A DNA stretch of 64,000 nucleotides from Rhodospirillum rubrum ATCC 11170 (GTDB lineage Bacteria > Pseudomonadota > Alphaproteobacteria > Rhodospirillales > Rhodospirillaceae). Made by a program: the position numbers and the translations under genes. The stretch is from assembly GCF_000013085.1 (NCBI RefSeq), contig NC_007643.1, positions 1,287,001 to 1,351,000 on the forward strand, in the 5' to 3' direction. Shown piece after piece: positions 1 to 64,000 of the stretch (the first letter of the stretch is position 1; every line of letters begins with the position of its first letter). The notes beneath the pieces were generated by a model. That model was not told the origin of the DNA. It saw only the letters and a list, made by a program, of their open reading frames with translations, and did no database searches.

Positions 1-600
1 GACCGCGACGCCCTGGCGGCAAGCGATCCCTGGGCCGCCGCCCGCGCCCTCGCCTGGGCCGCCGGCGCCATCGCCGGCAGCGAACGCGCCGCCGATCCCC
101 GGCCGATCGCCGCCTTGCTGGCGACCCCGCCCGCTCCCGGTCAGGTCCACGCGCTGGCGGGCTGTTTGTGGCAAAGCAAACCGCGCGGCGCCCTGGTGCT
201 GTGTCGCGAATGCCGGGGGCTCGATCGCCGCCGCTGGGCGGTGCCGCCGGGCGAAAGCCTGCTGTGGGATGGCCGCTGGCTTTGCCGGGCCGGACGGGGA
301 GGGCTGGCGGTCTCGGCCCTGGGGGCAGCGGGCTGGCAGAAGCTGGCGCCGGCCCTGGCCGGGGACCGCCAAGGCCTGCCGCCACCTATCGCCCTGCCGG
401 CCCTGCCGATTTTTTATGGCGAGTCGGCGGAGGAGAGGGCGGACGTTTTCGCGGTTCCGTCTCTAGGCCTTTGGGGGTATGGTTACAATCCGGGGTCGGC
501 TTTTCGGGGCGAAATGCCCTTTAGCGTCGATATCACCTATCATCCCTTTCTACCGCTCGTTCCCCTCGGCCTGCGGGTCGGTGCCGGCGGCGGCTTGTAA
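1..600 (+). CDS. tilS: tRNA(Ile)-lysidine synthase, C-terminal part
   Basis: The window opens inside this gene; about 199 codons remain before a TAA stop. TilS attaches lysine to C34 of the CAU-anticodon tRNA(Ile) so that it reads AUA. The N-terminal ATPase domain with its P-loop lies outside the window, so the call rests on the C-terminal substrate-binding region, where a LLWDGRW segment followed by GWQKLAPAL is typical of alphaproteobacterial TilS. The position directly upstream of ftsH, a very common bacterial order, supports it. Catalytic residues cannot be checked here. Confidence 0.75.
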   Translation, partial: DRDALAASDPWAAARALAWAAGAIAGSERAADPRPIAALLATPPAPGQVHALAGCLWQSKPRGALVLCRECRGLDRRRWAVPPGESLLWDGRWLCRAGRGGLAVSALGAAGWQKLAPALAGDRQGLPPPIALPALPIFYGESAEERADVFAVPSLGLWGYGYNPGSAFRGEMPFSVDITYHPFLPLVPLGLRVGAGGGL

Positions 601-624
601 GAGGGGTCCCCTGGAAAATGGCGG

Positions 625-656
625 CTTGAGGGATGGTTGACCCACCCTTACATTAG
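625..656 (+). promoter_or_regulatory. Candidate heat-shock (sigma-32) promoter of ftsH
   Basis: CTTG at 625-628 and CTTACATTAG at 647-656 are separated by 18 nt. This fits the alphaproteobacterial sigma-32 pattern CTTG-N17/18-CYTATNTNNG with one mismatch. The same DNA also reads as a sigma-70-like promoter, TTGAGG (626-631), 17 nt, TACATT (649-654). It lies about 75 nt before the ftsH start. FtsH is a classic heat-shock protease, so both readings are plausible. Confidence 0.5.
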
Positions 657-730
657 CCGCCACGGGGTCTTGTTGGACCTACGGCTGATCATCGGCGCAG
701 CGCCGCCAAGGCGCTTCGCGGCTCGAAAGG

Positions 731-2662
<1,932 letters not shown>

Positions 2663-2666
2663 CGTG

Positions 2667-3857
2667 ATGCTTGACCACACCAGCGGACCGGGGTCTGATT
2701 CCCCGGTCCCGACCATCGGAAGCCCCGCTTTACCGCGGGGCTTCTTCCATGCGGAGGGGGCGTCGCCGGCCGGGCGGCTTTACCTCCAGCCCGTCGGCCT
2801 GCTTGATGGCCAAGCCGCCGCCCAAGCCGTGGTCGAAGGCTTGGCCCTGCCCTTGGCCGGGCGCGCCGACCACGCTTTTTGTCTGATCGCCGCCCTGTTG
2901 CGCGGCGCGGCCGGGGACGTGATCTTGCGCTGTCTGGTCAGCCCGGCGGCCCTGCGCCAATGGGCGGCAAGCGAGGGCGCCGGCATCGCCGCCGAGGTCG
3001 AAGCGGTATTGGCCCGCCTGTCCGCCCCGCGTCCGCCCTTCGCCGGCCTGCCCTTGGGCCGGGGGAACGCCCTGGTCATGGGCATTCTGAACGTCACCCC
3101 CGACAGCTTTTCCGATGGCGGCGACCATGTCGGCTTCGACGCCGCTTTGGCCGGGGGGCAGGCGATGCTGGCGGCGGGGGCGGCCATCCTTGATGTCGGC
3201 GGCGAAAGCACCCGCCCCGGCGCCGCTCCCGTCGATCCCCAAGACGAGATCGCCCGGGTGGTTCCGGTGATCCGCGCCTTCGCCGAACGCGGCGCGGTGG
3301 TCTCGGTCGATACCCGCAACGCTTCGACCATGGAGGCGGCGCTGGCCGCCGGGGCGCGCATCGTCAATGACGTCACCGCCCTGACCGGCGATGAGCGGGC
3401 GCTGGGCGTGGTGGCGCGCGCGCGCGCTCCGGTGATTTTGATGCATATCCGCGGCGAGCCGCGCACCATGCAAAGCGATCCATCCTATGCCAGCGCCCCG
3501 CTGGACGTGGTCGACTGGCTGGCCGAACGGCTGGCGTGCTGCCGGGCCGCCGGGATGGACGACGGTGATCTGTGCGTCGATCCGGGGATCGGCTTTGGCA
3601 AGACCGTCGATCATAATCTGGAAGTGCTGGAAGCCACGACCTTGTTGCACGGCCTGGGGGTTGGCGTTTTGATCGGCGCCAGCCGCAAAAGCTTCATCGG
3701 CCGCGTCGCCGATGTCGGGACGCCCAAGGCCCGCCTGCCCGGATCGTTGGCCGCCGCCCTGGCCGCCGCCCGCCGCGGCGCCGATATCGTCCGCGTTCAC
3801 GACGTGGGCGAAACCGTTCAGGCGCTGCGCGTCGCCGCGGCGATCGAGAGCGCCTAG
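2667..3857 (+). CDS. folP: Dihydropteroate synthase
   Basis: Condenses 6-hydroxymethyl-dihydropterin pyrophosphate with p-aminobenzoate to give dihydropteroate in folate synthesis. The TIM-barrel core starts near 3079 with the signature LNVTPDSFSDGG, followed by the DVGGESTRPG loop, an FGKT-type motif and GASRKSFIG. A long N-terminal extension of about 135 residues precedes the barrel, as in some alphaproteobacterial versions. The start is uncertain: ATG 2667 is four bases after the ftsH stop, but the ftsH terminator hairpin would then lie in the coding sequence, so translation may begin further downstream at a GTG or TTG. The substrate pABA would come from the pabB/pabC genes in this window. 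Confidence 0.93.
   Translation: MLDHTSGPGSDSPVPTIGSPALPRGFFHAEGASPAGRLYLQPVGLLDGQAAAQAVVEGLALPLAGRADHAFCLIAALLRGAAGDVILRCLVSPAALRQWAASEGAGIAAEVEAVLARLSAPRPPFAGLPLGRGNALVMGILNVTPDSFSDGGDHVGFDAALAGGQAMLAAGAAILDVGGESTRPGAAPVDPQDEIARVVPVIRAFAERGAVVSVDTRNASTMEAALAAGARIVNDVTALTGDERALGVVARARAPVILMHIRGEPRTMQSDPSYASAPLDVVDWLAERLACCRAAGMDDGDLCVDPGIGFGKTVDHNLEVLEATTLLHGLGVGVLIGASRKSFIGRVADVGTPKARLPGSLAAALAAARRGADIVRVHDVGETVQALRVAAAIESA
2719..2744 (+). terminator. Hairpin after ftsH, probable terminator
   Basis: A perfect 10-bp stem (2719-2728 with 2735-2744) encloses a 6-nt loop and is followed by only a short pyrimidine tract. It lies 56 nt after the ftsH stop. It also falls inside the most upstream possible folP reading frame, which bears on the folP start. 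Confidence 0.7.
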
Positions 3858-3895
3858 AGCGGCTTGCGTGACCCAAATTTAACGCACGCCGCTCT
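3856..3895. repeat. 40-bp dispersed palindromic repeat, copy A
   Basis: Begins AGAGCGG and ends CCGCTCT, with inner arms TGCGTG/ACGCA, so the RNA would form a long imperfect hairpin. It starts on the folP stop codon region and lies between folP and glmM. A second 40-bp copy at 16408-16447 is identical at 30 of 40 positions and shares both ends. It may end folP transcription, but its recurrence points to a dispersed intergenic element. Confidence 0.6.
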
Positions 3896-4009
3896 CAGCG
3901 GTATTAGGCTCCCTTTGACCCGATGGGCGGTGACCAAGGGGGGCGAAGACCAAAGACGACCACGAAAGCGGACCCCCGGGTTCGCCCCTCAGTCAGGAGT
4001 AGCCAGACA

Positions 4010-5368
4010 ATGGCCAAGCGGACGCTGTTCGGAACCGATGGGGTGCGGGGAACCGCCAATAGGGAGCCGATGACCGCCGATACGGCGCTGCGCATCGGCA
4101 TGGCGGCCGGTCACCTGCTGCGCAACGGCGATCATCGCCACACCGTGGTGATCGGCAAGGATACCCGGCTGTCGGGCTATATGCTGGAACCGGCCCTGGC
4201 CGCCGGGTTCATCAGCGTCGGCATGGACGTGGTGCTGCTTGGTCCCTTGCCGACCCCGGCGGTGGCGATGCTCACGCGGTCGTTGCGCGCCGATCTCGGG
4301 GTGATGATCACCGCCAGCCATAACCCGTTTCAAGATAATGGCATCAAGCTGTTCGGTCCCGATGGCTACAAGCTGTCCGACGATCAGGAAGCCACGATCG
4401 AAGCCTTGCTCGACAACGGTTTGGAAGGCCATCGGGCGGGGCCGACGGCCCTGGGCAAGGCGCGGCGCCTGGATGACTGCAACGGCCGCTATGTCGAATT
4501 CGTCAAAAGCACCTTTCCGCGCGGTCGCCGGCTTGAGGGCCTGCGCATCGTCGTCGATTGCGCCCATGGCGCCGCCTATCGGGTGGCCCCCAAGGTGCTG
4601 TGGGAACTGGGCGCCACCATCGTGCCGATCGGCGTTACCCCCGATGGCACCAATATCAATAAGGACTGCGGCTCGCTTCATAGCCGGGTGATGTGCGAGA
4701 CCGTGGTCCGCGAAGGCGCCGACCTGGGCGTGGCGCTTGATGGTGATGCCGACCGGGTGGTGCTGTGCGACGAAAAGGGCGCCCTGGTCGATGGCGACCA
4801 GTTGTTGGCGCTGATCGGGCGCAATTGGAAGCGGGCGGGCACCCTTCAGGGCGGTGGCGTCGTGGCGACGGTGATGTCGAACCTCGGTCTGGAACGCTTC
4901 CTGAAGGACGAGGGGCTGGCTTTGGCGCGCACGCCCGTTGGTGATCGCTATGTGGTCGAACACATGCGGGCGGAGGGCTATAACCTGGGCGGCGAGCAAT
5001 CGGGCCATATCGTGATGAGCGATTTCGGCACCACCGGTGATGGCCTGATGGCCGCCTTGCAGGTGCTTTCGGCCCTGGTCGCCGAGGACCGCCCGGCCAG
5101 CGAGGTGCTCGACGTGTTCACGCCGCTGCCCCAGCTTTTGCGCAATGTGCGGGTGGCCGGTCACGATCCCCGCGCCATCCTGGCCGATCCGCAGGTGGCC
5201 CGCGCGGTGAGCGCCGGCGAGGGTCGCCTTAACGGCGGCGGTCGCCTGCTCATCCGCAAATCGGGCACCGAACCGCTGATCCGGGTGATGGCCGAGGGCG
5301 AGGACGAGGCCCTGGTCGCCCAGGTGGTCGGCGATATCTGCGCCGTGATCGAAACCGCCAGCCAGTAA
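4010..5368 (+). CDS. glmM: Phosphoglucosamine mutase
   Basis: Converts glucosamine-6-phosphate to glucosamine-1-phosphate for UDP-GlcNAc, peptidoglycan and lipopolysaccharide synthesis. The 452-aa protein starts FGTDGVRG at its N-terminus. The phosphoserine loop reads [11 protein letters not shown] near residue 100, the metal loop is DGDADR, and the sugar loop GGEQSGH and phosphate loop [11 protein letters not shown] are all intact. ATG 4010 is chosen because CAGGAG lies 10 nt upstream and the family N-terminus begins there; in-frame sequence further upstream is not conserved in type. ftsH-folP-glmM is a widespread gene order. Confidence 0.96.
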
Positions 5369-5376
5369 GCAAGGCG

Positions 5377-5414
5377 CCCTGGAGGGATGCGGGGTGTACC
5401 GCCTCCCTCCAGGG
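5377..5414. terminator. Convergent hairpin between glmM and DUF4139 gene
   Basis: An 11-bp perfect stem (5377-5387 with 5404-5414) sits in the 53-nt gap between two convergent genes. There is no T-run on either strand, so a bidirectional terminator is inferred from position and strength. Confidence 0.6.
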
Positions 5415-5421
5415 GGTGCGC

Positions 5422-7488
5422 TTAAGGCAGGGTGAGGCCGGCGATATAGGCGTCGAGATCGGCGCGGGCCTTGCGGGCCTCGGCCTCCATCTCCTTGCCC
5501 TGCTGCTCAAGGCTGCCCAGGCGATCTTCAAGCTGGCCCAGACGCTCCATAAAGCGCTGATGCAGGTCGCTGTCGGCCGGCACCGCCTTGATGTTTTCGC
5601 GCAGCCGCCCCTGATCCTCGACCACCTGGGCGCTTTCGGTGTGGATGGCGCCGAGGCGGTCGTCGATCTGCGAGGCCCGGGCCGACAAGGTGGCCAAGCG
5701 TTCGACCGTCAGCTTCTCGGGGCCCGAAAGTTTGCCCGTCGCGCTGAGGCCGGCGAGCAGCGGCGCGGTCAGGGCGCCGGCGGACAGCCGTTCTTCGATC
5801 GGCCGTTCGAGAACGATGGTCAGCGCACGGGTTTGTCCGGCCTCCAGGGTGACGGACAGGCGGTGGGCATCGCCGATTTCCTCGACCGTATCGGTACCCT
5901 GGGGCGGGGTCAGGATCCAGCCCGGGCGCCGGGGGTGGTCGATCACCAGACGACGCTCGACGCCGGCGTTATTGGTCAGGGTATAGGTGGTCTGGCTGCG
6001 CGCCACCTGACGCAGGGTCAGAACCCCCGCCGAAGCCGTCAGCCCGGACACCGTGCGGTCCTCGCCGGTCTCCTCGCCAACCGTGATATCCTGATCGACG
6101 GCGAAGGCCAGAATGCGGTGATCGCCCTTGGCGACCGGGCCCAGGCGGGCATCGCCCAGATAGGCCAGACCACCGCTCGTCGCCTGGGTCAGGCTGACCG
6201 CGCCCGGCGGCAGGGCGGTGCCGGTGGCGTTGGTAAGATCGACGGCGGCCAAGGGATGGCGGCCGCTTTCGCCCGGGCGGTAATGGGCGATCCGCCGCAA
6301 GGGGATCGCCGATTCGGTAATCGGTACCATCAGCGTCTGACCATTGGCCAGGGTGACCGGCTGGGGCAGGGTGAACAGCACCTGGGCCGTGCCTTCGCTG
6401 GGCAACGGCAGGGCGGCGGCCTGTCCGCCACCCAGGCCCGGGGAGGCCAATTGGCCGGATTCAGCCATCGCCTCGTCGGGCGCGGCGGGGGCGGCGGCCA
6501 TCGCCATCGGCGTTGCGCTTTTGGCGAAGCTGCGCATCATCCCCGCCGCCGCGTCGGCCTGGGGCTGGGCGCCGCTATCGGGGGTGGGCAGCACCCGGCC
6601 CTGAACCTCGACGGGAACGGTCGGCCGGTCGATGCGATAGGGGGTGAACAGATCCTGGCGGAAAGTCACCGGATTGCCCGAGACCACGGTCAGGCTCACG
6701 TCCTTCCAGTCCTGGCCGCTGAGGTTTTCAAGCACCGCCCAACCGGCGAGCTTGGCCTTCTCCTTGGCGTTGGCACCCTCCGCCGGCAAAGTCAGGCGAT
6801 AGCCGGCTTTCCACAGCGGCACCTCGGCGATGAAGCTGGCGCGGACCGCCCGCGATCCCGTGCCGTCCACGGCGATATCAAGGGTGCGGCTGTCCTTTTC
6901 GCGCAGATGGGCCATGGCGGCCAGGGCGCGTTCGATGCGCGCGGTCAGCGCCGAATCGCTGAAGGCCACGCCCTGGGCGTCTTCCAAAATGACTTGGCGC
7001 AGGCCGTCGTTGGTCATCAGCCCCAGGCGATGGCGGGTTTGCGCGGAGCCATCGGGGCGGGTGGTGACTTCGGGGGTAACGGAAACGATCCGTCCGCTCA
7101 TCACCTGCGGGCCGCTGATCGTCACCGGTTCGCCCTTGAGGGCCTCGAACAGGGCGGCGGGCGACTGGAAGGCGTCTTCGGCGAAGGGCAGATCGCGAAA
7201 CACCTCGGACAACGGCTCGCGCACCGCCAGACGGACGCTGGCCGGCCGGCCCGAGGGATCGTCGACGCTCAGGCTTTTCAAAACGTCATCGACCTGATCA
7301 AGGCGAACGGTCAAAGGCAGGGCGGTTGATCCGTCGACCTTGGCTTCGTATTCGAACAGGCCGACGCCACCGGTGGACAGCAGCACCCGCTTCAAGGTCA
7401 GCGGCCCGTCGGCCAAAGCCGGCGAGGCCAGCGCCGTGGCGGCCAGCAGGACGGCGGCGAAGGCCGGGCGGGAACGGGGGAAGGACAT
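5422..7488 (-). CDS. Secreted DUF4139 domain protein
   Basis: 688-aa exported protein of unknown function. ATG 7488 follows a GGAG ribosome site and gives a clean signal peptide (a hydrophobic stretch ending ALASPALA at about residue 27). The N-terminal half matches what is seen in DUF4139 proteins, followed by a low-complexity Ala/Met/Pro linker (about residues 325-375). The DUF4139 beta-rich core runs from about residue 380 to 595. The last 85 residues are rich in Leu, Glu, Gln and Arg and look like a coiled coil. It stands alone, convergent with glmM and divergent from thiD. A periplasmic or cell-surface role is likely, but no enzymatic motif was recognised. Confidence 0.8.
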   Translation of the reverse strand: MSFPRSRPAFAAVLLAATALASPALADGPLTLKRVLLSTGGVGLFEYEAKVDGSTALPLTVRLDQVDDVLKSLSVDDPSGRPASVRLAVREPLSEVFRDLPFAEDAFQSPAALFEALKGEPVTISGPQVMSGRIVSVTPEVTTRPDGSAQTRHRLGLMTNDGLRQVILEDAQGVAFSDSALTARIERALAAMAHLREKDSRTLDIAVDGTGSRAVRASFIAEVPLWKAGYRLTLPAEGANAKEKAKLAGWAVLENLSGQDWKDVSLTVVSGNPVTFRQDLFTPYRIDRPTVPVEVQGRVLPTPDSGAQPQADAAAGMMRSFAKSATPMAMAAAPAAPDEAMAESGQLASPGLGGGQAAALPLPSEGTAQVLFTLPQPVTLANGQTLMVPITESAIPLRRIAHYRPGESGRHPLAAVDLTNATGTALPPGAVSLTQATSGGLAYLGDARLGPVAKGDHRILAFAVDQDITVGEETGEDRTVSGLTASAGVLTLRQVARSQTTYTLTNNAGVERRLVIDHPRRPGWILTPPQGTDTVEEIGDAHRLSVTLEAGQTRALTIVLERPIEERLSAGALTAPLLAGLSATGKLSGPEKLTVERLATLSARASQIDDRLGAIHTESAQVVEDQGRLRENIKAVPADSDLHQRFMERLGQLEDRLGSLEQQGKEMEAEARKARADLDAYIAGLTLP

Positions 7489-7633
7489 CGTCGGGTCTCC
7501 GGTTGGCTTGGGCGGAAAAAGGAAATCGCGTAAAAACAAGCGCGCCGCGGATGGGGCTTGGAAAAGGCCGCCCCGCAAGGAAAGCTAGGCGCCGTCCATG
7601 GCGGGAAGATGGTAAGGCTTTGACCATCGGCAA

Positions 7634-7662
7634 CGTTCGGAACCCGCTACCAGTTCCGAACG
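7634..7662. promoter_or_regulatory. 10-bp inverted repeat upstream of thiD
   Basis: CGTTCGGAAC (7634-7643) and GTTCCGAACG (7653-7662) are perfect complements around a 9-nt loop, followed by GTTTTC. It sits in the intergenic region between two divergent genes, so there is no plus-strand gene to terminate. It is therefore more likely a regulator site or a leader-RNA hairpin for thiD. Confidence 0.45.
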
Positions 7663-7736
7663 GTTTTCGGATGCGGTCTTGACGTAAGGCCGGGCGGCGG
7701 GCACCAGAGGGGCCCGGAACAAGCGGAGGGAAGCCA

Positions 7737-8552
7737 ATGACGCAAGGGCGCGTATTGATCATAGCGGGATCGGATTCAAGCGGCGGTGCCGGAATCCAGG
7801 CCGACCTCAAGGCGGTGATGGCCCTGGGTGGCTATGGCGCCACGGCGATCGCCGCCCTGACCGCCCAGAACACCCGGGGCGTCGAAGGCATCCATGCGGT
7901 TCCGCCGGCCTTTGTCCGCCAGCAGATGGCTCTGTTCCTTGATGATATCGGTGCCGACGCCCTGAAGATCGGCATGCTGGCGACCGCTGAGGTCATCGAG
8001 GCGGTGGCCGATGAAATCGAATTGCGCGCGGCGGGGCTTCCGCTGGTCGTCGATCCGGTGATGGTCGCCAAGGGCGGCCACCGGCTGCTTGAGGAAAGCG
8101 CCACGGCGGCGTTGATCGCCCGCCTGTTGCCGATCGCCCGGGTGCTGACCCCCAATCTGCCCGAGGCCGAGGTGCTGGTCGGCTTTTCTATCGCCGACGA
8201 GGCGGCGATGGAAAAGGCCGGGCGCGCCCTGCTTGAACGCGGTCCGCAAGCCGTGCTGATGAAGGGTGGGCATCTGGAGGGCGACGATCTCGTCGATCTT
8301 CTGGTGACCGCCGAGGGCACCGTGCGCTTTCGCGCCTCGCGCTTGCAGACAACATCGACCCATGGCACCGGCTGCACCCTGGCCTCGGCCATCGCCTGCG
8401 GTCTGGCCCAGGGGCGGTCGGTCGAACAAGCCATCGCCCGCGCCCGCGCCTATGTGCGCAAGGCCATGGAAACCGCGCCCGGTCTCGGTCACGGCCATGG
8501 CCCGCTCAATCACGGATTTACCGTTTCCCCCTTCGAGGTGCCCTTGCCATGA
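7737..8552 (+). CDS. thiD: Hydroxymethylpyrimidine/phosphomethylpyrimidine kinase
   Basis: Phosphorylates HMP to HMP-P and then HMP-PP, which is joined with the thiazole moiety to make thiamine phosphate. The ribokinase-like 271-aa protein begins with the substrate and Mg motif GSDSSGGAGIQ at about residue 11. The C-terminal signature is STHGTGCTLASAIA, in which the catalytic Cys-containing anion hole is intact. An AGCGGAGGGAAG ribosome site lies upstream. The stop overlaps the next start (ATGA), so ThiD and the PhzF-type protein are probably translated together. No TPP riboswitch was recognised upstream. Confidence 0.95.
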   Translation: MTQGRVLIIAGSDSSGGAGIQADLKAVMALGGYGATAIAALTAQNTRGVEGIHAVPPAFVRQQMALFLDDIGADALKIGMLATAEVIEAVADEIELRAAGLPLVVDPVMVAKGGHRLLEESATAALIARLLPIARVLTPNLPEAEVLVGFSIADEAAMEKAGRALLERGPQAVLMKGGHLEGDDLVDLLVTAEGTVRFRASRLQTTSTHGTGCTLASAIACGLAQGRSVEQAIARARAYVRKAMETAPGLGHGHGPLNHGFTVSPFEVPLP

Positions 8553-9382
8553 CCGCCGCCTTTGCCGCCGGCCCCCGTTTGCGCGTGCCGTTCTTCCAGG
8601 TCGACGCCTTCGCCGATGTCGCCTTCGCCGGCAATCCGGCGGCGGTCTGCCTGCTTGAGAAAGCCTGGCCCGAGGACGAGCTTCTTCAGGCGATCGCCGC
8701 GGAGAACAACCTGTCGGAAACCGCCTTCGTCGTGCGCGGCGGTGAAAACCACGCCCTGCGCTGGTTCACGCCGCTGACCGAAGTGCCGCTTTGCGGTCAC
8801 GCCACCCTGGCCAGCGGCCATGTTTTGCTGCGCGAACTGGGGGCTTGCGGTCCGCAGCGCTTCGATACCCGCGCCGGGATGCTGGAGGTCTCGGCCACCG
8901 ACGAGGGCGCCCTGGCGATGCGTCTGCCCGCCAAGCCGCCCAAATCGGCGATCTTTCCCGAAGATCTCGACCGTGTCCTGGGGGTGCGGCCGATGGAGGT
9001 CGCCCAGGGCGGCGGCTTTCTGATCGTCGTGCTGGGCGGCGTCGAGGCGGTGCGGGGCTTGCGTCCGCGCCTGAGCATGCTGCGCGCGCTGGGCATTCCC
9101 AAGCTGGTGGTCACCGCCGCCGGAGGCGGAGCCGACAGCGCCGACGCTTGCGATTTCGCCAGCCGGGTTTTCGCCCCCGGGGTGGGGATCGACGAGGATC
9201 CGGTGACCGGCTCGGCCCATTGCGTCCTGACGCCGTTCTGGGCCAAGCGCCTGGGCCGCGACCGTCTGCTTGCCCATCAGGTCTCGCCGCGCGGCGGCCG
9301 GCTGGTCTGCACCCTGATGGGCGCCGAGGTCGAGATGATCGGTCAGGCGGTGACGGTGATCAGCGGAACCCTGTCGGTCTGA
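8549..9382 (+). CDS. PhzF family isomerase/epimerase-like protein
   Basis: 277-aa member of the PhzF (diaminopimelate-epimerase fold) family. The N-terminus QVDAFADVAFAGNPAAV is characteristic, followed by the NNLSETAF motif containing the conserved catalytic Glu and by LCGHATLAS. The C-terminal half has DEDPVTGSAHC. PhzF itself isomerises a chorismate-derived intermediate in phenazine synthesis, but most bacterial members have unknown substrates and no phenazine genes are nearby. Its start overlaps the thiD stop, which suggests a co-translated metabolic or repair function. Confidence 0.88.
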   Translation: MTAAFAAGPRLRVPFFQVDAFADVAFAGNPAAVCLLEKAWPEDELLQAIAAENNLSETAFVVRGGENHALRWFTPLTEVPLCGHATLASGHVLLRELGACGPQRFDTRAGMLEVSATDEGALAMRLPAKPPKSAIFPEDLDRVLGVRPMEVAQGGGFLIVVLGGVEAVRGLRPRLSMLRALGIPKLVVTAAGGGADSADACDFASRVFAPGVGIDEDPVTGSAHCVLTPFWAKRLGRDRLLAHQVSPRGGRLVCTLMGAEVEMIGQAVTVISGTLSV

Positions 9383-9463
9383 GGCCGGCTGCGTCCTCCT
9401 TGGTCCTCCCCGCGGCCCGTCTCTCCCCAGGAAAGCGAATGGGAGGGGCGCGCCGGGGGGGCG

Positions 9464-9492
9464 TTGACGGCGGCCCGCCCGGTTTCTACAGT
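9464..9492 (+). promoter_or_regulatory. Sigma-70-type promoter upstream of serC
   Basis: TTGACG (9464-9469) and TACAGT (9487-9492) are separated by exactly 17 nt, close to the consensus. The site is about 100 nt before the serC ATG and downstream of the PhzF-type gene, so serC is probably a separate transcription unit. Confidence 0.6.
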
Positions 9493-9595
9493 CGGGCCGC
9501 TTTTTCTTGTCGTGAAGCAAATCGTCGTTGCGCTCCGCTTCGGATCGTTCGGGGGTTTGCTGTCGCCCGTTTTCCCGCAGCAGGGGTTGCCACCC

Positions 9596-10750
9596 ATGGC
9601 CATGCCGACGATCCGTCCCGCCAATCCGTGTTTTTCCTCCGGTCCCTGCGCCAAGCGCCCCGGCTGGAGCGCCGCTGCGCTGGACGGCTCTTTGCTTGGT
9701 CGCTCGCACCGCTCGACCGAGGGGCGGGCCCGGCTGGCCGAGGTCATCGACCGTACCCGCGCCGTGCTCGGCATTCCGGCTGACTGGCGGGTCGGTATTG
9801 TGCCGGCCTCCGATACCGGCGCGGTGGAAATGGCCTTGTGGTCGCTGCTGGGCCCGCGCCCGATCGACATGCTGGCTTGGGAGAGCTTCGGCGCCACCTG
9901 GGTCGCCGATGTGCTCAAGCAATTGAAGCTGCCCGATGTCCGCGTGCTCGAGGCCGATTACGGCGCTCTGCCCGATCTGGGACGCGTCGATTTCTCCCGC
10001 GATGTGGTCTTCACCTGGAACGGCACCACTTCAGGGGCGCGGGTGCCCAATGGCGATTGGATCGCCGATGACCGCCAGGGGCTGACGATCTGTGACGCCA
10101 CCTCGGCCGCCTTCGCCATGGATCTGCCCTGGCGCAAGCTCGATGTCGTCACCTGGTCGTGGCAGAAGGTGCTGGGCGGCGAGGGCCAGCACGGCATGCT
10201 GGTGCTGTCGCCGCGCGCCGTCGAACGCCTGGAAAGCCATAAGCCGGCTTGGCCGATGCCCAAGATCTTCCGCATGACCTCGGGTGGCAAGCTGATGGAG
10301 GGGATCTTCAAGGGCGATACCATCAATACGCCCTCGATGCTCTGCGCCGAGGACGCCATCGACGGCCTGCGCTGGGCCGAATCGGTTGGCGGGCTGTCGG
10401 GCTTGATCGCCCGCTCCGAAGCCAATCTGGCGGCGGTGGCCGACTGGGTGGCGGCCAAAGGGACGGCGCGGTTCCTGGCCGAGGATCCGGCGGTTCGCTC
10501 GTGCACGGCGATCTGCCTGCGGCTGACCAACCCCGCCTTCGCCGCCCAGACCGATGGTGGGGCCAAGGCGGCGGCCCGGGTGGCGGCGCTTCTGGCCAAG
10601 GAAGGGGTCGGCTATGATCTCGCCTCTTACCGCGATGCGCCGCCGGGCCTGCGGATCTGGGGGGGCGCGACGGTGGAGCGCTCCAATATCGAAGCCCTGC
10701 TGCCGTGGATCGACTGGGCGGTGGCCGAGGTCGCCCGCGATCTGGCCTGA
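9596..10750 (+). CDS. serC: Phosphoserine aminotransferase
   Basis: PLP enzyme that makes O-phospho-L-serine from 3-phosphohydroxypyruvate and glutamate, the second step of serine synthesis. The 384-aa class V aminotransferase begins [18 protein letters not shown]. The PLP lysine lies in [14 protein letters not shown] and is preceded by [10 protein letters not shown]. The form resembles the long SerC of alphaproteobacteria and archaea rather than the E. coli type. ATG 9596 is favoured because AGGGG lies upstream and the family N-terminus starts here. serA, its frequent neighbour, is not present; hisZ follows after 118 nt. Confidence 0.94.
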
Positions 10751-10868
10751 GCCGGTCTTTTCCCCCTTCGCCCCGTCCCCAAACGTCCTTTGAGGACCGT
10801 TTCCGTTTGCGCGGCCGCCCCGTTCCGCGCTAAGGAAAAGGCCCATAGGCTTCCCCGATGATCGCCCG

Positions 10869-12023
10869 ATGACCGTGACCGCCAAGACCGCCGCCAGGGC
10901 GCTTCTGCCCAACGGCCTGCGAGATGTCCTGCCCCCCGACGCCGCTTTCGAAGTGGCGACGGTGGAGCGTCTGGTATCCGTTTTCGCCGCCAATGGCTAT
11001 GAGCGGGTCAAGACGCCGTTGATCGAATTCGAGGAGGGGCTGCTGACCGGCGCCAGTCGGGCCACGGCCGGCCAGACCTTCCGCGTCATGGATCCGATCA
11101 CCCAACGCATGATGGGGCTGCGCGCCGATATCACCATCCAGGTCGCCCGTCTGGCGGCCTCGCGGCTGGCCAAGGCGCCCCGGCCGTTGCGCCTGACCTA
11201 TTCGGGGCAGGTTCTGCGGGTCAAGGGTACCCAGCTTCGCCCCGAACGCCAGTTCACCCAGGCCGGAATCGAGCTGATCGGCGCCGGCGGCGTCGATGCT
11301 ATCGCCGAATCCGTGCTGCTGACGGTCGAGGCCCTGGCCCAGGCCGGTTTGCCGCGGGTCACCGTCGATCTGAACTGCCCGCCGCTGGTGCCGGCTTTGT
11401 GCCGGGCGCTCGGGCTGTCGGAGGATCTGGCAGGCGAGTTGCGCAAGCTGCTTGAACAAAAGGATTTCACCGCCGCCGCCGCCCTGGCCGGTGACGCCGC
11501 CGGGGCGCTGTCGGCGCTTTCGGGAACGGTCGGACCGGCCGAGCGCGCCCTGCCGGTGCTGGCCGCCCTTGATTTGCCCGGGGAGGCGGCCGGGCATCGC
11601 GACGCCCTGTTGGCGCTGGCGCGCAAGGTGATGACCGCCGCGCCCGAGGTCGATGTCACCGTCGATCCGCTCGAACACAAGGGCTTCGAATATTATACCG
11701 GATGCAGTTTCGCCCTGTTCGCCCAGGGGGCGCGCGGCGAGCTTGGCCGGGGTGGCGAATATCCCGGCGATCTGAACGGGACGGTTGAACCCTGCTGCGG
11801 CGCCACCTTGTATATGGACGCGGTGCTTGATGGCATGGTCCGCCCGGCGCCGGCGCCGCGCGTTCTGGTGGCCTCGACCCTGGCGAGGACGACACGGCGC
11901 GCCTTGCAGGCCGATGGCTGGGTGACCGTGCCCGCCCTGACTGCCGAAGCCGGCGCGGCCGAGGCCCGTCGTCTGGGCTGTGGCCATGTTTTGGACGATG
12001 AGGGACGGCCCGTCGCCGTCTGA
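10869..12023 (+). CDS. hisZ: ATP phosphoribosyltransferase regulatory subunit
   Basis: 384-aa paralogue of histidyl-tRNA synthetase that lacks aminoacylation activity and forms a complex with the short form of HisG in the first step of histidine synthesis. It opens with LLPNGLRDVLPPDAAFE and the class II core segment GYERVKTPLIEFEE. The C-terminal anticodon-binding region of true HisRS is reduced. hisG is not adjacent. purA follows about 100 nt downstream; hisZ-purA adjacency is common in alphaproteobacteria. Confidence 0.9.
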   Translation: MTVTAKTAARALLPNGLRDVLPPDAAFEVATVERLVSVFAANGYERVKTPLIEFEEGLLTGASRATAGQTFRVMDPITQRMMGLRADITIQVARLAASRLAKAPRPLRLTYSGQVLRVKGTQLRPERQFTQAGIELIGAGGVDAIAESVLLTVEALAQAGLPRVTVDLNCPPLVPALCRALGLSEDLAGELRKLLEQKDFTAAAALAGDAAGALSALSGTVGPAERALPVLAALDLPGEAAGHRDALLALARKVMTAAPEVDVTVDPLEHKGFEYYTGCSFALFAQGARGELGRGGEYPGDLNGTVEPCCGATLYMDAVLDGMVRPAPAPRVLVASTLARTTRRALQADGWVTVPALTAEAGAAEARRLGCGHVLDDEGRPVAV

Positions 12024-12125
12024 GCCGGAAGCAAGGACCCCGGGCAGGGGCCGATCGTCGTGGGTGATCCACGGCCGGCCGCCCGGGATTTCCCATGAAT
12101 TTTTCTCGAATACGGGATGGATGCG

Positions 12126-13415
12126 ATGTCGAACGTGGCCGTGGTTGGCTCCCAGTGGGGTGACGAGGGCAAGGGCAAGGTGGTCGATTGGCTGGCCGAG
12201 CGCGCCGATGTGGTGGTGCGTTTCCAGGGCGGTCATAACGCCGGCCATACCCTGGTCGTCGATGGGGTGACCTATAAGCTCAGCCTGCTGCCCTCGGGCG
12301 CGGTGCGCGGCAAGCTGTCGATCATCGGCAATGGCGTGGTGGTCGATCCCTGGGCGTTGTTCGAGGAAATCGAGCGCGTCGCCGCCCAGGGCGTGGTCAT
12401 CACCCCCGAAGGCCTGCGCATCGCCGAGAACGCCGTGCTGATCTTGCCGCTGCACGGCAATCTGGACCGGGCGCGCGAAGCCGCCGCCGGCAATGCCAAG
12501 ATCGGCACCACCGGGCGCGGCATCGGCCCGGCCTATGAGGACAAGGTGGCGCGCCGCGCCATCCGCCTGTGCGATCTGGCCGACGAAGACGTCTTGCGCT
12601 TCAAGGTCGAGCGCCTGCTGACCCATCACAACGCCCTGCTGCGCGGTCTGGGCGAGCCCGAGTTGGACGCCGACAGCCTGATCAGCGCCCTGCTGGAGAT
12701 CGCCCCGCGCATCCTGCCCTTCGCCTCGCCGGTGTGGAAGGTGCTCGACGAGGCGCGCCGCGCCGGCAAGAAGATCCTGTTCGAGGGCGCCCAGGGCGCC
12801 ATGCTCGATGTCGATCACGGCACCTACCCTTATGTCACCTCGTCCAACACAGTCGCCCCCAACGCGGCGACCGGCGCCGGAGTCGGCCCGTCGAGCGTCG
12901 GTTTCACGCTTGGCATCACCAAGGCCTATACCACCCGTGTCGGCGCCGGTCCGTTCCCGACCGAGCTGTTTGACGATATCGGCCGGACCATCGGCGAGCG
13001 CGGCCGCGAATTCGGCACGGTGACCGGCCGTCCGCGCCGCTGCGGCTGGTTCGACGCCGTGCTGGTGCGCCAGTCGGTGCTGGTCGGTGGCCTGCGCGGC
13101 ATCGCCCTGACCAAGCTTGATGTGCTGGATGGCCTGGACGAGCTGAAGATCTGCACCGGCTATCGGCTCGATGGCCAGGTGATCGACCACCTGCCGGCGT
13201 CGATGAAGGCGCAGTCGCGGGTCGAGCCGATCTATGAAACGCTGGAAGGCTGGAAAGACAGCACCTTCGGCGCCCGCTCCTGGGCCGATCTGCCGGCCAA
13301 GGCGATCAAATACATCCGTCGCCTGGAAGAACTGATCGAGGCGCCGGTGGCCCTGCTGTCGACCAGCCCGGAGCGCGAGGACACCATCCTGGTGCGCGAT
13401 CCCTTCCTCGATTAA
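12126..13415 (+). CDS. purA: Adenylosuccinate synthetase
   Basis: Converts IMP, aspartate and GTP to adenylosuccinate, the first committed step to AMP. The 429-aa protein starts with the GTP-loop sequence [11 protein letters not shown]. The [11 protein letters not shown]-binding loop, the [21 protein letters not shown]-type region and the [10 protein letters not shown] and TKLDVLDG motifs are all present. An ATG three codons upstream (12117) is also possible, but the family N-terminus is normally a short MSNVAVVG-like sequence, so 12126 is preferred. Gene length is normal. Confidence 0.97.
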
Positions 13416-13533
13416 GCGCGCGGTCTTGGCCTATTCGGCTGCGGGCGGGGTCAAAAGACTTCTGAACCGGCGTGCTGTCCGTTAGTCTGGGTCGGGAGCG
13501 GGAACCCGTCCCGCTTCTGAGCAGGGAGACGGC

Positions 13534-15567
13534 ATGGCCCAGGAACCGGAGGTGGCGGCGACGGCGAGCGGTGGTGGCGAACCACCGGTCTTGCGCGACC
13601 GCTATGAGATCGACCCCGCCAAGCCCCTGCCGGGGCTGGATATGCCCAATGCCCACGCCTTCCGCGTGACCGACAAGCGCAACGGCCAGCGCGCGCTCTA
13701 TGCGCTGGTCTGCGACGGGCCGCTGCCACCGCGCACCAGCGCCATGCGCACGCTGCGCGGCGTCAGCGCCCCCGGGCTGGTGCCCTTGGTCGAATGGGGC
13801 GTGGTCGATTGGCCGCCGATCGACGGGCGCTGCGTCGCCGTGGTTTACGAACGCCCCCTGGGCGGCCGGCTGATGAAAAGCGAGGACGAGGTTTTCCAGC
13901 CCGTTCCCGATCAATCCTTCGCCAAAATCATCTGGCGGCCGCTGATCGCCGGGCTGACCGAGCTGCAGGGGCGCTCCATCGCCCACCGGGCGATTCGGCC
14001 GACCAATCTTTACTGGATGGACCGCGAGCAGACGCGGATCGCCTTGGGCGACTGCACCACCTCGCCCCCGGCCTATGACCAGCCGGTGGGCTGTGAAACC
14101 ATCGAAAGCGGCATGGCCAGCCGGGAAGGGCGGGGCGGCGGCTATTATCCCGATGACATGTACGCGCTAGGCGCCACCTTGGTGATCGCCTCGGTCGGCA
14201 ACGACCCTTTGGCCGGGGTCGCCCCCGAAGCCATCGTCAGCGCCAAGATCGCCAATGGCTCCTATTCCACCGTGGTCGGCGACGAACGGGTGCCGCTGGG
14301 CGTCATCGAACTGGTGCGCGGTCTTTTGGTCGACGATCAGGAACAACGCTGGTCGCTGGAAACCATCGAGCTGTGGACCAACGGCCGGCGGATGAACCCG
14401 ATGCAGACCCGCCAGGAAAAGCGGGCCCAGCGGCCCTTCGTGTTCCGGGGGGCGGAATATTACACCCGCCGCGCCCTGGCCCACGCCCTGTCGCAGGATT
14501 GGGAAACGGGCGTTCAGCCGATCATGGAAGGCAAGGTGGAAACCTGGCTGCGTCGCGGCCTGGAACTGGGCGATCTGGCCGATAGCGTTGGCAATGTGGT
14601 GCGGGCGGCCAATGTCACGGCCAAGGATGTCGGGCCGGTTCGCGATATGGCGGTGGCCGCCGTCCTTACCCTGATGGATCCGCGCGCGCCGATCCGCTAT
14701 GGCAAGGTGCGCGTCCATATGGAGGCCTTCGGCACGGCGATGGCCTGCACCCTGGCGATGCGCGGCGATATCCGGCCCTATATCGATCTGATCCAGCGCG
14801 ATATCACCAAGACCTGGATCGCCGCCCAAGAGGCCTTTTCCAGCGACTTCGGGCGCTTCGACGCCGAGTTCAAGGATCTGCGGACCTATTTGGTCCAAAC
14901 GAGCAAGGGCGGCGGCATCGAGCGCTGCCTTTATGAAATGAACGAATCGCTGCCCTGTCGCAGCGCCTTGTTGCGCAATCAATGCGTTCTGGAGATCGGC
15001 GATCTGCTGCCCGCCCTGGAATGGGTGGCGGCCAAGGCCGATCAAAAGCAATCGCCCGCCGATCGCCACGTCGTCGCCTTTGTCGCCGCCCGCTATCCCA
15101 AGGACACCATGGGGCAGATCCATGCCTTGAACGACGAGGATCCGCGCAAGGCGGCGCTGGGCGTGCTCAGCCTGTTGGCCGTTTTGCAATGGAAGCTTGG
15201 TCCCGAGTCCCTTCCTGGTCTGGCCGCTTGGCTGGGGAGCCAGATGGCGCCGGCGATCAACAGCTACCACAGCCGCGAAAGGCGCAAGCGCATCGAAAAG
15301 GAACTGCCCAAGGTGGTGCGCAAGGGCAGCCTTCCCGATCTCTATTTCCTGCTCGACGACTCAAAGGAGCGCCAGCTTGATCTTGACGGCTTCCTGGCCG
15401 CCCGCCAGCAATACGCCCAGGCCGCCCAACAGGTGGCGGCCTTGGAAAGCGGCAATTACCGGGTGAGCGAGACCTCGGAGCGCCTGGGCCAGCAAACGGC
15501 GGCGTCGGTTTCCGTGGCCATCGCCATCGTCACCATCGTGTTCGTCTCTATTTCCAGGCTGATTTAG
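13534..15567 (+). CDS. Tail-anchored protein-kinase-like (pseudokinase) protein
   Basis: 677-aa protein with a recognisable but degenerate Ser/Thr kinase fold at about residues 20-300. The catalytic loop is HRAIRPTNLYW (from residue 151), so the HRD aspartate is Ala while the loop asparagine is kept. The DFG motif reads GDCTT (Asp at about 173). No glycine-rich loop or VAIK lysine can be found. A long, mainly helical region of unknown type follows, and the last 20 residues (about 655-675) form a single membrane helix ending two or three residues from the C-terminus. It is therefore probably a cytoplasmic tail-anchored scaffold rather than an active kinase. The stop codon directly abuts the start of the next gene. 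Confidence 0.7.
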   Translation: MAQEPEVAATASGGGEPPVLRDRYEIDPAKPLPGLDMPNAHAFRVTDKRNGQRALYALVCDGPLPPRTSAMRTLRGVSAPGLVPLVEWGVVDWPPIDGRCVAVVYERPLGGRLMKSEDEVFQPVPDQSFAKIIWRPLIAGLTELQGRSIAHRAIRPTNLYWMDREQTRIALGDCTTSPPAYDQPVGCETIESGMASREGRGGGYYPDDMYALGATLVIASVGNDPLAGVAPEAIVSAKIANGSYSTVVGDERVPLGVIELVRGLLVDDQEQRWSLETIELWTNGRRMNPMQTRQEKRAQRPFVFRGAEYYTRRALAHALSQDWETGVQPIMEGKVETWLRRGLELGDLADSVGNVVRAANVTAKDVGPVRDMAVAAVLTLMDPRAPIRYGKVRVHMEAFGTAMACTLAMRGDIRPYIDLIQRDITKTWIAAQEAFSSDFGRFDAEFKDLRTYLVQTSKGGGIERCLYEMNESLPCRSALLRNQCVLEIGDLLPALEWVAAKADQKQSPADRHVVAFVAARYPKDTMGQIHALNDEDPRKAALGVLSLLAVLQWKLGPESLPGLAAWLGSQMAPAINSYHSRERRKRIEKELPKVVRKGSLPDLYFLLDDSKERQLDLDGFLAARQQYAQAAQQVAALESGNYRVSETSERLGQQTAASVSVAIAIVTIVFVSISRLI

Positions 15568-16155
15568 ATGGCCAAGAAATCCGCCGCGCCCGCCAAGGGC
15601 AAACCCGCCGCCCCCGCCCCGGCCAAGGGAGAGGGGATGGGCTGGGGCATGCGTATCGGCCTGCTGCTGGTGGCGATCCCGGCCGTCGTCTTCATGGGGC
15701 CGACGGTGTTGTTGGTCTGTATCGCCCTGCTGCCGACCGGTGTCGCCTTCATTTCCGACCGCTCGATCAGCAAGACGGGGTGGCTGTGCGTCGGCGGCCT
15801 CAATCTCGCCGGCGCCGTTCCCTTCATCGCCACCTTGTGGGAGAAGGGCAACACGGTTGAAGCGGCGCTGCGGCTGCTGACCGATGTGCTGACCATCCTC
15901 ATCATCTATGGCTCGGCCGGTGTCGGCTGGCTGCTCTATATCTCGATCCCCCAGCTTCTCGGAGCGTTCATGGCGATGACCGCCGGCCACAGGGTGGCGA
16001 CGATGAAGGCCCAGCAGGACTCGTTGATCGAGGAATGGGGCACAGAGGTCAAGCAGGGCGCCGAAGAGGCGGTGGCCGAATTCATGCGGCGCGGCCGGGT
16101 GACCGACTTCGCCGAACCGAGGAAGTCCGCCGCCCAGCCGCCGCGTCGGGGGTAG
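15568..16155 (+). CDS. Small multi-pass membrane protein of the pseudokinase operon
   Basis: 195-aa protein of unknown function. A Lys/Ala/Pro-rich cytoplasmic tail (about 25 residues) is followed by three or four hydrophobic segments (about residues 30-65, 75-92 and 100-140) and a charged C-terminal tail. Its ATG follows the pseudokinase TAG with no gap, so the two are translationally coupled and may interact in the membrane, since the upstream protein also has a C-terminal anchor. No family motif was recognised. Confidence 0.7.
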   Translation: MAKKSAAPAKGKPAAPAPAKGEGMGWGMRIGLLLVAIPAVVFMGPTVLLVCIALLPTGVAFISDRSISKTGWLCVGGLNLAGAVPFIATLWEKGNTVEAALRLLTDVLTILIIYGSAGVGWLLYISIPQLLGAFMAMTAGHRVATMKAQQDSLIEEWGTEVKQGAEEAVAEFMRRGRVTDFAEPRKSAAQPPRRG

Positions 16156-16159
16156 GGCG

Positions 16160-16345
16160 ATGAGCGGGGAAAAGCGCCCCTTTGGGGAAACCCCTCCTGA
16201 TCCTTCACGCAAGGACCGGGAACGCGAAGCCGCTGTCGGCGTCCTTCAAAGGGCGATCACCGAAGGCGTCGACAGCGGCCGGGCTGTTCCCTTTGATCCC
16301 ACGGCTTTTAAACGACGCATGCGCGAGCGCCCCCTCGACCGCTAG
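16160..16345 (+). CDS. 61-aa ParD/antitoxin-tail-like protein
   Basis: Very small charged protein starting four bases after the membrane protein. Its C-terminal half, with AITEGVDSG followed by PFDPTAFKRRMRER, resembles the toxin-binding tail of ParD-type antitoxins, but the ribbon-helix-helix DNA-binding part is not evident. No ParE-type toxin gene follows. It could be a relic, an orphan antitoxin or a small partner of the membrane proteins. Confidence 0.5.
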   Translation: MSGEKRPFGETPPDPSRKDREREAAVGVLQRAITEGVDSGRAVPFDPTAFKRRMRERPLDR

Positions 16346-16407
16346 GGGAAAATCCCGAGCACTCTGAGCCATGTCGGGACGATTATCTTCTTCACTATCA
16401 ATACATT

Positions 16408-16447
16408 AGAGCGGTGTGCGCGGACGAGATTTCACGCATACCGCTCT
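16408..16447. repeat. 40-bp dispersed palindromic repeat, copy B
   Basis: Same length and same AGAGCGG...CCGCTCT ends as the copy at 3856-3895, with 30 of 40 positions identical, including the inner TTT-A-CACGCA-like block. It lies between the pseudokinase operon and the convergent chemoreceptor gene, where it could also act as a bidirectional terminator. Confidence 0.6.
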
Positions 16448-16468
16448 CATCGTGCGCCAAGGATCGTC

Positions 16469-18169
16469 CTATCCTTGGGTGCTGCGGATATGGCTGAGGA
16501 AGGCGCTGACCGCGCCTTGCAGGCGGGCGCTTTGGGCCGAGAGGGCATCGGCCGAGGTCAGAACGTCGGCGGCGGTCTGGCCGCTGTTGCGGGCCGCCGT
16601 TTCAACCGCGCCGATCGCCGAGGTGACCTCCTGAGAGGCGGTCTCGGCGAGATGGACGTTGTGGGAAATCTCTTTGGTCGCGGCGTTTTGCTGTTCCACG
16701 GCGGCGGCGATCATCCCGGCGACCTCGCAGAGCGTGGTGACCGATGTGCCAATGTCGCCGGTGGCGCTGACGGTGCTGCGAGTCACCGACTGGATTTCCT
16801 CGATGTGGCGGGCGATGTCCTCGGTGGCCTTGCTGGTCTGATTGGCCAGGGTCTTGACCTCGCCCGCCACCACGGCGAAGCCCTTGCCGGCCGCTCCCGC
16901 CCGCGCCGCCTCGATGGTGGCGTTGAGCGCCAGCAGATTGGTTTGGCTGGCGATATCGGAAATCAAGCGCACCACGTCGCCCACGCGTTGGGCGGCGGCG
17001 TTGAGCGAGTCGACCGTGGTGCTGGTTTCATTGACCCGGCTGACCGCCGATTGCGCCAAGGCGCTCGACTGGCCGGCCTGACGGCTGATTTCCTGGATCG
17101 AGCTTGAAAGCTCCTCGGTCGCCGCCGCCACCGTCTGGGTGTTCGACGAGGATTGCCGCGAGGAGCGGGCGACCGCCGAGGATTGTTGCAGGGTTTGCGA
17201 GGCGTCGTCGGTCATTTGCGCCGCCGAGGCCTTGAGGGTCCGCGAGGCTTCGGTCACCCCGGTCACCAGATCGCCGACTTCGGCTTCGAAATGCAGGGCC
17301 AGGGCCAGCATTTCGGACCGGCGCTCGCCGGCGATGCGCTCGGCTTCCTGATCGCGCTCGCGGCGCAGCCGTTCGGCCCCTTGCAGAAGCTCGCGCAGGT
17401 GTTCGAAGGAGCGGGCGAGCAGGCCGATTTCCGACCGCGACTGCGCCACATCAAGGTGGTGGTCGTAGTCGCCCTTGGTCAGGGTCTCCAGGCCGAGGAT
17501 CACCGTACCCAACGGCCGGGTGATGCTGCGCACGACCAGGAAGCCGATGGCGAACAGGCACAGCGCGGCGGCGGCGGCCAGCAGGCCGACCGTCCAGGCC
17601 TGACGGGCGTTCTCGGCCCGGATGTCGTCGATGAACAGGCCCGTCGCCATCAGGGCGCCGAAGCTGGGGTCGCGAATGGCGATGAAAAGCTTGGGCGTGT
17701 TGTTCTCCGTCGATCCCGGTCGCCGCCCCATGCTTTCAAAAAAACCGCCGGTCGCCCCGGTGGTCGTCGCCAGGGAAATAAGCTGGGTGTAGAGGGATTT
17801 GAGCCCCGGATCGCCCTTTTCGAGCATGTTCATGCCGATTTCCTTGGGGCGGGTCGGGTGGACCAACAGAACACCCTTCTCATCGGCGGCGAAAAAGTAA
17901 TTGCCGTTGTCGTAGGTGATCTTGCCCAGGGCCTTGAGCGCCTGATCGCGGGCTTCGGCCAAGGATAGCTCGCCGGCGTCCGCCCGGGCCTTGTATTGGC
18001 CCATGGTGCTGATCGCCGTTTCCGACAGCATGTGCAAGGTGGCTTTTCTGTCGTCCATCCGCGCTCGGGTGGTGGCGCTCAGGCCGATGAAAACAACCAA
18101 GGCCAGCGTAAGAAGGACGAGCGCCCCCAGGCCGAGAAGGCGATTAAGGATCGAGAGATTGCGAAGCAT
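16469..18169 (-). CDS. Methyl-accepting chemotaxis protein with Cache sensor
   Basis: Transmembrane chemoreceptor of about 566 aa that signals to CheA/CheW. A first membrane helix (about residues 12-35) is followed by a periplasmic single-Cache-type domain ([19 protein letters not shown] segment), a second helix at about 190-212, a HAMP domain, and a cytoplasmic signalling domain with the hallmark [14 protein letters not shown] hairpin. ATG 18169 is preferred over an in-frame ATG at 18211 because CTGGAG lies 10 nt upstream of it. The ligand cannot be predicted. No che genes are adjacent, so it is an orphan receptor. Confidence 0.92.
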
Positions 18170-18303
18170 CTGGCTTGGACTCCAGGAACCGAGCGTCATC
18201 AAGCCATTCATAGTTGCGAAGGGTCTTAAGAATTCGGTAAAAAAATCGAAATAAGCCCATTTTTATTGATACAATTCGCCCCAAATTCCGAGCGTTTTTA
18301 AAT

Positions 18304-18334
18304 ATAAAGCCGCTTCGGGAAGAGGCGGCTTTAT
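18304..18334. terminator. AT-flanked hairpin between MCP gene and rpoH
   Basis: A perfect 10-bp stem (18304-18313 with 18325-18334) with an 11-nt loop lies in the 367-nt gap between the chemoreceptor start and the rpoH stop. No long T-run follows on either strand. It may back up the rpoH terminator or lie in the leader of the chemoreceptor mRNA. The rest of this gap shows no gene. Confidence 0.4.
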
Positions 18335-18434
18335 AAAAAGAGATCCTGTCCAGGGGGGCTTTGCGTGGACGGATCGGGCATGGGCAGGGGCGATCCCCGT
18401 CCACGGCCCTTCTTCCCCGGAGGGGGCGCCGGCC

Positions 18435-18470
18435 AAAACGGTGAGCGGGAAATCGCGTCCCCGCTCACCG
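18435..18470 (-). terminator. Rho-independent terminator of rpoH
   Basis: Read on the minus strand, an 11-bp stem (18460-18470 with 18439-18449) with a 10-nt loop is followed directly by four T residues (18435-18438). It lies 67 nt after the rpoH stop. Confidence 0.75.
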
Positions 18471-18536
18471 CTCTAAAATCGTGATAGTCCGGCAAATCGT
18501 CGTCGCACCCTGGTTCAGAGGGCTCGGGGATTTGCT

Positions 18537-19436
18537 CTAACAGGCGACCGCGGCGACGGCGGGCGCCGCCCCGGTCATCGCCCCGTGCATCCATTTCTGC
18601 AGCTTTTCAAAGGCCCGCACCTCGATCTGGCGAACGCGCTCGCGGGAGATGCCGTAATGCTGGGAGAGATCTTCCAGGGTCACCGGATCATCGCGCAGGC
18701 GGCGCTGGGTCAGGATGTGGCGCTCGCGCTCATTGAGGGATTTCAAGGCTCCCGACAGCAGGGCGCGGCGCTGGCCCATTTCCTGGCTTTCGGCCAGGGT
18801 GGTTTCCTGATCGTCGCTTTCGTCCACCAGCCAATCCTGCCATTCGCCATCGCCATCCATCCGTACGGGGGCGTTGAGCGAGTGGTCGGGGCTCGACAGC
18901 CGGCGATTCATGTTGATGACATCCTGCTCGGGCACCCCCAGCTTGGTGGCGATCTGGGTGACCTTGTCGGGATGCATGTCGCCTTCGTCCATCAATTGAA
19001 GCTGGCCCTTCATCTTGCGCAGATTGAAGAACAGCTTTTTCTGGGCGGCGGTCGTGCCCATTTTGACCAGCGACCAGGAATGCAGGATGTACTCTTGGAT
19101 CGCGGCGCGGATCCACCACATAGCATAGGTGGCCAGACGGAAGCCGCGCTCGGGATCGAAGCGTTTCACCGCCTGCATCAGGCCGACGTTGCCCTCGCTG
19201 ATGACCTCGCCCATCGGCAGACCATATCCGCGGTAGCCCATGGCGATCTTGGCGACGAGACGCAGATGGCTGGTCACCAGACGGTGGGCCGCTTCGGAGT
19301 CGCCCGAATCGCGCAGGCGCTGGGCGAGGGTGTATTCTTCTTCGGGGGCAAGCATGGGAAATTTGCGGATGTTCTGCAAATATCGCGTCAAATTGCTTTC
19401 AGGACCGATTGAAAGACCAGGAGCCACTGTCGCCAT
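18537..19436 (-). CDS. rpoH: RNA polymerase sigma-32 factor (heat shock)
   Basis: 299-aa alternative sigma factor that directs RNA polymerase to heat-shock promoters. Region 2 (EGNVGLMQAVKRFDPERGFR and YAMWWIRAAIQEYIL) is intact. The RpoH-specific box reads AAQKKLFFNLRKMK, which separates it from housekeeping sigma-70. Region 4 has the helix-turn-helix YGISRERVRQIEVRAFEKL. GAGGAG is well placed before the ATG. An RluD-type gene lies upstream on the same strand, as in many alphaproteobacteria. A near-consensus promoter at 19625-19653 would give a leader of about 180 nt, long enough for temperature-dependent folding, although that is only inference. Confidence 0.95.
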   Translation of the reverse strand: MATVAPGLSIGPESNLTRYLQNIRKFPMLAPEEEYTLAQRLRDSGDSEAAHRLVTSHLRLVAKIAMGYRGYGLPMGEVISEGNVGLMQAVKRFDPERGFRLATYAMWWIRAAIQEYILHSWSLVKMGTTAAQKKLFFNLRKMKGQLQLMDEGDMHPDKVTQIATKLGVPEQDVINMNRRLSSPDHSLNAPVRMDGDGEWQDWLVDESDDQETTLAESQEMGQRRALLSGALKSLNERERHILTQRRLRDDPVTLEDLSQHYGISRERVRQIEVRAFEKLQKWMHGAMTGAAPAVAAVAC

Positions 19437-19624
19437 GGAATCCTCCTCAATAGACCCCCGGGGCTGGCATGGGCCGAACCGGGGCCATAATGGGTGCGGG
19501 ACGATGCGGTCTGTGGATCGGCGAGGGAGGTTTTATGCTTCCCGGGTTTGACGAGCCCTTTGCGCCGACACTCATTCCTCATCCCCAAATGAATCTCTGC
19601 GACCTTCTTTATCCCCTAGACTCA

Positions 19625-19653
19625 AGGATAGAATATTGCAGTTCGGGGGTCAA
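19625..19653 (-). promoter_or_regulatory. Sigma-70-type promoter of rpoH
   Basis: On the minus strand TTGACC (19648-19653) and TATCCT (19625-19630) are spaced 17 nt apart. The site lies between the rluD-type stop and rpoH, so rpoH can be transcribed independently of its upstream neighbour. Confidence 0.6.
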
Positions 19654-19655
19654 GA

Positions 19656-20687
19656 TTAGAGTTTGATTGCGTTTCGACTCGAAATTGACGCTACGGCACT
19701 GATATCCAAGGGCAATTCTGACAAAAATTCGAGGGATTCTCCGGTGCGGGGATGCAAAAACCCTAAATGAAACGAATGTAAGGCCTGTCGCGTCAGTCGC
19801 GCGATCCTCTCGGATAAATCACCCGGGAGTTTCTTTGGAATATTTCTATGTCCATAAACCGCGTCACCGAGAAGCGGGTGGCCGATATGGGCCATATGCA
19901 CGCGCACTTGATGGGTCCGCCCGGTCGACAACGTGCACTTCACTATCGAGGCGATTCCTTCGACATCGCCAACCACCCGATAATGGGTCAAGGCGCGCTT
20001 TCCGCCGCGACTGACCACCGCCATTTTCTTGCGCTGGGTCGGATGGCGCCCCAAAGGGGCGTCGATGCTGCCGGCCGCCGGTCGCGGGCGTCCCCAGACC
20101 AGACACAGATATTCCCGGGTCAGCGAATGGCAGGCGAATTGTTCGGCCAGCCCGTGGTGGGCGAGGTCGGTCTTGGCCGCGATCATCAGGCCGCTGGTAT
20201 CCTTGTCCAGGCGATGGACGATGCCCGGCCGCCGCTCGCCGCCGATGCCCGAAAGCGACGGGCCGCAATGGGCGAGCAGGGCGTTGACCAGGGTGTGATC
20301 GGGATTGCCCGGCCCGGGATGGACGACCATGCCCGCCGCCTTGTCGATAACAATCAGATCATCGTCCTCATACACCACGGTGAGGGCGATGGCTTCGGGC
20401 TGGGGGGTGGCGGCGATCGGCGGCGGCTCTTCAACGCGGACGGTCTGACCCGGTTTGACCCGGCGCGACCCTTCGCCTATGGTCTGGCCATTCACGCTGA
20501 CCCGCTTTTCGCCGATCAACTGCTGCAAGCGGGCGCGCGAGAGGGTGGGGATGACCGTGGCCAGCCATTTATCCAGGCGTTGTCCGGCGGCCTCGGCGTC
20601 GACGGCGCGCTCGTAAACGATCGGCGCGGCGGCTGCCTCGTCATCGAAGCCGTCGTCCAGGTCGTTGCTGTCGTCGCTGCTGGCCAT
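19656..20687 (-). CDS. rluD: RluD-type 23S rRNA pseudouridine synthase
   Basis: About 343 aa; isomerises uridines in large-subunit rRNA (positions 1911/1915/1917 for E. coli RluD). An acidic N-terminus is followed by an S4 RNA-binding domain (QRLDKWLATVIPTLSRAR) and the catalytic domain with the motif HRLDKDTSG carrying the active-site Asp. The RTHQVRVHMAHIGHPLLGD segment is typical of the RluA/C/D group. ATG 20687 is chosen because the conserved region starts soon after; sequence upstream overlaps the divergent gene. The paralogue assignment (RluD rather than RluC) rests on context next to rpoH. Confidence 0.88.
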   Translation of the reverse strand: MASSDDSNDLDDGFDDEAAAAPIVYERAVDAEAAGQRLDKWLATVIPTLSRARLQQLIGEKRVSVNGQTIGEGSRRVKPGQTVRVEEPPPIAATPQPEAIALTVVYEDDDLIVIDKAAGMVVHPGPGNPDHTLVNALLAHCGPSLSGIGGERRPGIVHRLDKDTSGLMIAAKTDLAHHGLAEQFACHSLTREYLCLVWGRPRPAAGSIDAPLGRHPTQRKKMAVVSRGGKRALTHYRVVGDVEGIASIVKCTLSTGRTHQVRVHMAHIGHPLLGDAVYGHRNIPKKLPGDLSERIARLTRQALHSFHLGFLHPRTGESLEFLSELPLDISAVASISSRNAIKL

Positions 20688-20739
20688 GGCCCAAGGGTCA
20701 CCCGGCGTCTCCGGGGAATCAAGAGAAAGGCTCCGCGTC

Positions 20740-21183
20740 ATGCAGGCCATTAAATCGCTCGTCGTGTTCATGGGCATCCTGATCGTCGCCGGCATCGGCT
20801 TGTTGGGCTACGGCCTATACAGCAAGAGAGCCCACCTCGGCGAGCCCGCCGCGACGCCCCAGGCCGCCCAGCCCATCCCCGCCTTTGCCGCTCCGCCCCA
20901 GGCCCTTCCCCAGGCTGTTCCGCCGGCCCAGCCCGGCGCCCGCCCCGGACAGATCGCCGGGGGATGGGAGCGCGCGCCCGGCATGGCCCCGCCGGCGCCG
21001 CTCCGTCCCTTCGATACCCTCAGCCTGGGCGAACCGGCGGGCAGCACGGTGCGGACCTATCAGGTCTCGGGATCGGTGCTCGTGCTCGAGGTGGTGGGCG
21101 GCGGCAAGCCGGCCCGCTTCATCGCCGTGGACCTGAACGCGGGCGCGATCATCGGCCGCCTTGTGCCCACCGATGCCCCTTGA
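20740..21183 (+). CDS. Single-pass membrane protein of unknown function
   Basis: 147-aa protein with one N-terminal membrane helix (about residues 5-26), a long Pro/Ala/Gln-rich linker (about 35-90) and a small C-terminal domain that may be beta-rich (from about residue 97). It probably exposes this domain to the periplasm. AAAGG lies 11 nt before ATG 20740. Its last codons overlap the start of the JAMM metalloprotease gene, which implies co-translation. Similar short proteins are found next to rluD-type genes in alphaproteobacteria, but no function is known to me. Confidence 0.7.
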   Translation: MQAIKSLVVFMGILIVAGIGLLGYGLYSKRAHLGEPAATPQAAQPIPAFAAPPQALPQAVPPAQPGARPGQIAGGWERAPGMAPPAPLRPFDTLSLGEPAGSTVRTYQVSGSVLVLEVVGGGKPARFIAVDLNAGAIIGRLVPTDAP

Positions 21184-21628
21184 GGCCGCCGCCCGGGTGA
21201 TCCTGCCCGCCGCCTTGCGCGACAGCCTGACCCGGGCCGCCGAGGCCGCCCATCCGGTGGAGGCTTGCGGTCTGCTGGTCGGCCGCAGGGACGGGGCGGG
21301 GTTCGTCGTCGATGCCGTCCACCCCGCCGTCAATCTGTTGGTCGATAGCCACCCCGACCGCTTCGAGATCGATCCGCGCCTGCGCATCGGCCTTCAACAG
21401 GACCTGCGCGGCAGCGGTCGCGATGTCATCGGTCACTGGCATTCCCACCCCTCTGGCGTCGCCCAGCCGTCGCCCACCGATGCGGCGATGGCCTTTGAAG
21501 GCAGTCTGTTGTGGCTGATCATCGCCACCGACCCGACCACCGGCCGGGTCTGCGGCCAGGGCGCCTTCCGCGCCACCGGCCGCTGCGGCGCCCCCGAGGC
21601 CGCTTTCCTGCCGCTCGAAACCGTGTGA
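21173..21628 (+). CDS. JAMM/MPN-domain metalloprotease (M67 family)
   Basis: 151-aa stand-alone JAB1/MPN domain. The zinc ligands and catalytic Glu are visible: EACGLLVG near residue 27, then HWHSHPSG and SPTD forming the HxH-P-...-SxxD signature. Eukaryotic relatives remove ubiquitin; bacterial relatives act in sulfur-carrier processing or have unknown targets. No ubiquitin-like, ThiS/MoaD or E1-like gene is adjacent. ATG 21173 overlaps the previous stop; a GTG at 21161 is an alternative. Confidence 0.85.
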   Translation: MPLEAAARVILPAALRDSLTRAAEAAHPVEACGLLVGRRDGAGFVVDAVHPAVNLLVDSHPDRFEIDPRLRIGLQQDLRGSGRDVIGHWHSHPSGVAQPSPTDAAMAFEGSLLWLIIATDPTTGRVCGQGAFRATGRCGAPEAAFLPLETV

Positions 21629-21658
21629 CGGCGGGAAGATCACCCTCTGTCCCTTCCG

Positions 21659-23119
21659 TCATCGTGCCGCTTTCTTGCGCGCGATCCAGGCGATCAGCGC
21701 GCTAGCGAGAAGAGCGGCGGCGACGTTGTAGAGCATCGCCCCGGAAAAAGCGGCGCCGTAGCGGCTCGGGTCGGGTTCGGCTCCGTTTGACGGGCCAGAC
21801 AGAAGGGAGACGAAGAAGATGCCAACGATCGACACACCGAAAGCGCCGCCCACCTGCTGCATGGTCGCGATGATACCGGCCGCCATGCCGGCGTGACGGT
21901 CCTCGACAAAGCCGATGACGAGATTCAGCAGCGGCGTCATCGACAACCCCTGTCCAAAGCCGAACAAGATCAACGCCGGTAGCAAGGAAAGCGCATCCTC
22001 CTTGCCGGTCAGGCGCGACGTCATGGCGATCAACCAAGCGATCCCCGCGGCGTAGATCAGGGCGCCGCCCCAGATGGCGGCATTGCCCCAGCGTGACACC
22101 AGCTTGGGCGCAAGCAGAGAGGCCGCGACGAAGCCGACGCTCGCCGGCGCGAACAATGCCCCGGCCGCGAAGGGCGTTAGGCCCAAACCCGATTGCAAGA
22201 GCAAGGCGAAGCAGAGAAACAGCGACGTTGCGGTCGAGTAGATCAACAAGACAACGACGGCGCCGATCGAGAATCCCCGCCGGGCGAACAGGCCGAGATC
22301 GATGGCCGAATGGGCGGCGCGGCGTTCCCAGGCGAGAAAGGCGGCAAGCAGCGCCGCCGAAGCGGCGAAGCTGGCCCAGGTCCAGGCGGGCCAGCCGCTG
22401 TTCGGACCTTCCAGCAGCGGCACCAACAGAAGCAACAGGCCGGCGGTGGCAAGGCCGACGCCCGGCCAGTCGACGACGCTGGCGCCCGGCGCCTTCGAGT
22501 CCGGCAGGGTGTGGACGCAGAGCGCGGCCCCCAGGCTGATGGGCAGATTGATCAAAAAAATGATGCGCCAGCCAAGGCCAAACAGGTCGCTTTCGACGAT
22601 CAGCCCGCCCAGCACCTGACCGGCGATGGCGGCCATGCCCAGCGTCATGCCAAGAAGGCCAAAGGCGCGGCGACGGCCGGCGTCATCGTACATCACGCGC
22701 AACAACGCATAGACCTGGGGAAACAAGATCGCCCCCGCCGCCCCTTGCAGGAAGCGGGCGACGATCAGGCTCGCCGCATTGGGCGCGATACCGCACAGAA
22801 GTGACGTCAGGCCAAAGCCCAGCAGGCCAAAAGCAAAAAGCCGGCGGCGGCCATGGATGTCGCCCAGGCGGCCCCCGGCGATCAGCAATACCCCAAAGGC
22901 CAGTTCATAGCCGGCGATGACGAAGCCGATCTCGGCGAACGTCGCGCCCAGGTCCCTCTGCATCGAGGGGATGGCGATGTTGACGACGAACAGGTCGAAG
23001 ACGGTGATGAAGCCACCAAGCAAAAGGATGGCAAGGGCGAGCGGAGACTGGGCGGAAGCCCCGCCCAGGCGGGATGGCGAGGAAGGAGCTTCGCTTCGTG
23101 AAACGCAAGTGTCGGACAT
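21659..23119 (-). CDS. MFS drug-efflux transporter (DHA2/EmrB-QacA type)
   Basis: 486-aa proton-driven exporter with 14 predicted membrane segments. The N-terminal FDLFVVNIAIPSMQRDL sequence and the GGRLGDIHGRRR loop between helices 2 and 3 are typical of the DHA2 group. Motif C-like glycines are present in the fifth helix. GGGGG lies just before ATG 23119. The gene is transcribed divergently from an HTH regulator across a 75-nt intergenic region with a 20-bp palindrome, which suggests direct control by that regulator. Substrates cannot be predicted. Confidence 0.9.
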   Translation of the reverse strand: MSDTCVSRSEAPSSPSRLGGASAQSPLALAILLLGGFITVFDLFVVNIAIPSMQRDLGATFAEIGFVIAGYELAFGVLLIAGGRLGDIHGRRRLFAFGLLGFGLTSLLCGIAPNAASLIVARFLQGAAGAILFPQVYALLRVMYDDAGRRRAFGLLGMTLGMAAIAGQVLGGLIVESDLFGLGWRIIFLINLPISLGAALCVHTLPDSKAPGASVVDWPGVGLATAGLLLLLVPLLEGPNSGWPAWTWASFAASAALLAAFLAWERRAAHSAIDLGLFARRGFSIGAVVVLLIYSTATSLFLCFALLLQSGLGLTPFAAGALFAPASVGFVAASLLAPKLVSRWGNAAIWGGALIYAAGIAWLIAMTSRLTGKEDALSLLPALILFGFGQGLSMTPLLNLVIGFVEDRHAGMAAGIIATMQQVGGAFGVSIVGIFFVSLLSGPSNGAEPDPSRYGAAFSGAMLYNVAAALLASALIAWIARKKAAR

Positions 23120-23126
23120 GGGGACC

Positions 23127-23146
23127 CCCGTGGTTGAAACCACGGG
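23127..23146. promoter_or_regulatory. 20-bp palindromic operator between MFS and HTH genes
   Basis: CCCGTGGTT and AACCACGGG are perfect 9-bp arms around GA. The palindrome starts 8 nt upstream of the MFS start codon and covers the -35 element of the divergent promoter, so a bound regulator would block both genes. Confidence 0.6.
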
Positions 23147-23162
23147 ATAGGCCGGGCATAAT
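23134..23162 (+). promoter_or_regulatory. Sigma-70-type promoter of HTH regulator
   Basis: TTGAAA (23134-23139) and CATAAT (23157-23162) are spaced 17 nt apart and point toward the HTH gene. The -35 box lies inside the palindrome at 23127-23146. Confidence 0.55.
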
Positions 23163-23194
23163 CCTGTTACTAGAGAGGAAGTTATACTATTACT

Positions 23195-24133
23195 ATGAGC
23201 AACACCCAGAACAGCCGCCTTGAGCGCACCCGCACGGACCTTGGGGATTTTCTGCGTCGGCGACGCGAGAGCCTCTCGCCGCTTGATGTCGGGCTTCCCC
23301 CGGGCCGACGGCGACGGACGCCCGGGCTCAGGCGGGAAGAGGTCGCGGCGCTCGCGGGCGTTGGCCTTAGTTGGTATACGTGGCTCGAACAGGGCCGCGA
23401 TATAACCGTCTCGGTCGCTTTTCTCGATAACGTTTCGCGCGTGCTGAAACTGGACGAAACGGAGCGGCGCCATCTGTTCGTGCTGGCGCACCATCGCCCG
23501 CCGGCCATCAACGGCCGCTCCTGGTGCGTGCTGCCGCCGCTGGTGCGCAGGCTGATCGACGATCTGGTCCTGCGGCCCTGCTATGTGTTGAATCTGCGCT
23601 GGGATGTGATCGGCTGGAATAGGGCCGCCGACCGCCTGTTCGGGTTCGAGGCGCGCGATCGGGCGGAGCGCAACATGCTGTGGATGTTGTTTTCCGATGA
23701 AAGCCTGTCCGCCAGGATCGTCGAATGGCCTCTGCAAGCGCCGCAGATCCTTGCCAGCTTCCGGCGCGATTATGCGCAGGCGGCCGACGACGAGGATATG
23801 ATCGGTCTGGTGACGGCCCTCGAGCAGCGATCCCCCGCCTTTCGCGATCTTTGGCGTCGCCATGACGCGCATGGCCGGTGCCAGGGGCGGCGCGGATTCC
23901 TCATTGATGGAATCGGCGCGGTCGCCTTCGACCATTCCACGTTCCTCATCGACGAGGAAAAGCACCTGCGGCTCGTCACCTATGCCGCCCTCGCCGGAGA
24001 GGCCGCCAGCGAACGCTTCGAAGGCTTGCTTCACCCCCCGGTGCGCTCGTCTTCCCCGGAGGCCGCGATGGGCTCGTTGACCGCTCCAGCCCCCCTGGCC
24101 GAGCAAACCACGAGTCCACCCAAGGCAGATTGA
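23195..24133 (+). CDS. MmyB-like helix-turn-helix transcriptional regulator
   Basis: 312-aa regulator with an N-terminal XRE-type HTH (about residues 12-85, including RRTPGLRREEVAALAGVG and WYTWLEQGR) and a MmyB-like ligand domain (about 105-265, starting VLNLRWDVIGWNRAADRLFGF). Such proteins often repress a divergent dehydrogenase or efflux gene and respond to a small hydrophobic ligand. The palindrome and promoter in the 75-nt gap fit autoregulation and control of the MFS gene. The C-terminal 40 residues are low-complexity. Confidence 0.88.
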   Translation: MSNTQNSRLERTRTDLGDFLRRRRESLSPLDVGLPPGRRRRTPGLRREEVAALAGVGLSWYTWLEQGRDITVSVAFLDNVSRVLKLDETERRHLFVLAHHRPPAINGRSWCVLPPLVRRLIDDLVLRPCYVLNLRWDVIGWNRAADRLFGFEARDRAERNMLWMLFSDESLSARIVEWPLQAPQILASFRRDYAQAADDEDMIGLVTALEQRSPAFRDLWRRHDAHGRCQGRRGFLIDGIGAVAFDHSTFLIDEEKHLRLVTYAALAGEAASERFEGLLHPPVRSSSPEAAMGSLTAPAPLAEQTTSPPKAD

Positions 24134-24239
24134 CCAATAACCCCCTCAGCCCGCCGGCGCATTTACACCTAGCCCGATAATGCCGACAGGCCTGACCCGG
24201 CGCGTCAAATGCGTTCCGAGAAAAATATGGCAAAAAAGA

Positions 24240-24251
24240 ACGAACGTTCGT
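24240..24251. promoter_or_regulatory. 12-bp palindrome upstream of tetR gene
   Basis: ACGAACGTTCGT is a perfect 12-bp palindrome, 26 nt before the tetR start codon. Position and symmetry are typical of TetR-family operators, so it probably serves autoregulation and control of the downstream RND genes. Confidence 0.6.
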
Positions 24252-24277
24252 ATACCTAACCCAAGCAGGAGGGGACG

Positions 24278-24832
24278 ATGACACGCGGTAGAAGAATTAC
24301 GTCTGATGATATTCTGGAGGCTGTCGAGCGTGTGGTGCTGCGACTTGGTGCCGCCGGTCTTTCGATCGACGCCGTTGCTCAGGAAGCGGGCGTGAGCAAA
24401 TCGCGCGTGGTTTATGATCACAAGTCGAAAAGCGCGCTGCTGGAAGCGCTGATCGAGCGTCATATAGAACTGGAGGACGCCCGTATCGGTGAAGCGATGG
24501 CCTCGGCCAGGGATACGCCGCATCCGGAGCTCTTTGCTCGCATTGCTGTCGCCGAACCCGAGTTCAACGAAATCGACAAGGCCGTGGCAATGGCCATCAG
24601 CGCCTCGGTGACGAACGAGGACAGGCTGCAAACGCGGTTGAGGGAATGGACGCGCAAGGATCTTGCGGCCGTCACTCATACCGATCGTCCCGAGGCGGGC
24701 TTGCTCGCCTATCTGGCGCTCTGCGGCTTCTACTGGATCGAGCTTGGAAGCTTCCTTCAATGGAGCCCCGACGAGCGGTCAAGGGTTCTCGAAGGAATCC
24801 GCAAGGTATTCACCTCCTACCCAGAACCCTAA
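24278..24832 (+). CDS. TetR family transcriptional repressor of RND pump
   Basis: 184-aa one-domain repressor. The N-terminal HTH (about residues 9-55, with LSIDAVAQEAGVSKSRVVYDHKS) matches TetR; the helical C-terminal part forms the ligand pocket. GCAGGAGGGG is an excellent ribosome site. It lies directly upstream of the RND adaptor gene on the same strand with a 48-nt gap, so it probably controls efflux expression in one operon. Confidence 0.9.
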   Translation: MTRGRRITSDDILEAVERVVLRLGAAGLSIDAVAQEAGVSKSRVVYDHKSKSALLEALIERHIELEDARIGEAMASARDTPHPELFARIAVAEPEFNEIDKAVAMAISASVTNEDRLQTRLREWTRKDLAAVTHTDRPEAGLLAYLALCGFYWIELGSFLQWSPDERSRVLEGIRKVFTSYPEP

Positions 24833-24880
24833 CAACGCGCCGCGCCCAAGATGCGTGGCCAAGCTCTCAGGATTACTCCC

Positions 24881-26119
24881 ATGCCCGTTCTTCGCAGGCT
24901 GCGGATCAGCCCGCGCCCCGTTGGCTTTGCTGCAAGCGGCGTCGTCATAGCCTTTATTGCCGTCGCCCTCTTCCTTGGCGGCGGCACCCCGTCACCGGCC
25001 AACGAGGTCGGTCAGATGCCGCCGCCCGCGGTCGGCGTCATGACGATCGAAGCAAGGCCTCTCGCCGTCATGAATGAACTGCCCGGCCGGATCGCCGCAA
25101 CACGCGTTTCCGAGGTTCGCGCCCAAGTGTCGGGCATCCTGCAGGAGCGTGTCTTTACACAGGGCACGCCCGTCACGAAAGGGGACGTTCTCTATCGGAT
25201 CGACGCCCGTCTGTTCCGCGCTCGCGTCGCGAGCGCGGAGGCTTCGCTGGCGCGTGCGCGTTCGACGCTGACAAACGCCCGTAACCAGATGTCCCGCCAG
25301 GAATCCTTGCGCAAGAGTAACGTCACCAGCGGGGCTCAATACGAGGCGGCGGTCGCCGCCCTGGAGCAGGCCAATGCAGACGTCGCCTTTGCGCAAGCCG
25401 CCTTGGACGAGGCGAGGATCAATCTCGCCTATACTGACGTGCGAGCGCCGATCAGCGGCATCATCGGCGCGGCCCTGGTCACCGAGGGCGCGTTGGTGAC
25501 GGCTGACGGTTCGCAGAATTTAGCGCTGATCCAGCAGATCGACCCGGTTTACGCGGATTTCACGCAGTCGGCGCAGCAGCTTCTCGCCCTCCGGCGTGCT
25601 GTCAACGAAGGCAAGCTGGCGTTTCCGGCTCCCGGCGAAGCCCGTGTCGAACTTCTGTTCGATGACGACTCGGTCTATTCGAAGCCGGGGCGGCTGCTGT
25701 TCGCCAGCGCCAGCGTCGACGCCACGACCGGCCAGGTGACCCTGCGCGCGGAATTCCCGAACTCAGATGGCGACCTCCTGCCGGGCATGTATGTGCGCGT
25801 TCGTGTCGAGCAGGCCGTGCACCAGCATGCCATCACCATTCCTCAGCGGGCGGTGCTGCGGACGCAAGATGGCCGGGCTCAGGTCTATGTCGTCTCGGCG
25901 GACGATACCGCCGTCGCGCGTGAGGTCAGGCTTGGACAGGTGCAAAACGATGAGTGGCTCGTCGAAGCCGGGCTGAAAGCCGGCGAGCGCGTGGTTATCG
26001 ATGGCGTTCAAAAGGTCGTTGCAGGAGGGAAGGTCGCGGCGGAGCCGTGGAATCCTGCCGCCACCAACCAAAAATCGGCGGCGCAACAGGAAAGAGCGCC
26101 TGACCAACCAGCGCAATAG
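24881..26119 (+). CDS. RND efflux periplasmic adaptor (AcrA/MexC-like)
   Basis: About 412-aa membrane-fusion protein that links the inner-membrane pump to an outer-membrane channel. It has an N-terminal membrane anchor (about residues 14-36), the first half of the lipoyl domain (VRAQVSGILQERVFTQGTPV), an alpha-hairpin (about 100-160), the second lipoyl half (NLAYTDVRAPISGIIG) and a beta-barrel/membrane-proximal domain. ATG 24881 is favoured by CAGGA upstream; an in-frame ATG at 24851 has no ribosome site. The RND pump follows after 8 nt. Confidence 0.93.
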   Translation: MPVLRRLRISPRPVGFAASGVVIAFIAVALFLGGGTPSPANEVGQMPPPAVGVMTIEARPLAVMNELPGRIAATRVSEVRAQVSGILQERVFTQGTPVTKGDVLYRIDARLFRARVASAEASLARARSTLTNARNQMSRQESLRKSNVTSGAQYEAAVAALEQANADVAFAQAALDEARINLAYTDVRAPISGIIGAALVTEGALVTADGSQNLALIQQIDPVYADFTQSAQQLLALRRAVNEGKLAFPAPGEARVELLFDDDSVYSKPGRLLFASASVDATTGQVTLRAEFPNSDGDLLPGMYVRVRVEQAVHQHAITIPQRAVLRTQDGRAQVYVVSADDTAVAREVRLGQVQNDEWLVEAGLKAGERVVIDGVQKVVAGGKVAAEPWNPAATNQKSAAQQERAPDQPAQ

Positions 26120-26127
26120 GTTTTCTC

Positions 26128-29100
26128 ATGGCACAGTTATTTATCAAGCGGCCCATCCTTGCCTGGGTATTCGCGATCTTCATCTCGATCGCCGGCATCA
26201 TCGCTCTGCCGTTGCTTCCCGTTGCGCAGTACCCCAATGTCGCACCGCCGCAGCTCAGCCTGTACACGACCTATCCGGGCGCCTCCCCCCAGGAGATCTA
26301 TCAGGGGGTCACGAGGCTGATCGAGGAGGAACTAAACAGCGTCGATAACTTGATCTATTTCGAATCGACCTCGGACTCCACGGGGGGGATCACGATCAAT
26401 GCGACGTTCCAGCCGGGAACCAATCTCCAACAGGCATCCGTCAACGTGCAAAACGCCATCCGCAGCGTCGCATCGCGGCTGCCTGCGGCTGTCACCGCAC
26501 AGGGCGTTACGGTGGAAGAGGTCACAGCCGGTTTCTTGATGTTAATCACGCTGACCTCAACCGACGGGGCGGTCGATGAGGTCGGTCTTGGGGACTATCT
26601 GAACCGCAATATGCTCGGCGAGCTAAGGCGCATCGATGGCGTTGGCAAGGCTCAGCTCTTCTCGGCTCAACGCGCCATGCGCGTCTGGATCGACCCCGAC
26701 AAGATGGTTGGTCTCAAGTTGACGGTCGGCGATATCAACACCGCCATCACAACCCAGAACGCCCAGGTGGCCGCTGGTCAGATAGGCGCCGCGCCCAATC
26801 CGGTCAGCCAGGATCTGACCGCGACGGTGCTGGTGAAGGGGCAACTGACCGATATCGAAGAGTTCGGCAACATCGTGCTGCGCGCCAACCCGGACGGCTC
26901 GACTGTCCGGCTGAAGGACGTTGCGCGCCTGGAGGTTGGCGCGGAGAGCTACAACTTCTCCAGCCGTCTCAATGGGCAGCCGAGTGCGGCCGTCGCCATC
27001 CAGTTGTCCTCGACGGGCAACGCCGTGGCGACCTCGGCCGCCATCAAGGCCAAGCTGGACGAGCTTTCCCGCTTCTTCCCGTCCGGGGTTCAATATGACG
27101 TGCCATATGACACCAGCCCGTTCGTTTCGGCGTCCATCCAGAAGGTTTTGATGACCCTTCTGGAAGCGGTCGGGCTCGTCTTTTTGGTGATGTTCGTCTT
27201 CTTGCAGAACTTCCGCTACACTGTCATTCCGACGCTCGTGGTCCCGATCGCCCTGCTGGGCACATCCGCCGCCATGCTAGCGACGGGCTTTTCAATCAAC
27301 GTCCTGACCATGTTCGCGATGGTGCTTGCGATCGGCATCCTCGTCGACGACGCCATCGTCGTCGTGGAGAACGTCGAACGGATCATGGCCGAGGAAGGCC
27401 TGTCGCCAAAGGCTGCGACGAATAAGGCGATGACGCAGATTACCAGCGCGATCCTCGGCATCACGCTGGTGCTGTCGTCGGTCTTTATCCCGATGGCCTT
27501 CTTCCCCGGCTCGACGGGCATCATCTATCGCCAGTTCTCGCTGACGATGGTGGTGTCGATTCTTTTCTCGGCGTTCCTGGCGCTGTCGCTCACCCCCGCA
27601 CTCTGCGCGACGTTCCTGAAGCCGATCAAGCAGGGGCATCACGACAAGAAGGGCCTCGGCGGCTGGTTCAACCGGAAGTTCGACCGCCTGACCGCGGGCT
27701 ATTCGCGTTCCGTGACGGGACTGGTGCGTCGCGCCGGCCGGGTGATGGTCGTCTACCTCGCCCTGGTGGTCGGGCTTGGCTATCTGTTCGTGAACCTGCC
27801 GAGCGGCTTCGTGCCCAACGAAGATCAGGGCTACTTTCTGGTCGACGTCCAGGGACCGCCCGAAGCCAGCGCCAACCGCACGGTCGCGTCCATCAAGCAG
27901 ATCGAGGAGATTTTCAAAGGCGAGTCCGCCGTGCGCGACGTGCTCGTCATCCAGGGCTTCAGCTTCTCAGGCAGTGGCGCCAACGCCGCCATGGTTTTCG
28001 TCACGCTGAAGGACTGGAAGGAGCGTGGCGCCGGCAACACCGTCGACGAAATCACCGAACGGGTGAACATGCGATTGTTCGCCCTGAAGGATGCGACCTC
28101 GTTTGCGTTGTCGCCGCCGCCGATCGAAGGGTTCGGCACGACGAATGGCTTCAGCTTCCGTCTTCAAGACAGGAGCGGACTTGGGCAGCAAGCGCTTAGC
28201 TCGGCGGCCGCAAAACTGATGGCCAAAGCCGAACAAAGCCCGGTGCTGACAGGCCTGCGTATTGAAGGTCTGCCGGACGCTGCTCAGGTGGTGCTGGTGA
28301 TCAATCGTGAGAAGGCCAACACCTTTGGTGTCACCTTCGCAGATATCAACAGCACGATCACCGCCAATCTCGGATCGTCCTATATCAATGACTATCCGAA
28401 TGCGGGACGCATGCAGCGTGTCATCGTGCAGGCGCAGGACCGGGATCGACTGCAGGCCGATGATCTGTTGAAGCTGAACGTGCGCAATGCCGGCGGCGGC
28501 ATGGTGCCGTTGTCGTCCTTCGCGATCGCAGAATGGCAAAAGGGCGCACCGCAGATCGTCGGTTACAACGGCTATCCGACAGTGCGTATCGCCGGTGAGC
28601 CGGTACCGGGCCAGTCGACCGGCGCCGCGATCGCCGAGATGGAGCGGCTGGCGTCCGAACTGCCGGAAGGCTTCGGCTTCGAATGGACCGGTCAGGCCCT
28701 CGAAGAGATCAAGTCGGGTTCACAGGCGCCGATGCTTTTCGGGCTCAGCATCCTGTTCGTCTTCCTGCTGCTCGCGGGCCTCTATGAAAGCTGGTCGATC
28801 CCGCTTTCGGTGATGCTCGTCGTGCCGCTCGGCGCGATTGGATGCGTGCTTGCCGTCATGATGCGTGGGATGCCCAACGACATCTATTTCAAGGTTGGTC
28901 TGATCGCGATCATTGGTCTGTCGGCGAAGAACGCGATCTTGATCGTGGAATTTGCCAAGGACTACTTCGCTCAAGGACGGTCGCTGTTCGATTCGGCCGT
29001 GGACGCCGCCCGGGTTCGGTTTCGGCCGATCGTCATGACGTCGCTCGCCTTTGCGCTCGGCGTCGTGCCGCTGGCGATCGCGACCGGACCGAGCGCCGCA

Positions 29101-29286
29101 AGCCAGAACGCCATCGGTACGGGCGTTCTGGGCGGCATAATCCTGGGAACCATTCTGGCGATCTTCTTCGTTCCGGCCTTCTTCGTCTTCGTGCTGAAGC
29201 TCTTCCGCACGAAACGGCCGGTCGAGGACCACGAGGACGACAAGCCCGAAACCGGTGATGAGGTCGCCGGGAAGCCCGTGGCCTGA
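26128..29286 (+). CDS. RND multidrug efflux permease (AcrB/MexD-like, HAE1)
   Basis: 1052-aa proton-driven inner-membrane pump with 12 membrane segments and two large periplasmic loops. The N-terminus FIKRPILAWVFAIFISIAG and the helix-4 segment VLAIGILVDDAIVVVENVER, carrying the proton-relay Asp pair, are present, as is GLSAKNAILIVEFAKD in the second half. Length is normal for HAE1 pumps. There is no outer-membrane channel gene next to it, so it must borrow a TolC-like protein. A 14-bp hairpin terminates the operon. Confidence 0.95.
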   Translation: MAQLFIKRPILAWVFAIFISIAGIIALPLLPVAQYPNVAPPQLSLYTTYPGASPQEIYQGVTRLIEEELNSVDNLIYFESTSDSTGGITINATFQPGTNLQQASVNVQNAIRSVASRLPAAVTAQGVTVEEVTAGFLMLITLTSTDGAVDEVGLGDYLNRNMLGELRRIDGVGKAQLFSAQRAMRVWIDPDKMVGLKLTVGDINTAITTQNAQVAAGQIGAAPNPVSQDLTATVLVKGQLTDIEEFGNIVLRANPDGSTVRLKDVARLEVGAESYNFSSRLNGQPSAAVAIQLSSTGNAVATSAAIKAKLDELSRFFPSGVQYDVPYDTSPFVSASIQKVLMTLLEAVGLVFLVMFVFLQNFRYTVIPTLVVPIALLGTSAAMLATGFSINVLTMFAMVLAIGILVDDAIVVVENVERIMAEEGLSPKAATNKAMTQITSAILGITLVLSSVFIPMAFFPGSTGIIYRQFSLTMVVSILFSAFLALSLTPALCATFLKPIKQGHHDKKGLGGWFNRKFDRLTAGYSRSVTGLVRRAGRVMVVYLALVVGLGYLFVNLPSGFVPNEDQGYFLVDVQGPPEASANRTVASIKQIEEIFKGESAVRDVLVIQGFSFSGSGANAAMVFVTLKDWKERGAGNTVDEITERVNMRLFALKDATSFALSPPPIEGFGTTNGFSFRLQDRSGLGQQALSSAAAKLMAKAEQSPVLTGLRIEGLPDAAQVVLVINREKANTFGVTFADINSTITANLGSSYINDYPNAGRMQRVIVQAQDRDRLQADDLLKLNVRNAGGGMVPLSSFAIAEWQKGAPQIVGYNGYPTVRIAGEPVPGQSTGAAIAEMERLASELPEGFGFEWTGQALEEIKSGSQAPMLFGLSILFVFLLLAGLYESWSIPLSVMLVVPLGAIGCVLAVMMRGMPNDIYFKVGLIAIIGLSAKNAILIVEFAKDYFAQGRSLFDSAVDAARVRFRPIVMTSLAFALGVVPLAIATGPSAASQNAIGTGVLGGIILGTILAIFFVPAFFVFVLKLFRTKRPVEDHEDDKPETGDEVAGKPVA

Positions 29287-29292
29287 GCTGAA

Positions 29293-29323
29293 GAATGTCC
29301 CGCCTTCCCAAGGCGGGACATTC
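29293..29323 (+). terminator. Terminator hairpin of RND operon
   Basis: A perfect 14-bp stem (29293-29306 with 29310-29323) with a 3-nt loop starts 6 nt after the pump stop codon. There is no T-run, but the stem is strong and the position is right. Confidence 0.65.
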
Positions 29324-29404
29324 CATTCACCCATTTCCAGTTTTCCGCTTACCGGGTTCTGTGGTGGTGCCGTCTGTTCGGATAGATCGGCGGCCCGACT
29401 ACGC

Positions 29405-29555
29405 TCATCCCGGATCATGATCATGTCCCGGAGACGGTGTTGTCGCGATTTGAAAAGACACCGCCTTGGATGTCCGTCCCGCGAACACGGAGTACGGCCG
29501 TCGGGTGTTGTAAAAACTGATCCCTTTCGCCAAGCCCTGGCGCAATTTCCGTGTA
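29405..29555 (-). pseudogene. Remnant of IS3-family transposase C-terminus
   Basis: Read on the minus strand, about 49 codons encode a stretch including ISFYNTRRPYSVFAGRT, which matches the FYN-RRPH-L-G-TP block near the end of IS3-family OrfB integrases, and then end in TGA. No start, DDE core or flanking repeats are visible. It is a decayed insertion-sequence scar in the 385-nt gap between the RND pump and nnrS; the rest of this gap shows no gene. Confidence 0.55.
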
Positions 29556-29671
29556 ACCTTACCCATTTGCCCTGTCTTTCCTCAGGTCGGGATTAGCTTA
29601 TCACTCGGTCCGATTTTCCGGCGCCACCTCACGTAAAGGGGCCGACGAGGGGGCGTTGCCGTCCTCCGGCC

Positions 29672-30862
29672 TCACACCCCAGCGATTCTTTTGCGCAGCA
29701 GCATCGGGCCATAGAGGATCAGGAAGCCGAGATGGGCGAGGATCCACAGGCTGGCGCTGGCGTGGAGCGCCCATAATCCCAGATCGGGCAGGGCGGCCGA
29801 CAGCACGCGCAGGGTGACGGCGGCCAGCAGCAGGGCGAAAAGCGCCGTCGTCGCCGGGCCGGCCCGCAGCGGGCGGCCGGTATGGCCGAGGATGGCGCGG
29901 GTCATCACCGCCAAAATCATCGTGCCGAAGGCGCCCACTCCCAGGGCATGGGCGGCGGCGACCTCGGGCAGCAGGCCGATCCCGGCCGCCGCCAGCAAGA
30001 TCAGGCCGATCGGCAGCCAGACATAGCCCAGGTGGAGGATGATCAGCAGCGGTTCACGCCGCGTCGCCCATCCCCGCCAGCGCCCAAGGCGCAGCGCCTG
30101 GGCCAAGCCGGCGGCCAGGGCCAGCGGCGCCCAGGCAAGGCCGAGATCGGCCAGCCAGGCGGCCAGGGTGAGGGCGGTCAGGATCAGGGCAGCGCGATCG
30201 ACGGCGCCGAAATCGGGCGGCAAAAGGCCGCTGTACGTCGTCTTGCCCGGGCCGCTCAGCCAATTGCGGGTAAAGGTCGGAATAATCCGCCCGCCGATCA
30301 GGCTGATCATCATCACATAAGTGGCGATGCCCAGCCTCTGGCCGAGGCGGGTGGTCTCGGCCAACCCCAGGGCGCCGGCGTGATGGAGGGCCGAAGCCAG
30401 GGCGAGGAGCAGCACCAGCCCGACCACTACCAGATTGCGCCGGTTGCCGCTGCGGATCAGGGCGCGCGCCGTCCACAGGGCTAGGAGGATCGGCAGGGCG
30501 ACATCAAGGACGGCGGCGGTTTCCCCGCCAAGCCCGGCCGAGGTCAGAATCGCCAACCGGCCCAAAGCCCACAGCCCGGCCAAAGCCAGCAGGGGCGCGC
30601 CGACCAATGGCGGCTGGCCGGTCCAATTGGGGACCGCCGTCAACAAAAAGCCGGCCACCGCCGCCCCCGCATAGCCAAAGAGCATTTCATGGACATGCCA
30701 GTCGACTGGGGCGAAAGCCGTTGGGGCTTCGGCGGCGCCGATCAGCCAGGGCAGCCACAGGCCCATGGCCAAGGCCGCCCACAAGCCCGCCGCCAGGAAA
30801 AAGGGACGGAAGCCCAGGCTGAGGAAGGGAACGTCGCGCGACAGGATCGGGGGGGCGCTCAT
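29672..30862 (-). CDS. nnrS: NnrS family haem-copper membrane protein
   Basis: 396-aa polytopic membrane protein with about 12 hydrophobic segments. Family features include the N-terminal FLSLGFRPFFLAAGLWA, the WHVHEMLFGYAGAAVAGFLL-type segment with paired histidines and the middle GGRIIPTFTRNWL. NnrS proteins relieve nitric-oxide stress and often sit near denitrification genes; here no such genes adjoin. GGAG precedes ATG 30862. It is divergent from the ABC exporter gene. Confidence 0.9.
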   Translation of the reverse strand: MSAPPILSRDVPFLSLGFRPFFLAAGLWAALAMGLWLPWLIGAAEAPTAFAPVDWHVHEMLFGYAGAAVAGFLLTAVPNWTGQPPLVGAPLLALAGLWALGRLAILTSAGLGGETAAVLDVALPILLALWTARALIRSGNRRNLVVVGLVLLLALASALHHAGALGLAETTRLGQRLGIATYVMMISLIGGRIIPTFTRNWLSGPGKTTYSGLLPPDFGAVDRAALILTALTLAAWLADLGLAWAPLALAAGLAQALRLGRWRGWATRREPLLIILHLGYVWLPIGLILLAAAGIGLLPEVAAAHALGVGAFGTMILAVMTRAILGHTGRPLRAGPATTALFALLLAAVTLRVLSAALPDLGLWALHASASLWILAHLGFLILYGPMLLRKRIAGV

Positions 30863-31038
30863 GGCGGGGATCTCCGGCGGGAGGGGCGGGGAGGGAGGGG
30901 CCAGCTTAGGGGGGATGATCGGGGGCCGCCTTGAGCATGGATAAGCCGCCGGCCGGGGGCGGGCGCGCACGGCTTGCGCTGTCGGGGTGGGGGGCTTAAG
31001 TCAGGGAGCCCTTCCGCCGTCCTGTAGAGTAGGCAACC

Positions 31039-32892
31039 GTGAGAAGACCCGCTTCCACCCTTCCTCCGCCGACCACCTCGGGAGCCGTCCGCGACTGGCG
31101 GGTGATCGCCCGGCTTCTCCCCCACCTGTGGCCGGCCGATGCCCCGGCCCTGCGCCTGCGGCTGGTGCTGTCGATGGGCGTGCTGCTGCTGGCCAAGCTG
31201 GCCGGGGTGGTGGTGCCTTTGTTCTATAAACACGCGGTTGACGCCCTGTCGGTTCCCGAACGCGCCGCCATTGTTTTGCCGCTGGGCGTGATCGCCGCCT
31301 ATGGGCTGGCCCGCCTGGGCAATCTGGCCTTTACCGAGATCCGCGACCTGTTGTTCGCCCGGGTGATCGAGCGGGCGATCCATGTGTTGTCGCTGCGCAC
31401 CTTCCGCCATCTCCACGGCCTGTCGCTGCGCTTCCATCTTGATCGCCAGACCGGCGGCCTGAGCCGGGTGATCGAACGCGGCACGCGGGCCATCGAGGTG
31501 GTGCTGCGCCAGTTCGTGCTGCGGGCCGGACCGTCGTTGATCGAACTGGTGATGGTCTGCGGCGTGCTGTGGACGCTCTATGACTGGACCTATGCGGTGG
31601 TGATGGTCGGCGCCCTGGCGGTTTATGTCGCCTGGACGCTGGCGATCACCGAATGGCGGCTGGATTTCCGCCGCTCCATGAATACCCACGACGCCGAGGC
31701 CAGCTCAAAGGCCATCGACAGCCTGATCAACTACGAGACCGTCAAGTATTTCGGCAATGAGGAGCACGAGGCCAAGCGCTTCGACCGGGCGCTGTCGGCC
31801 TATGAGGAGGTCGCCGTCAAATCCCACCGCTCGCTGTCGCTGCTCAACGTCGGGCAAAGCGCCATCATCTCGCTGAGTCTGGTGGCGGTGATGATCATGG
31901 CCGCCGTCGATATTCGCGGCGGACGGATGACGCCGGGCGATTTCGTGCTGGTCAATACCTACCTCTTGCAGCTTTACGTGCCGTTGAATTTTCTGGGCAT
32001 GGTGTACCGCGAGGTCAAACAGGGCTTGGTCGATATGGAGGTGCTGTTCGGGCTGATCGATCGTCCGCCCGAAGTCGCCGATCCTGCGAACGCCGCCGAT
32101 CTGGTGGTGCGCGGCGGCGCCGTGCGCTTCGAGGGCGTGCGCTTCGCCTATAATCCCGAGCGCGAGGTGCTCAAGGGCGTCAGCCTGGAGATTCCGGCCG
32201 GCGGCACCCTGGCGGTGGTCGGCCACTCGGGGGCGGGCAAAAGCACGCTCTCGCGGTTGCTGTTTCGTTTTTATGACGTGACCGGCGGCCGGGTGCTGAT
32301 CGATGGCCAGGATTTGCGCGATGTCACCCAGGCGTCTTTGCGCCGGGCCATCGGCATCGTCCCCCAGGACACCGTGCTGTTTAACGACACCATCGGCTAT
32401 AACATCGCCTATGGTCGCCCGGGGGCCTCGCGCCAGGAGGTCGAGCGCGCCGCCCGCCTTGCCGCAATCCACGATTTCGTCCAGAGCCTGAAGAACGGCT
32501 ATGACACCCAGGTCGGCGAGCGCGGCTTGAAGCTGTCGGGCGGCGAAAAGCAGCGCGTCGCCATTGCCCGCACCATCCTCAAGGATCCGGCGATCCTGAT
32601 CCTCGATGAAGCGACCAGCGCCCTTGACAGCCATACCGAACGCGAGATCCAGGGGGCCTTGCGCGATGTTTCGCGCGGTCGTACCACCTTGGTCATCGCT
32701 CATCGGTTGTCGACGGTGATCGATGCCGATCGCATTCTGGTGCTCGATGGCGGGCGGGTGGCCGAAAGCGGCAGCCATGACGACCTGCTGCGCGCCGAGG
32801 GTCTTTACGCCGCGCTTTGGCGCAAGCAACAACAGTCTTCGAGCCTTGCCGTCGACGAGGAGGCTGATACCATTCTTCCCGCTCCGGCCTAA
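31039..32892 (+). CDS. Atm1-type ABC exporter (fused permease-ATPase)
   Basis: 617-aa half-transporter with six membrane helices (about residues 40-320) and a C-terminal nucleotide-binding domain. Walker A is GHSGAGKST, the signature is LSGGEKQR and Walker B is ILILDEATSALD. The NYETVKYFGNEEHEAKRF segment is characteristic of the Atm1/HMT1 group, which exports glutathione-linked sulfur or metal conjugates from mitochondria and bacteria. The start is GTG 31039. A monocistronic unit is likely. Confidence 0.92.
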   Translation: MRRPASTLPPPTTSGAVRDWRVIARLLPHLWPADAPALRLRLVLSMGVLLLAKLAGVVVPLFYKHAVDALSVPERAAIVLPLGVIAAYGLARLGNLAFTEIRDLLFARVIERAIHVLSLRTFRHLHGLSLRFHLDRQTGGLSRVIERGTRAIEVVLRQFVLRAGPSLIELVMVCGVLWTLYDWTYAVVMVGALAVYVAWTLAITEWRLDFRRSMNTHDAEASSKAIDSLINYETVKYFGNEEHEAKRFDRALSAYEEVAVKSHRSLSLLNVGQSAIISLSLVAVMIMAAVDIRGGRMTPGDFVLVNTYLLQLYVPLNFLGMVYREVKQGLVDMEVLFGLIDRPPEVADPANAADLVVRGGAVRFEGVRFAYNPEREVLKGVSLEIPAGGTLAVVGHSGAGKSTLSRLLFRFYDVTGGRVLIDGQDLRDVTQASLRRAIGIVPQDTVLFNDTIGYNIAYGRPGASRQEVERAARLAAIHDFVQSLKNGYDTQVGERGLKLSGGEKQRVAIARTILKDPAILILDEATSALDSHTEREIQGALRDVSRGRTTLVIAHRLSTVIDADRILVLDGGRVAESGSHDDLLRAEGLYAALWRKQQQSSSLAVDEEADTILPAPA

Positions 32893-33029
32893 GGGGGCCA
32901 ACCGGAAAGGGTTTCTTGTCGATCAACCCGCCTCTCCCTTGCAATCGCCTGATCAACTCAGCATTCTTGCCGCGCCGCAACACATGCGGGTTTTCCCGTC
33001 GATCCGTTCTTAAGAAAGATCCTCCCGAC

Positions 33030-36000
33030 ATGACGAGTCAGTCTCCGAGAAAGATCACCAAGATCCTTGTCGCCAATCGGGGCGAGATCGCCATTCGCGT
33101 GTTCCGCGCGGCCAATGAATCGGGGATCCGCACCGTCGCCATCTATGCCGAGGAGGACAAGCTGTCGCTCCATCGGTTCAAGGCCGACGAAAGCTATCTG
33201 ATCGGCACCGGCATGGGCCCGGTGCGGGCCTATCTGTCGATCGACGAGATCCTGCGCGTCGCCCGGCAAAGCGGCGCCGACGCCATCCACCCCGGCTATG
33301 GCTTCTTGTCGGAGAACCCCGAGTTCGCCGAGGCCTGCGCCGAGGCCGGGCTGATCTTCATCGGTCCGCCGCCCGAGGTCATGCGCTCGCTTGGCAACAA
33401 AGTCTCGGCGCGCGCCATGGCCGAGGCCGCCGATGTGCCGGTGATGCCGGCCACCGGCCCCCTGCCCGAGGAGATCGACCTCATCCGCCCGATGGCCGAA
33501 AAGGTCGGCTATCCCCTGATGCTCAAGGCGTCGTGGGGCGGCGGTGGGCGCGGCATGCGGGTGATCAACACCCCCGACGAGTTGGAGCGTCAGGTCTCGG
33601 CCGGCCGGCGCGAGGCCGAAGCCGCCTTCGGCAATGGCGAGGTCTATCTGGAAAAGCTGGTGCTGCGCGCCCGCCATGTCGAAGTGCAGTTGCTCGGCGA
33701 TCATTACGGCACGGTTGTTCATTTGTTCGAGCGCGATTGTTCGGTCCAGCGCCGCAACCAGAAGGTCGTCGAGCGGGCGCCGGCCCCCTATCTGACCCCC
33801 GAAAAGCGCGAGGAGGTCTGCGAGGCCGCCCTGCGGCTGGCGCGGGCGGCGGGCTATGTTTGCGCCGGAACGGCCGAATTCCTGATGGATGCCGATACGG
33901 GTGACTTCCATTTCATCGAAGTCAATCCCCGCATCCAGGTTGAACATACGGTGACCGAGGAGGTCACCGGCATCGATCTGGTCAAGGCCCAGATCCGCAT
34001 TTGCGAAGGCGGCCATATCGGCGTCGTCGAGGAAACCGGCGTGCCGGCCCAGGCCGATCTGCGGCTGCAGGGCCATGCCATTCAATGCCGGATCACCACC
34101 GAGGATCCGGAAGCCAATTTCATCCCCGATTACGGCCGCATCACCGCTTATCGCGGGGCGACGGGCTTTGGCATCCGCCTGGATGGCGGCACGGCCTATT
34201 CGGGGGCGGTGATCACCCGCTATTACGACAGCTTGCTGGAAAAGGTCACCGCCTGGGCGCCGACGCCCAAGGAGGCCATCGACCGCCTGGACCGCGCCCT
34301 GCGCGAATTCCGCATTCGCGGCGTGGCGACCAATCTGGCCTTCGTCGAGAACCTGATCAACCATCCGAAGTTCCGCGAGGCGTCTTATACCACCCGCTTC
34401 ATCGACGAGACGCCCGAGCTGTTCCACTTCGACCGCCGCCTTGACCGGGCGACCAAGCTTTTGCGCTTCATCGCCGATGTGACGGTCAACGGCAATCCCG
34501 AGGTCAAGGGCCGGGTTCTGCCCACCCCCGGACCGGCGCCGCGCCTGCCGATCGTCCAGGCCCAGGAGCCGCCGCGCGGCACCCGCCAGATCCTGGCCGA
34601 ACTGGGGCCGACCGGTTTTGCCGAATGGATGCTTGACCAGAAGCGCACCCTGGTCACCGACACCACCTTCCGCGATGCCCATCAGTCGCTGCTCGCCACC
34701 CGCATGCGCAGCTTCGACATGATCCAGGTCGCCGATGCCTATGCCCGCAATCTGCCCGAGCTTTTCAGCCTGGAATGCTGGGGCGGCGCCACCTTCGATG
34801 TCGCCATGCGCTTCTTGCGCGAATGCCCCTGGGAGCGGCTGGCCGAACTGCGCCAGCGCGTGCCCAATATCTTGTTCCAAATGCTGCTGCGCGGCGCCAA
34901 TGGCGTTGGCTATACCGTTTATCCCGACAATGTGGTCAAGGGCTTCACCCATAAGGCGGCCGAGGCCGGCGTCGATCTGTTCCGGGTGTTCGACAGCCTG
35001 AACTGGGTCGAGAATATGCGCGTCTCAATGGACGCTGTGCTTGAAACCGGCAAGCTGCTCGAAGGCGTGGTCTGCTACACCGGCGATATCAACGATCCCG
35101 AGCGCAGCAAATACGACCTTAAATACTATGTTTCGATGGCCCGCGAACTGCGGAAGGCCGGCAGCCATATCATCGGCATCAAGGACATGGCCGGTCTGGT
35201 CAAGCCGCGCGCCGCCTATGCCCTGGTCAAGGCGCTGAAAGAGGAAACCGGCCTGCCGGTGCATTTCCACACCCACGACACCAGCGGCATCAGCGCCGCC
35301 AGCGTGCTGGAGGCCGTGCGCGCCGGGGTCGATGCGATCGACGCGGCGATGGACAGCTTCTCGGGGCTGACCAGCCAGCCCTGCCTGGGCTCGATCGTCG
35401 AAGCCCTGCGCTTTTCCGAACGCGATACCGGGCTTGATCCGCTCATCGTCCGTCAGGTCAGCGATTATTGGGAAGGGGTGCGCCGCCAGTACGCCGGCTT
35501 TGAAAGTGATCTGCGCTCCGGGGCCTCGGAGGTGTATCTCCACGAAATGCCCGGCGGCCAGTTCACCAATCTGAAGGAGCAGGCCCGCGCCATGGGGCTG
35601 GCCGGCCATTGGCACGAGGTGGCGCGCACCTATGCCGAGGTCAATCAGATGTTTGGCGATATCGTCAAGGTGACGCCGTCATCCAAGGTGGTCGGCGACA
35701 TGGCGCTTTATATGGTTGGCGCCGGGCTGACCCGCGCCGATGTCGAGGACCCCGACAAGGACGTGAGCTTCCCCGAAAGCGTCGTTAGCCTGATGCGCGG
35801 TGAGCTGGGTCATCCGCCCGAGGGCTTCCCCGAAGCCCTTCAGCGCAAGGTTCTGCGCGGTCAGGCGCCGTTGGCGGGCCGCCCGGGCGCGGCGGTGCCG
35901 CCGGCCGATCTGGCCGCCGAGCGCAAGACCGCCGAGGAAAAGGCCGGACGGGCGATCAGCGACGAGGAATTCCAGTCCTATCTGATGTACCCCAAGGTGT

Positions 36001-36491
36001 TCATCGACTACGCCAAGCAGCGCGCCGAATTTGGTCCGGTGCGCGTGCTGCCGACGCCGATCTTCTTCTATGGCATGAAGCCCGGCCAGGAGACCGCCGT
36101 CACCCTGGAAGCCGGCAAGACCCTGGTGATCCGCTGTCAGGCCCTGGGCGAGACCGATGAAGAGGGGATGATCAAGGTTTTCTTCGAACTGAATGGCCAG
36201 CCGCGCGTTGTGCGCGTGGTTAACCGAGCGGTCAAATCGACGGTCATCCAGCATGAAAAGGCCGATCCGGCCAATCCCACCCATGTCGCCTGCCCGATGC
36301 CCGGCTTGGTCTCGTCGGTTGGCGTGAGCGTCGGGCAGACGGTACGGGCGGGCGATCCGCTGCTGACCATCGAGGCGATGAAGATGGAAACCTCGATCAC
36401 CGCCGAACGCGCCGGGGTGATCGAACGCCTGCCGATCGCCGCCGGCACCGCGGTGGAAGCCAAGGACCTGCTGGTCGTCTACAAGGGCTGA
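33030..36491 (+). CDS. pyc: Pyruvate carboxylase
   Basis: 1153-aa biotin enzyme that carboxylates pyruvate to oxaloacetate to refill the TCA cycle. Order of domains: biotin carboxylase (ILVANRGEIAIRVFRAA at the N-terminus, ATP-grasp region with GGGGRGMR), carboxyltransferase (DTTFRDAHQSLLATRMR near residue 545), a linker domain, and a C-terminal biotinyl domain with EAMKMETS, where the Lys carries biotin. ATG 33030 gives the family N-terminus. A classic terminator follows the stop. In a photosynthetic or heterotrophic alphaproteobacterium this supports growth on pyruvate and lactate. Confidence 0.97.
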   Translation: MTSQSPRKITKILVANRGEIAIRVFRAANESGIRTVAIYAEEDKLSLHRFKADESYLIGTGMGPVRAYLSIDEILRVARQSGADAIHPGYGFLSENPEFAEACAEAGLIFIGPPPEVMRSLGNKVSARAMAEAADVPVMPATGPLPEEIDLIRPMAEKVGYPLMLKASWGGGGRGMRVINTPDELERQVSAGRREAEAAFGNGEVYLEKLVLRARHVEVQLLGDHYGTVVHLFERDCSVQRRNQKVVERAPAPYLTPEKREEVCEAALRLARAAGYVCAGTAEFLMDADTGDFHFIEVNPRIQVEHTVTEEVTGIDLVKAQIRICEGGHIGVVEETGVPAQADLRLQGHAIQCRITTEDPEANFIPDYGRITAYRGATGFGIRLDGGTAYSGAVITRYYDSLLEKVTAWAPTPKEAIDRLDRALREFRIRGVATNLAFVENLINHPKFREASYTTRFIDETPELFHFDRRLDRATKLLRFIADVTVNGNPEVKGRVLPTPGPAPRLPIVQAQEPPRGTRQILAELGPTGFAEWMLDQKRTLVTDTTFRDAHQSLLATRMRSFDMIQVADAYARNLPELFSLECWGGATFDVAMRFLRECPWERLAELRQRVPNILFQMLLRGANGVGYTVYPDNVVKGFTHKAAEAGVDLFRVFDSLNWVENMRVSMDAVLETGKLLEGVVCYTGDINDPERSKYDLKYYVSMARELRKAGSHIIGIKDMAGLVKPRAAYALVKALKEETGLPVHFHTHDTSGISAASVLEAVRAGVDAIDAAMDSFSGLTSQPCLGSIVEALRFSERDTGLDPLIVRQVSDYWEGVRRQYAGFESDLRSGASEVYLHEMPGGQFTNLKEQARAMGLAGHWHEVARTYAEVNQMFGDIVKVTPSSKVVGDMALYMVGAGLTRADVEDPDKDVSFPESVVSLMRGELGHPPEGFPEALQRKVLRGQAPLAGRPGAAVPPADLAAERKTAEEKAGRAISDEEFQSYLMYPKVFIDYAKQRAEFGPVRVLPTPIFFYGMKPGQETAVTLEAGKTLVIRCQALGETDEEGMIKVFFELNGQPRVVRVVNRAVKSTVIQHEKADPANPTHVACPMPGLVSSVGVSVGQTVRAGDPLLTIEAMKMETSITAERAGVIERLPIAAGTAVEAKDLLVVYKG

Positions 36492-36500
36492 GCCTGGGGC

Positions 36501-36523
36501 AAGGGGGCTTCGGCCCCCTTTTT
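36501..36523 (+). terminator. Rho-independent terminator after pyc
   Basis: An 8-bp stem (36501-36508 with 36513-36520) with a TTCG tetraloop is followed by a T-run that ends at 36523. It lies 9 nt after the pyc stop. Confidence 0.9.
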
Positions 36524-36540
36524 CCCCCAAGGATCTTCTG

Positions 36541-37518
36541 ATGTCCGATCACTTCGACGGAACGCGTTTTTTCAATCCGGGACGCCCGGAAAACCTCGGG
36601 ATAGGATCTTTCCTGCGCTGGCGGTGGAGCCGCCGACCCGAACCCTGGCCCACCCATATCGACGAGCCGGTCGCCCCGGCCCCGCTGGCGGCGGTGGGCA
36701 AGGATCGCCTGCGCTTTAGTTTCATCGGTCAGGCCAGCGTGCTGATCCAGACCAACGGGCTGAATATCCTGACCGATCCGGTGTTTTCCGAGCGGGCGAG
36801 CCCGCTGCCGTGGGTCGGGCCAAAGCGGGTGCGCGCCCCGGGCATCGCCCTGGACGCCCTGCCGCCGATCCATGCCATTTTGCTTAGCCATAACCATTAC
36901 GACCACATGGATCTTGCCAGCTTGCGCGCCCTGGCCAAGCGCTGGGGCGCGCCGATCCTGACTGGCCTGGGCAACACGCGCTATCTTGGCCGACGCGGTG
37001 TTCCCGGCGGCATCGATCTGGACTGGTGGCAGGCCCATAGCCTGGAGAACGGCACCGAGATCACCTTCGTACCGGCCCAGCATTGGTCCAAGCGCGGTCT
37101 GTTTGACGGACGCAAAACGCTGTGGGGCGGTTTTTTCATCAACGCTCCGGCCGGATCGGTCTATTTCGCCGGCGACACCGGCTATCCCGGCCCCTTCCGC
37201 GCCATCCGCCACCGCCTGTGGTCGCCCGATGTCGCCCTGCTACCGATCGGCGCCTATGCGCCGCGTTGGTTCATGGGCGAGCATCACATGGACCCCGAGG
37301 AGGCGGTGGCGGCCTTTGACGAGCTTGGGGCGCGGGCCGCCCTCGCCCTGCATACCGGCACCTTCGCCCTGGCCGACGAGGGGATCGACGCCCCGGCCCA
37401 GGCTTTGACCAAGGCCCTGGCGCGCAAGGCCATCCCCAGCACGCGCTTCGTGCCGCCGCCCTTCGGCTTTGCGCTGGAATGGACGCCCGAGACGGGGATT
37501 TCGCCCGCTTCGTCTTGA
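36541..37518 (+). CDS. MBL-fold hydrolase, NAPE-PLD-like
   Basis: 325-aa metallo-beta-lactamase-fold protein. The zinc motif is SHNHYDHMD near residue 118, with further ligands in the PAQHWSKRG, YFAGDTGY and MGEHHMDPEEA segments. The overall pattern, including the N-terminal FNPGRPE and the TDPVFSERASP loop, resembles N-acyl-phosphatidylethanolamine phospholipase D and the UlaG-like group. Substrate is uncertain. It begins 20 nt after the pyc terminator. Confidence 0.88.
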   Translation: MSDHFDGTRFFNPGRPENLGIGSFLRWRWSRRPEPWPTHIDEPVAPAPLAAVGKDRLRFSFIGQASVLIQTNGLNILTDPVFSERASPLPWVGPKRVRAPGIALDALPPIHAILLSHNHYDHMDLASLRALAKRWGAPILTGLGNTRYLGRRGVPGGIDLDWWQAHSLENGTEITFVPAQHWSKRGLFDGRKTLWGGFFINAPAGSVYFAGDTGYPGPFRAIRHRLWSPDVALLPIGAYAPRWFMGEHHMDPEEAVAAFDELGARAALALHTGTFALADEGIDAPAQALTKALARKAIPSTRFVPPPFGFALEWTPETGISPASS

Positions 37519-37575
37519 GCCGGGGCCGGGGAGGGGATATCACGGAAGACCCCGCCGACAACCCGAGGCTTCGCC

Positions 37576-38091
37576 ATGCCCATCACCACGCCCGTCGATC
37601 TTCTGGCTCACCTGTCGGAATTGGCGATCTCCTCGGTCACCACCGAGCATCCGCCGGTTCATACGGTCGAGGAGGCCAAGGCCACCCACGACCAGATCGC
37701 CGGCTGCCATTGCAAGAACCTGTTTCTCAAGGACGCCAAGGGCCAGTTATGGCTGGTGGTTTGCCCCTATGACCGCGTCGTCGATCTCAAGACCCTTCAT
37801 CGGCGGATCGGCGCCGCCCGGCTGTCCTTTGGCAAGCCCGAGCTGCTTGACGAGGTTCTGGGCGTGCGCCCGGGCAGCGTGACGCCCTTCGCCTTGGTCA
37901 ATGATACGGCCCATCGGGTCAAGGTGGTGCTCGATCGCGCCATGATGGCCCAAGACCGGCTCAATTATCATCCGCTGGTCAATACGGCGACGACGACGAT
38001 CAGCGCGGCGGATCTGCGGCGGTTCCTCGCCGCCTGCGGCCAGTCCGTCGCCGAGGTCGATCTGGAAACGCCCGAGATCGCCGGCGCCTGA
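37576..38091 (+). CDS. YbaK/ProX-type aminoacyl-tRNA deacylase
   Basis: 171-aa stand-alone editing domain related to the prolyl-tRNA synthetase insertion domain. The AGCHCKNLFLKD segment and the GSVTPFALVND motif match the ProX/PrdX group that hydrolyses Ala-tRNA(Pro) and similar mischarged tRNAs. The active-site Lys is in the CHCKNL segment. Located between the MBL gene and the FAD dehydrogenase on the same strand. Confidence 0.88.
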   Translation: MPITTPVDLLAHLSELAISSVTTEHPPVHTVEEAKATHDQIAGCHCKNLFLKDAKGQLWLVVCPYDRVVDLKTLHRRIGAARLSFGKPELLDEVLGVRPGSVTPFALVNDTAHRVKVVLDRAMMAQDRLNYHPLVNTATTTISAADLRRFLAACGQSVAEVDLETPEIAGA

Positions 38092-38163
38092 GCCTTTCCC
38101 ATGCGGGCCGCGTCTTTCGGGGCGGGCCCGGCTTTTGCGTTTTTCCTTACGAAAGTTGCTGTG

Positions 38164-39567
38164 ATGAGGTCCCTGTCGCAATCCGCTCCGCGCGATCCCT
38201 TGCCCGCCGCCCTGGTCGGCACCCTGGCGGCGCTGCTGGGCGAGCGCTTCTCGACCGCTACGGCGGTGCGCGAGCAGCATGGGCGCGATGAAAGCTATCA
38301 CCCGTCGATGCCGCCCGACGCCGTGGCCTTCGCCCGTTCGACCGAGGAGGTGGCGGCGATCGTCACCGCCTGCGCCGCCCATAAGGTGCCGATCATTCCC
38401 TTTGGCACCGGAACCTCGTTGGAAGGCCATATCGCGGCGTTGCGCGGCGGCGTTTGCATCGATGTCTCGGCGATGAACGCCATTCTCGAGGTCCGCCCCG
38501 CCGATATGGACGTGACCGTCCAGGCCGGGGTGACGCGCAAGCAGTTGAACGCCCATCTGCGCGATACCGGGCTGTTCTTCCCCATCGATCCCGGCGCCGA
38601 CGCCAGCCTGGGCGGCATGACGGCGACGCGGGCCAGCGGCACCAACGCCGTGCGCTATGGCACCATGCGCGAGAACGTTTTGGCCTTGAGTGTCGTCACC
38701 CCGGAAGGCCGGGTGGTCAAGATCGGCGGCCGGGCGCGCAAGTCATCGGCCGGCTATGACCTGACGCGGCTGTTCGTCGGCTCGGAAGGCACGCTTGGGG
38801 TGATTACCGAGGTGACGCTGCGCCTGCATGGCATCCCCGAAAAGATCGTCTCGGCGGTTTGTCCGTTTCCCAGCGTGCGCGCCGCCGTCGACACGGTGAT
38901 CGCCACCATCCAGATCGGCGTGCCGGTCGCCCGCATCGAATTTCTCAACGCCCGCCAGATCCTGGCGGTGAACGCCTATTCCAAACTTGATTACGCCGCC
39001 GCCCCCACCTTGTTCTTTGAATTCCACGGCACTCCCGACCATGTGGCCGAACAGGTGCGCATGGTTCAAGACCTTGCCGCCGATCAGGGGGCGGCCGGTT
39101 TTCGCTGGGCGGAAACCCCCGAAGAACGCGACCGGCTGTGGACGGCCCGCCATAACGCCTTTTACGCGTCGCTGGCGACCAAGGCCGGCGGCCGGGGCTT
39201 TAGCTCCGATGTCTGCGTGCCGATCTCGCGGCTGACCGAGTGCATCGCCCAGACCGAAGAGGATCTGGCGCGGAGCGCGCTGTTCACCTCGATCGTCGGC
39301 CATGTCGGCGATGGCAATTTCCATGTGATCTTCATCGTCGATCCCGAAAACCCGGCCGAGATCGAAGAAGCCCGCAGGCTCAACGATCGCATCGTCGCCC
39401 GCGCCCTGGCGATGGACGGCACCTGCACCGGCGAGCATGGCGTCGGCCATGGCAAGATGGATTTCCTCGAAGACGAACACGGCGAGGCCCTGGACATGAT
39501 GCGCAAGATCAAGCGCGCCCTTGATCCCGACGACATCATGAACCCCGGCAAGATCGTCCGCCTGTAA
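38164..39567 (+). CDS. FAD-linked D-lactate/glycolate-type dehydrogenase
   Basis: 467-aa member of the GlcD/DLD family of FAD oxidoreductases that oxidise 2-hydroxy acids and pass electrons to the quinone or cytochrome pool. The FAD-binding segment FGTGTSLEGH, then GADASLGGMTATRASGTNA and the C-terminal TGEHGVGHGKM, are intact. The glcE/glcF partners are absent, so a D-lactate dehydrogenase (cytochrome) of the single-subunit type is more likely than a glycolate oxidase subunit. The start is ATG 38164; GTG 38161 is possible. Confidence 0.9.
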   Translation: MRSLSQSAPRDPLPAALVGTLAALLGERFSTATAVREQHGRDESYHPSMPPDAVAFARSTEEVAAIVTACAAHKVPIIPFGTGTSLEGHIAALRGGVCIDVSAMNAILEVRPADMDVTVQAGVTRKQLNAHLRDTGLFFPIDPGADASLGGMTATRASGTNAVRYGTMRENVLALSVVTPEGRVVKIGGRARKSSAGYDLTRLFVGSEGTLGVITEVTLRLHGIPEKIVSAVCPFPSVRAAVDTVIATIQIGVPVARIEFLNARQILAVNAYSKLDYAAAPTLFFEFHGTPDHVAEQVRMVQDLAADQGAAGFRWAETPEERDRLWTARHNAFYASLATKAGGRGFSSDVCVPISRLTECIAQTEEDLARSALFTSIVGHVGDGNFHVIFIVDPENPAEIEEARRLNDRIVARALAMDGTCTGEHGVGHGKMDFLEDEHGEALDMMRKIKRALDPDDIMNPGKIVRL

Positions 39568-39606
39568 GGCGGGCAAGCCGGCTCTTGCACCTCGGCCGAT
39601 CTGCTA

Positions 39607-39637
39607 TTCTCTATAGAAAGCGACTTTTGATAGAGAA
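39607..39637 (+). promoter_or_regulatory. Inverted repeat upstream of hipB-like gene
   Basis: TTCTCTAT (39607-39614) and ATAGAGAA (39630-39637) are perfect 8-bp arms 15 nt apart, 15 nt before the hipB start. HipB-type antitoxins bind such split palindromes to repress their own operon. Confidence 0.55.
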
Positions 39638-39651
39638 AAGTAGATCGCCCG

Positions 39652-39966
39652 ATGAGCTATGCCACGGATCCTATCGCCAAAGCCTTGAAAGAGGCCCGCG
39701 AAGCCAAGGCGATGAGCCAGCGCGAGCTGAGCGCCAATACGGGTGTGCCGCAGTCGCATATCTCGAAGATCGAGAGGAACGGCGTCGATCTGCGGCTTTC
39801 GAGTTTGATCGCCTTGGCCCATGGGGTGGGCCTTGATCTGGTTCTTGTGCCGCGCCAGGCTTTGCCCGCCGTTCGGGTGATCCTTCAGAGTGCGCGCGGC
39901 CAGCCCGAAAAGGCCAACCGTCCGGCCTATCGCCTGGATGAGGACGAGGATGAGGACGATGGATGA
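39652..39966 (+). CDS. HipB-like XRE family antitoxin/regulator
   Basis: 104-aa DNA-binding protein with a single XRE helix-turn-helix (about residues 7-62; SQRELSANTGVPQSHISKIER). The C-terminal tail is acidic (EDEDEDDG), as in HipB-type antitoxins that neutralise the HipA kinase. Its stop overlaps the start of a hipA fragment (39959), the normal coupling of hipBA operons. With the toxin gene cut, this antitoxin is probably an orphan. Confidence 0.8.
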   Translation: MSYATDPIAKALKEAREAKAMSQRELSANTGVPQSHISKIERNGVDLRLSSLIALAHGVGLDLVLVPRQALPAVRVILQSARGQPEKANRPAYRLDEDEDEDDG

Positions 39967-40048
39967 CGCCGGCCGTCTTTCTGTCGTTCTCCACGGTCGG
40001 ACGATCGGTTCGCTGACCCGTTTTGCCGGCGACCTAGACGTATCATAA
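39959..40048 (+). pseudogene. Truncated hipA toxin gene (N-terminal 29 codons)
   Basis: Starts at an ATG overlapping the hipB stop. The encoded LSVVLHGRTIGSLTR followed by FAGDLD matches the first beta-hairpins of HipA Ser/Thr kinase toxins. The frame then enters AT-rich DNA and stops at TAA 40046-40048. The kinase core (normally over 400 codons) is not found further along. The break near 40036 marks the left edge of the mobile-element block, so the toxin was inactivated by insertion and deletion. Confidence 0.65.
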
Positions 40049-40172
40049 TATGGGTAGCTACAATTAAATTTAGCTTTCCGTTTTTATTGGAATCTCTAAG
40101 AGCCCGTTCGGCAGGTTATTGCTTCTGATGAAGATTTTGTGATCGCATGGTCCTCCGAGATTTTGGAGGATC

Positions 40173-40502
40173 CATGTGGACGAAAGAAAATTGATGGCTC
40201 TATGAGCTGCGCGGACAGAGGTACTTCAATGACCTGACGGACGAAGAATGGGCGCGGGTGGAACCGCTGATCCCACCCAGCAAAGCGGAGCGGCCGCCAG
40301 CGAACGGTGACTATCCGGGAGGTGCTGAACGGTGTGTTTTACGTGCTGATGACCGGTTGTCAGTGGCGGGCGCTGTCAAAGGATCTACCGCCCAAGAGCA
40401 CGGTACATGAGTATCTCGGGCTGCGGGAATGGATGGCACGCTGGCCCGCATCCACCACGCCCTGTTCGTCGAGGTCCGCGAGGTGGCCGGTAAGGAAGCT
40501 AG
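40173..40502 (+). pseudogene. Decayed IS5-family transposase, N-terminal half
   Basis: Starts MWTKEN and then has an in-frame TGA. It continues as LTDEEWARVEPLIPP, shifts frame to TIREVLNGVFYVLMTGCQW-type sequence, then shifts again to GTLARIHHALFVEVREVAGKEA. This matches the N-terminal DUF4096 half of IS5-family transposases from beginning to about residue 105. The DDE domain is missing. The remnant ends at the CTAG that flanks the intact IS element, so the younger element landed at or in this older one. Confidence 0.7.
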
Positions 40503-41348
40503 GCGGTGAACTCATAAATCTGCTTTCCTCTCGCCGTGGTCCGTGATTCCCGTCCTGGAGCGGGGGTTTTGATGACGCGTCGGCGCTATGAATTGACGGA
40601 ATATGAGTGGTCGGTGATCCAGCCTTTGTTGCCGAACAAGCAGCGCGGAGTTCCCCGCGTCGATGACCGGCGGGTCCTCAATGGAATTCTGTGGCGCTTT
40701 CGTACCGGGTCGCCGTGGGCAGAAGTCCCCGAGCGCTACGGCCCGCCGACTACCTGCTACAACCGCTTCGTCCGCTGGCGCAAGGCCGGGGTGTGGGACC
40801 GGCTTTCGGAAGAAGTTTCAAAGACCTACGATGGCGACATCGTCATGATCGACTCGACCTGTGTCCGTGTTCACCAGCACGGAGCCACGGGAAAAAAGGG
40901 GATCTTGAGGATGGCGGCATGGGACGTTCCCGTGGCGGCCTCATCAGCAAAATCCACGCGCTCGTCGATGCGGAAGGCCGCCCCGTCACCTTGCGGCTGA
41001 CCGGCGGCCAAGTTCATGATAGCTTGGAAGCCGAGGCGTTGATCGAAAACCTCGGCGAGGGTGACATCCTGCTCGCCGACAAGGGCTATGACAGCAACGC
41101 CATTCGCGCCCTGGCCGCAGAGAAGAAGGCTTGGGCCAATATCCCGCCCCGCTCCAACCGCAAAGGCAGCTTCGCCTTTTCTTCCTGGGTCTACCGCCAA
41201 TGCACTCTGGTCGAGCGCTTCTTCAACAGGATCAAGCAGTTCCGGGGCATCGCCACCCGATATGACAAAGACCCGCTCAATTTCCTCGCTGCCGTTAAAC
41301 TCGTCGCCCTGCGGATTTGGTGTCAGCCATAATGAGTCGACGGCCTAG
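40499..41348 (+). mobile_element. IS5-family (IS427-like) insertion sequence
   Basis: A core of 842 bp (40503-41344) is flanked by CTAG on both sides (40499-40502 and 41345-41348), consistent with target duplication. The ends form imperfect inverted repeats: GCGGTGAACTCATAAA on the left against GCCGTCGACTCATTAT from the right end. One transposase gene in two frames lies between. All expected parts are present, so the element may be active. Confidence 0.75.
40572..41332 (+). CDS. IS5-family transposase made by -1 frameshift
   Basis: Frame 1 (from ATG 40572) encodes the N-terminal DUF4096 region, RYELTEYEWSVIQPLLP onward, and the first catalytic Asp in VMIDSTCVRV. The slippery heptamer A AAA AAG at 40892-40898 is in the right phase for a -1 shift. 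The shifted frame runs to 41332 and carries the second Asp (LLADKGYDSNAIR) and the Glu-containing LVERFFNRIKQFRG. The fused product is about 253 aa, normal for the group. Without the shift, the first frame ends at 41000. Confidence 0.8.
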
Positions 41349-41452
41349 ATGAAGCGCCGACTCTCTTGGAAGTGACCTGCCAACGTTTCATCTTTTTTCA
41401 AACTGACTTATGGTGTTCCTCAATATCATATCCTTATATTAGGTTCGGAAAG

Positions 41453-42166
41453 ATGGCAAAGGCCGGACAACTCGAAGAATATAGGGGGCCGATCACGCCC
41501 GCTTCCGCAGCAGAAGGTATGAACGCTGCGCGGCAAAACGCGCTGCGCTTGGTCTTTGATGCGAAACTTCTCCTGGAAGCAGAGCGCTACCCTACAGCGG
41601 CCTCTGTCGCCGCACTTTCAATTGAAGAAAGCGGCAAGCTGTCTATTCTTCGAACTATTGTCGTTCTATCGGACGTAAATCGGTTGCGCGATGAGTGGCG
41701 ACGCTACCGGGACCATCGCTCTAAGAATGGCGCATGGATTCTTCCGGATCTAGCGCGTAAAGGCGCAAGACATCTCTATGAACTTGCAATGACAATAGAG
41801 AGAGATGGTGAACACACGGCTATTCTCAACAGTATTAAGCAGATAGGATTCTACACGGATTGCTACGGAAAAATTCATTGGTCAAATCCTTCCATGGTAA
41901 TAGATCGTGAATTGGCTAATAGCCTTGTTAAAATTGCTGAAATTTTGACTCCAAAGAACGACGTAACAGTTCGGGAGCTAGAGCTTTGGGTCGATGCTAT
42001 TCGACCCGTCTACGGCACTTCAGAGATGTCCAACGGCCTGCTGCGCTGGGCAACGCAGATGCACAGGGAGGGATTGTCCGATAGGACGCCAGAGGAGTAC
42101 GCCAAATTTGTTTTTGGTGAAGAAACCGCCGCCAAATGGACTGAGAAACCACAAATTACACAGTGA
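41453..42166 (+). CDS. AbiV family abortive-infection protein
   Basis: 237-aa protein. The N-terminal half carries the family block AARQNALRLVFDAKLLLEA followed by YPTAASVAALSIEESGKL, typical of AbiV and helical HEPN-like proteins. AbiV of Lactococcus stops phage late-gene translation by binding a phage protein. Base composition is lower in GC than in neighbouring chromosomal genes, and it is surrounded by insertion-sequence debris, both signs of transfer. It appears to stand alone with its own AT-rich upstream region. Confidence 0.75.
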   Translation: MAKAGQLEEYRGPITPASAAEGMNAARQNALRLVFDAKLLLEAERYPTAASVAALSIEESGKLSILRTIVVLSDVNRLRDEWRRYRDHRSKNGAWILPDLARKGARHLYELAMTIERDGEHTAILNSIKQIGFYTDCYGKIHWSNPSMVIDRELANSLVKIAEILTPKNDVTVRELELWVDAIRPVYGTSEMSNGLLRWATQMHREGLSDRTPEEYAKFVFGEETAAKWTEKPQITQ

Positions 42167-42443
42167 CAACTTTGCGATGCCGAGTCGTTAGGCCAAACTG
42201 CTACTCTTTTGAGGTAGTTGTTACCGAAGCCCCTATCCAGAAACAACGTCTGTATTACCTATTTCGCGTCCGAAATTCGCCAGTCCGTCTCGGGCCCGTC
42301 ACTGCCGTTTCGCGCCTCATATGGCGCCATCCGCTCAGATTCTGATGATACTCAAAAGTGGACTTCTTACGCTCGAATTTTCAGAATACTCTTCGCCACT
42401 TAAACCATGATGACCATGGGCCGGGAATGGAATTGTCCCCAGG
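42167..42443. other. Gene-poor stretch after abiV
   Basis: No supported gene here. A 60-codon frame from GTG 42163 overlaps the abiV stop but shows no recognisable family or good codon pattern. The DNA is more AT-rich than the chromosome average and is probably island debris. Confidence 0.4.
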
Positions 42444-42635
42444 CTAAAATGGGATCTCGTCGTCCAAATCCGCGGCAAACGCGTTCTGCTTCTCCTTCGG
42501 GCTCAAGACGTAGTCGGCCGGACGAGGCGGCAAAAGCGGTTGAGGCGGATTGATCTGGGGAAGATCGCGCTTCTCCTCATCGATTGCCTTCGCTTCGCCA
42601 ATCGTTGCCATGATTGTCGCGACCAGTTTATGCAT
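42444..42635 (-). CDS. 63-aa hypothetical protein with SSB-like acidic tail
   Basis: Short frame ending in DLDDEIPF, which closely resembles the conserved C-terminal tail (DDDIPF) by which single-stranded DNA-binding proteins recruit partners. The rest is Pro/Ala/Lys-rich with no OB fold. It lies right next to the IS256 remnant in the mobile island. It may be the 3' end of a lost phage or plasmid gene. Coding status is uncertain. Confidence 0.35.
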   Translation of the reverse strand: MHKLVATIMATIGEAKAIDEEKRDLPQINPPQPLLPPRPADYVLSPKEKQNAFAADLDDEIPF

Positions 42636-42645
42636 CGCCTAGCTT

Positions 42646-42748
42646 CAGCCTCCTGTTCAACCGCCTTGGCCAGCAGGCGCCGCGCGCCTTGGCGCAAGAT
42701 CTCGGTCAGCGGATCGTCAAGCTCATCAGGCTGACGCAGGCGAGACAC
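42646..42748 (-). pseudogene. Remnant of IS256-family transposase N-terminus
   Basis: On the minus strand the segment DDPLTEILRQGARRLLAKAVEQE matches the start of IS256-family (mutator-type) transposases in which this block precedes a VEAFL sequence. Homology stops after about 35 residues. No DDE domain is present. Confidence 0.55.
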
Positions 42749-42819
42749 GGTGCTATCTTCCTTTATGGCGTATCGCTTCTTCTGGGAGGGGCTGGCAGGC
42801 TGGTTACCCGCCTCGATAC

Positions 42820-43456
42820 GCCGCCTTCTTCAGACCGTCATCACCCAGTTTCCCCCATAGCTCCTTACGAGATCGGCTACGTCCATATTGACAGCTGCGA
42901 GTTGTGCCACGCCGACGGCAAACTGGTGATGTTCCTGGCTATCGATCGCGTCTCGAAGTTCACCTATGTCGATTTCCACGATTGCGCCGGAAAAATGGAA
43001 GGGGCAGCCTTCCTCAGAAATGTCGTGGAGGCCTTCCCCTACCAGATCCACATCGTGCTCACCGACAACGGTATGGCCTTCGCTGATCTACCCAAGAACC
43101 GCAACGGTCCCAGCCGCCGCTTCTTCGGCCCACATATCTTCGACCGGGTCTGCATCGAACACGGCATCGAGCATCGGCTCACCAAACCCTACCATCCGTG
43201 GACCAACGGCCAAGCCGAGCGGATGAACCGCACCATCAAGGACGCCACCATCAAGGCCTACCACTATGACGACCTGGAAAGCCTCAAGGCTCACGTCTTG
43301 GCCTTTGTCACCGCCTACAACTTTGCCAAGCACCTCAAGGCACTCCGCTGGCGAACTCCCTACCAGGCGATCTGCGACGCCCGGACTAAAGACCCGTCAA
43401 TCTTCAAGATCGACCCGCACCATCTCACCCAGGGACCACACACTCTGTCGTCCTGA
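42820..43456 (+). pseudogene. IS481-family transposase lacking its N-terminus
   Basis: From about 42860 the frame matches the integrase core of IS481 transposases: GYVHIDSCEL (first Asp), VLTDNGMAF (second Asp), HPWTNGQAERMNRTIKDA (Glu), then YNFAKHLKALRWRTPYQ. All three catalytic residues are present and the C-terminus is normal, but the N-terminal helix-turn-helix that binds the IS ends is gone. Upstream sequence is an unrelated IS256 remnant. The gene is therefore a truncated relic. Confidence 0.75.
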
Positions 43457-43487
43457 AAAAAAAGGGGGCGCCCCGCGGAGCGCCCCC
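43456..43487 (-). terminator. Rho-independent terminator of amtB
   Basis: On the minus strand an 8-bp GC-rich stem (43480-43487 with 43464-43471) with an 8-nt loop is followed by eight T residues (43456-43463). It lies 25 nt beyond the amtB stop. Confidence 0.9.
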
Positions 43488-43512
43488 GTTTCCATCGAAT
43501 GTGTGTGATCGC

Positions 43513-44808
43513 TTACTGCAGGCGCTCGCCGTGCAGCGAGATGTCGAGGCCTTCGCTTTCCTGCTCGGGCGAAACCCGCAGGCCGATGGCCAGATCAATG
43601 ACCTTCAAGATCACGTAGGAGGCGACGGCCGTCCACACGATGGTGGCAAGGCAGCCCCAGGCCTGGGTGAGGACCTGACCGGGATTGCCTTCGAGCAGGC
43701 CGACGGCGGCTTCGCCACCAACGCTCTGGGCGGCGAAGACGCCGGTCAGCAGGGCGCCGACCAGACCGCCGATGCCATGCACGCCGAAGGCGTCCAGGCT
43801 GTCGTCATAGCCCAGGGTCTTCTTCAGCCAAGTCGCGCCCCAGAAGCAGACGACGCCGGCCACCAGGCCGATGACCAGGGCGCCACCGGGCAGAACGAAG
43901 CCCGAGGCCGGGGTGATGGCGACCAGACCGGCGACGGCGCCCGAAACCGCGCCCAGCACGCTGGGCTTGCCGCGCACCAGCCATTCGGCGGCGATCCACG
44001 ACAAGGTGGCACCGGCGGCGCCAAGCTGGGTCGCCAGCATGGCCATGCCGGCACGGCCATCGGCGGCGACGGCGGACCCGGCGTTGAAGCCGAACCAGCC
44101 CACCCACAGCAGGGCGGCGCCGATCACGGCCAGCGACAGGTTATAGGGGGCCATGTTCTCGCTGCCGAAGCCGGCGCGACGACGCAAGACGAGGGCGCAG
44201 ACCAGACCGGCCACGCCGGCGTTGATGTGAACCACGGTGCCGCCCGCGTAATCAAGGACGCCGGCGTTGAACAGGAAGCCCGAGGAACTCCACACCCAAT
44301 GGCAGATCGGCGCGTAGACGATCAGCACCCACAGGCCGATGAACCACAGCATCGCCGAGAACTTCATGCGTTCGGCGAAGGCGCCGGTGATCAGGGCCGG
44401 GGTGATGATGGCGAAGGTCATCTGGAAGACGACGAACACCGTTTCGGGGAAGGTGCCGTTCAGGCTGTCAATGCTGATGTCCGACAGCAGGAACTTCGAG
44501 AAGTCACCGAAATAGGCGTTGCCGGTGCCAAAGGCGATCGAGTAGCCGGCCACCATCCACACGACGCTGACCAGCGCGGTGATGATGAAGCTCTGCATCA
44601 TGGTCGCCAGCACGTTCTTCTTGCGGACCATGCCGGCATAGAAAAGCGCGAGGCCCGGGATGGTCATCAGAAGGACCAGCGCGGTCGAGGTCAGCATCCA
44701 GGCGGTATTGCCCGAATCCAGGGTGGGGGCCGCATCCTGGGCATAGGCCAGGGCCGGCGCCAGAAGGGCGACCAGGGCGGCGGGGAGGAACGTGAAGGCT
44801 CTCATCAT
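43513..44808 (-). CDS. amtB: Ammonium transporter
   Basis: 431-aa trimeric ammonium channel of the inner membrane. A signal-peptide-like N-terminus ends ALAYAQDA. Eleven membrane helices follow, with the conserved pore histidines in VVHINAGVAGL and DAFGVHGIGGLVG and family segments such as YAGMVRKKNVL and FGFNAGSA. PII protein blocks the channel when nitrogen is sufficient, and its gene lies upstream on the same strand. ATG 44808 is followed by a second ATG; neither has a strong ribosome site. Confidence 0.96.
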   Translation of the reverse strand: MMRAFTFLPAALVALLAPALAYAQDAAPTLDSGNTAWMLTSTALVLLMTIPGLALFYAGMVRKKNVLATMMQSFIITALVSVVWMVAGYSIAFGTGNAYFGDFSKFLLSDISIDSLNGTFPETVFVVFQMTFAIITPALITGAFAERMKFSAMLWFIGLWVLIVYAPICHWVWSSSGFLFNAGVLDYAGGTVVHINAGVAGLVCALVLRRRAGFGSENMAPYNLSLAVIGAALLWVGWFGFNAGSAVAADGRAGMAMLATQLGAAGATLSWIAAEWLVRGKPSVLGAVSGAVAGLVAITPASGFVLPGGALVIGLVAGVVCFWGATWLKKTLGYDDSLDAFGVHGIGGLVGALLTGVFAAQSVGGEAAVGLLEGNPGQVLTQAWGCLATIVWTAVASYVILKVIDLAIGLRVSPEQESEGLDISLHGERLQ

Positions 44809-45021
44809 GGTGGTTTGTCTCACAGGAGCTGGCTGATCGGGAGGTCTTCCGCCCTCCGGCGGGGAGTGTCGTAACAAGAACCGTGCCACGACCCACATCC
44901 CACCCGGCGCGGCGCTTTTTCCGGGGAAAACCCCCTGGAAAACCTGCGCCTTGCCCGTAAAGCGGGCAGAACACCTTCGGTCAAGATTAAAAAACCATCA
45001 GACCCGTCGGCATCGGTCGCC

Positions 45022-45477
<456 letters not shown>

Positions 45478-45480
45478 CTA

Positions 45481-45496
45481 TTCAAGACGCGTGCCG
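45481..45496 (-). promoter_or_regulatory. Candidate sigma-54 promoter of PII-amtB operon
   Basis: Minus-strand CGGCACG-N4-TTGAA matches the consensus TGGCACG-N4-TTGCW except for the first base and the A in place of C at -12. It lies about 121-136 nt before the PII start. Position next to an NtrC-like dyad strengthens the call. Confidence 0.5.
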
Positions 45497-45560
45497 CAAC
45501 GCAAAAAAGCCCGATTTCCGGGAATTTTTCGGGACGGTGGCGGGAGAGAGGGAGCGGTTT

Positions 45561-45577
45561 TGCCTAAGCCTTGGGCA
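45561..45577. promoter_or_regulatory. Candidate NtrC-binding dyad
   Basis: TGCCTAAGCCTTGGGCA is a 17-bp dyad with the TGC-N11-GCA outer core of the NtrC consensus TGCACCANNNTGGTGCA; the inner bases match less well. It lies about 65-95 nt upstream of the candidate sigma-54 promoter, a usual activator position. The remaining part of this 448-nt gap (45361-45808) carries the pabC terminator and no gene. Confidence 0.4.
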
Positions 45578-45636
45578 TTCGCCCGTTTCCCAGCCCTTCC
45601 TCCGCCCTTTTGGCGGGGTATGGAAAGGCGGGGCAC

Positions 45637-45676
45637 AAAAAAACGGCGACCGAACCCTTTTGAGGGAGTGGCCGCC
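45637..45676 (-). terminator. Rho-independent terminator of uvrB-pabB-pabC operon
   Basis: On the minus strand a 7-bp stem (45670-45676 with 45645-45651, one G-T pair) with additional inner pairing is followed by CG and seven T residues (45637-45643). It is 133 nt past the pabC stop. Confidence 0.6.
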
Positions 45677-45808
45677 GGGGCAAGTCATTGGCTGAAGACA
45701 CCGGTAGGATGGAAGGCGGACCAGAAGGGCGGCCTTCGGCAATCGTCATCTTAACAGTAGCGGTCAAGCGCGACCTTGGCAAGATTAAAAACCTATTTGC
45801 ACGGTTTG

Positions 45809-46675
45809 TTATTTCGGGAAGGGGCTTCCCCCATCAGAGGGCTCTTCCGGTGAGGTGCCATTTTCCCTTTGTCTTACATAGCCTTGAAGGTCATGAACAA
45901 GGGGTGTGCAATCGGGAACGGCCTGTCCGTCAATGGAAATGACCAAGCGGAACCCAAGGCTGTTGGCCAGAAAAACGCCGTCGGCGGTCAAAAGATCGGC
46001 GGGGGTCAGCGAGTGTTCGCGCGCTCCCCAGGCCAGCATCTCGGCGCGAAGAATGCCGGGCAGGGCGCCGTCGGTCTGCGGAGGGGTGAGAAGCCGCCCG
46101 CCCTGGACGATGAACAGCGTGGCGACGGTGGTTTCGGCGACCCGACCCCCGAGGTTGAGCAAGATCGCGTCATCGGCGCCGCGCTCGGCGGCCTCCTGGC
46201 GGGCGAGGATGGCGTCGCCATAGGCAAGATATTTGATCGTCGACAGCGGCGAGGCCTCGTTGCGCCTTGTCCGCGTCGCCACGATCAGCCGCGCCGGCCC
46301 CGTTGGCGGCGGAAAGGCCGTCGCCGTGATCATGATCGTGGGCTTTGGCGCGGGCGGCGGCAACAGGCCGCGCGGCCCGGGACCCCGGGTCAGGGTCAGG
46401 CGCAGCACCCCCTCGCTCAGGTCGTTGGCCGCCAGGGTGGCGGCCAAGGCGGCGGCGATATCCAGGGCGGGTAGGGGAATGCCTAAAATTCGGGCGCCGC
46501 GCCCCAGGCGGGCGAGGTGGGCGGCCAGACGCAGGGGGCGGCCGTCGCGCGCCGGGATGGTTTCGAATAGGCCATCGCCAAGCAGAAATCCGCGATCGGC
46601 GGGATCGATGCGGGCCTTTGCGGCGGGCACGAGCCGGTCGTTCAGCCAAATGACGGCCGGTCGCCGGGCGGTCAT
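45809..46675 (-). CDS. pabC: Class IV aminotransferase, likely 4-amino-4-deoxychorismate lyase
   Basis: 288-aa PLP enzyme of fold type IV. The PLP lysine is in STIKYLAYGDAILARQEA, and the DADDAILLN-like segment (GADDAILLNLGGRVAETTVATLF) is typical. Its ATG overlaps the pabB stop (ATGA), so it most probably removes pyruvate from aminodeoxychorismate to give p-aminobenzoate for folate. A D-amino-acid or branched-chain aminotransferase is a less likely alternative given the operon. The C-terminal 20 residues are extra and disordered-looking. Confidence 0.88.
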   Translation of the reverse strand: MTARRPAVIWLNDRLVPAAKARIDPADRGFLLGDGLFETIPARDGRPLRLAAHLARLGRGARILGIPLPALDIAAALAATLAANDLSEGVLRLTLTRGPGPRGLLPPPAPKPTIMITATAFPPPTGPARLIVATRTRRNEASPLSTIKYLAYGDAILARQEAAERGADDAILLNLGGRVAETTVATLFIVQGGRLLTPPQTDGALPGILRAEMLAWGAREHSLTPADLLTADGVFLANSLGFRLVISIDGQAVPDCTPLVHDLQGYVRQRENGTSPEEPSDGGSPFPK

Positions 46676-48096
46676 CGCTCGATCCCATCCAGGGCGCTGA
46701 GCAGGGGGGCCATTTTGATCAGGCTTTCCTCGTATTCCTCGGCCGGATCGGAGGGCGCGGTGATGGCGCCGCCGGCCTGGGCGATCAGGGTGGCACCGGC
46801 CCGGGTGAGGCTGCGGATGACGATGTTGGAATCCATCGCCCCATCGGCGCCGATCCAGGCCACCGATCCGCAATACCAGCCGCGCCGGGCCGGCTCCAGG
46901 GCGGTGATCAGGTCCATGGCGCGGATCTTCGGCGCCCCGGTGACCGAGCCGCCGGGAAAACAGGCGCGCAGCAGGTCGATCGCCCCCAGGCCGGGGCGCA
47001 GCCGCCCTTCGACCGCCGAGACCAGATGGTGGACGCTGGCGAAGCTTTCCAGGGCGATCAGCCGGGGCACACGGACGCTGCCGATGGCGCAGACCCGGCC
47101 CAGGTCGTTGCGCATCAGATCGACGATCATCAGGTTCTCGGCCCGGTCCTTTTCGCTGGCCACCAGAGCGGCGGCCTGGGCGGCGTCGCGCGCCGGATCG
47201 GCGTCGCGCCGGCGGGTGCCCTTGATCGGCCGCGTCTCGACCCGGCCCTCGGCGCCCAGGCGCAAGAAGCGTTCGGGCGAGGCGCCGATCAGGCGGTGGT
47301 CGGCGCCGCAGCCGACCAGGGCGGCGAAGGGGGCCGGGCTCAGCCGGCGCAGGCGGCGATACAAGGTGAGGTCGTCGAGGCCGGGCGGAAGGTCGGCCAG
47401 GAAGCGCTGGGTGATATTGGCCTGGAACAGCTCGCCGGCTTCGATGGCGTCGATGGTCTTGCCGATCGCCGCCAAGATCGCCGCGCGCGGTCGCTCGGCG
47501 CGCCAGGACCCGGTCTTTTCATAAGCGGCGGCGGTCTCGTCAGGGACAAGGGAAACCGCGGCCAAGCGCCGTTCCAGGGCTTCGGCGCGGGCCAGGGCGC
47601 GGGCGGCGCGGCGCCGCGGATCGCGTTCGGGCCGGCCGCTGGAAACGATCCAGGCCTTGCGCGCGCGCAGGTCGAAGGCGGCGACGCAGTCATAGACGCC
47701 CAGGGTCATCGCCGGCAGGGCCAGCCGATCGGCCGGGGCGGGGGCCAGCCGTTCCAGCCAAGCACCCAGGCCGTAACCAAGGACACCGCATAGGCCGGTG
47801 GCGAAGGGCACCGGGCAAGCGACGGGCTCGTCCTCGGCGATTTCGGCCAGGGTGGCGGCGAGAACGGCGAAGGGATCGCCGGCGACCGGCCGGCTATCGA
47901 CCCGGACCGTGGTGTCATCGGCGGTGATCACCCGCCAGGGATCGGCGCAGAGATAGCTGTAACGGCCGCGATCCTCGTCGCCCGCGCCGGGATCGGCGGC
48001 GGCGCTGTCGAGAAAGGCGAAGACCGGATCCTTGGCCAAGGCCGGGACCAGGGTCAGCGGGTCGGCAAAGGCGATGGGGCGGATATGAAGGGACAA
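46672..48096 (-). CDS. pabB: Aminodeoxychorismate synthase component I
   Basis: About 474 aa; aminates chorismate with ammonia from the PabA glutaminase. The chorismate-binding domain carries PIKGTRRR (the Lys is diagnostic for PabB; anthranilate synthase has PIAGT), then EKDRAENLMIVDLMRND and FPGGSVTGAPK. The start is uncertain: TTG 48096 lies 16 nt after the uvrB stop and gives normal length, whereas an in-frame upstream start at 48234 would overlap uvrB by about 120 nt. The pabC gene follows with a 4-nt overlap. pabA is not in this window. Confidence 0.92.
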   Translation of the reverse strand: MSLHIRPIAFADPLTLVPALAKDPVFAFLDSAAADPGAGDEDRGRYSYLCADPWRVITADDTTVRVDSRPVAGDPFAVLAATLAEIAEDEPVACPVPFATGLCGVLGYGLGAWLERLAPAPADRLALPAMTLGVYDCVAAFDLRARKAWIVSSGRPERDPRRRAARALARAEALERRLAAVSLVPDETAAAYEKTGSWRAERPRAAILAAIGKTIDAIEAGELFQANITQRFLADLPPGLDDLTLYRRLRRLSPAPFAALVGCGADHRLIGASPERFLRLGAEGRVETRPIKGTRRRDADPARDAAQAAALVASEKDRAENLMIVDLMRNDLGRVCAIGSVRVPRLIALESFASVHHLVSAVEGRLRPGLGAIDLLRACFPGGSVTGAPKIRAMDLITALEPARRGWYCGSVAWIGADGAMDSNIVIRSLTRAGATLIAQAGGAITAPSDPAEEYEESLIKMAPLLSALDGIER

Positions 48097-48112
48097 GGGC
48101 TGCGGCTTCTTT

Positions 48113-50251
<2,139 letters not shown>

Positions 50252-50521
50252 GGTCATGGCCCTTAAGATAAGCCGCCCGCCCGGGCTTGACCAGGGGGGC
50301 GCGCCGTCCGTCATCGCTCCCTTTTTCGACCCATTTCAAAAGGACCGCCACAGCGCCCGGCTTGCCAAATCGTCCCGGGCCTGCCTTATGATCGCCACGC
50401 TGAAGGGGGCGGGCGGCGTCGATCGAGGTGATCGACGGGGGTTCGCCCCCTACGACCTCCGGCGCCGCGCGGCGCGGGGGGCGGTTTTTTCGCGCGGTCG
50501 CAAGCCTGGGAAGGAAACGGA

Positions 50522-53364
<2,843 letters not shown>

Positions 53365-53397
53365 CTTCTCTCCACCGCGCAAGCCGGATCTGATGGA

Positions 53398-53428
53398 AAG
53401 GGCGCCCTTCGCGGGGCGCCCTTTTTTT
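53398..53428 (+). terminator. Rho-independent terminator after aatA
   Basis: A 9-bp GC-rich stem (53398-53406 with 53415-53423) with an 8-nt loop runs into a T-tract (53422-53428). It lies 34 nt after the stop. Confidence 0.9.
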
Positions 53429-53511
53429 CGTCTGGGGGCTTGGCGCGGTCATATAGGAACCTTGGGAACCCCTATGGTGTCGGGGGGGCGCGGTGCCGGG
53501 GTGTCGCGGCG

Positions 53512-53541
53512 TTGACGGCCCAAGGTTGCATCGGCTAGCCT
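53512..53541 (+). promoter_or_regulatory. Sigma-70-type promoter of cobalamin operon
   Basis: TTGACG (53512-53517) and TAGCCT (53536-53541) are separated by 18 nt. Transcription would start just before the riboswitch aptamer. Confidence 0.55.
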
Positions 53542-53547
53542 GCGGCT

Positions 53548-53734
53548 GACGGTTCCCCCCAAGCGCAAGCCGAAGGGATTAAAAGGGAACACGGTGCAGG
53601 CGAAGGATTTGTCCGAAACCGTGGCTGCCCCCGCAACTGTGAGCGGCGAGCCTTCCTCCGATGAAAACCACTGGGGCGCGTGCCTTGGGAAGGGGGATGA
53701 AGGCGATGACCCGTGAGCCAGGAGACCTGCCGTC
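53548..53734 (+). ncRNA. Cobalamin (B12) riboswitch
   Basis: Leader-RNA aptamer that binds adenosyl- or other cobalamins and shuts down the downstream genes. The outer stem pairs GACGG (53548-53552) with CCGTC (53730-53734). Conserved blocks are GGGAACACGGTGCAG, then GCCCCCGCAACTGTGAGCGG, AACCACTGG, GATGACCCGTGAGCC and the B12-box GCCAGGAGACCTGC (53717-53730). The first gene starts about 240 nt later. Between them a GC-rich pairing (53848-53854 with 53872-53878) followed by TTTTC may be the expression platform. The rest of the 611-nt gap holds the aatA terminator and the promoter. Confidence 0.95.
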
Positions 53735-53975
53735 CGACCCTAATCCATGATCACGAGCGGGGAGGCTCGGAAAGGATGGCAATGACGACGCATCACGTCT
53801 GATCACCCCCAAGGTCCCGTCAGAGTCCGTCGATAGCTCGACGAGACCCTCGCCTGCGCCCATCGATTCTGGGCGAGGTCGACGTTTTCAAGCCCTTTCA
53901 GCCACTGCTGAACCGTGACCCTTGCGGGTCGCCGAACTTTTCCCTGTCACGATTGACGGAAGAGGAGACTCCCCC

Positions 53976-55007
53976 TTGTCTTCACCCATGCGCTTGTCTT
54001 TTCTCGCCGCGGCTTTCGCCGCCCCCCTCGTCGTCTCGGCCTCCGGCGCCGGCGCCGCCGAGCCTACCCGCTATCCCCTGACGCTCCAGACCTGCGGCCA
54101 GACCATCACCTTTGATCGGGCGCCCAGCCGCGTCGTTTCGATCGGCCAGAGTTCCACCGAGATCCTCTATCTTCTGGGCTTGGCCGATAAGGTCGTTGGC
54201 ACGGCGTTGTGGGTCGGTCCCGTGATCGCCGGCTATGAGGCGGTCGACGCCAAGGTCCCGCGCCTGGCCGACAACGACCCGAGCTTTGAAAGCGTCGTCG
54301 GCAAGAAACCCGATCTCGTCACCAATCAATACCAATGGCAGGTCGGCCCCAAAGGGGTGGTGGCGACAAACGCCCAGTTCGCCGAACTGAAGATCCCCGT
54401 CTACACCTCTCCGGCCGATTGCGTCGGCAAGGATAATTCCGAAGGGGGCGACGGTCTGCGCACGAGCCGTTTCACCACGGATCTGATCTATCAGGAGATC
54501 GAGGACCTAGCCCGCATCTTCGATGTCAGCGAGCGCGGTGAAGTTTTGATCAACGATTTGAAGGCCCGCGAGGCGGCGGCGAAGAAAAAAATCGCTTCTC
54601 TCCGCAGCCCGGTTTCCGCCGTCTTCTGGTTTTCAAGCGCCGATCTCGACATCGATCCCTATGTCGCCGGTAGCGACGGTGCCCCCGGATACATCCTGTC
54701 CGTTCTGGGCATCACCAATGTGATCAAAAGCGAGGAGGAATGGCCGACGGTTGGTTGGGAGACCATCGCCAAGGCCAATCCGACGATCATCGTCGCCGGT
54801 GAAATGACCCGGCGGCGCTTTCCGGTCGATGATATCGCCGTGAAGAAGACCTTCCTGGCCAATGATCCGGTCACCCGCCTGATGCCCGCCGTCCAGGAGG
54901 GCCGTATCGTGCCCCTTGACGCCCAGGCGATGAACCCGACCATCCGCACCATCGAGGGCATCGAGGTCGTGGCCGATGCGGTCATCAAGGCCGGCCTCGC
55001 CCAATGA
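53976..55007 (+). CDS. btuF: Periplasmic binding protein of B12-type ABC importer
   Basis: 343-aa class III solute-binding protein. A signal peptide with a hydrophobic core (LSFLAAAFAAPLVV) ends near GAGA-AEP. The TroA/BtuF-like fold is shown by RVVSIGQSSTEILYLLGLADKVVG and a long backbone helix. TTG 53976 is favoured because GAGGAG lies 8 nt before it; ATG 53988 is the alternative. The permease start overlaps its stop. Cobalamin specificity is inferred from the riboswitch; an iron or other corrinoid ligand cannot be excluded. Confidence 0.85.
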   Translation: MSSPMRLSFLAAAFAAPLVVSASGAGAAEPTRYPLTLQTCGQTITFDRAPSRVVSIGQSSTEILYLLGLADKVVGTALWVGPVIAGYEAVDAKVPRLADNDPSFESVVGKKPDLVTNQYQWQVGPKGVVATNAQFAELKIPVYTSPADCVGKDNSEGGDGLRTSRFTTDLIYQEIEDLARIFDVSERGEVLINDLKAREAAAKKKIASLRSPVSAVFWFSSADLDIDPYVAGSDGAPGYILSVLGITNVIKSEEEWPTVGWETIAKANPTIIVAGEMTRRRFPVDDIAVKKTFLANDPVTRLMPAVQEGRIVPLDAQAMNPTIRTIEGIEVVADAVIKAGLAQ

Positions 55008-56032
55008 AGGTCGGCCCCGCGGCTTTGCGGATCACCGCGATCTGTCTGCTTGCCGTCGTTGTCCTGGGGGTGGCGCTCGCCGCGGGCGCCGCCCTTGGCG
55101 AAGCGCCGATCCCCCTCGTCACCGTGATCGAAGTGGTGGCCAACAAGGTTCTGGGCGCCGGCTATGCGCTCGACCCTATCGATGAGGGGATCATCTGGAA
55201 CTACCGGGTCGCCCGCGCCCTCGTCGCCGCGTCTTGCGGGGCCTCGCTGGCGGTCAGCGGCGTCGTCCTCCAATCCCTGCTGCTCAACGCCCTGGCCGAT
55301 CCCTATATCCTCGGCATCTCGGCCGGCGCGTCGAGCGGGGCGGTGGCGGTGGCGGTTCTCGGCCTGGGCGGCGGCCTCGTTTCGCTATCGGTCGGGGCCT
55401 TCCTGGGCGCCGTCCTCGCTTTCGCGCTGGTGTCCTTCATCGCGCTGAAGGCCGGGCGCGGGCCGGCGGCGATCATCCTGGCCGGCATCGCCGGATCGCA
55501 GTTGTTCAATGCGCTCACCTCGTTCGTCGTGACCAAGGTGGCGACCGCCGATCAGGCGCGCGGCATCATGTTCTGGCTTCTGGGCAATCTTTCGGGCGTG
55601 CGCTGGCCCGACGTGTCGCTTGCCGTTCCGGTGGCGCTGGGCGGGCTGGTCATTTGCCTGTTTTACGCCCGCGCCCTCGACGCCTTCGCCTTCGGCGCCG
55701 ATTCCGCCGCCTCGCTCGGCATCCCGGTGCGCCGGGTTTATATCATGATGATCGCCATCGCCGCCGGCACGACGGCGACGATGGTCAGCATCGTCGGATC
55801 GATCGGCTTCGTCGGCCTTGTCATCCCCCATGTGGCGCGCTTGACCGTCGGCGTTCGCCACAACAAGGTGCTGCCGGCGGCGGCCCTGATCGGCGCGATC
55901 TTCATGATCGCCGCCGATATCCTGTCGCGAAAGATCATCCCCGGACAGGTCCTGCCGATCGGCGTCATGACCGCCCTGGTCGGCGCCCCGGCCTTCGCCC
56001 TGATCCTCATGCGCAGGCCGGCGCACCGATGA
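55004..56032 (+). CDS. btuC: FecCD/BtuC-type ABC transporter permease
   Basis: 342-aa inner-membrane permease with about ten helices. The RVARALVAASCGASLAVSG segment, then LNALADPYILGISAGAS and the coupling-helix region SIGFVGLVIPHVARL, are characteristic of FecCD-family permeases. Its ATG overlaps the binding-protein stop (ATGA) and its own stop overlaps the ATPase start (ATGA). Confidence 0.92.
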   Translation: MKVGPAALRITAICLLAVVVLGVALAAGAALGEAPIPLVTVIEVVANKVLGAGYALDPIDEGIIWNYRVARALVAASCGASLAVSGVVLQSLLLNALADPYILGISAGASSGAVAVAVLGLGGGLVSLSVGAFLGAVLAFALVSFIALKAGRGPAAIILAGIAGSQLFNALTSFVVTKVATADQARGIMFWLLGNLSGVRWPDVSLAVPVALGGLVICLFYARALDAFAFGADSAASLGIPVRRVYIMMIAIAAGTTATMVSIVGSIGFVGLVIPHVARLTVGVRHNKVLPAAALIGAIFMIAADILSRKIIPGQVLPIGVMTALVGAPAFALILMRRPAHR

Positions 56033-56829
56033 TGCTGTGCGCGCGCGATGTCAGCTTCACGATCGATCGGCGAACCATTGTCGACCGGGTTCATCTCGAG
56101 GTCGCGGCCGGCGAGTTCTTCGGCATCGTCGGGCCCAATGGTTCGGGCAAGACCACCCTTTTGCGCATGCTCGCCGGACTGCGGCCGCCGTCCTCGGGGG
56201 TCGTGCTGCTTGGCGGGGTGCCGATGACCGCCCTCGGCCGGCGCGATCTGGCGCAACGCGTCGCCCTGGTCGAACAACAGGCCGAGACCAGCGAGCGCCT
56301 CAGCGCCCGTCAGGCGGTGGAGCTTGGCCGCACCCCCCATCTGAGCGCGCTTACGCCCTGGTCGCGGCGCGACGAGGCGGTCGTCACGGCGATGATCGAC
56401 CTTGTCGGAATGGCCGGCTTCGCCGCGCGCCCCTGGCACAAGCTGTCGGGCGGCGAGCGCCAGCGCCTTCACATCGCCCGGGCGCTGGCCCAGGAACCGC
56501 GCCTGCTGCTGCTCGACGAGCCGACCAATCATCTTGATATCGAGCATCAGATCGGCCTGCTCGCCCTGGTCCGCGCCCTTGGCATCACCGTCGTCGCCGT
56601 TCTTCACGATCTCAACCACGCCGCCATGTTCTGCGACCGCATCGCGGTGATGCAAGACGGCTTGGTCTGCGCCGTCGGCCCGCCGCCCGAGATCCTGACC
56701 CGTGACCGGCTGGCCGGTGTTTTCAACGTTGACGCCCGCGTCGAGAACGATGGCGAGGGCGGCTGTTTCATTCGTTACACGCGACCTTGCCCGGTCCATC
56801 CGCGGGTCGCCTTTGGAGACTTCCCATGA
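56029..56829 (+). CDS. btuD: ABC transporter ATPase (BtuD/FepC type)
   Basis: 266-aa ATPase that powers the importer. Walker A is GPNGSGKTT, the signature LSGGERQR, Walker B LLLLDEPTNHLD, and the switch His is in AVLHDLNHA. Two adjacent ATG codons are possible starts (56029 and 56032). The stop overlaps the start of the pseudoazurin gene. Confidence 0.92.
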   Translation: MMLCARDVSFTIDRRTIVDRVHLEVAAGEFFGIVGPNGSGKTTLLRMLAGLRPPSSGVVLLGGVPMTALGRRDLAQRVALVEQQAETSERLSARQAVELGRTPHLSALTPWSRRDEAVVTAMIDLVGMAGFAARPWHKLSGGERQRLHIARALAQEPRLLLLDEPTNHLDIEHQIGLLALVRALGITVVAVLHDLNHAAMFCDRIAVMQDGLVCAVGPPPEILTRDRLAGVFNVDARVENDGEGGCFIRYTRPCPVHPRVAFGDFP

Positions 56830-57278
56830 TGCTTCGCCGATCCGCCCTTATCGCCTGCTTGTGCCTGCTCGGCGTGGTGCCGGCCCAGGCCGAAACCTTC
56901 GACGTGAAGATGCTTACGCGCGGCGTCCACGGCAGCATGGTGTTCGAGCCCGAGGATATCACGCTCGCGCCCGGTGACACCTTGCGCTTCCTGCCGAGCG
57001 ATCGCAGCCACAACGCGGCGTCGATCCCTTCGATGCTGCCGGCCGGGGCGGTGGCCTTCAAGGGCAAGATCGACCAGGAAACGAGCGTGACCTTCGACGT
57101 TCCCGGGGTCTATGGCATAAAATGCTCGCCGCATTTCGCCATGGGCATGGTCATGCTGGTCCGCGTCGGCGCGGGGTCGCCCGCGGAGATCACCCTGCCG
57201 GCGGACCTGCCCGAACGGGCGCGGACGCGCTTCGAGGAGATCATCGAGCGGAGCGGGGCGGCCGGTTCCAAGGGCTGA
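56826..57278 (+). CDS. Pseudoazurin-like blue copper protein
   Basis: 150-aa cupredoxin with a signal peptide (cleavage near PAQA-ETF). The type 1 copper ligands are visible: His in SDRSHNAAS, then Cys, His and Met in GIKCSPHFAMGM with C-x2-H-x4-M spacing. Pseudoazurins carry electrons in the periplasm, often to nitrite or nitrous-oxide reductases. Its ATG overlaps the btuD stop, so it is a translationally coupled fourth gene of a cobalamin-riboswitch operon, an unusual partner. Terminator at 57290-57310. Confidence 0.88.
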   Translation: MMLRRSALIACLCLLGVVPAQAETFDVKMLTRGVHGSMVFEPEDITLAPGDTLRFLPSDRSHNAASIPSMLPAGAVAFKGKIDQETSVTFDVPGVYGIKCSPHFAMGMVMLVRVGAGSPAEITLPADLPERARTRFEEIIERSGAAGSKG

Positions 57279-57289
57279 TCGGAGCGGGG

Positions 57290-57310
57290 AGGGGGGCGTT
57301 TCCCCCCCTT
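57290..57310 (+). terminator. Terminator of btu-pseudoazurin operon
   Basis: Six G residues (57291-57296), a CGTTT loop and a C-run (57302-57308) followed by TT lie 12 nt after the pseudoazurin stop. Confidence 0.7.
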
Positions 57311-57483
57311 ATTCCTTTGGCTTCTTCTAAAACCGACCATTTTAAGCATGAGACCCGCGCGCCGCGCATGGCTGCGCCTTTTCCCTTGCCAGGACCGTCG
57401 CGGCCTGGGACGATAACGCCCTTCGGTTCCCGTTCGGGAGCCATCTTTTGGCGCCCCGGGGCCGGTGAAGCGGTCGCGCTTCC

Positions 57484-57522
57484 CCGGAGCCGAAATCCTT
57501 ATCAAAGGGGATTTCGCTCCGG
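57484..57522 (+). promoter_or_regulatory. 14-bp hairpin in leader of EF-G paralogue gene
   Basis: Arms 57484-57498 and 57509-57522 pair over 14 bp with one bulged C (57490) and a 10-nt loop. It lies about 130 nt before the EF-G paralogue start in a 373-nt gap that holds no gene. No T-run follows, so a leader-RNA structure or a protein site is more likely than a plain terminator. Confidence 0.4.
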
Positions 57523-57651
57523 TCCCCAGGTCTGACTCTCCTTTCGGCGGGGCGTCGCGACCCGGCTCTGGGGTATCGGGGGGCGTTGCCGCAGGTCGCC
57601 GGGTTCGGTCCGCGCCCCCATCAATGAAGAATGATCAGGGGAGTGAAGCCC

Positions 57652-59667
57652 ATGCCCGACAGAGCGTCCGCGCCGCGTGTGGCGGCGATCGTTGGGCCTT
57701 ACGCCAGTGGCAAGACCAGTCTTTTGGAAAGCCTGCTGCTGGCGACCGAGGCCATCCACCGCAAGGGAACGATCCAAGACCACAATACCGTCGGCGATTC
57801 CTCTCCCGAAGCCCGCGACCGAGAAATGGGCGTCGAGGTCAATCTGGCCGAAACCACCTATCTTGGCGGACAATGGACCTTTCTCGACTGTCCGGGATCG
57901 GTCGAGTTCATGCAAGACACCTATAACGCGCTGACCGTCTGCGATGTCGCCGTCGTCGTCTGCGAACCCGATCCCGCCCGCGCCGTGATGCTGACGCCGC
58001 TGTTGAAATTCCTCGATAGCCGCGCCATCCCCCATATGATCTTCATCAACAAGATCGAAACCACCGAAACCCACCTGCGCGACATGATCGAGGCCCTGCA
58101 GATGGTCTCGACCAAGCCGCTGGTCGCCCGCGAGATTCCCATCCGCGAAGACGGCAAGGTGGTTGGCTATCTCGATCTGGTCAGCGAGCGCGCCTATCGC
58201 TACAAGCCGGGCGAGGCCAGCGATCTGATCTCGATCCCCGAGGATCTGAAAGACCGCCACGTCAACGAACGCCAGGAGCTTTTGGAAAATCTGGCCGATT
58301 ACGACGACGCCCTGCTCGAGGGGCTGTTGTCGGACGTGGTGCCGCCCAAGGGCGCGGTCTATGACTCCCTGGCCCGCGATCTGGCCGAGGATCTGGTGGT
58401 GCCGGTGTTCTTTGGCGGCGCCCTGGCCGATAACGGCATCCGCCGCCTGCTCAAGGCGCTCCGCCACGAAAGCCCGACGCTGGAGGAGACCCGCGCCCGC
58501 CTGGGCATCGAAGGCAAGGGGCCGGTCATCCAGGTCTTCAAGACCCAGCACGCCGAGCATATGGGCAAGCTGTCGTTGGCCCGGCTATGGAACGGCACCT
58601 TGAAGGATGGTCAGGCGCTGAACGGCGATCGCGCCACCGGGCTTTTCAGCTTCCCGGCCGGCCAGCAAGCCAAGGTCGATAGTGTCGGCGCCGGGGCGGT
58701 CGTGGGCATCGGCAAGCTGGAAAAGCTGTCGACCGGCGCCCTGGTTGGCGGCGACAGCGCCGCCGACGACCCGCCGGTCCTGGGACCGCTGTTCGCCCTT
58801 GCCCTGCATGCCCGCAAACAGGGCGACGATGTCAAGCTGACCGGCGCCCTGGCCAAGCTGTGCGAGGAGGATCCCTCGCTGCGCGTCGAAAACAATCCCG
58901 ACACCGCCGAGCTGCTGCTGTGGGGGCAGGGCGATATCCATCTGCAGATCGCCGTGCGCCGGCTGGCCCGCCAGTTCCACGTCGAGGTCGAGGCCCATCG
59001 TCCGCAGGTGCCCTATAAGGAGACCATCCGCAAGGCGACCAGCCGCCAGGGCCGCTTCAAGCGCCAGACCGGCGGCCACGGCCAATTCGGCGATGTGCAT
59101 CTCGATATCAAGCCGCTGTCGCGCGGCGAAGGCTTCGTCTTCACCGACAGCATCACCGGCGGCGTGGTCCCCCGGCAGTATATTCCGGCGGTCGAACAGG
59201 GGATCCGCGAGTTCCTGCCGCGCGGCCCCTTGGGCTTCCCGGTGGTCGATGTCGGCGTCACCTTGACCGATGGCAGCTATCACGTGGTCGACAGCTCGGA
59301 ACAGGCCTTCAAATCGGCCGCCCAGCTGGCGATGCGCGAGGGCATGCCGGCCTGCGAGCCGGTGCTGCTTGAACCGATCCTGCGCGTCGAGATCAGCGTG
59401 CCGACCGACGCCACCAGCCGGGCCCAGCGCGCCCTGACCACACGGCGCGGCCAGATCCTCGGCTATACGCCCAAAGAGGGGTGGAGCGGCTGGGACGTGG
59501 TCGAGGGCTATCTGCCCCAATCCGAAATGCACGATCTGATCACCGATCTGCGCTCGGCGACCATGGGCGTGGGCACCTTCGCCTGGAGCTTCGACCACCT
59601 GCAAGAGGTCATCGGCAAACAGGCCGACGAGGTGGTCACCGCCCGCAAACTGGTTTTGGCCGGCTAA
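57652..59667 (+). CDS. EF-G paralogue (FusA2-like GTPase)
   Basis: 671-aa translational GTPase related to elongation factor G, about 30 residues shorter than canonical FusA. The P-loop reads GPYASGKTS, G3 is DCPGS in place of DTPGH, and G4 is NKIE in place of NKxD, so GTP binding or hydrolysis may be altered. Domains II-V follow: GGHGQFGDVHLDIKPL, then the SYHVVDSSEQAFKSAAQ region. GGGGAG precedes ATG 57652. It is not near rpsL/rpsG/tuf, as expected for a paralogue. Roles of such proteins in ribosome recycling or stress are known for only a few species. Confidence 0.88.
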   Translation: MPDRASAPRVAAIVGPYASGKTSLLESLLLATEAIHRKGTIQDHNTVGDSSPEARDREMGVEVNLAETTYLGGQWTFLDCPGSVEFMQDTYNALTVCDVAVVVCEPDPARAVMLTPLLKFLDSRAIPHMIFINKIETTETHLRDMIEALQMVSTKPLVAREIPIREDGKVVGYLDLVSERAYRYKPGEASDLISIPEDLKDRHVNERQELLENLADYDDALLEGLLSDVVPPKGAVYDSLARDLAEDLVVPVFFGGALADNGIRRLLKALRHESPTLEETRARLGIEGKGPVIQVFKTQHAEHMGKLSLARLWNGTLKDGQALNGDRATGLFSFPAGQQAKVDSVGAGAVVGIGKLEKLSTGALVGGDSAADDPPVLGPLFALALHARKQGDDVKLTGALAKLCEEDPSLRVENNPDTAELLLWGQGDIHLQIAVRRLARQFHVEVEAHRPQVPYKETIRKATSRQGRFKRQTGGHGQFGDVHLDIKPLSRGEGFVFTDSITGGVVPRQYIPAVEQGIREFLPRGPLGFPVVDVGVTLTDGSYHVVDSSEQAFKSAAQLAMREGMPACEPVLLEPILRVEISVPTDATSRAQRALTTRRGQILGYTPKEGWSGWDVVEGYLPQSEMHDLITDLRSATMGVGTFAWSFDHLQEVIGKQADEVVTARKLVLAG

Positions 59668-59690
59668 CGGCGCGCGCCCTCATCCAAAGC

Positions 59691-59715
59691 GGGAGGCCCC
59701 CAAAGCGGGCCTCCC
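59691..59715. terminator. Convergent hairpin between EF-G paralogue and yggS
   Basis: A perfect 9-bp stem (59691-59699 with 59707-59715) with a 7-nt loop lies in the 144-nt gap between two convergent genes. Confidence 0.6.
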
Positions 59716-59811
59716 AGTCCGTGATCGGAAGATCGCATGGAGCGATCGGACGATTAGACTTTATGTTCGCGGTCTAACTCTGGTTCCCATCGCCTGGGAT
59801 TTGGCGGTCCT

Positions 59812-60627
59812 TCATGGGGCGTTTCCAGATTTCTGCTGATCGGGCGGTGGAATGAGGCCGGGCCAGTAAAAGGCGTCGGCGGTCGGACGGGGGCCGAAGA
59901 TGGCTTGGCCGACGCGAACGACATCGGCGCCTTCCTCGATGGCCGCCTCGTAGTCCCCCGACATGCCCATCGACAGTTGCGTCATGCCGGGATGGAGGGT
60001 GGCGGTCTGGTCGCGCAGAGCGCGCAGCAAGCGGAAGCACGTCCGCACACGGTCGGTATCGGCGCTGAAGATCGCCAGCGTCATCAGGCCGCGCGGCTTC
60101 AGGCGGGGGTAGTCCGCCAAGCGTTCTACGAACGGTATCACTTCGGCGGGGGGCAAACCGTATTTGCTGGCTTCGCCGGAGGTGTTCACCTGCACGAACA
60201 CGTCGAGATCGCGCCCCTGCGCGTCAAGGCGGCGGTTCATCTCCTCCGCCAGCCGCAGGCTGTCGAGGGCGTGGAATTCCGCGGCGAAGCGGACAAGATA
60301 TTTCACCTTGTTGGTCTGGAGGTGGCCGATGATGCTCCAACGGATCGCGAGATCGGCAAGCTCGACCTGCTTGTCGCGCGCCTCTTGCAGCTTGTTCTCG
60401 GCGAAGTCGGAGAGGCCCGCCGCGAAGGCCAGACGCAAGAGAGGGGCCGGAACCGTCTTGGTGACGGGGAGCAGACGCACCTCCTCGGGCTGACGGCCGC
60501 ATCGACGGCAAGCCGAGGCGATGCGGTCTCGCACAGTCAGCAAGTTGGCGGCAAAGGCGCGGGCGGGATCCGTCCCGAAGCGCGCCACGTCTTCCTCTGA
60601 AAGATCGACGGTCAATGAGTCTGTCAT
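59812..60627 (-). CDS. YggS/PLPBP family PLP-binding protein
   Basis: 271-aa fold-type III protein related to alanine racemase N-domains. The PLP lysine is in LLPVTKTVP, followed by FAENKLQEARDK, WSIIGHLQTNKVKY and the C-terminal SMGMSGDYEAAIEEGADVVRVGQAIFG. YggS keeps PLP homeostasis and has no racemase activity in most species. This copy follows the SHMT gene by 28 nt on the same strand, so it may be a specialised paralogue, possibly acting on the amino acid handled by that operon. Confidence 0.88.
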   Translation of the reverse strand: MTDSLTVDLSEEDVARFGTDPARAFAANLLTVRDRIASACRRCGRQPEEVRLLPVTKTVPAPLLRLAFAAGLSDFAENKLQEARDKQVELADLAIRWSIIGHLQTNKVKYLVRFAAEFHALDSLRLAEEMNRRLDAQGRDLDVFVQVNTSGEASKYGLPPAEVIPFVERLADYPRLKPRGLMTLAIFSADTDRVRTCFRLLRALRDQTATLHPGMTQLSMGMSGDYEAAIEEGADVVRVGQAIFGPRPTADAFYWPGLIPPPDQQKSGNAP

Positions 60628-60655
60628 AGCAAAACGGGCTCCCCGGGTGTGGTGG

Positions 60656-61960
60656 TCAGTAAGGCAGGGGAAAACCCGCCACGAGGCTGCGCACCCGGGT
60701 GCGGATGCCCTCCCGGTCGGCCTCGAGCGTCCCGGCGCGCACAGCGTGCAGCGTCTCGAGGATCAACGCGGCGATCCGCCGATACTCCTCGGGTCCAAAC
60801 CCGCGCGAGGTTCCCGCCGCGCTGCCGACCCGGATGCCCGAGGTCACCATCGGCTTTTCGGGATCGTTGGGGATCGCATTCTTGTTGAGGGTGATGCCGA
60901 TCGATTCCAGGGCCTGTTCGGCGATGGTACCGGTGACACCAAGGGGGCGCAGATCGACCACCGCCAGATGGCAGTCGGTCCCGCCACTGGTGATCGCCAG
61001 TCCGCCGTCGAGGAGCGTTTGGGCGAGAACGCGGCAATTCTCGACGACACGCCGCGCATAGATCTTGAACGAGGGATCGAGCGCCTCGCCAAACGCCACG
61101 GCCTTGGCCGCGATGATGTGCATGAGCGGACCGCCTTGCAGGCCGGGAAAGACCGCCGAGTTGATCTTCTTGGCGATCGCGGCGTCATTGGTCAGGACGA
61201 ACCCGCCCCGCGGCCCGCGCAGCGTCTTGTGCGTGGTCGAGGTGATGACATCAGCGAAGGGCACCGGCGACGGATACACCCCGCCAGCGACCAACCCGGC
61301 GAAATGCGCCATATCGACCATCAAGATCGCCCCCACCTCGTCGGCGATCTGGCGGAAGCGCGCAAAGTCCAGGAGGCGCGGATAGGCCGACCCGCCGGCG
61401 ATCAGCAGCTTCGGCCGGTGCCGGCGGGCAAGGTCCGCCATCTGCTCCATGTCGATGAGATGGGTTCGCGGGTCCACGCCATAGCTGACGGCCGTGAACC
61501 AACGGCCGGAGATATTGACCGGGGCGCCATGGGTGAGATGGCCGCCGGCCTTAAGGTCGAGCCCCAGGATGGTGTCACCGGGGGCGAGAAGCGCCAAAAA
61601 GACCGCCTGATTGGCTTGGCTGCCCGAATGGGGCTGGACGTTGGCGTAGGTGCTGCCGAAAAGCTGGTTGAGGCGGGCGATCGCCAGATCCTCGACCCTA
61701 TCGACGTTCGCGCATCCGCCATAATAGCGGCGCTGCGGATAGCCCTCGGCATATTTGTTGGTGAGCACGGACCCCTGCGCCTCGAGCACCGCCTTGCTCA
61801 CAAAGTTCTCCGAGGCGATCAACTCGATGGACTCGCGCTGGCGTGTCGTCTCCTGGGCGATGGCGATGGCAACGGCGTCATCGGCGGCGGACAAACAGGC
61901 GGCGTTGACGCCTGCGCAGGGGGCGTTCCGGAGTGCGGGGGGCGCGACCGATGCTTCCAT
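60656..61960 (-). CDS. Serine hydroxymethyltransferase paralogue
   Basis: 434-aa PLP enzyme of the GlyA family. The [20 protein letters not shown] segment, [13 protein letters not shown], and the PLP-lysine motif [13 protein letters not shown] are present. The segment [14 protein letters not shown] replaces the usual LAHGGHLTHG, a difference that might reflect an altered substrate such as an alpha-methylserine-type amino acid. ATG 61960 has AAGGAGAG upstream. Its location between yggS and a mocR-type regulator, with a shared operator motif, suggests a catabolic rather than housekeeping role. Confidence 0.88.
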
Positions 61961-62064
61961 CACGGATCTCTCCTTGTTGATGCTGGTAAGGGCCTGATCC
62001 TGGTAAGGGGCCCTGCGCCGCGCCGGTTTGACGCGGCGGCTTCCGTTAGCACCTAATCATGGAG

Positions 62065-62109
62065 ATGGTCTGATAAGCCCTGCCATTTTCAGCAAATCAT
62101 TCAGACCAT
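62065..62109. promoter_or_regulatory. Inverted-repeat operator pair upstream of SHMT gene
   Basis: ATGGTCTGA (62065-62073) and TCAGACCAT (62101-62109) are exact inverted copies 27 nt apart, about 105-150 nt before the SHMT start. A further ATGGTC is at 62135-62140. The same motif with the same gap recurs at 63666-63710. Confidence 0.65.
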
Positions 62110-62174
62110 TTGCGCCGCAGGCGCGCCATGTCCGATGGTCCTGTCCAGTCTGATGTCTGGCGTGCGGGGGTATC

Positions 62175-63665
62175 CTATGGCCTTGTCACCGCCCGCAGCG
62201 CCTTTTCCAGTTTCCTCACGGCCTCCTCGATTTCGAGGGGCGTATAGGCGGCAAAGCCCATCAGGAAGCCGGCTTTGCCATCGCCGGCGGCGTGCAACGC
62301 CGACAAGCCGAGCAACTCGATCCCGACCCGTCGCGCCGCGTCGATGGCGGTGCGTTCCGAGAGGTCGCGGGTCAACAGACAGGGCAGTTGCAGCCCGCCA
62401 ATGGGAACGCGCGGCTCGACGAAATCCGCCAGATGCTTGCTGACAAGGCCGGCCAGGAGGGCGAGCCGCTCGGCATAGACGCCGCGCATGGTGCGAACAT
62501 ACGCCCCGAAATGCCCCCCTTCCATAAAGCGGGCCAGCGTCAGTTGCGCCATGGGGGCCGTATGGCCATCAAGCAAGGTGCGGGCGACGGTCATCGGCTT
62601 CACCAGCGGCGGGGGCAAGACGACATAGCCGATCCGCAAGCCCGGAAAGAGCGATTTGGTGAAGGTGCCGATGTAGAGGGTGCGGTCATGCTTATCGAGA
62701 CCTTGCACGCAGGCCGTCGGCTTGCCCGCGTAGTGGAACTCGCTGTCGTAATCGTCTTCGATGATCCACGCCTGAGTCCGCGCCGCCCATTCGATCAGCG
62801 CCAGACGGCGGTCCAGCGCCAGCGTCGCGCCGGTCGGAAACTGGTGGGATGGCGTCAGGAAAACCGCCTTGGCCCCGTGCGGTTCGGCCATGATTTGATC
62901 GACCACGATACCTTGCCGGTCGACAGGGATCGGAACGCAGTCCAGCCCCGCCGCATCGAACGCCTTGCGCGCCCCGTAATAGGCGGGGTCTTCAAGGAAG
63001 ATCCGGTCGCCGGGATCAAGCAGCATGGTCGCGCATAGCGACATCGCCTGTTGCGAACTGGTCAGCACCAGCACGCGGTCGGCCGTGGCGCGGGCGCCGC
63101 GTTCCAGGTTCACATAGTCGGCGATGGCGCGGCGAAGCGCCTCGGTCCCCTGCGGGTCGCCATGAAACAGGGTTTGCGCGCCGACCTCCTTGCGCACCTG
63201 CCGTTCCAGACGTTCCCAGAGTTGGAGGGGAAAGGTTCGGGTTTCCGGCACCCCATGAGCGAAAGGCCGTGGGGCGAGCATCTCGCGAACGCCGCCACTG
63301 CGGAACATGGCCGCCCCCCGGGTGCTGAGAGTGGGAGCTTGGTTGCGCAAGAGCGCATCCCGCTGGGAAAGGGGACGGCTGGGCATGAACTCGGTCATTT
63401 CCGCCACGAAGCTGCCGCTTCCCACGCGCCGGTCGATGAACCCCTCGGCATGAAGTTGGGAATAGGCCGCTTCGATCGTGTCGCGCGATACCCCAAGCGA
63501 TGTGGCGAGGGCGCGCGAGGCGGGCAGCGGCTTGCCCGCTCCCAGCGCGCCGTCGACGATCAATTGCCGAATGGCCCGCTGAATCCGCGCGTGAAGCGGC
63601 ATCACCGCATGGGCGGGATGGGCAATCCATGCCTTTACGGAATCCAGTTGGGAATGCTTGAACAA
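62175..63665 (-). CDS. MocR/PdxR-type GntR-aminotransferase regulator
   Basis: 496-aa chimeric regulator. An N-terminal winged HTH (about residues 18-88; AGKPLPASRALATSLGVSRDT) is joined to a class I aminotransferase-like domain (about 120-490), whose PLP lysine lies in GTFTKSLFPGLRIGYVV. Such proteins sense PLP adducts or amino acids. It is upstream of the SHMT and yggS genes on the same strand and divergent from the BenE-type gene. Matching inverted-repeat pairs in front of both transcription units are its likely binding sites. Confidence 0.93.
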   Translation of the reverse strand: MFKHSQLDSVKAWIAHPAHAVMPLHARIQRAIRQLIVDGALGAGKPLPASRALATSLGVSRDTIEAAYSQLHAEGFIDRRVGSGSFVAEMTEFMPSRPLSQRDALLRNQAPTLSTRGAAMFRSGGVREMLAPRPFAHGVPETRTFPLQLWERLERQVRKEVGAQTLFHGDPQGTEALRRAIADYVNLERGARATADRVLVLTSSQQAMSLCATMLLDPGDRIFLEDPAYYGARKAFDAAGLDCVPIPVDRQGIVVDQIMAEPHGAKAVFLTPSHQFPTGATLALDRRLALIEWAARTQAWIIEDDYDSEFHYAGKPTACVQGLDKHDRTLYIGTFTKSLFPGLRIGYVVLPPPLVKPMTVARTLLDGHTAPMAQLTLARFMEGGHFGAYVRTMRGVYAERLALLAGLVSKHLADFVEPRVPIGGLQLPCLLTRDLSERTAIDAARRVGIELLGLSALHAAGDGKAGFLMGFAAYTPLEIEEAVRKLEKALRAVTRP

Positions 63666-63710
63666 ATGGTCTGGTCCCCTCGAAAAAAGTGGCTGGGCAT
63701 ATCAGGCCAT
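63666..63710. promoter_or_regulatory. Inverted-repeat operator pair between mocR and benE
   Basis: ATGGTCTGG (63666-63674) and TCAGGCCAT (63702-63710) form an inverted pair with the same 27-nt gap as the pair at 62065-62109, each arm differing from it by one base. The left arm abuts the mocR start codon. A related TCAGACC lies at 63751-63757. Confidence 0.65.
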
Positions 63711-63780
63711 TCATCGGCTAAGTGTCAAGCCGACTGATTGCCATTGCGGCTCAGACCTTCAGGGGTTTCGTCACAGCCAT

Positions 63781-64000
63781 GCCATCCAGCTCAGCATCCC
63801 TTCGCCTCAACGATCTTACCCATCCCATCGTGGCGGGTCTGATCTCCGTCATCGTCAATTATGGCGGCACCTTCATTCTGGTCTTTCAGGCGGCGCAGGT
63901 CGCCGGCCTCGACCCTGACGTCACGGTCTCTTGGGTCTGGTCGGTTTCCATCGGCGTCGGGGTGACGGGGCTGTTCCTGAGCTGGCGCTATCGCGAGCCG
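63781..64000 (+). CDS. BenE-type membrane transporter, N-terminal part
   Basis: The first 73 codons are present before the window ends. The sequence DLTHPIVAGLISVIVNYGG and then VSWVWSVSIGVG, with two clear membrane helices, matches the BenE/YdcO family of proton-coupled benzoate-type transporters. True substrates vary. It is divergent from the mocR-type gene across a 115-nt region with the operator pair, so its expression is probably controlled by that regulator. Confidence 0.8.

Follow-up and report, generated by a model that had tools for sequence, protein, structure and literature searches.

Characterised PdxR proteins, namely those of B. clausii, L. monocytogenes, S. pyogenes and C. glutamicum, come from Firmicutes and Actinobacteria and are MocR regulators encoded divergently from or beside vitamin B6 genes, where they use three-box operators, regulate their own genes and activate pdxST or pdxKU in the absence of B6. 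In Streptococcus pyogenes, PdxR switches on pdxKU when B6 is absent and is its own repressor (PMC11619246), and operators with a direct-direct-inverted arrangement of boxes have been described for PdxR (PMC4944035). In the comparative analysis by Suvorova & Rodionov (2016), this arrangement is the commonest MocR motif structure, and predicted PdxR regulons comprise pdxK, enzymes of the BioF and ArgD families, GlyA-family serine hydroxymethyltransferase (SHMT) and COG325 (YggS), as well as the BenE family as a putative pyridoxine transporter, the co-occurrence of BenE and GlyA being a predicted functional link (PMC5320631). Related MocR proteins include GabR of Bacillus subtilis, which carries a PLP cofactor, responds to GABA and activates a divergent operon, and PtsJ of Salmonella, a repressor that controls the pyridoxal/pyridoxine kinase gene and itself.

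A regulon of a PdxR-type MocR regulator, dedicated to vitamin B6 salvage and combining activation of target operons with mocR autorepression, is very likely also present in Rhodospirillum rubrum ATCC 11170, where it lies at the end of the 64,000-nt stretch of contig NC_007643.1 analysed here (the window; Table 1). Every gene of the locus fits the gene list predicted for PdxR regulons (PMC5320631); the place of the BioF-like enzyme is taken in R. rubrum by a 5-aminolevulinate synthase (ALAS), and the promoter phasing and second-copy status of the genes are documented here. Compared with the regulons of Firmicutes and Actinobacteria, BenE takes the place of PdxU, pdxST is absent from the locus and a second operon, SHMT with yggS, is added, while autoregulation and activation in the absence of B6 may, by analogy, operate likewise.

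Table 1. Genes, operators and predicted promoter elements of the proposed R. rubrum B6 salvage regulon (window positions; L009, DNA extending beyond the window)
Feature	Position	Strand or placement	Details
yggS (COG0325, PLP homeostasis protein), second copy	59812..60627	-	NCBIfam 170.4, cut-off 106.25
SHMT, second copy	60656..61963	-	start GTG 61963 or ATG 61960; NCBIfam 604.9, cut-off 335
-10-like element of SHMT operon, predicted	62050..62055	-	TAGGTG; 9 bp past operator 1
Operator 1, toward SHMT	62065..62109	-	box 1 62108-62102, box 2 62085-62079, inverted box 3 62072-62066; profile 44.2
mocR, PdxR-type MocR regulator	62175..63665	-	496 aa, TTG start; NCBIfam PdxR 392.7 bits, cut-off 320
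Operator 2, toward benE	63666..63710	+	box 1 63667-63673, box 2 63690-63696, inverted box 3 63703-63709; profile 55.8
-10-like element of benE, predicted	63719..63724	+	TAAGTG; 8 bp past operator 2
-35 of mocR, predicted	63723..63728	-	TTGACA; overlaps benE -10 region
benE	63779..64000 in window (cut by its end); whole gene L009:10779-12005	+	NCBIfam BenE 391.2, cut-off 203.4
Pyridoxal kinase (pdxK)	L009:12002-12868	downstream of benE	NCBIfam 206.9, cut-off 144.5
ALAS	L009:12865-14130	downstream of pdxK	NCBIfam 591.4, cut-off 338.55
ArgD-type aminotransferase	L009:14124-15311	downstream of ALAS	acetylornithine-type transaminase model 582, cut-off 372

The window holds only the first 222 bases of benE, and the genes from benE to the argD-like gene were followed in the adjoining DNA (L009:10779-15311). 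Each of benE, pdxK, ALAS and argD-like overlaps the preceding gene by a few bases in an operon-like manner, and pyridoxal kinase also adjoins benE in several relatives. The description of the module as self-contained, given in a first-pass annotation, does not hold within the window, since three more genes come after benE. The ALAS also scores 338 bits against the bioF model, as a BioF-like alpha-oxoamine synthase. Beside this operon, two minus-strand genes of the type III CRISPR-associated RAMP family were observed (L009:15394-18970; genome 1355394-1358970), whose proteins match TIGR03986 above its cut-off and a Csx7-like model below cut-off. On the other side and outside the module, a 678-residue open frame (57631-59667, plus strand) reads like an elongation-factor-G-type GTPase.

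The protein encoded by mocR has the architecture of the MocR/GabR subfamily, with an N-terminal GntR winged helix (Pfam GntR, residues 26-87) and a C-terminal fold-type-I aminotransferase-like domain (Aminotran_1_2, residues 163-409), both above cut-off. It passes the curated PdxR model NF052282; the raw score of the rhizopine MocR model is higher (415.2 bits), yet that model's cut-off of 650 is not reached, and the models of GabR (264.4, cut-off 600) and PtsJ (a weak 87.2 bits, cut-off 573) also fall short. Among PDB entries, 7pq9, taken here as Bacillus clausii PdxR, is the best match along almost the entire protein. The protein shares a common fold with GabR, with which its TFTKSLFPGLRIGY stretch, in the region that usually holds the PLP lysine, can be aligned. 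As expected of a PdxR, genes of PLP biosynthesis or salvage follow the operators (pyridoxal kinase behind operator 2, yggS behind operator 1), and direct and inverted boxes lie beside both regulator and target. The TTG start codon of mocR touches the edge of operator 2. TTG is used by 43 of 49 mocR orthologs and ATG by the remaining six, in which the operator, where found, is shifted upstream. In codons 2-21 most of the variation falls on the third position (mean entropy at the three positions 0.51, 0.38 and 1.33), so these codons are translated; on these grounds, together with the ortholog start codons, a later start was rejected.

The presence of two sites with a common motif and an equal 27-nt gap, noted in the first reading, was confirmed by a pattern search of the window, in which ATGGTCTGA-N27-TCAGACCAT was found at operator 1 without mismatches and ATGGTCTGG-N27-TCAGGCCAT at operator 2 with two; judged by 100 shuffled versions of the window, no such site is expected by chance. 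Frequent recurrence of the pair by chance was not seen either, since a pattern search of the whole genome (a 4,352,825-base contig and a small second contig, together 4,406,557 bases) with ATGGYCTGR-N27-YCAGRCCAT returned the two operators only. When three mismatches were allowed, a single additional match appeared at position 244900, which was rejected as a third operator because it lacks the third box described below and has an operator-profile score of about -26.

The 27-nt gap of the first reading is an incomplete description, as it contains a third box, AArTGGnnGG, which in the profile of orthologous operators is conserved as strongly as the outer boxes. The operator is thus a 45-bp direct-direct-inverted element (TGGTCTG, TGGnnGG and inverted CAGnCCA), and the third box is present in 42 of 42 benE-side sites. 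A three-box pattern finds both operators in the 4.4 Mb at 0 mismatches and no further site at one or two mismatches. The operator profile was trained on 41 orthologous operators, from which the R. rubrum genome and SHMT-side sites were left out; the scores of the two held-out R. rubrum operators (Table 1) compare with a chance maximum of 13.6, the best among 60 simulated 64-kb sequences. The next-best positions in the window (5.9 and 3.6) are overlapping registers of the same operators and are followed by a score of 2.2, and no such operator was found in the neighbourhoods of a paralogous MocR (40% identical), the housekeeping SHMT or the housekeeping ALAS.

Conservation of the operators was examined in regulator orthologs from the same order and from named genomes, including Microvirga, Ancylobacter, Kaistia, Ensifer, Azospirillum, Pectobacterium, Pandoraea, Acidovorax and Pseudomonas. 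More than 40 orthologs keep the three-box operator, which is conserved in alpha-, beta- and gammaproteobacteria alike, and in dozens of proteobacterial orthologs the last base of the mocR/benE operator abuts the mocR start codon. The same-direction order of mocR and SHMT is found in seven genomes of the set, R. rubrum included, and the profile scores of the SHMT-side operator range from 32 to 46 in six of these seven; that of Rhodopseudomonas (L105) is weak (13.0). Among three genomes with yggS alone, a second operator is present in two (24.7 and 21.5) and none was found in the third. One relative (L027) without benE beside mocR keeps the SHMT-side operator and lacks the mocR-side one, and is a useful natural control. 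An alphaproteobacterial-type locus with an 80% identical regulator and the same operator also turned up on a contig labelled Bacillus subtilis strain SK6B4 (L095), which suggests contamination or mislabelling of the record.

Because the third box renders the operator asymmetric, its orientation can be read, and it is identical relative to benE and to SHMT. In 42 of 42 benE-side sites a TA follows the operator at a distance of exactly 8 bases, against a background of about 0.05 per position, although these sites share ancestry, and at this -10-like position 18 of 22 beta- and gammaproteobacterial sites have TATAAA, which is close to the bacterial -10 consensus. No -35-like hexamer was found at the matching spacing toward either benE or SHMT. 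On the SHMT side the TA element stands 8 bp past the operator in most relatives and 9 bp past it in R. rubrum, and both R. rubrum -10-like elements match TATAAT poorly. Activated promoters are laid out in this way, with a -10 element and a regulator site that replaces the -35. On the opposite strand, GTCAA occurs in 19 of 20 alphaproteobacterial sites and the full TGTCAA in 12; the predicted TTGACA-like -35 of mocR overlaps the benE -10 and the mocR start region lies within the operator, so that binding should repress mocR. This geometry suggests that a regulator bound at the operators would activate both the benE and the SHMT operons and repress its own gene, in agreement with S. pyogenes PdxR.

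The direction of regulation might be the opposite, with benE and SHMT repressed and PLP either releasing or engaging repression, as in Salmonella, where the B6 salvage regulator PtsJ, also of the MocR family, represses pdxK. The operator is within promoter reach, and a bound regulator could block RNA polymerase; nevertheless, such a repressor is unlikely, as the fixed spacing of operator and -10, the missing -35 at the expected spacing and the TATAAA of beta- and gammaproteobacterial relatives favour activation, and characterised PdxR proteins are activators. The inverted repeats are also intergenic, with operator 1 located 3' of mocR, and might be terminators, attenuators or chance repeats of no regulatory meaning. 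This explanation is scarcely credible for elements that are unique in the genome, conserved in sequence, spacing and position over three proteobacterial classes, built of three boxes including a direct repeat and, in the case of operator 2, placed between divergent genes. A terminator or attenuator at operator 1 in particular was rejected, as the motif recurs in the divergent intergenic region with its orientation conserved relative to two promoters.

It is highly doubtful that the regulator and BenE serve another compound used by the PLP enzymes, for instance an amino acid or an aromatic, benzoate-type substrate. The BenE family owes its name to benzoate transport, and the regulator is matched by the rhizopine MocR model as well. 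Moreover, the BenE and GlyA families are likewise found in MocR regulons of unknown function (PMC5320631). Against this stand the pyridoxal kinase gene, which is part of the operon and lies beside benE in several relatives, the role of yggS as a PLP-homeostasis gene and the clearance of the PdxR cut-off by the regulator. The transporter gene, mocR itself and the SHMT-yggS pair are probably under the control of one MocR-family regulator, as both operators are conserved with their genes in other genera. This central proposal of the first-pass annotation stands, while its account of the gap, of the extent of the module and of an unknown substrate was incomplete, the evidence pointing to vitamin B6 and to a regulon type already predicted in 2016 (PMC5320631).

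The sites, their conservation and phasing, the gene content and the family assignments are features of the locus as observed; from them we infer that the regulator binds, in which direction it acts, that PLP is its effector and what BenE transports. In the proposed B6 salvage model, the PLP-free regulator would bind the three-box operators when PLP is low, activating the benE-pdxK-ALAS-argD-like and SHMT-yggS operons and, through the overlap of operator 2 with the divergent mocR promoter, repressing mocR. BenE would then import an unphosphorylated B6 vitamer, which PdxK would phosphorylate, and YggS would buffer PLP, whereas SHMT, ALAS and the aminotransferase would be PLP-using enzymes co-induced with the salvage genes. 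Plentiful PLP would occupy the aminotransferase-like domain of the regulator and activation would stop. BenE, a member of its family by model score, is predicted from its context to be a candidate vitamin B6 transporter; a BenE protein shown to transport B6 was not found in the literature, and searches on PdxR in R. rubrum and on a B6 transport role of BenE returned the 2016 prediction only, its supplementary tables aside.

Several enzymes of the regulon are second copies. The R. rubrum genome encodes paralogs of the regulon SHMT (61% identical), ALAS (a divergent copy, 54% identical to the other) and YggS (42% identical). Exactly two SHMT genes are present in all six tested alphaproteobacterial relatives that have the regulon SHMT; their regulon versions are 79-84% and their other copies 62-65% identical to the R. 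rubrum regulon SHMT. Two YggS copies occur in nine of nine genomes tested, the second being 35-42% identical to the regulon copy. The regulon SHMT and YggS form tight groups of their own (73-84% identical to the R. rubrum copies), so that the regulon carries dedicated versions of both in every alphaproteobacterial genome checked. ALAS is a regulon member in R. rubrum only, among the loci examined, and no close relatives of it were found at strict cut-offs in the order (317 genomes) or the class (385 genomes). One speculative and rather improbable explanation is that SHMT, YggS and, in R. rubrum, ALAS are scarcity isozymes, second copies adapted to PLP limitation and induced by PdxR; a parallel would be the zinc-sparing paralogs induced through Zur during zinc starvation.

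The locus is a further, or perhaps an already listed, member of the predicted kind of PdxR regulon. Its promoter phasing, the membership of ALAS and the dedicated second copies of SHMT and YggS are mildly new, and the present analysis adds the operator-promoter geometry over some 40 genomes, the genome-wide uniqueness of the operators and the two-copy pattern. The conserved phasing of operator and promoter makes the activation model directly testable, and the locus raises the question of why a B6-sensing regulator should govern a second SHMT, YggS and, in R. rubrum, a tetrapyrrole enzyme, ALAS. For most bacterial species the vitamin B6 transporters have yet to be identified (PMC9997740), and BenE, encoded beside pyridoxal kinase under a PdxR-type operator, offers a clear and genetically testable candidate.
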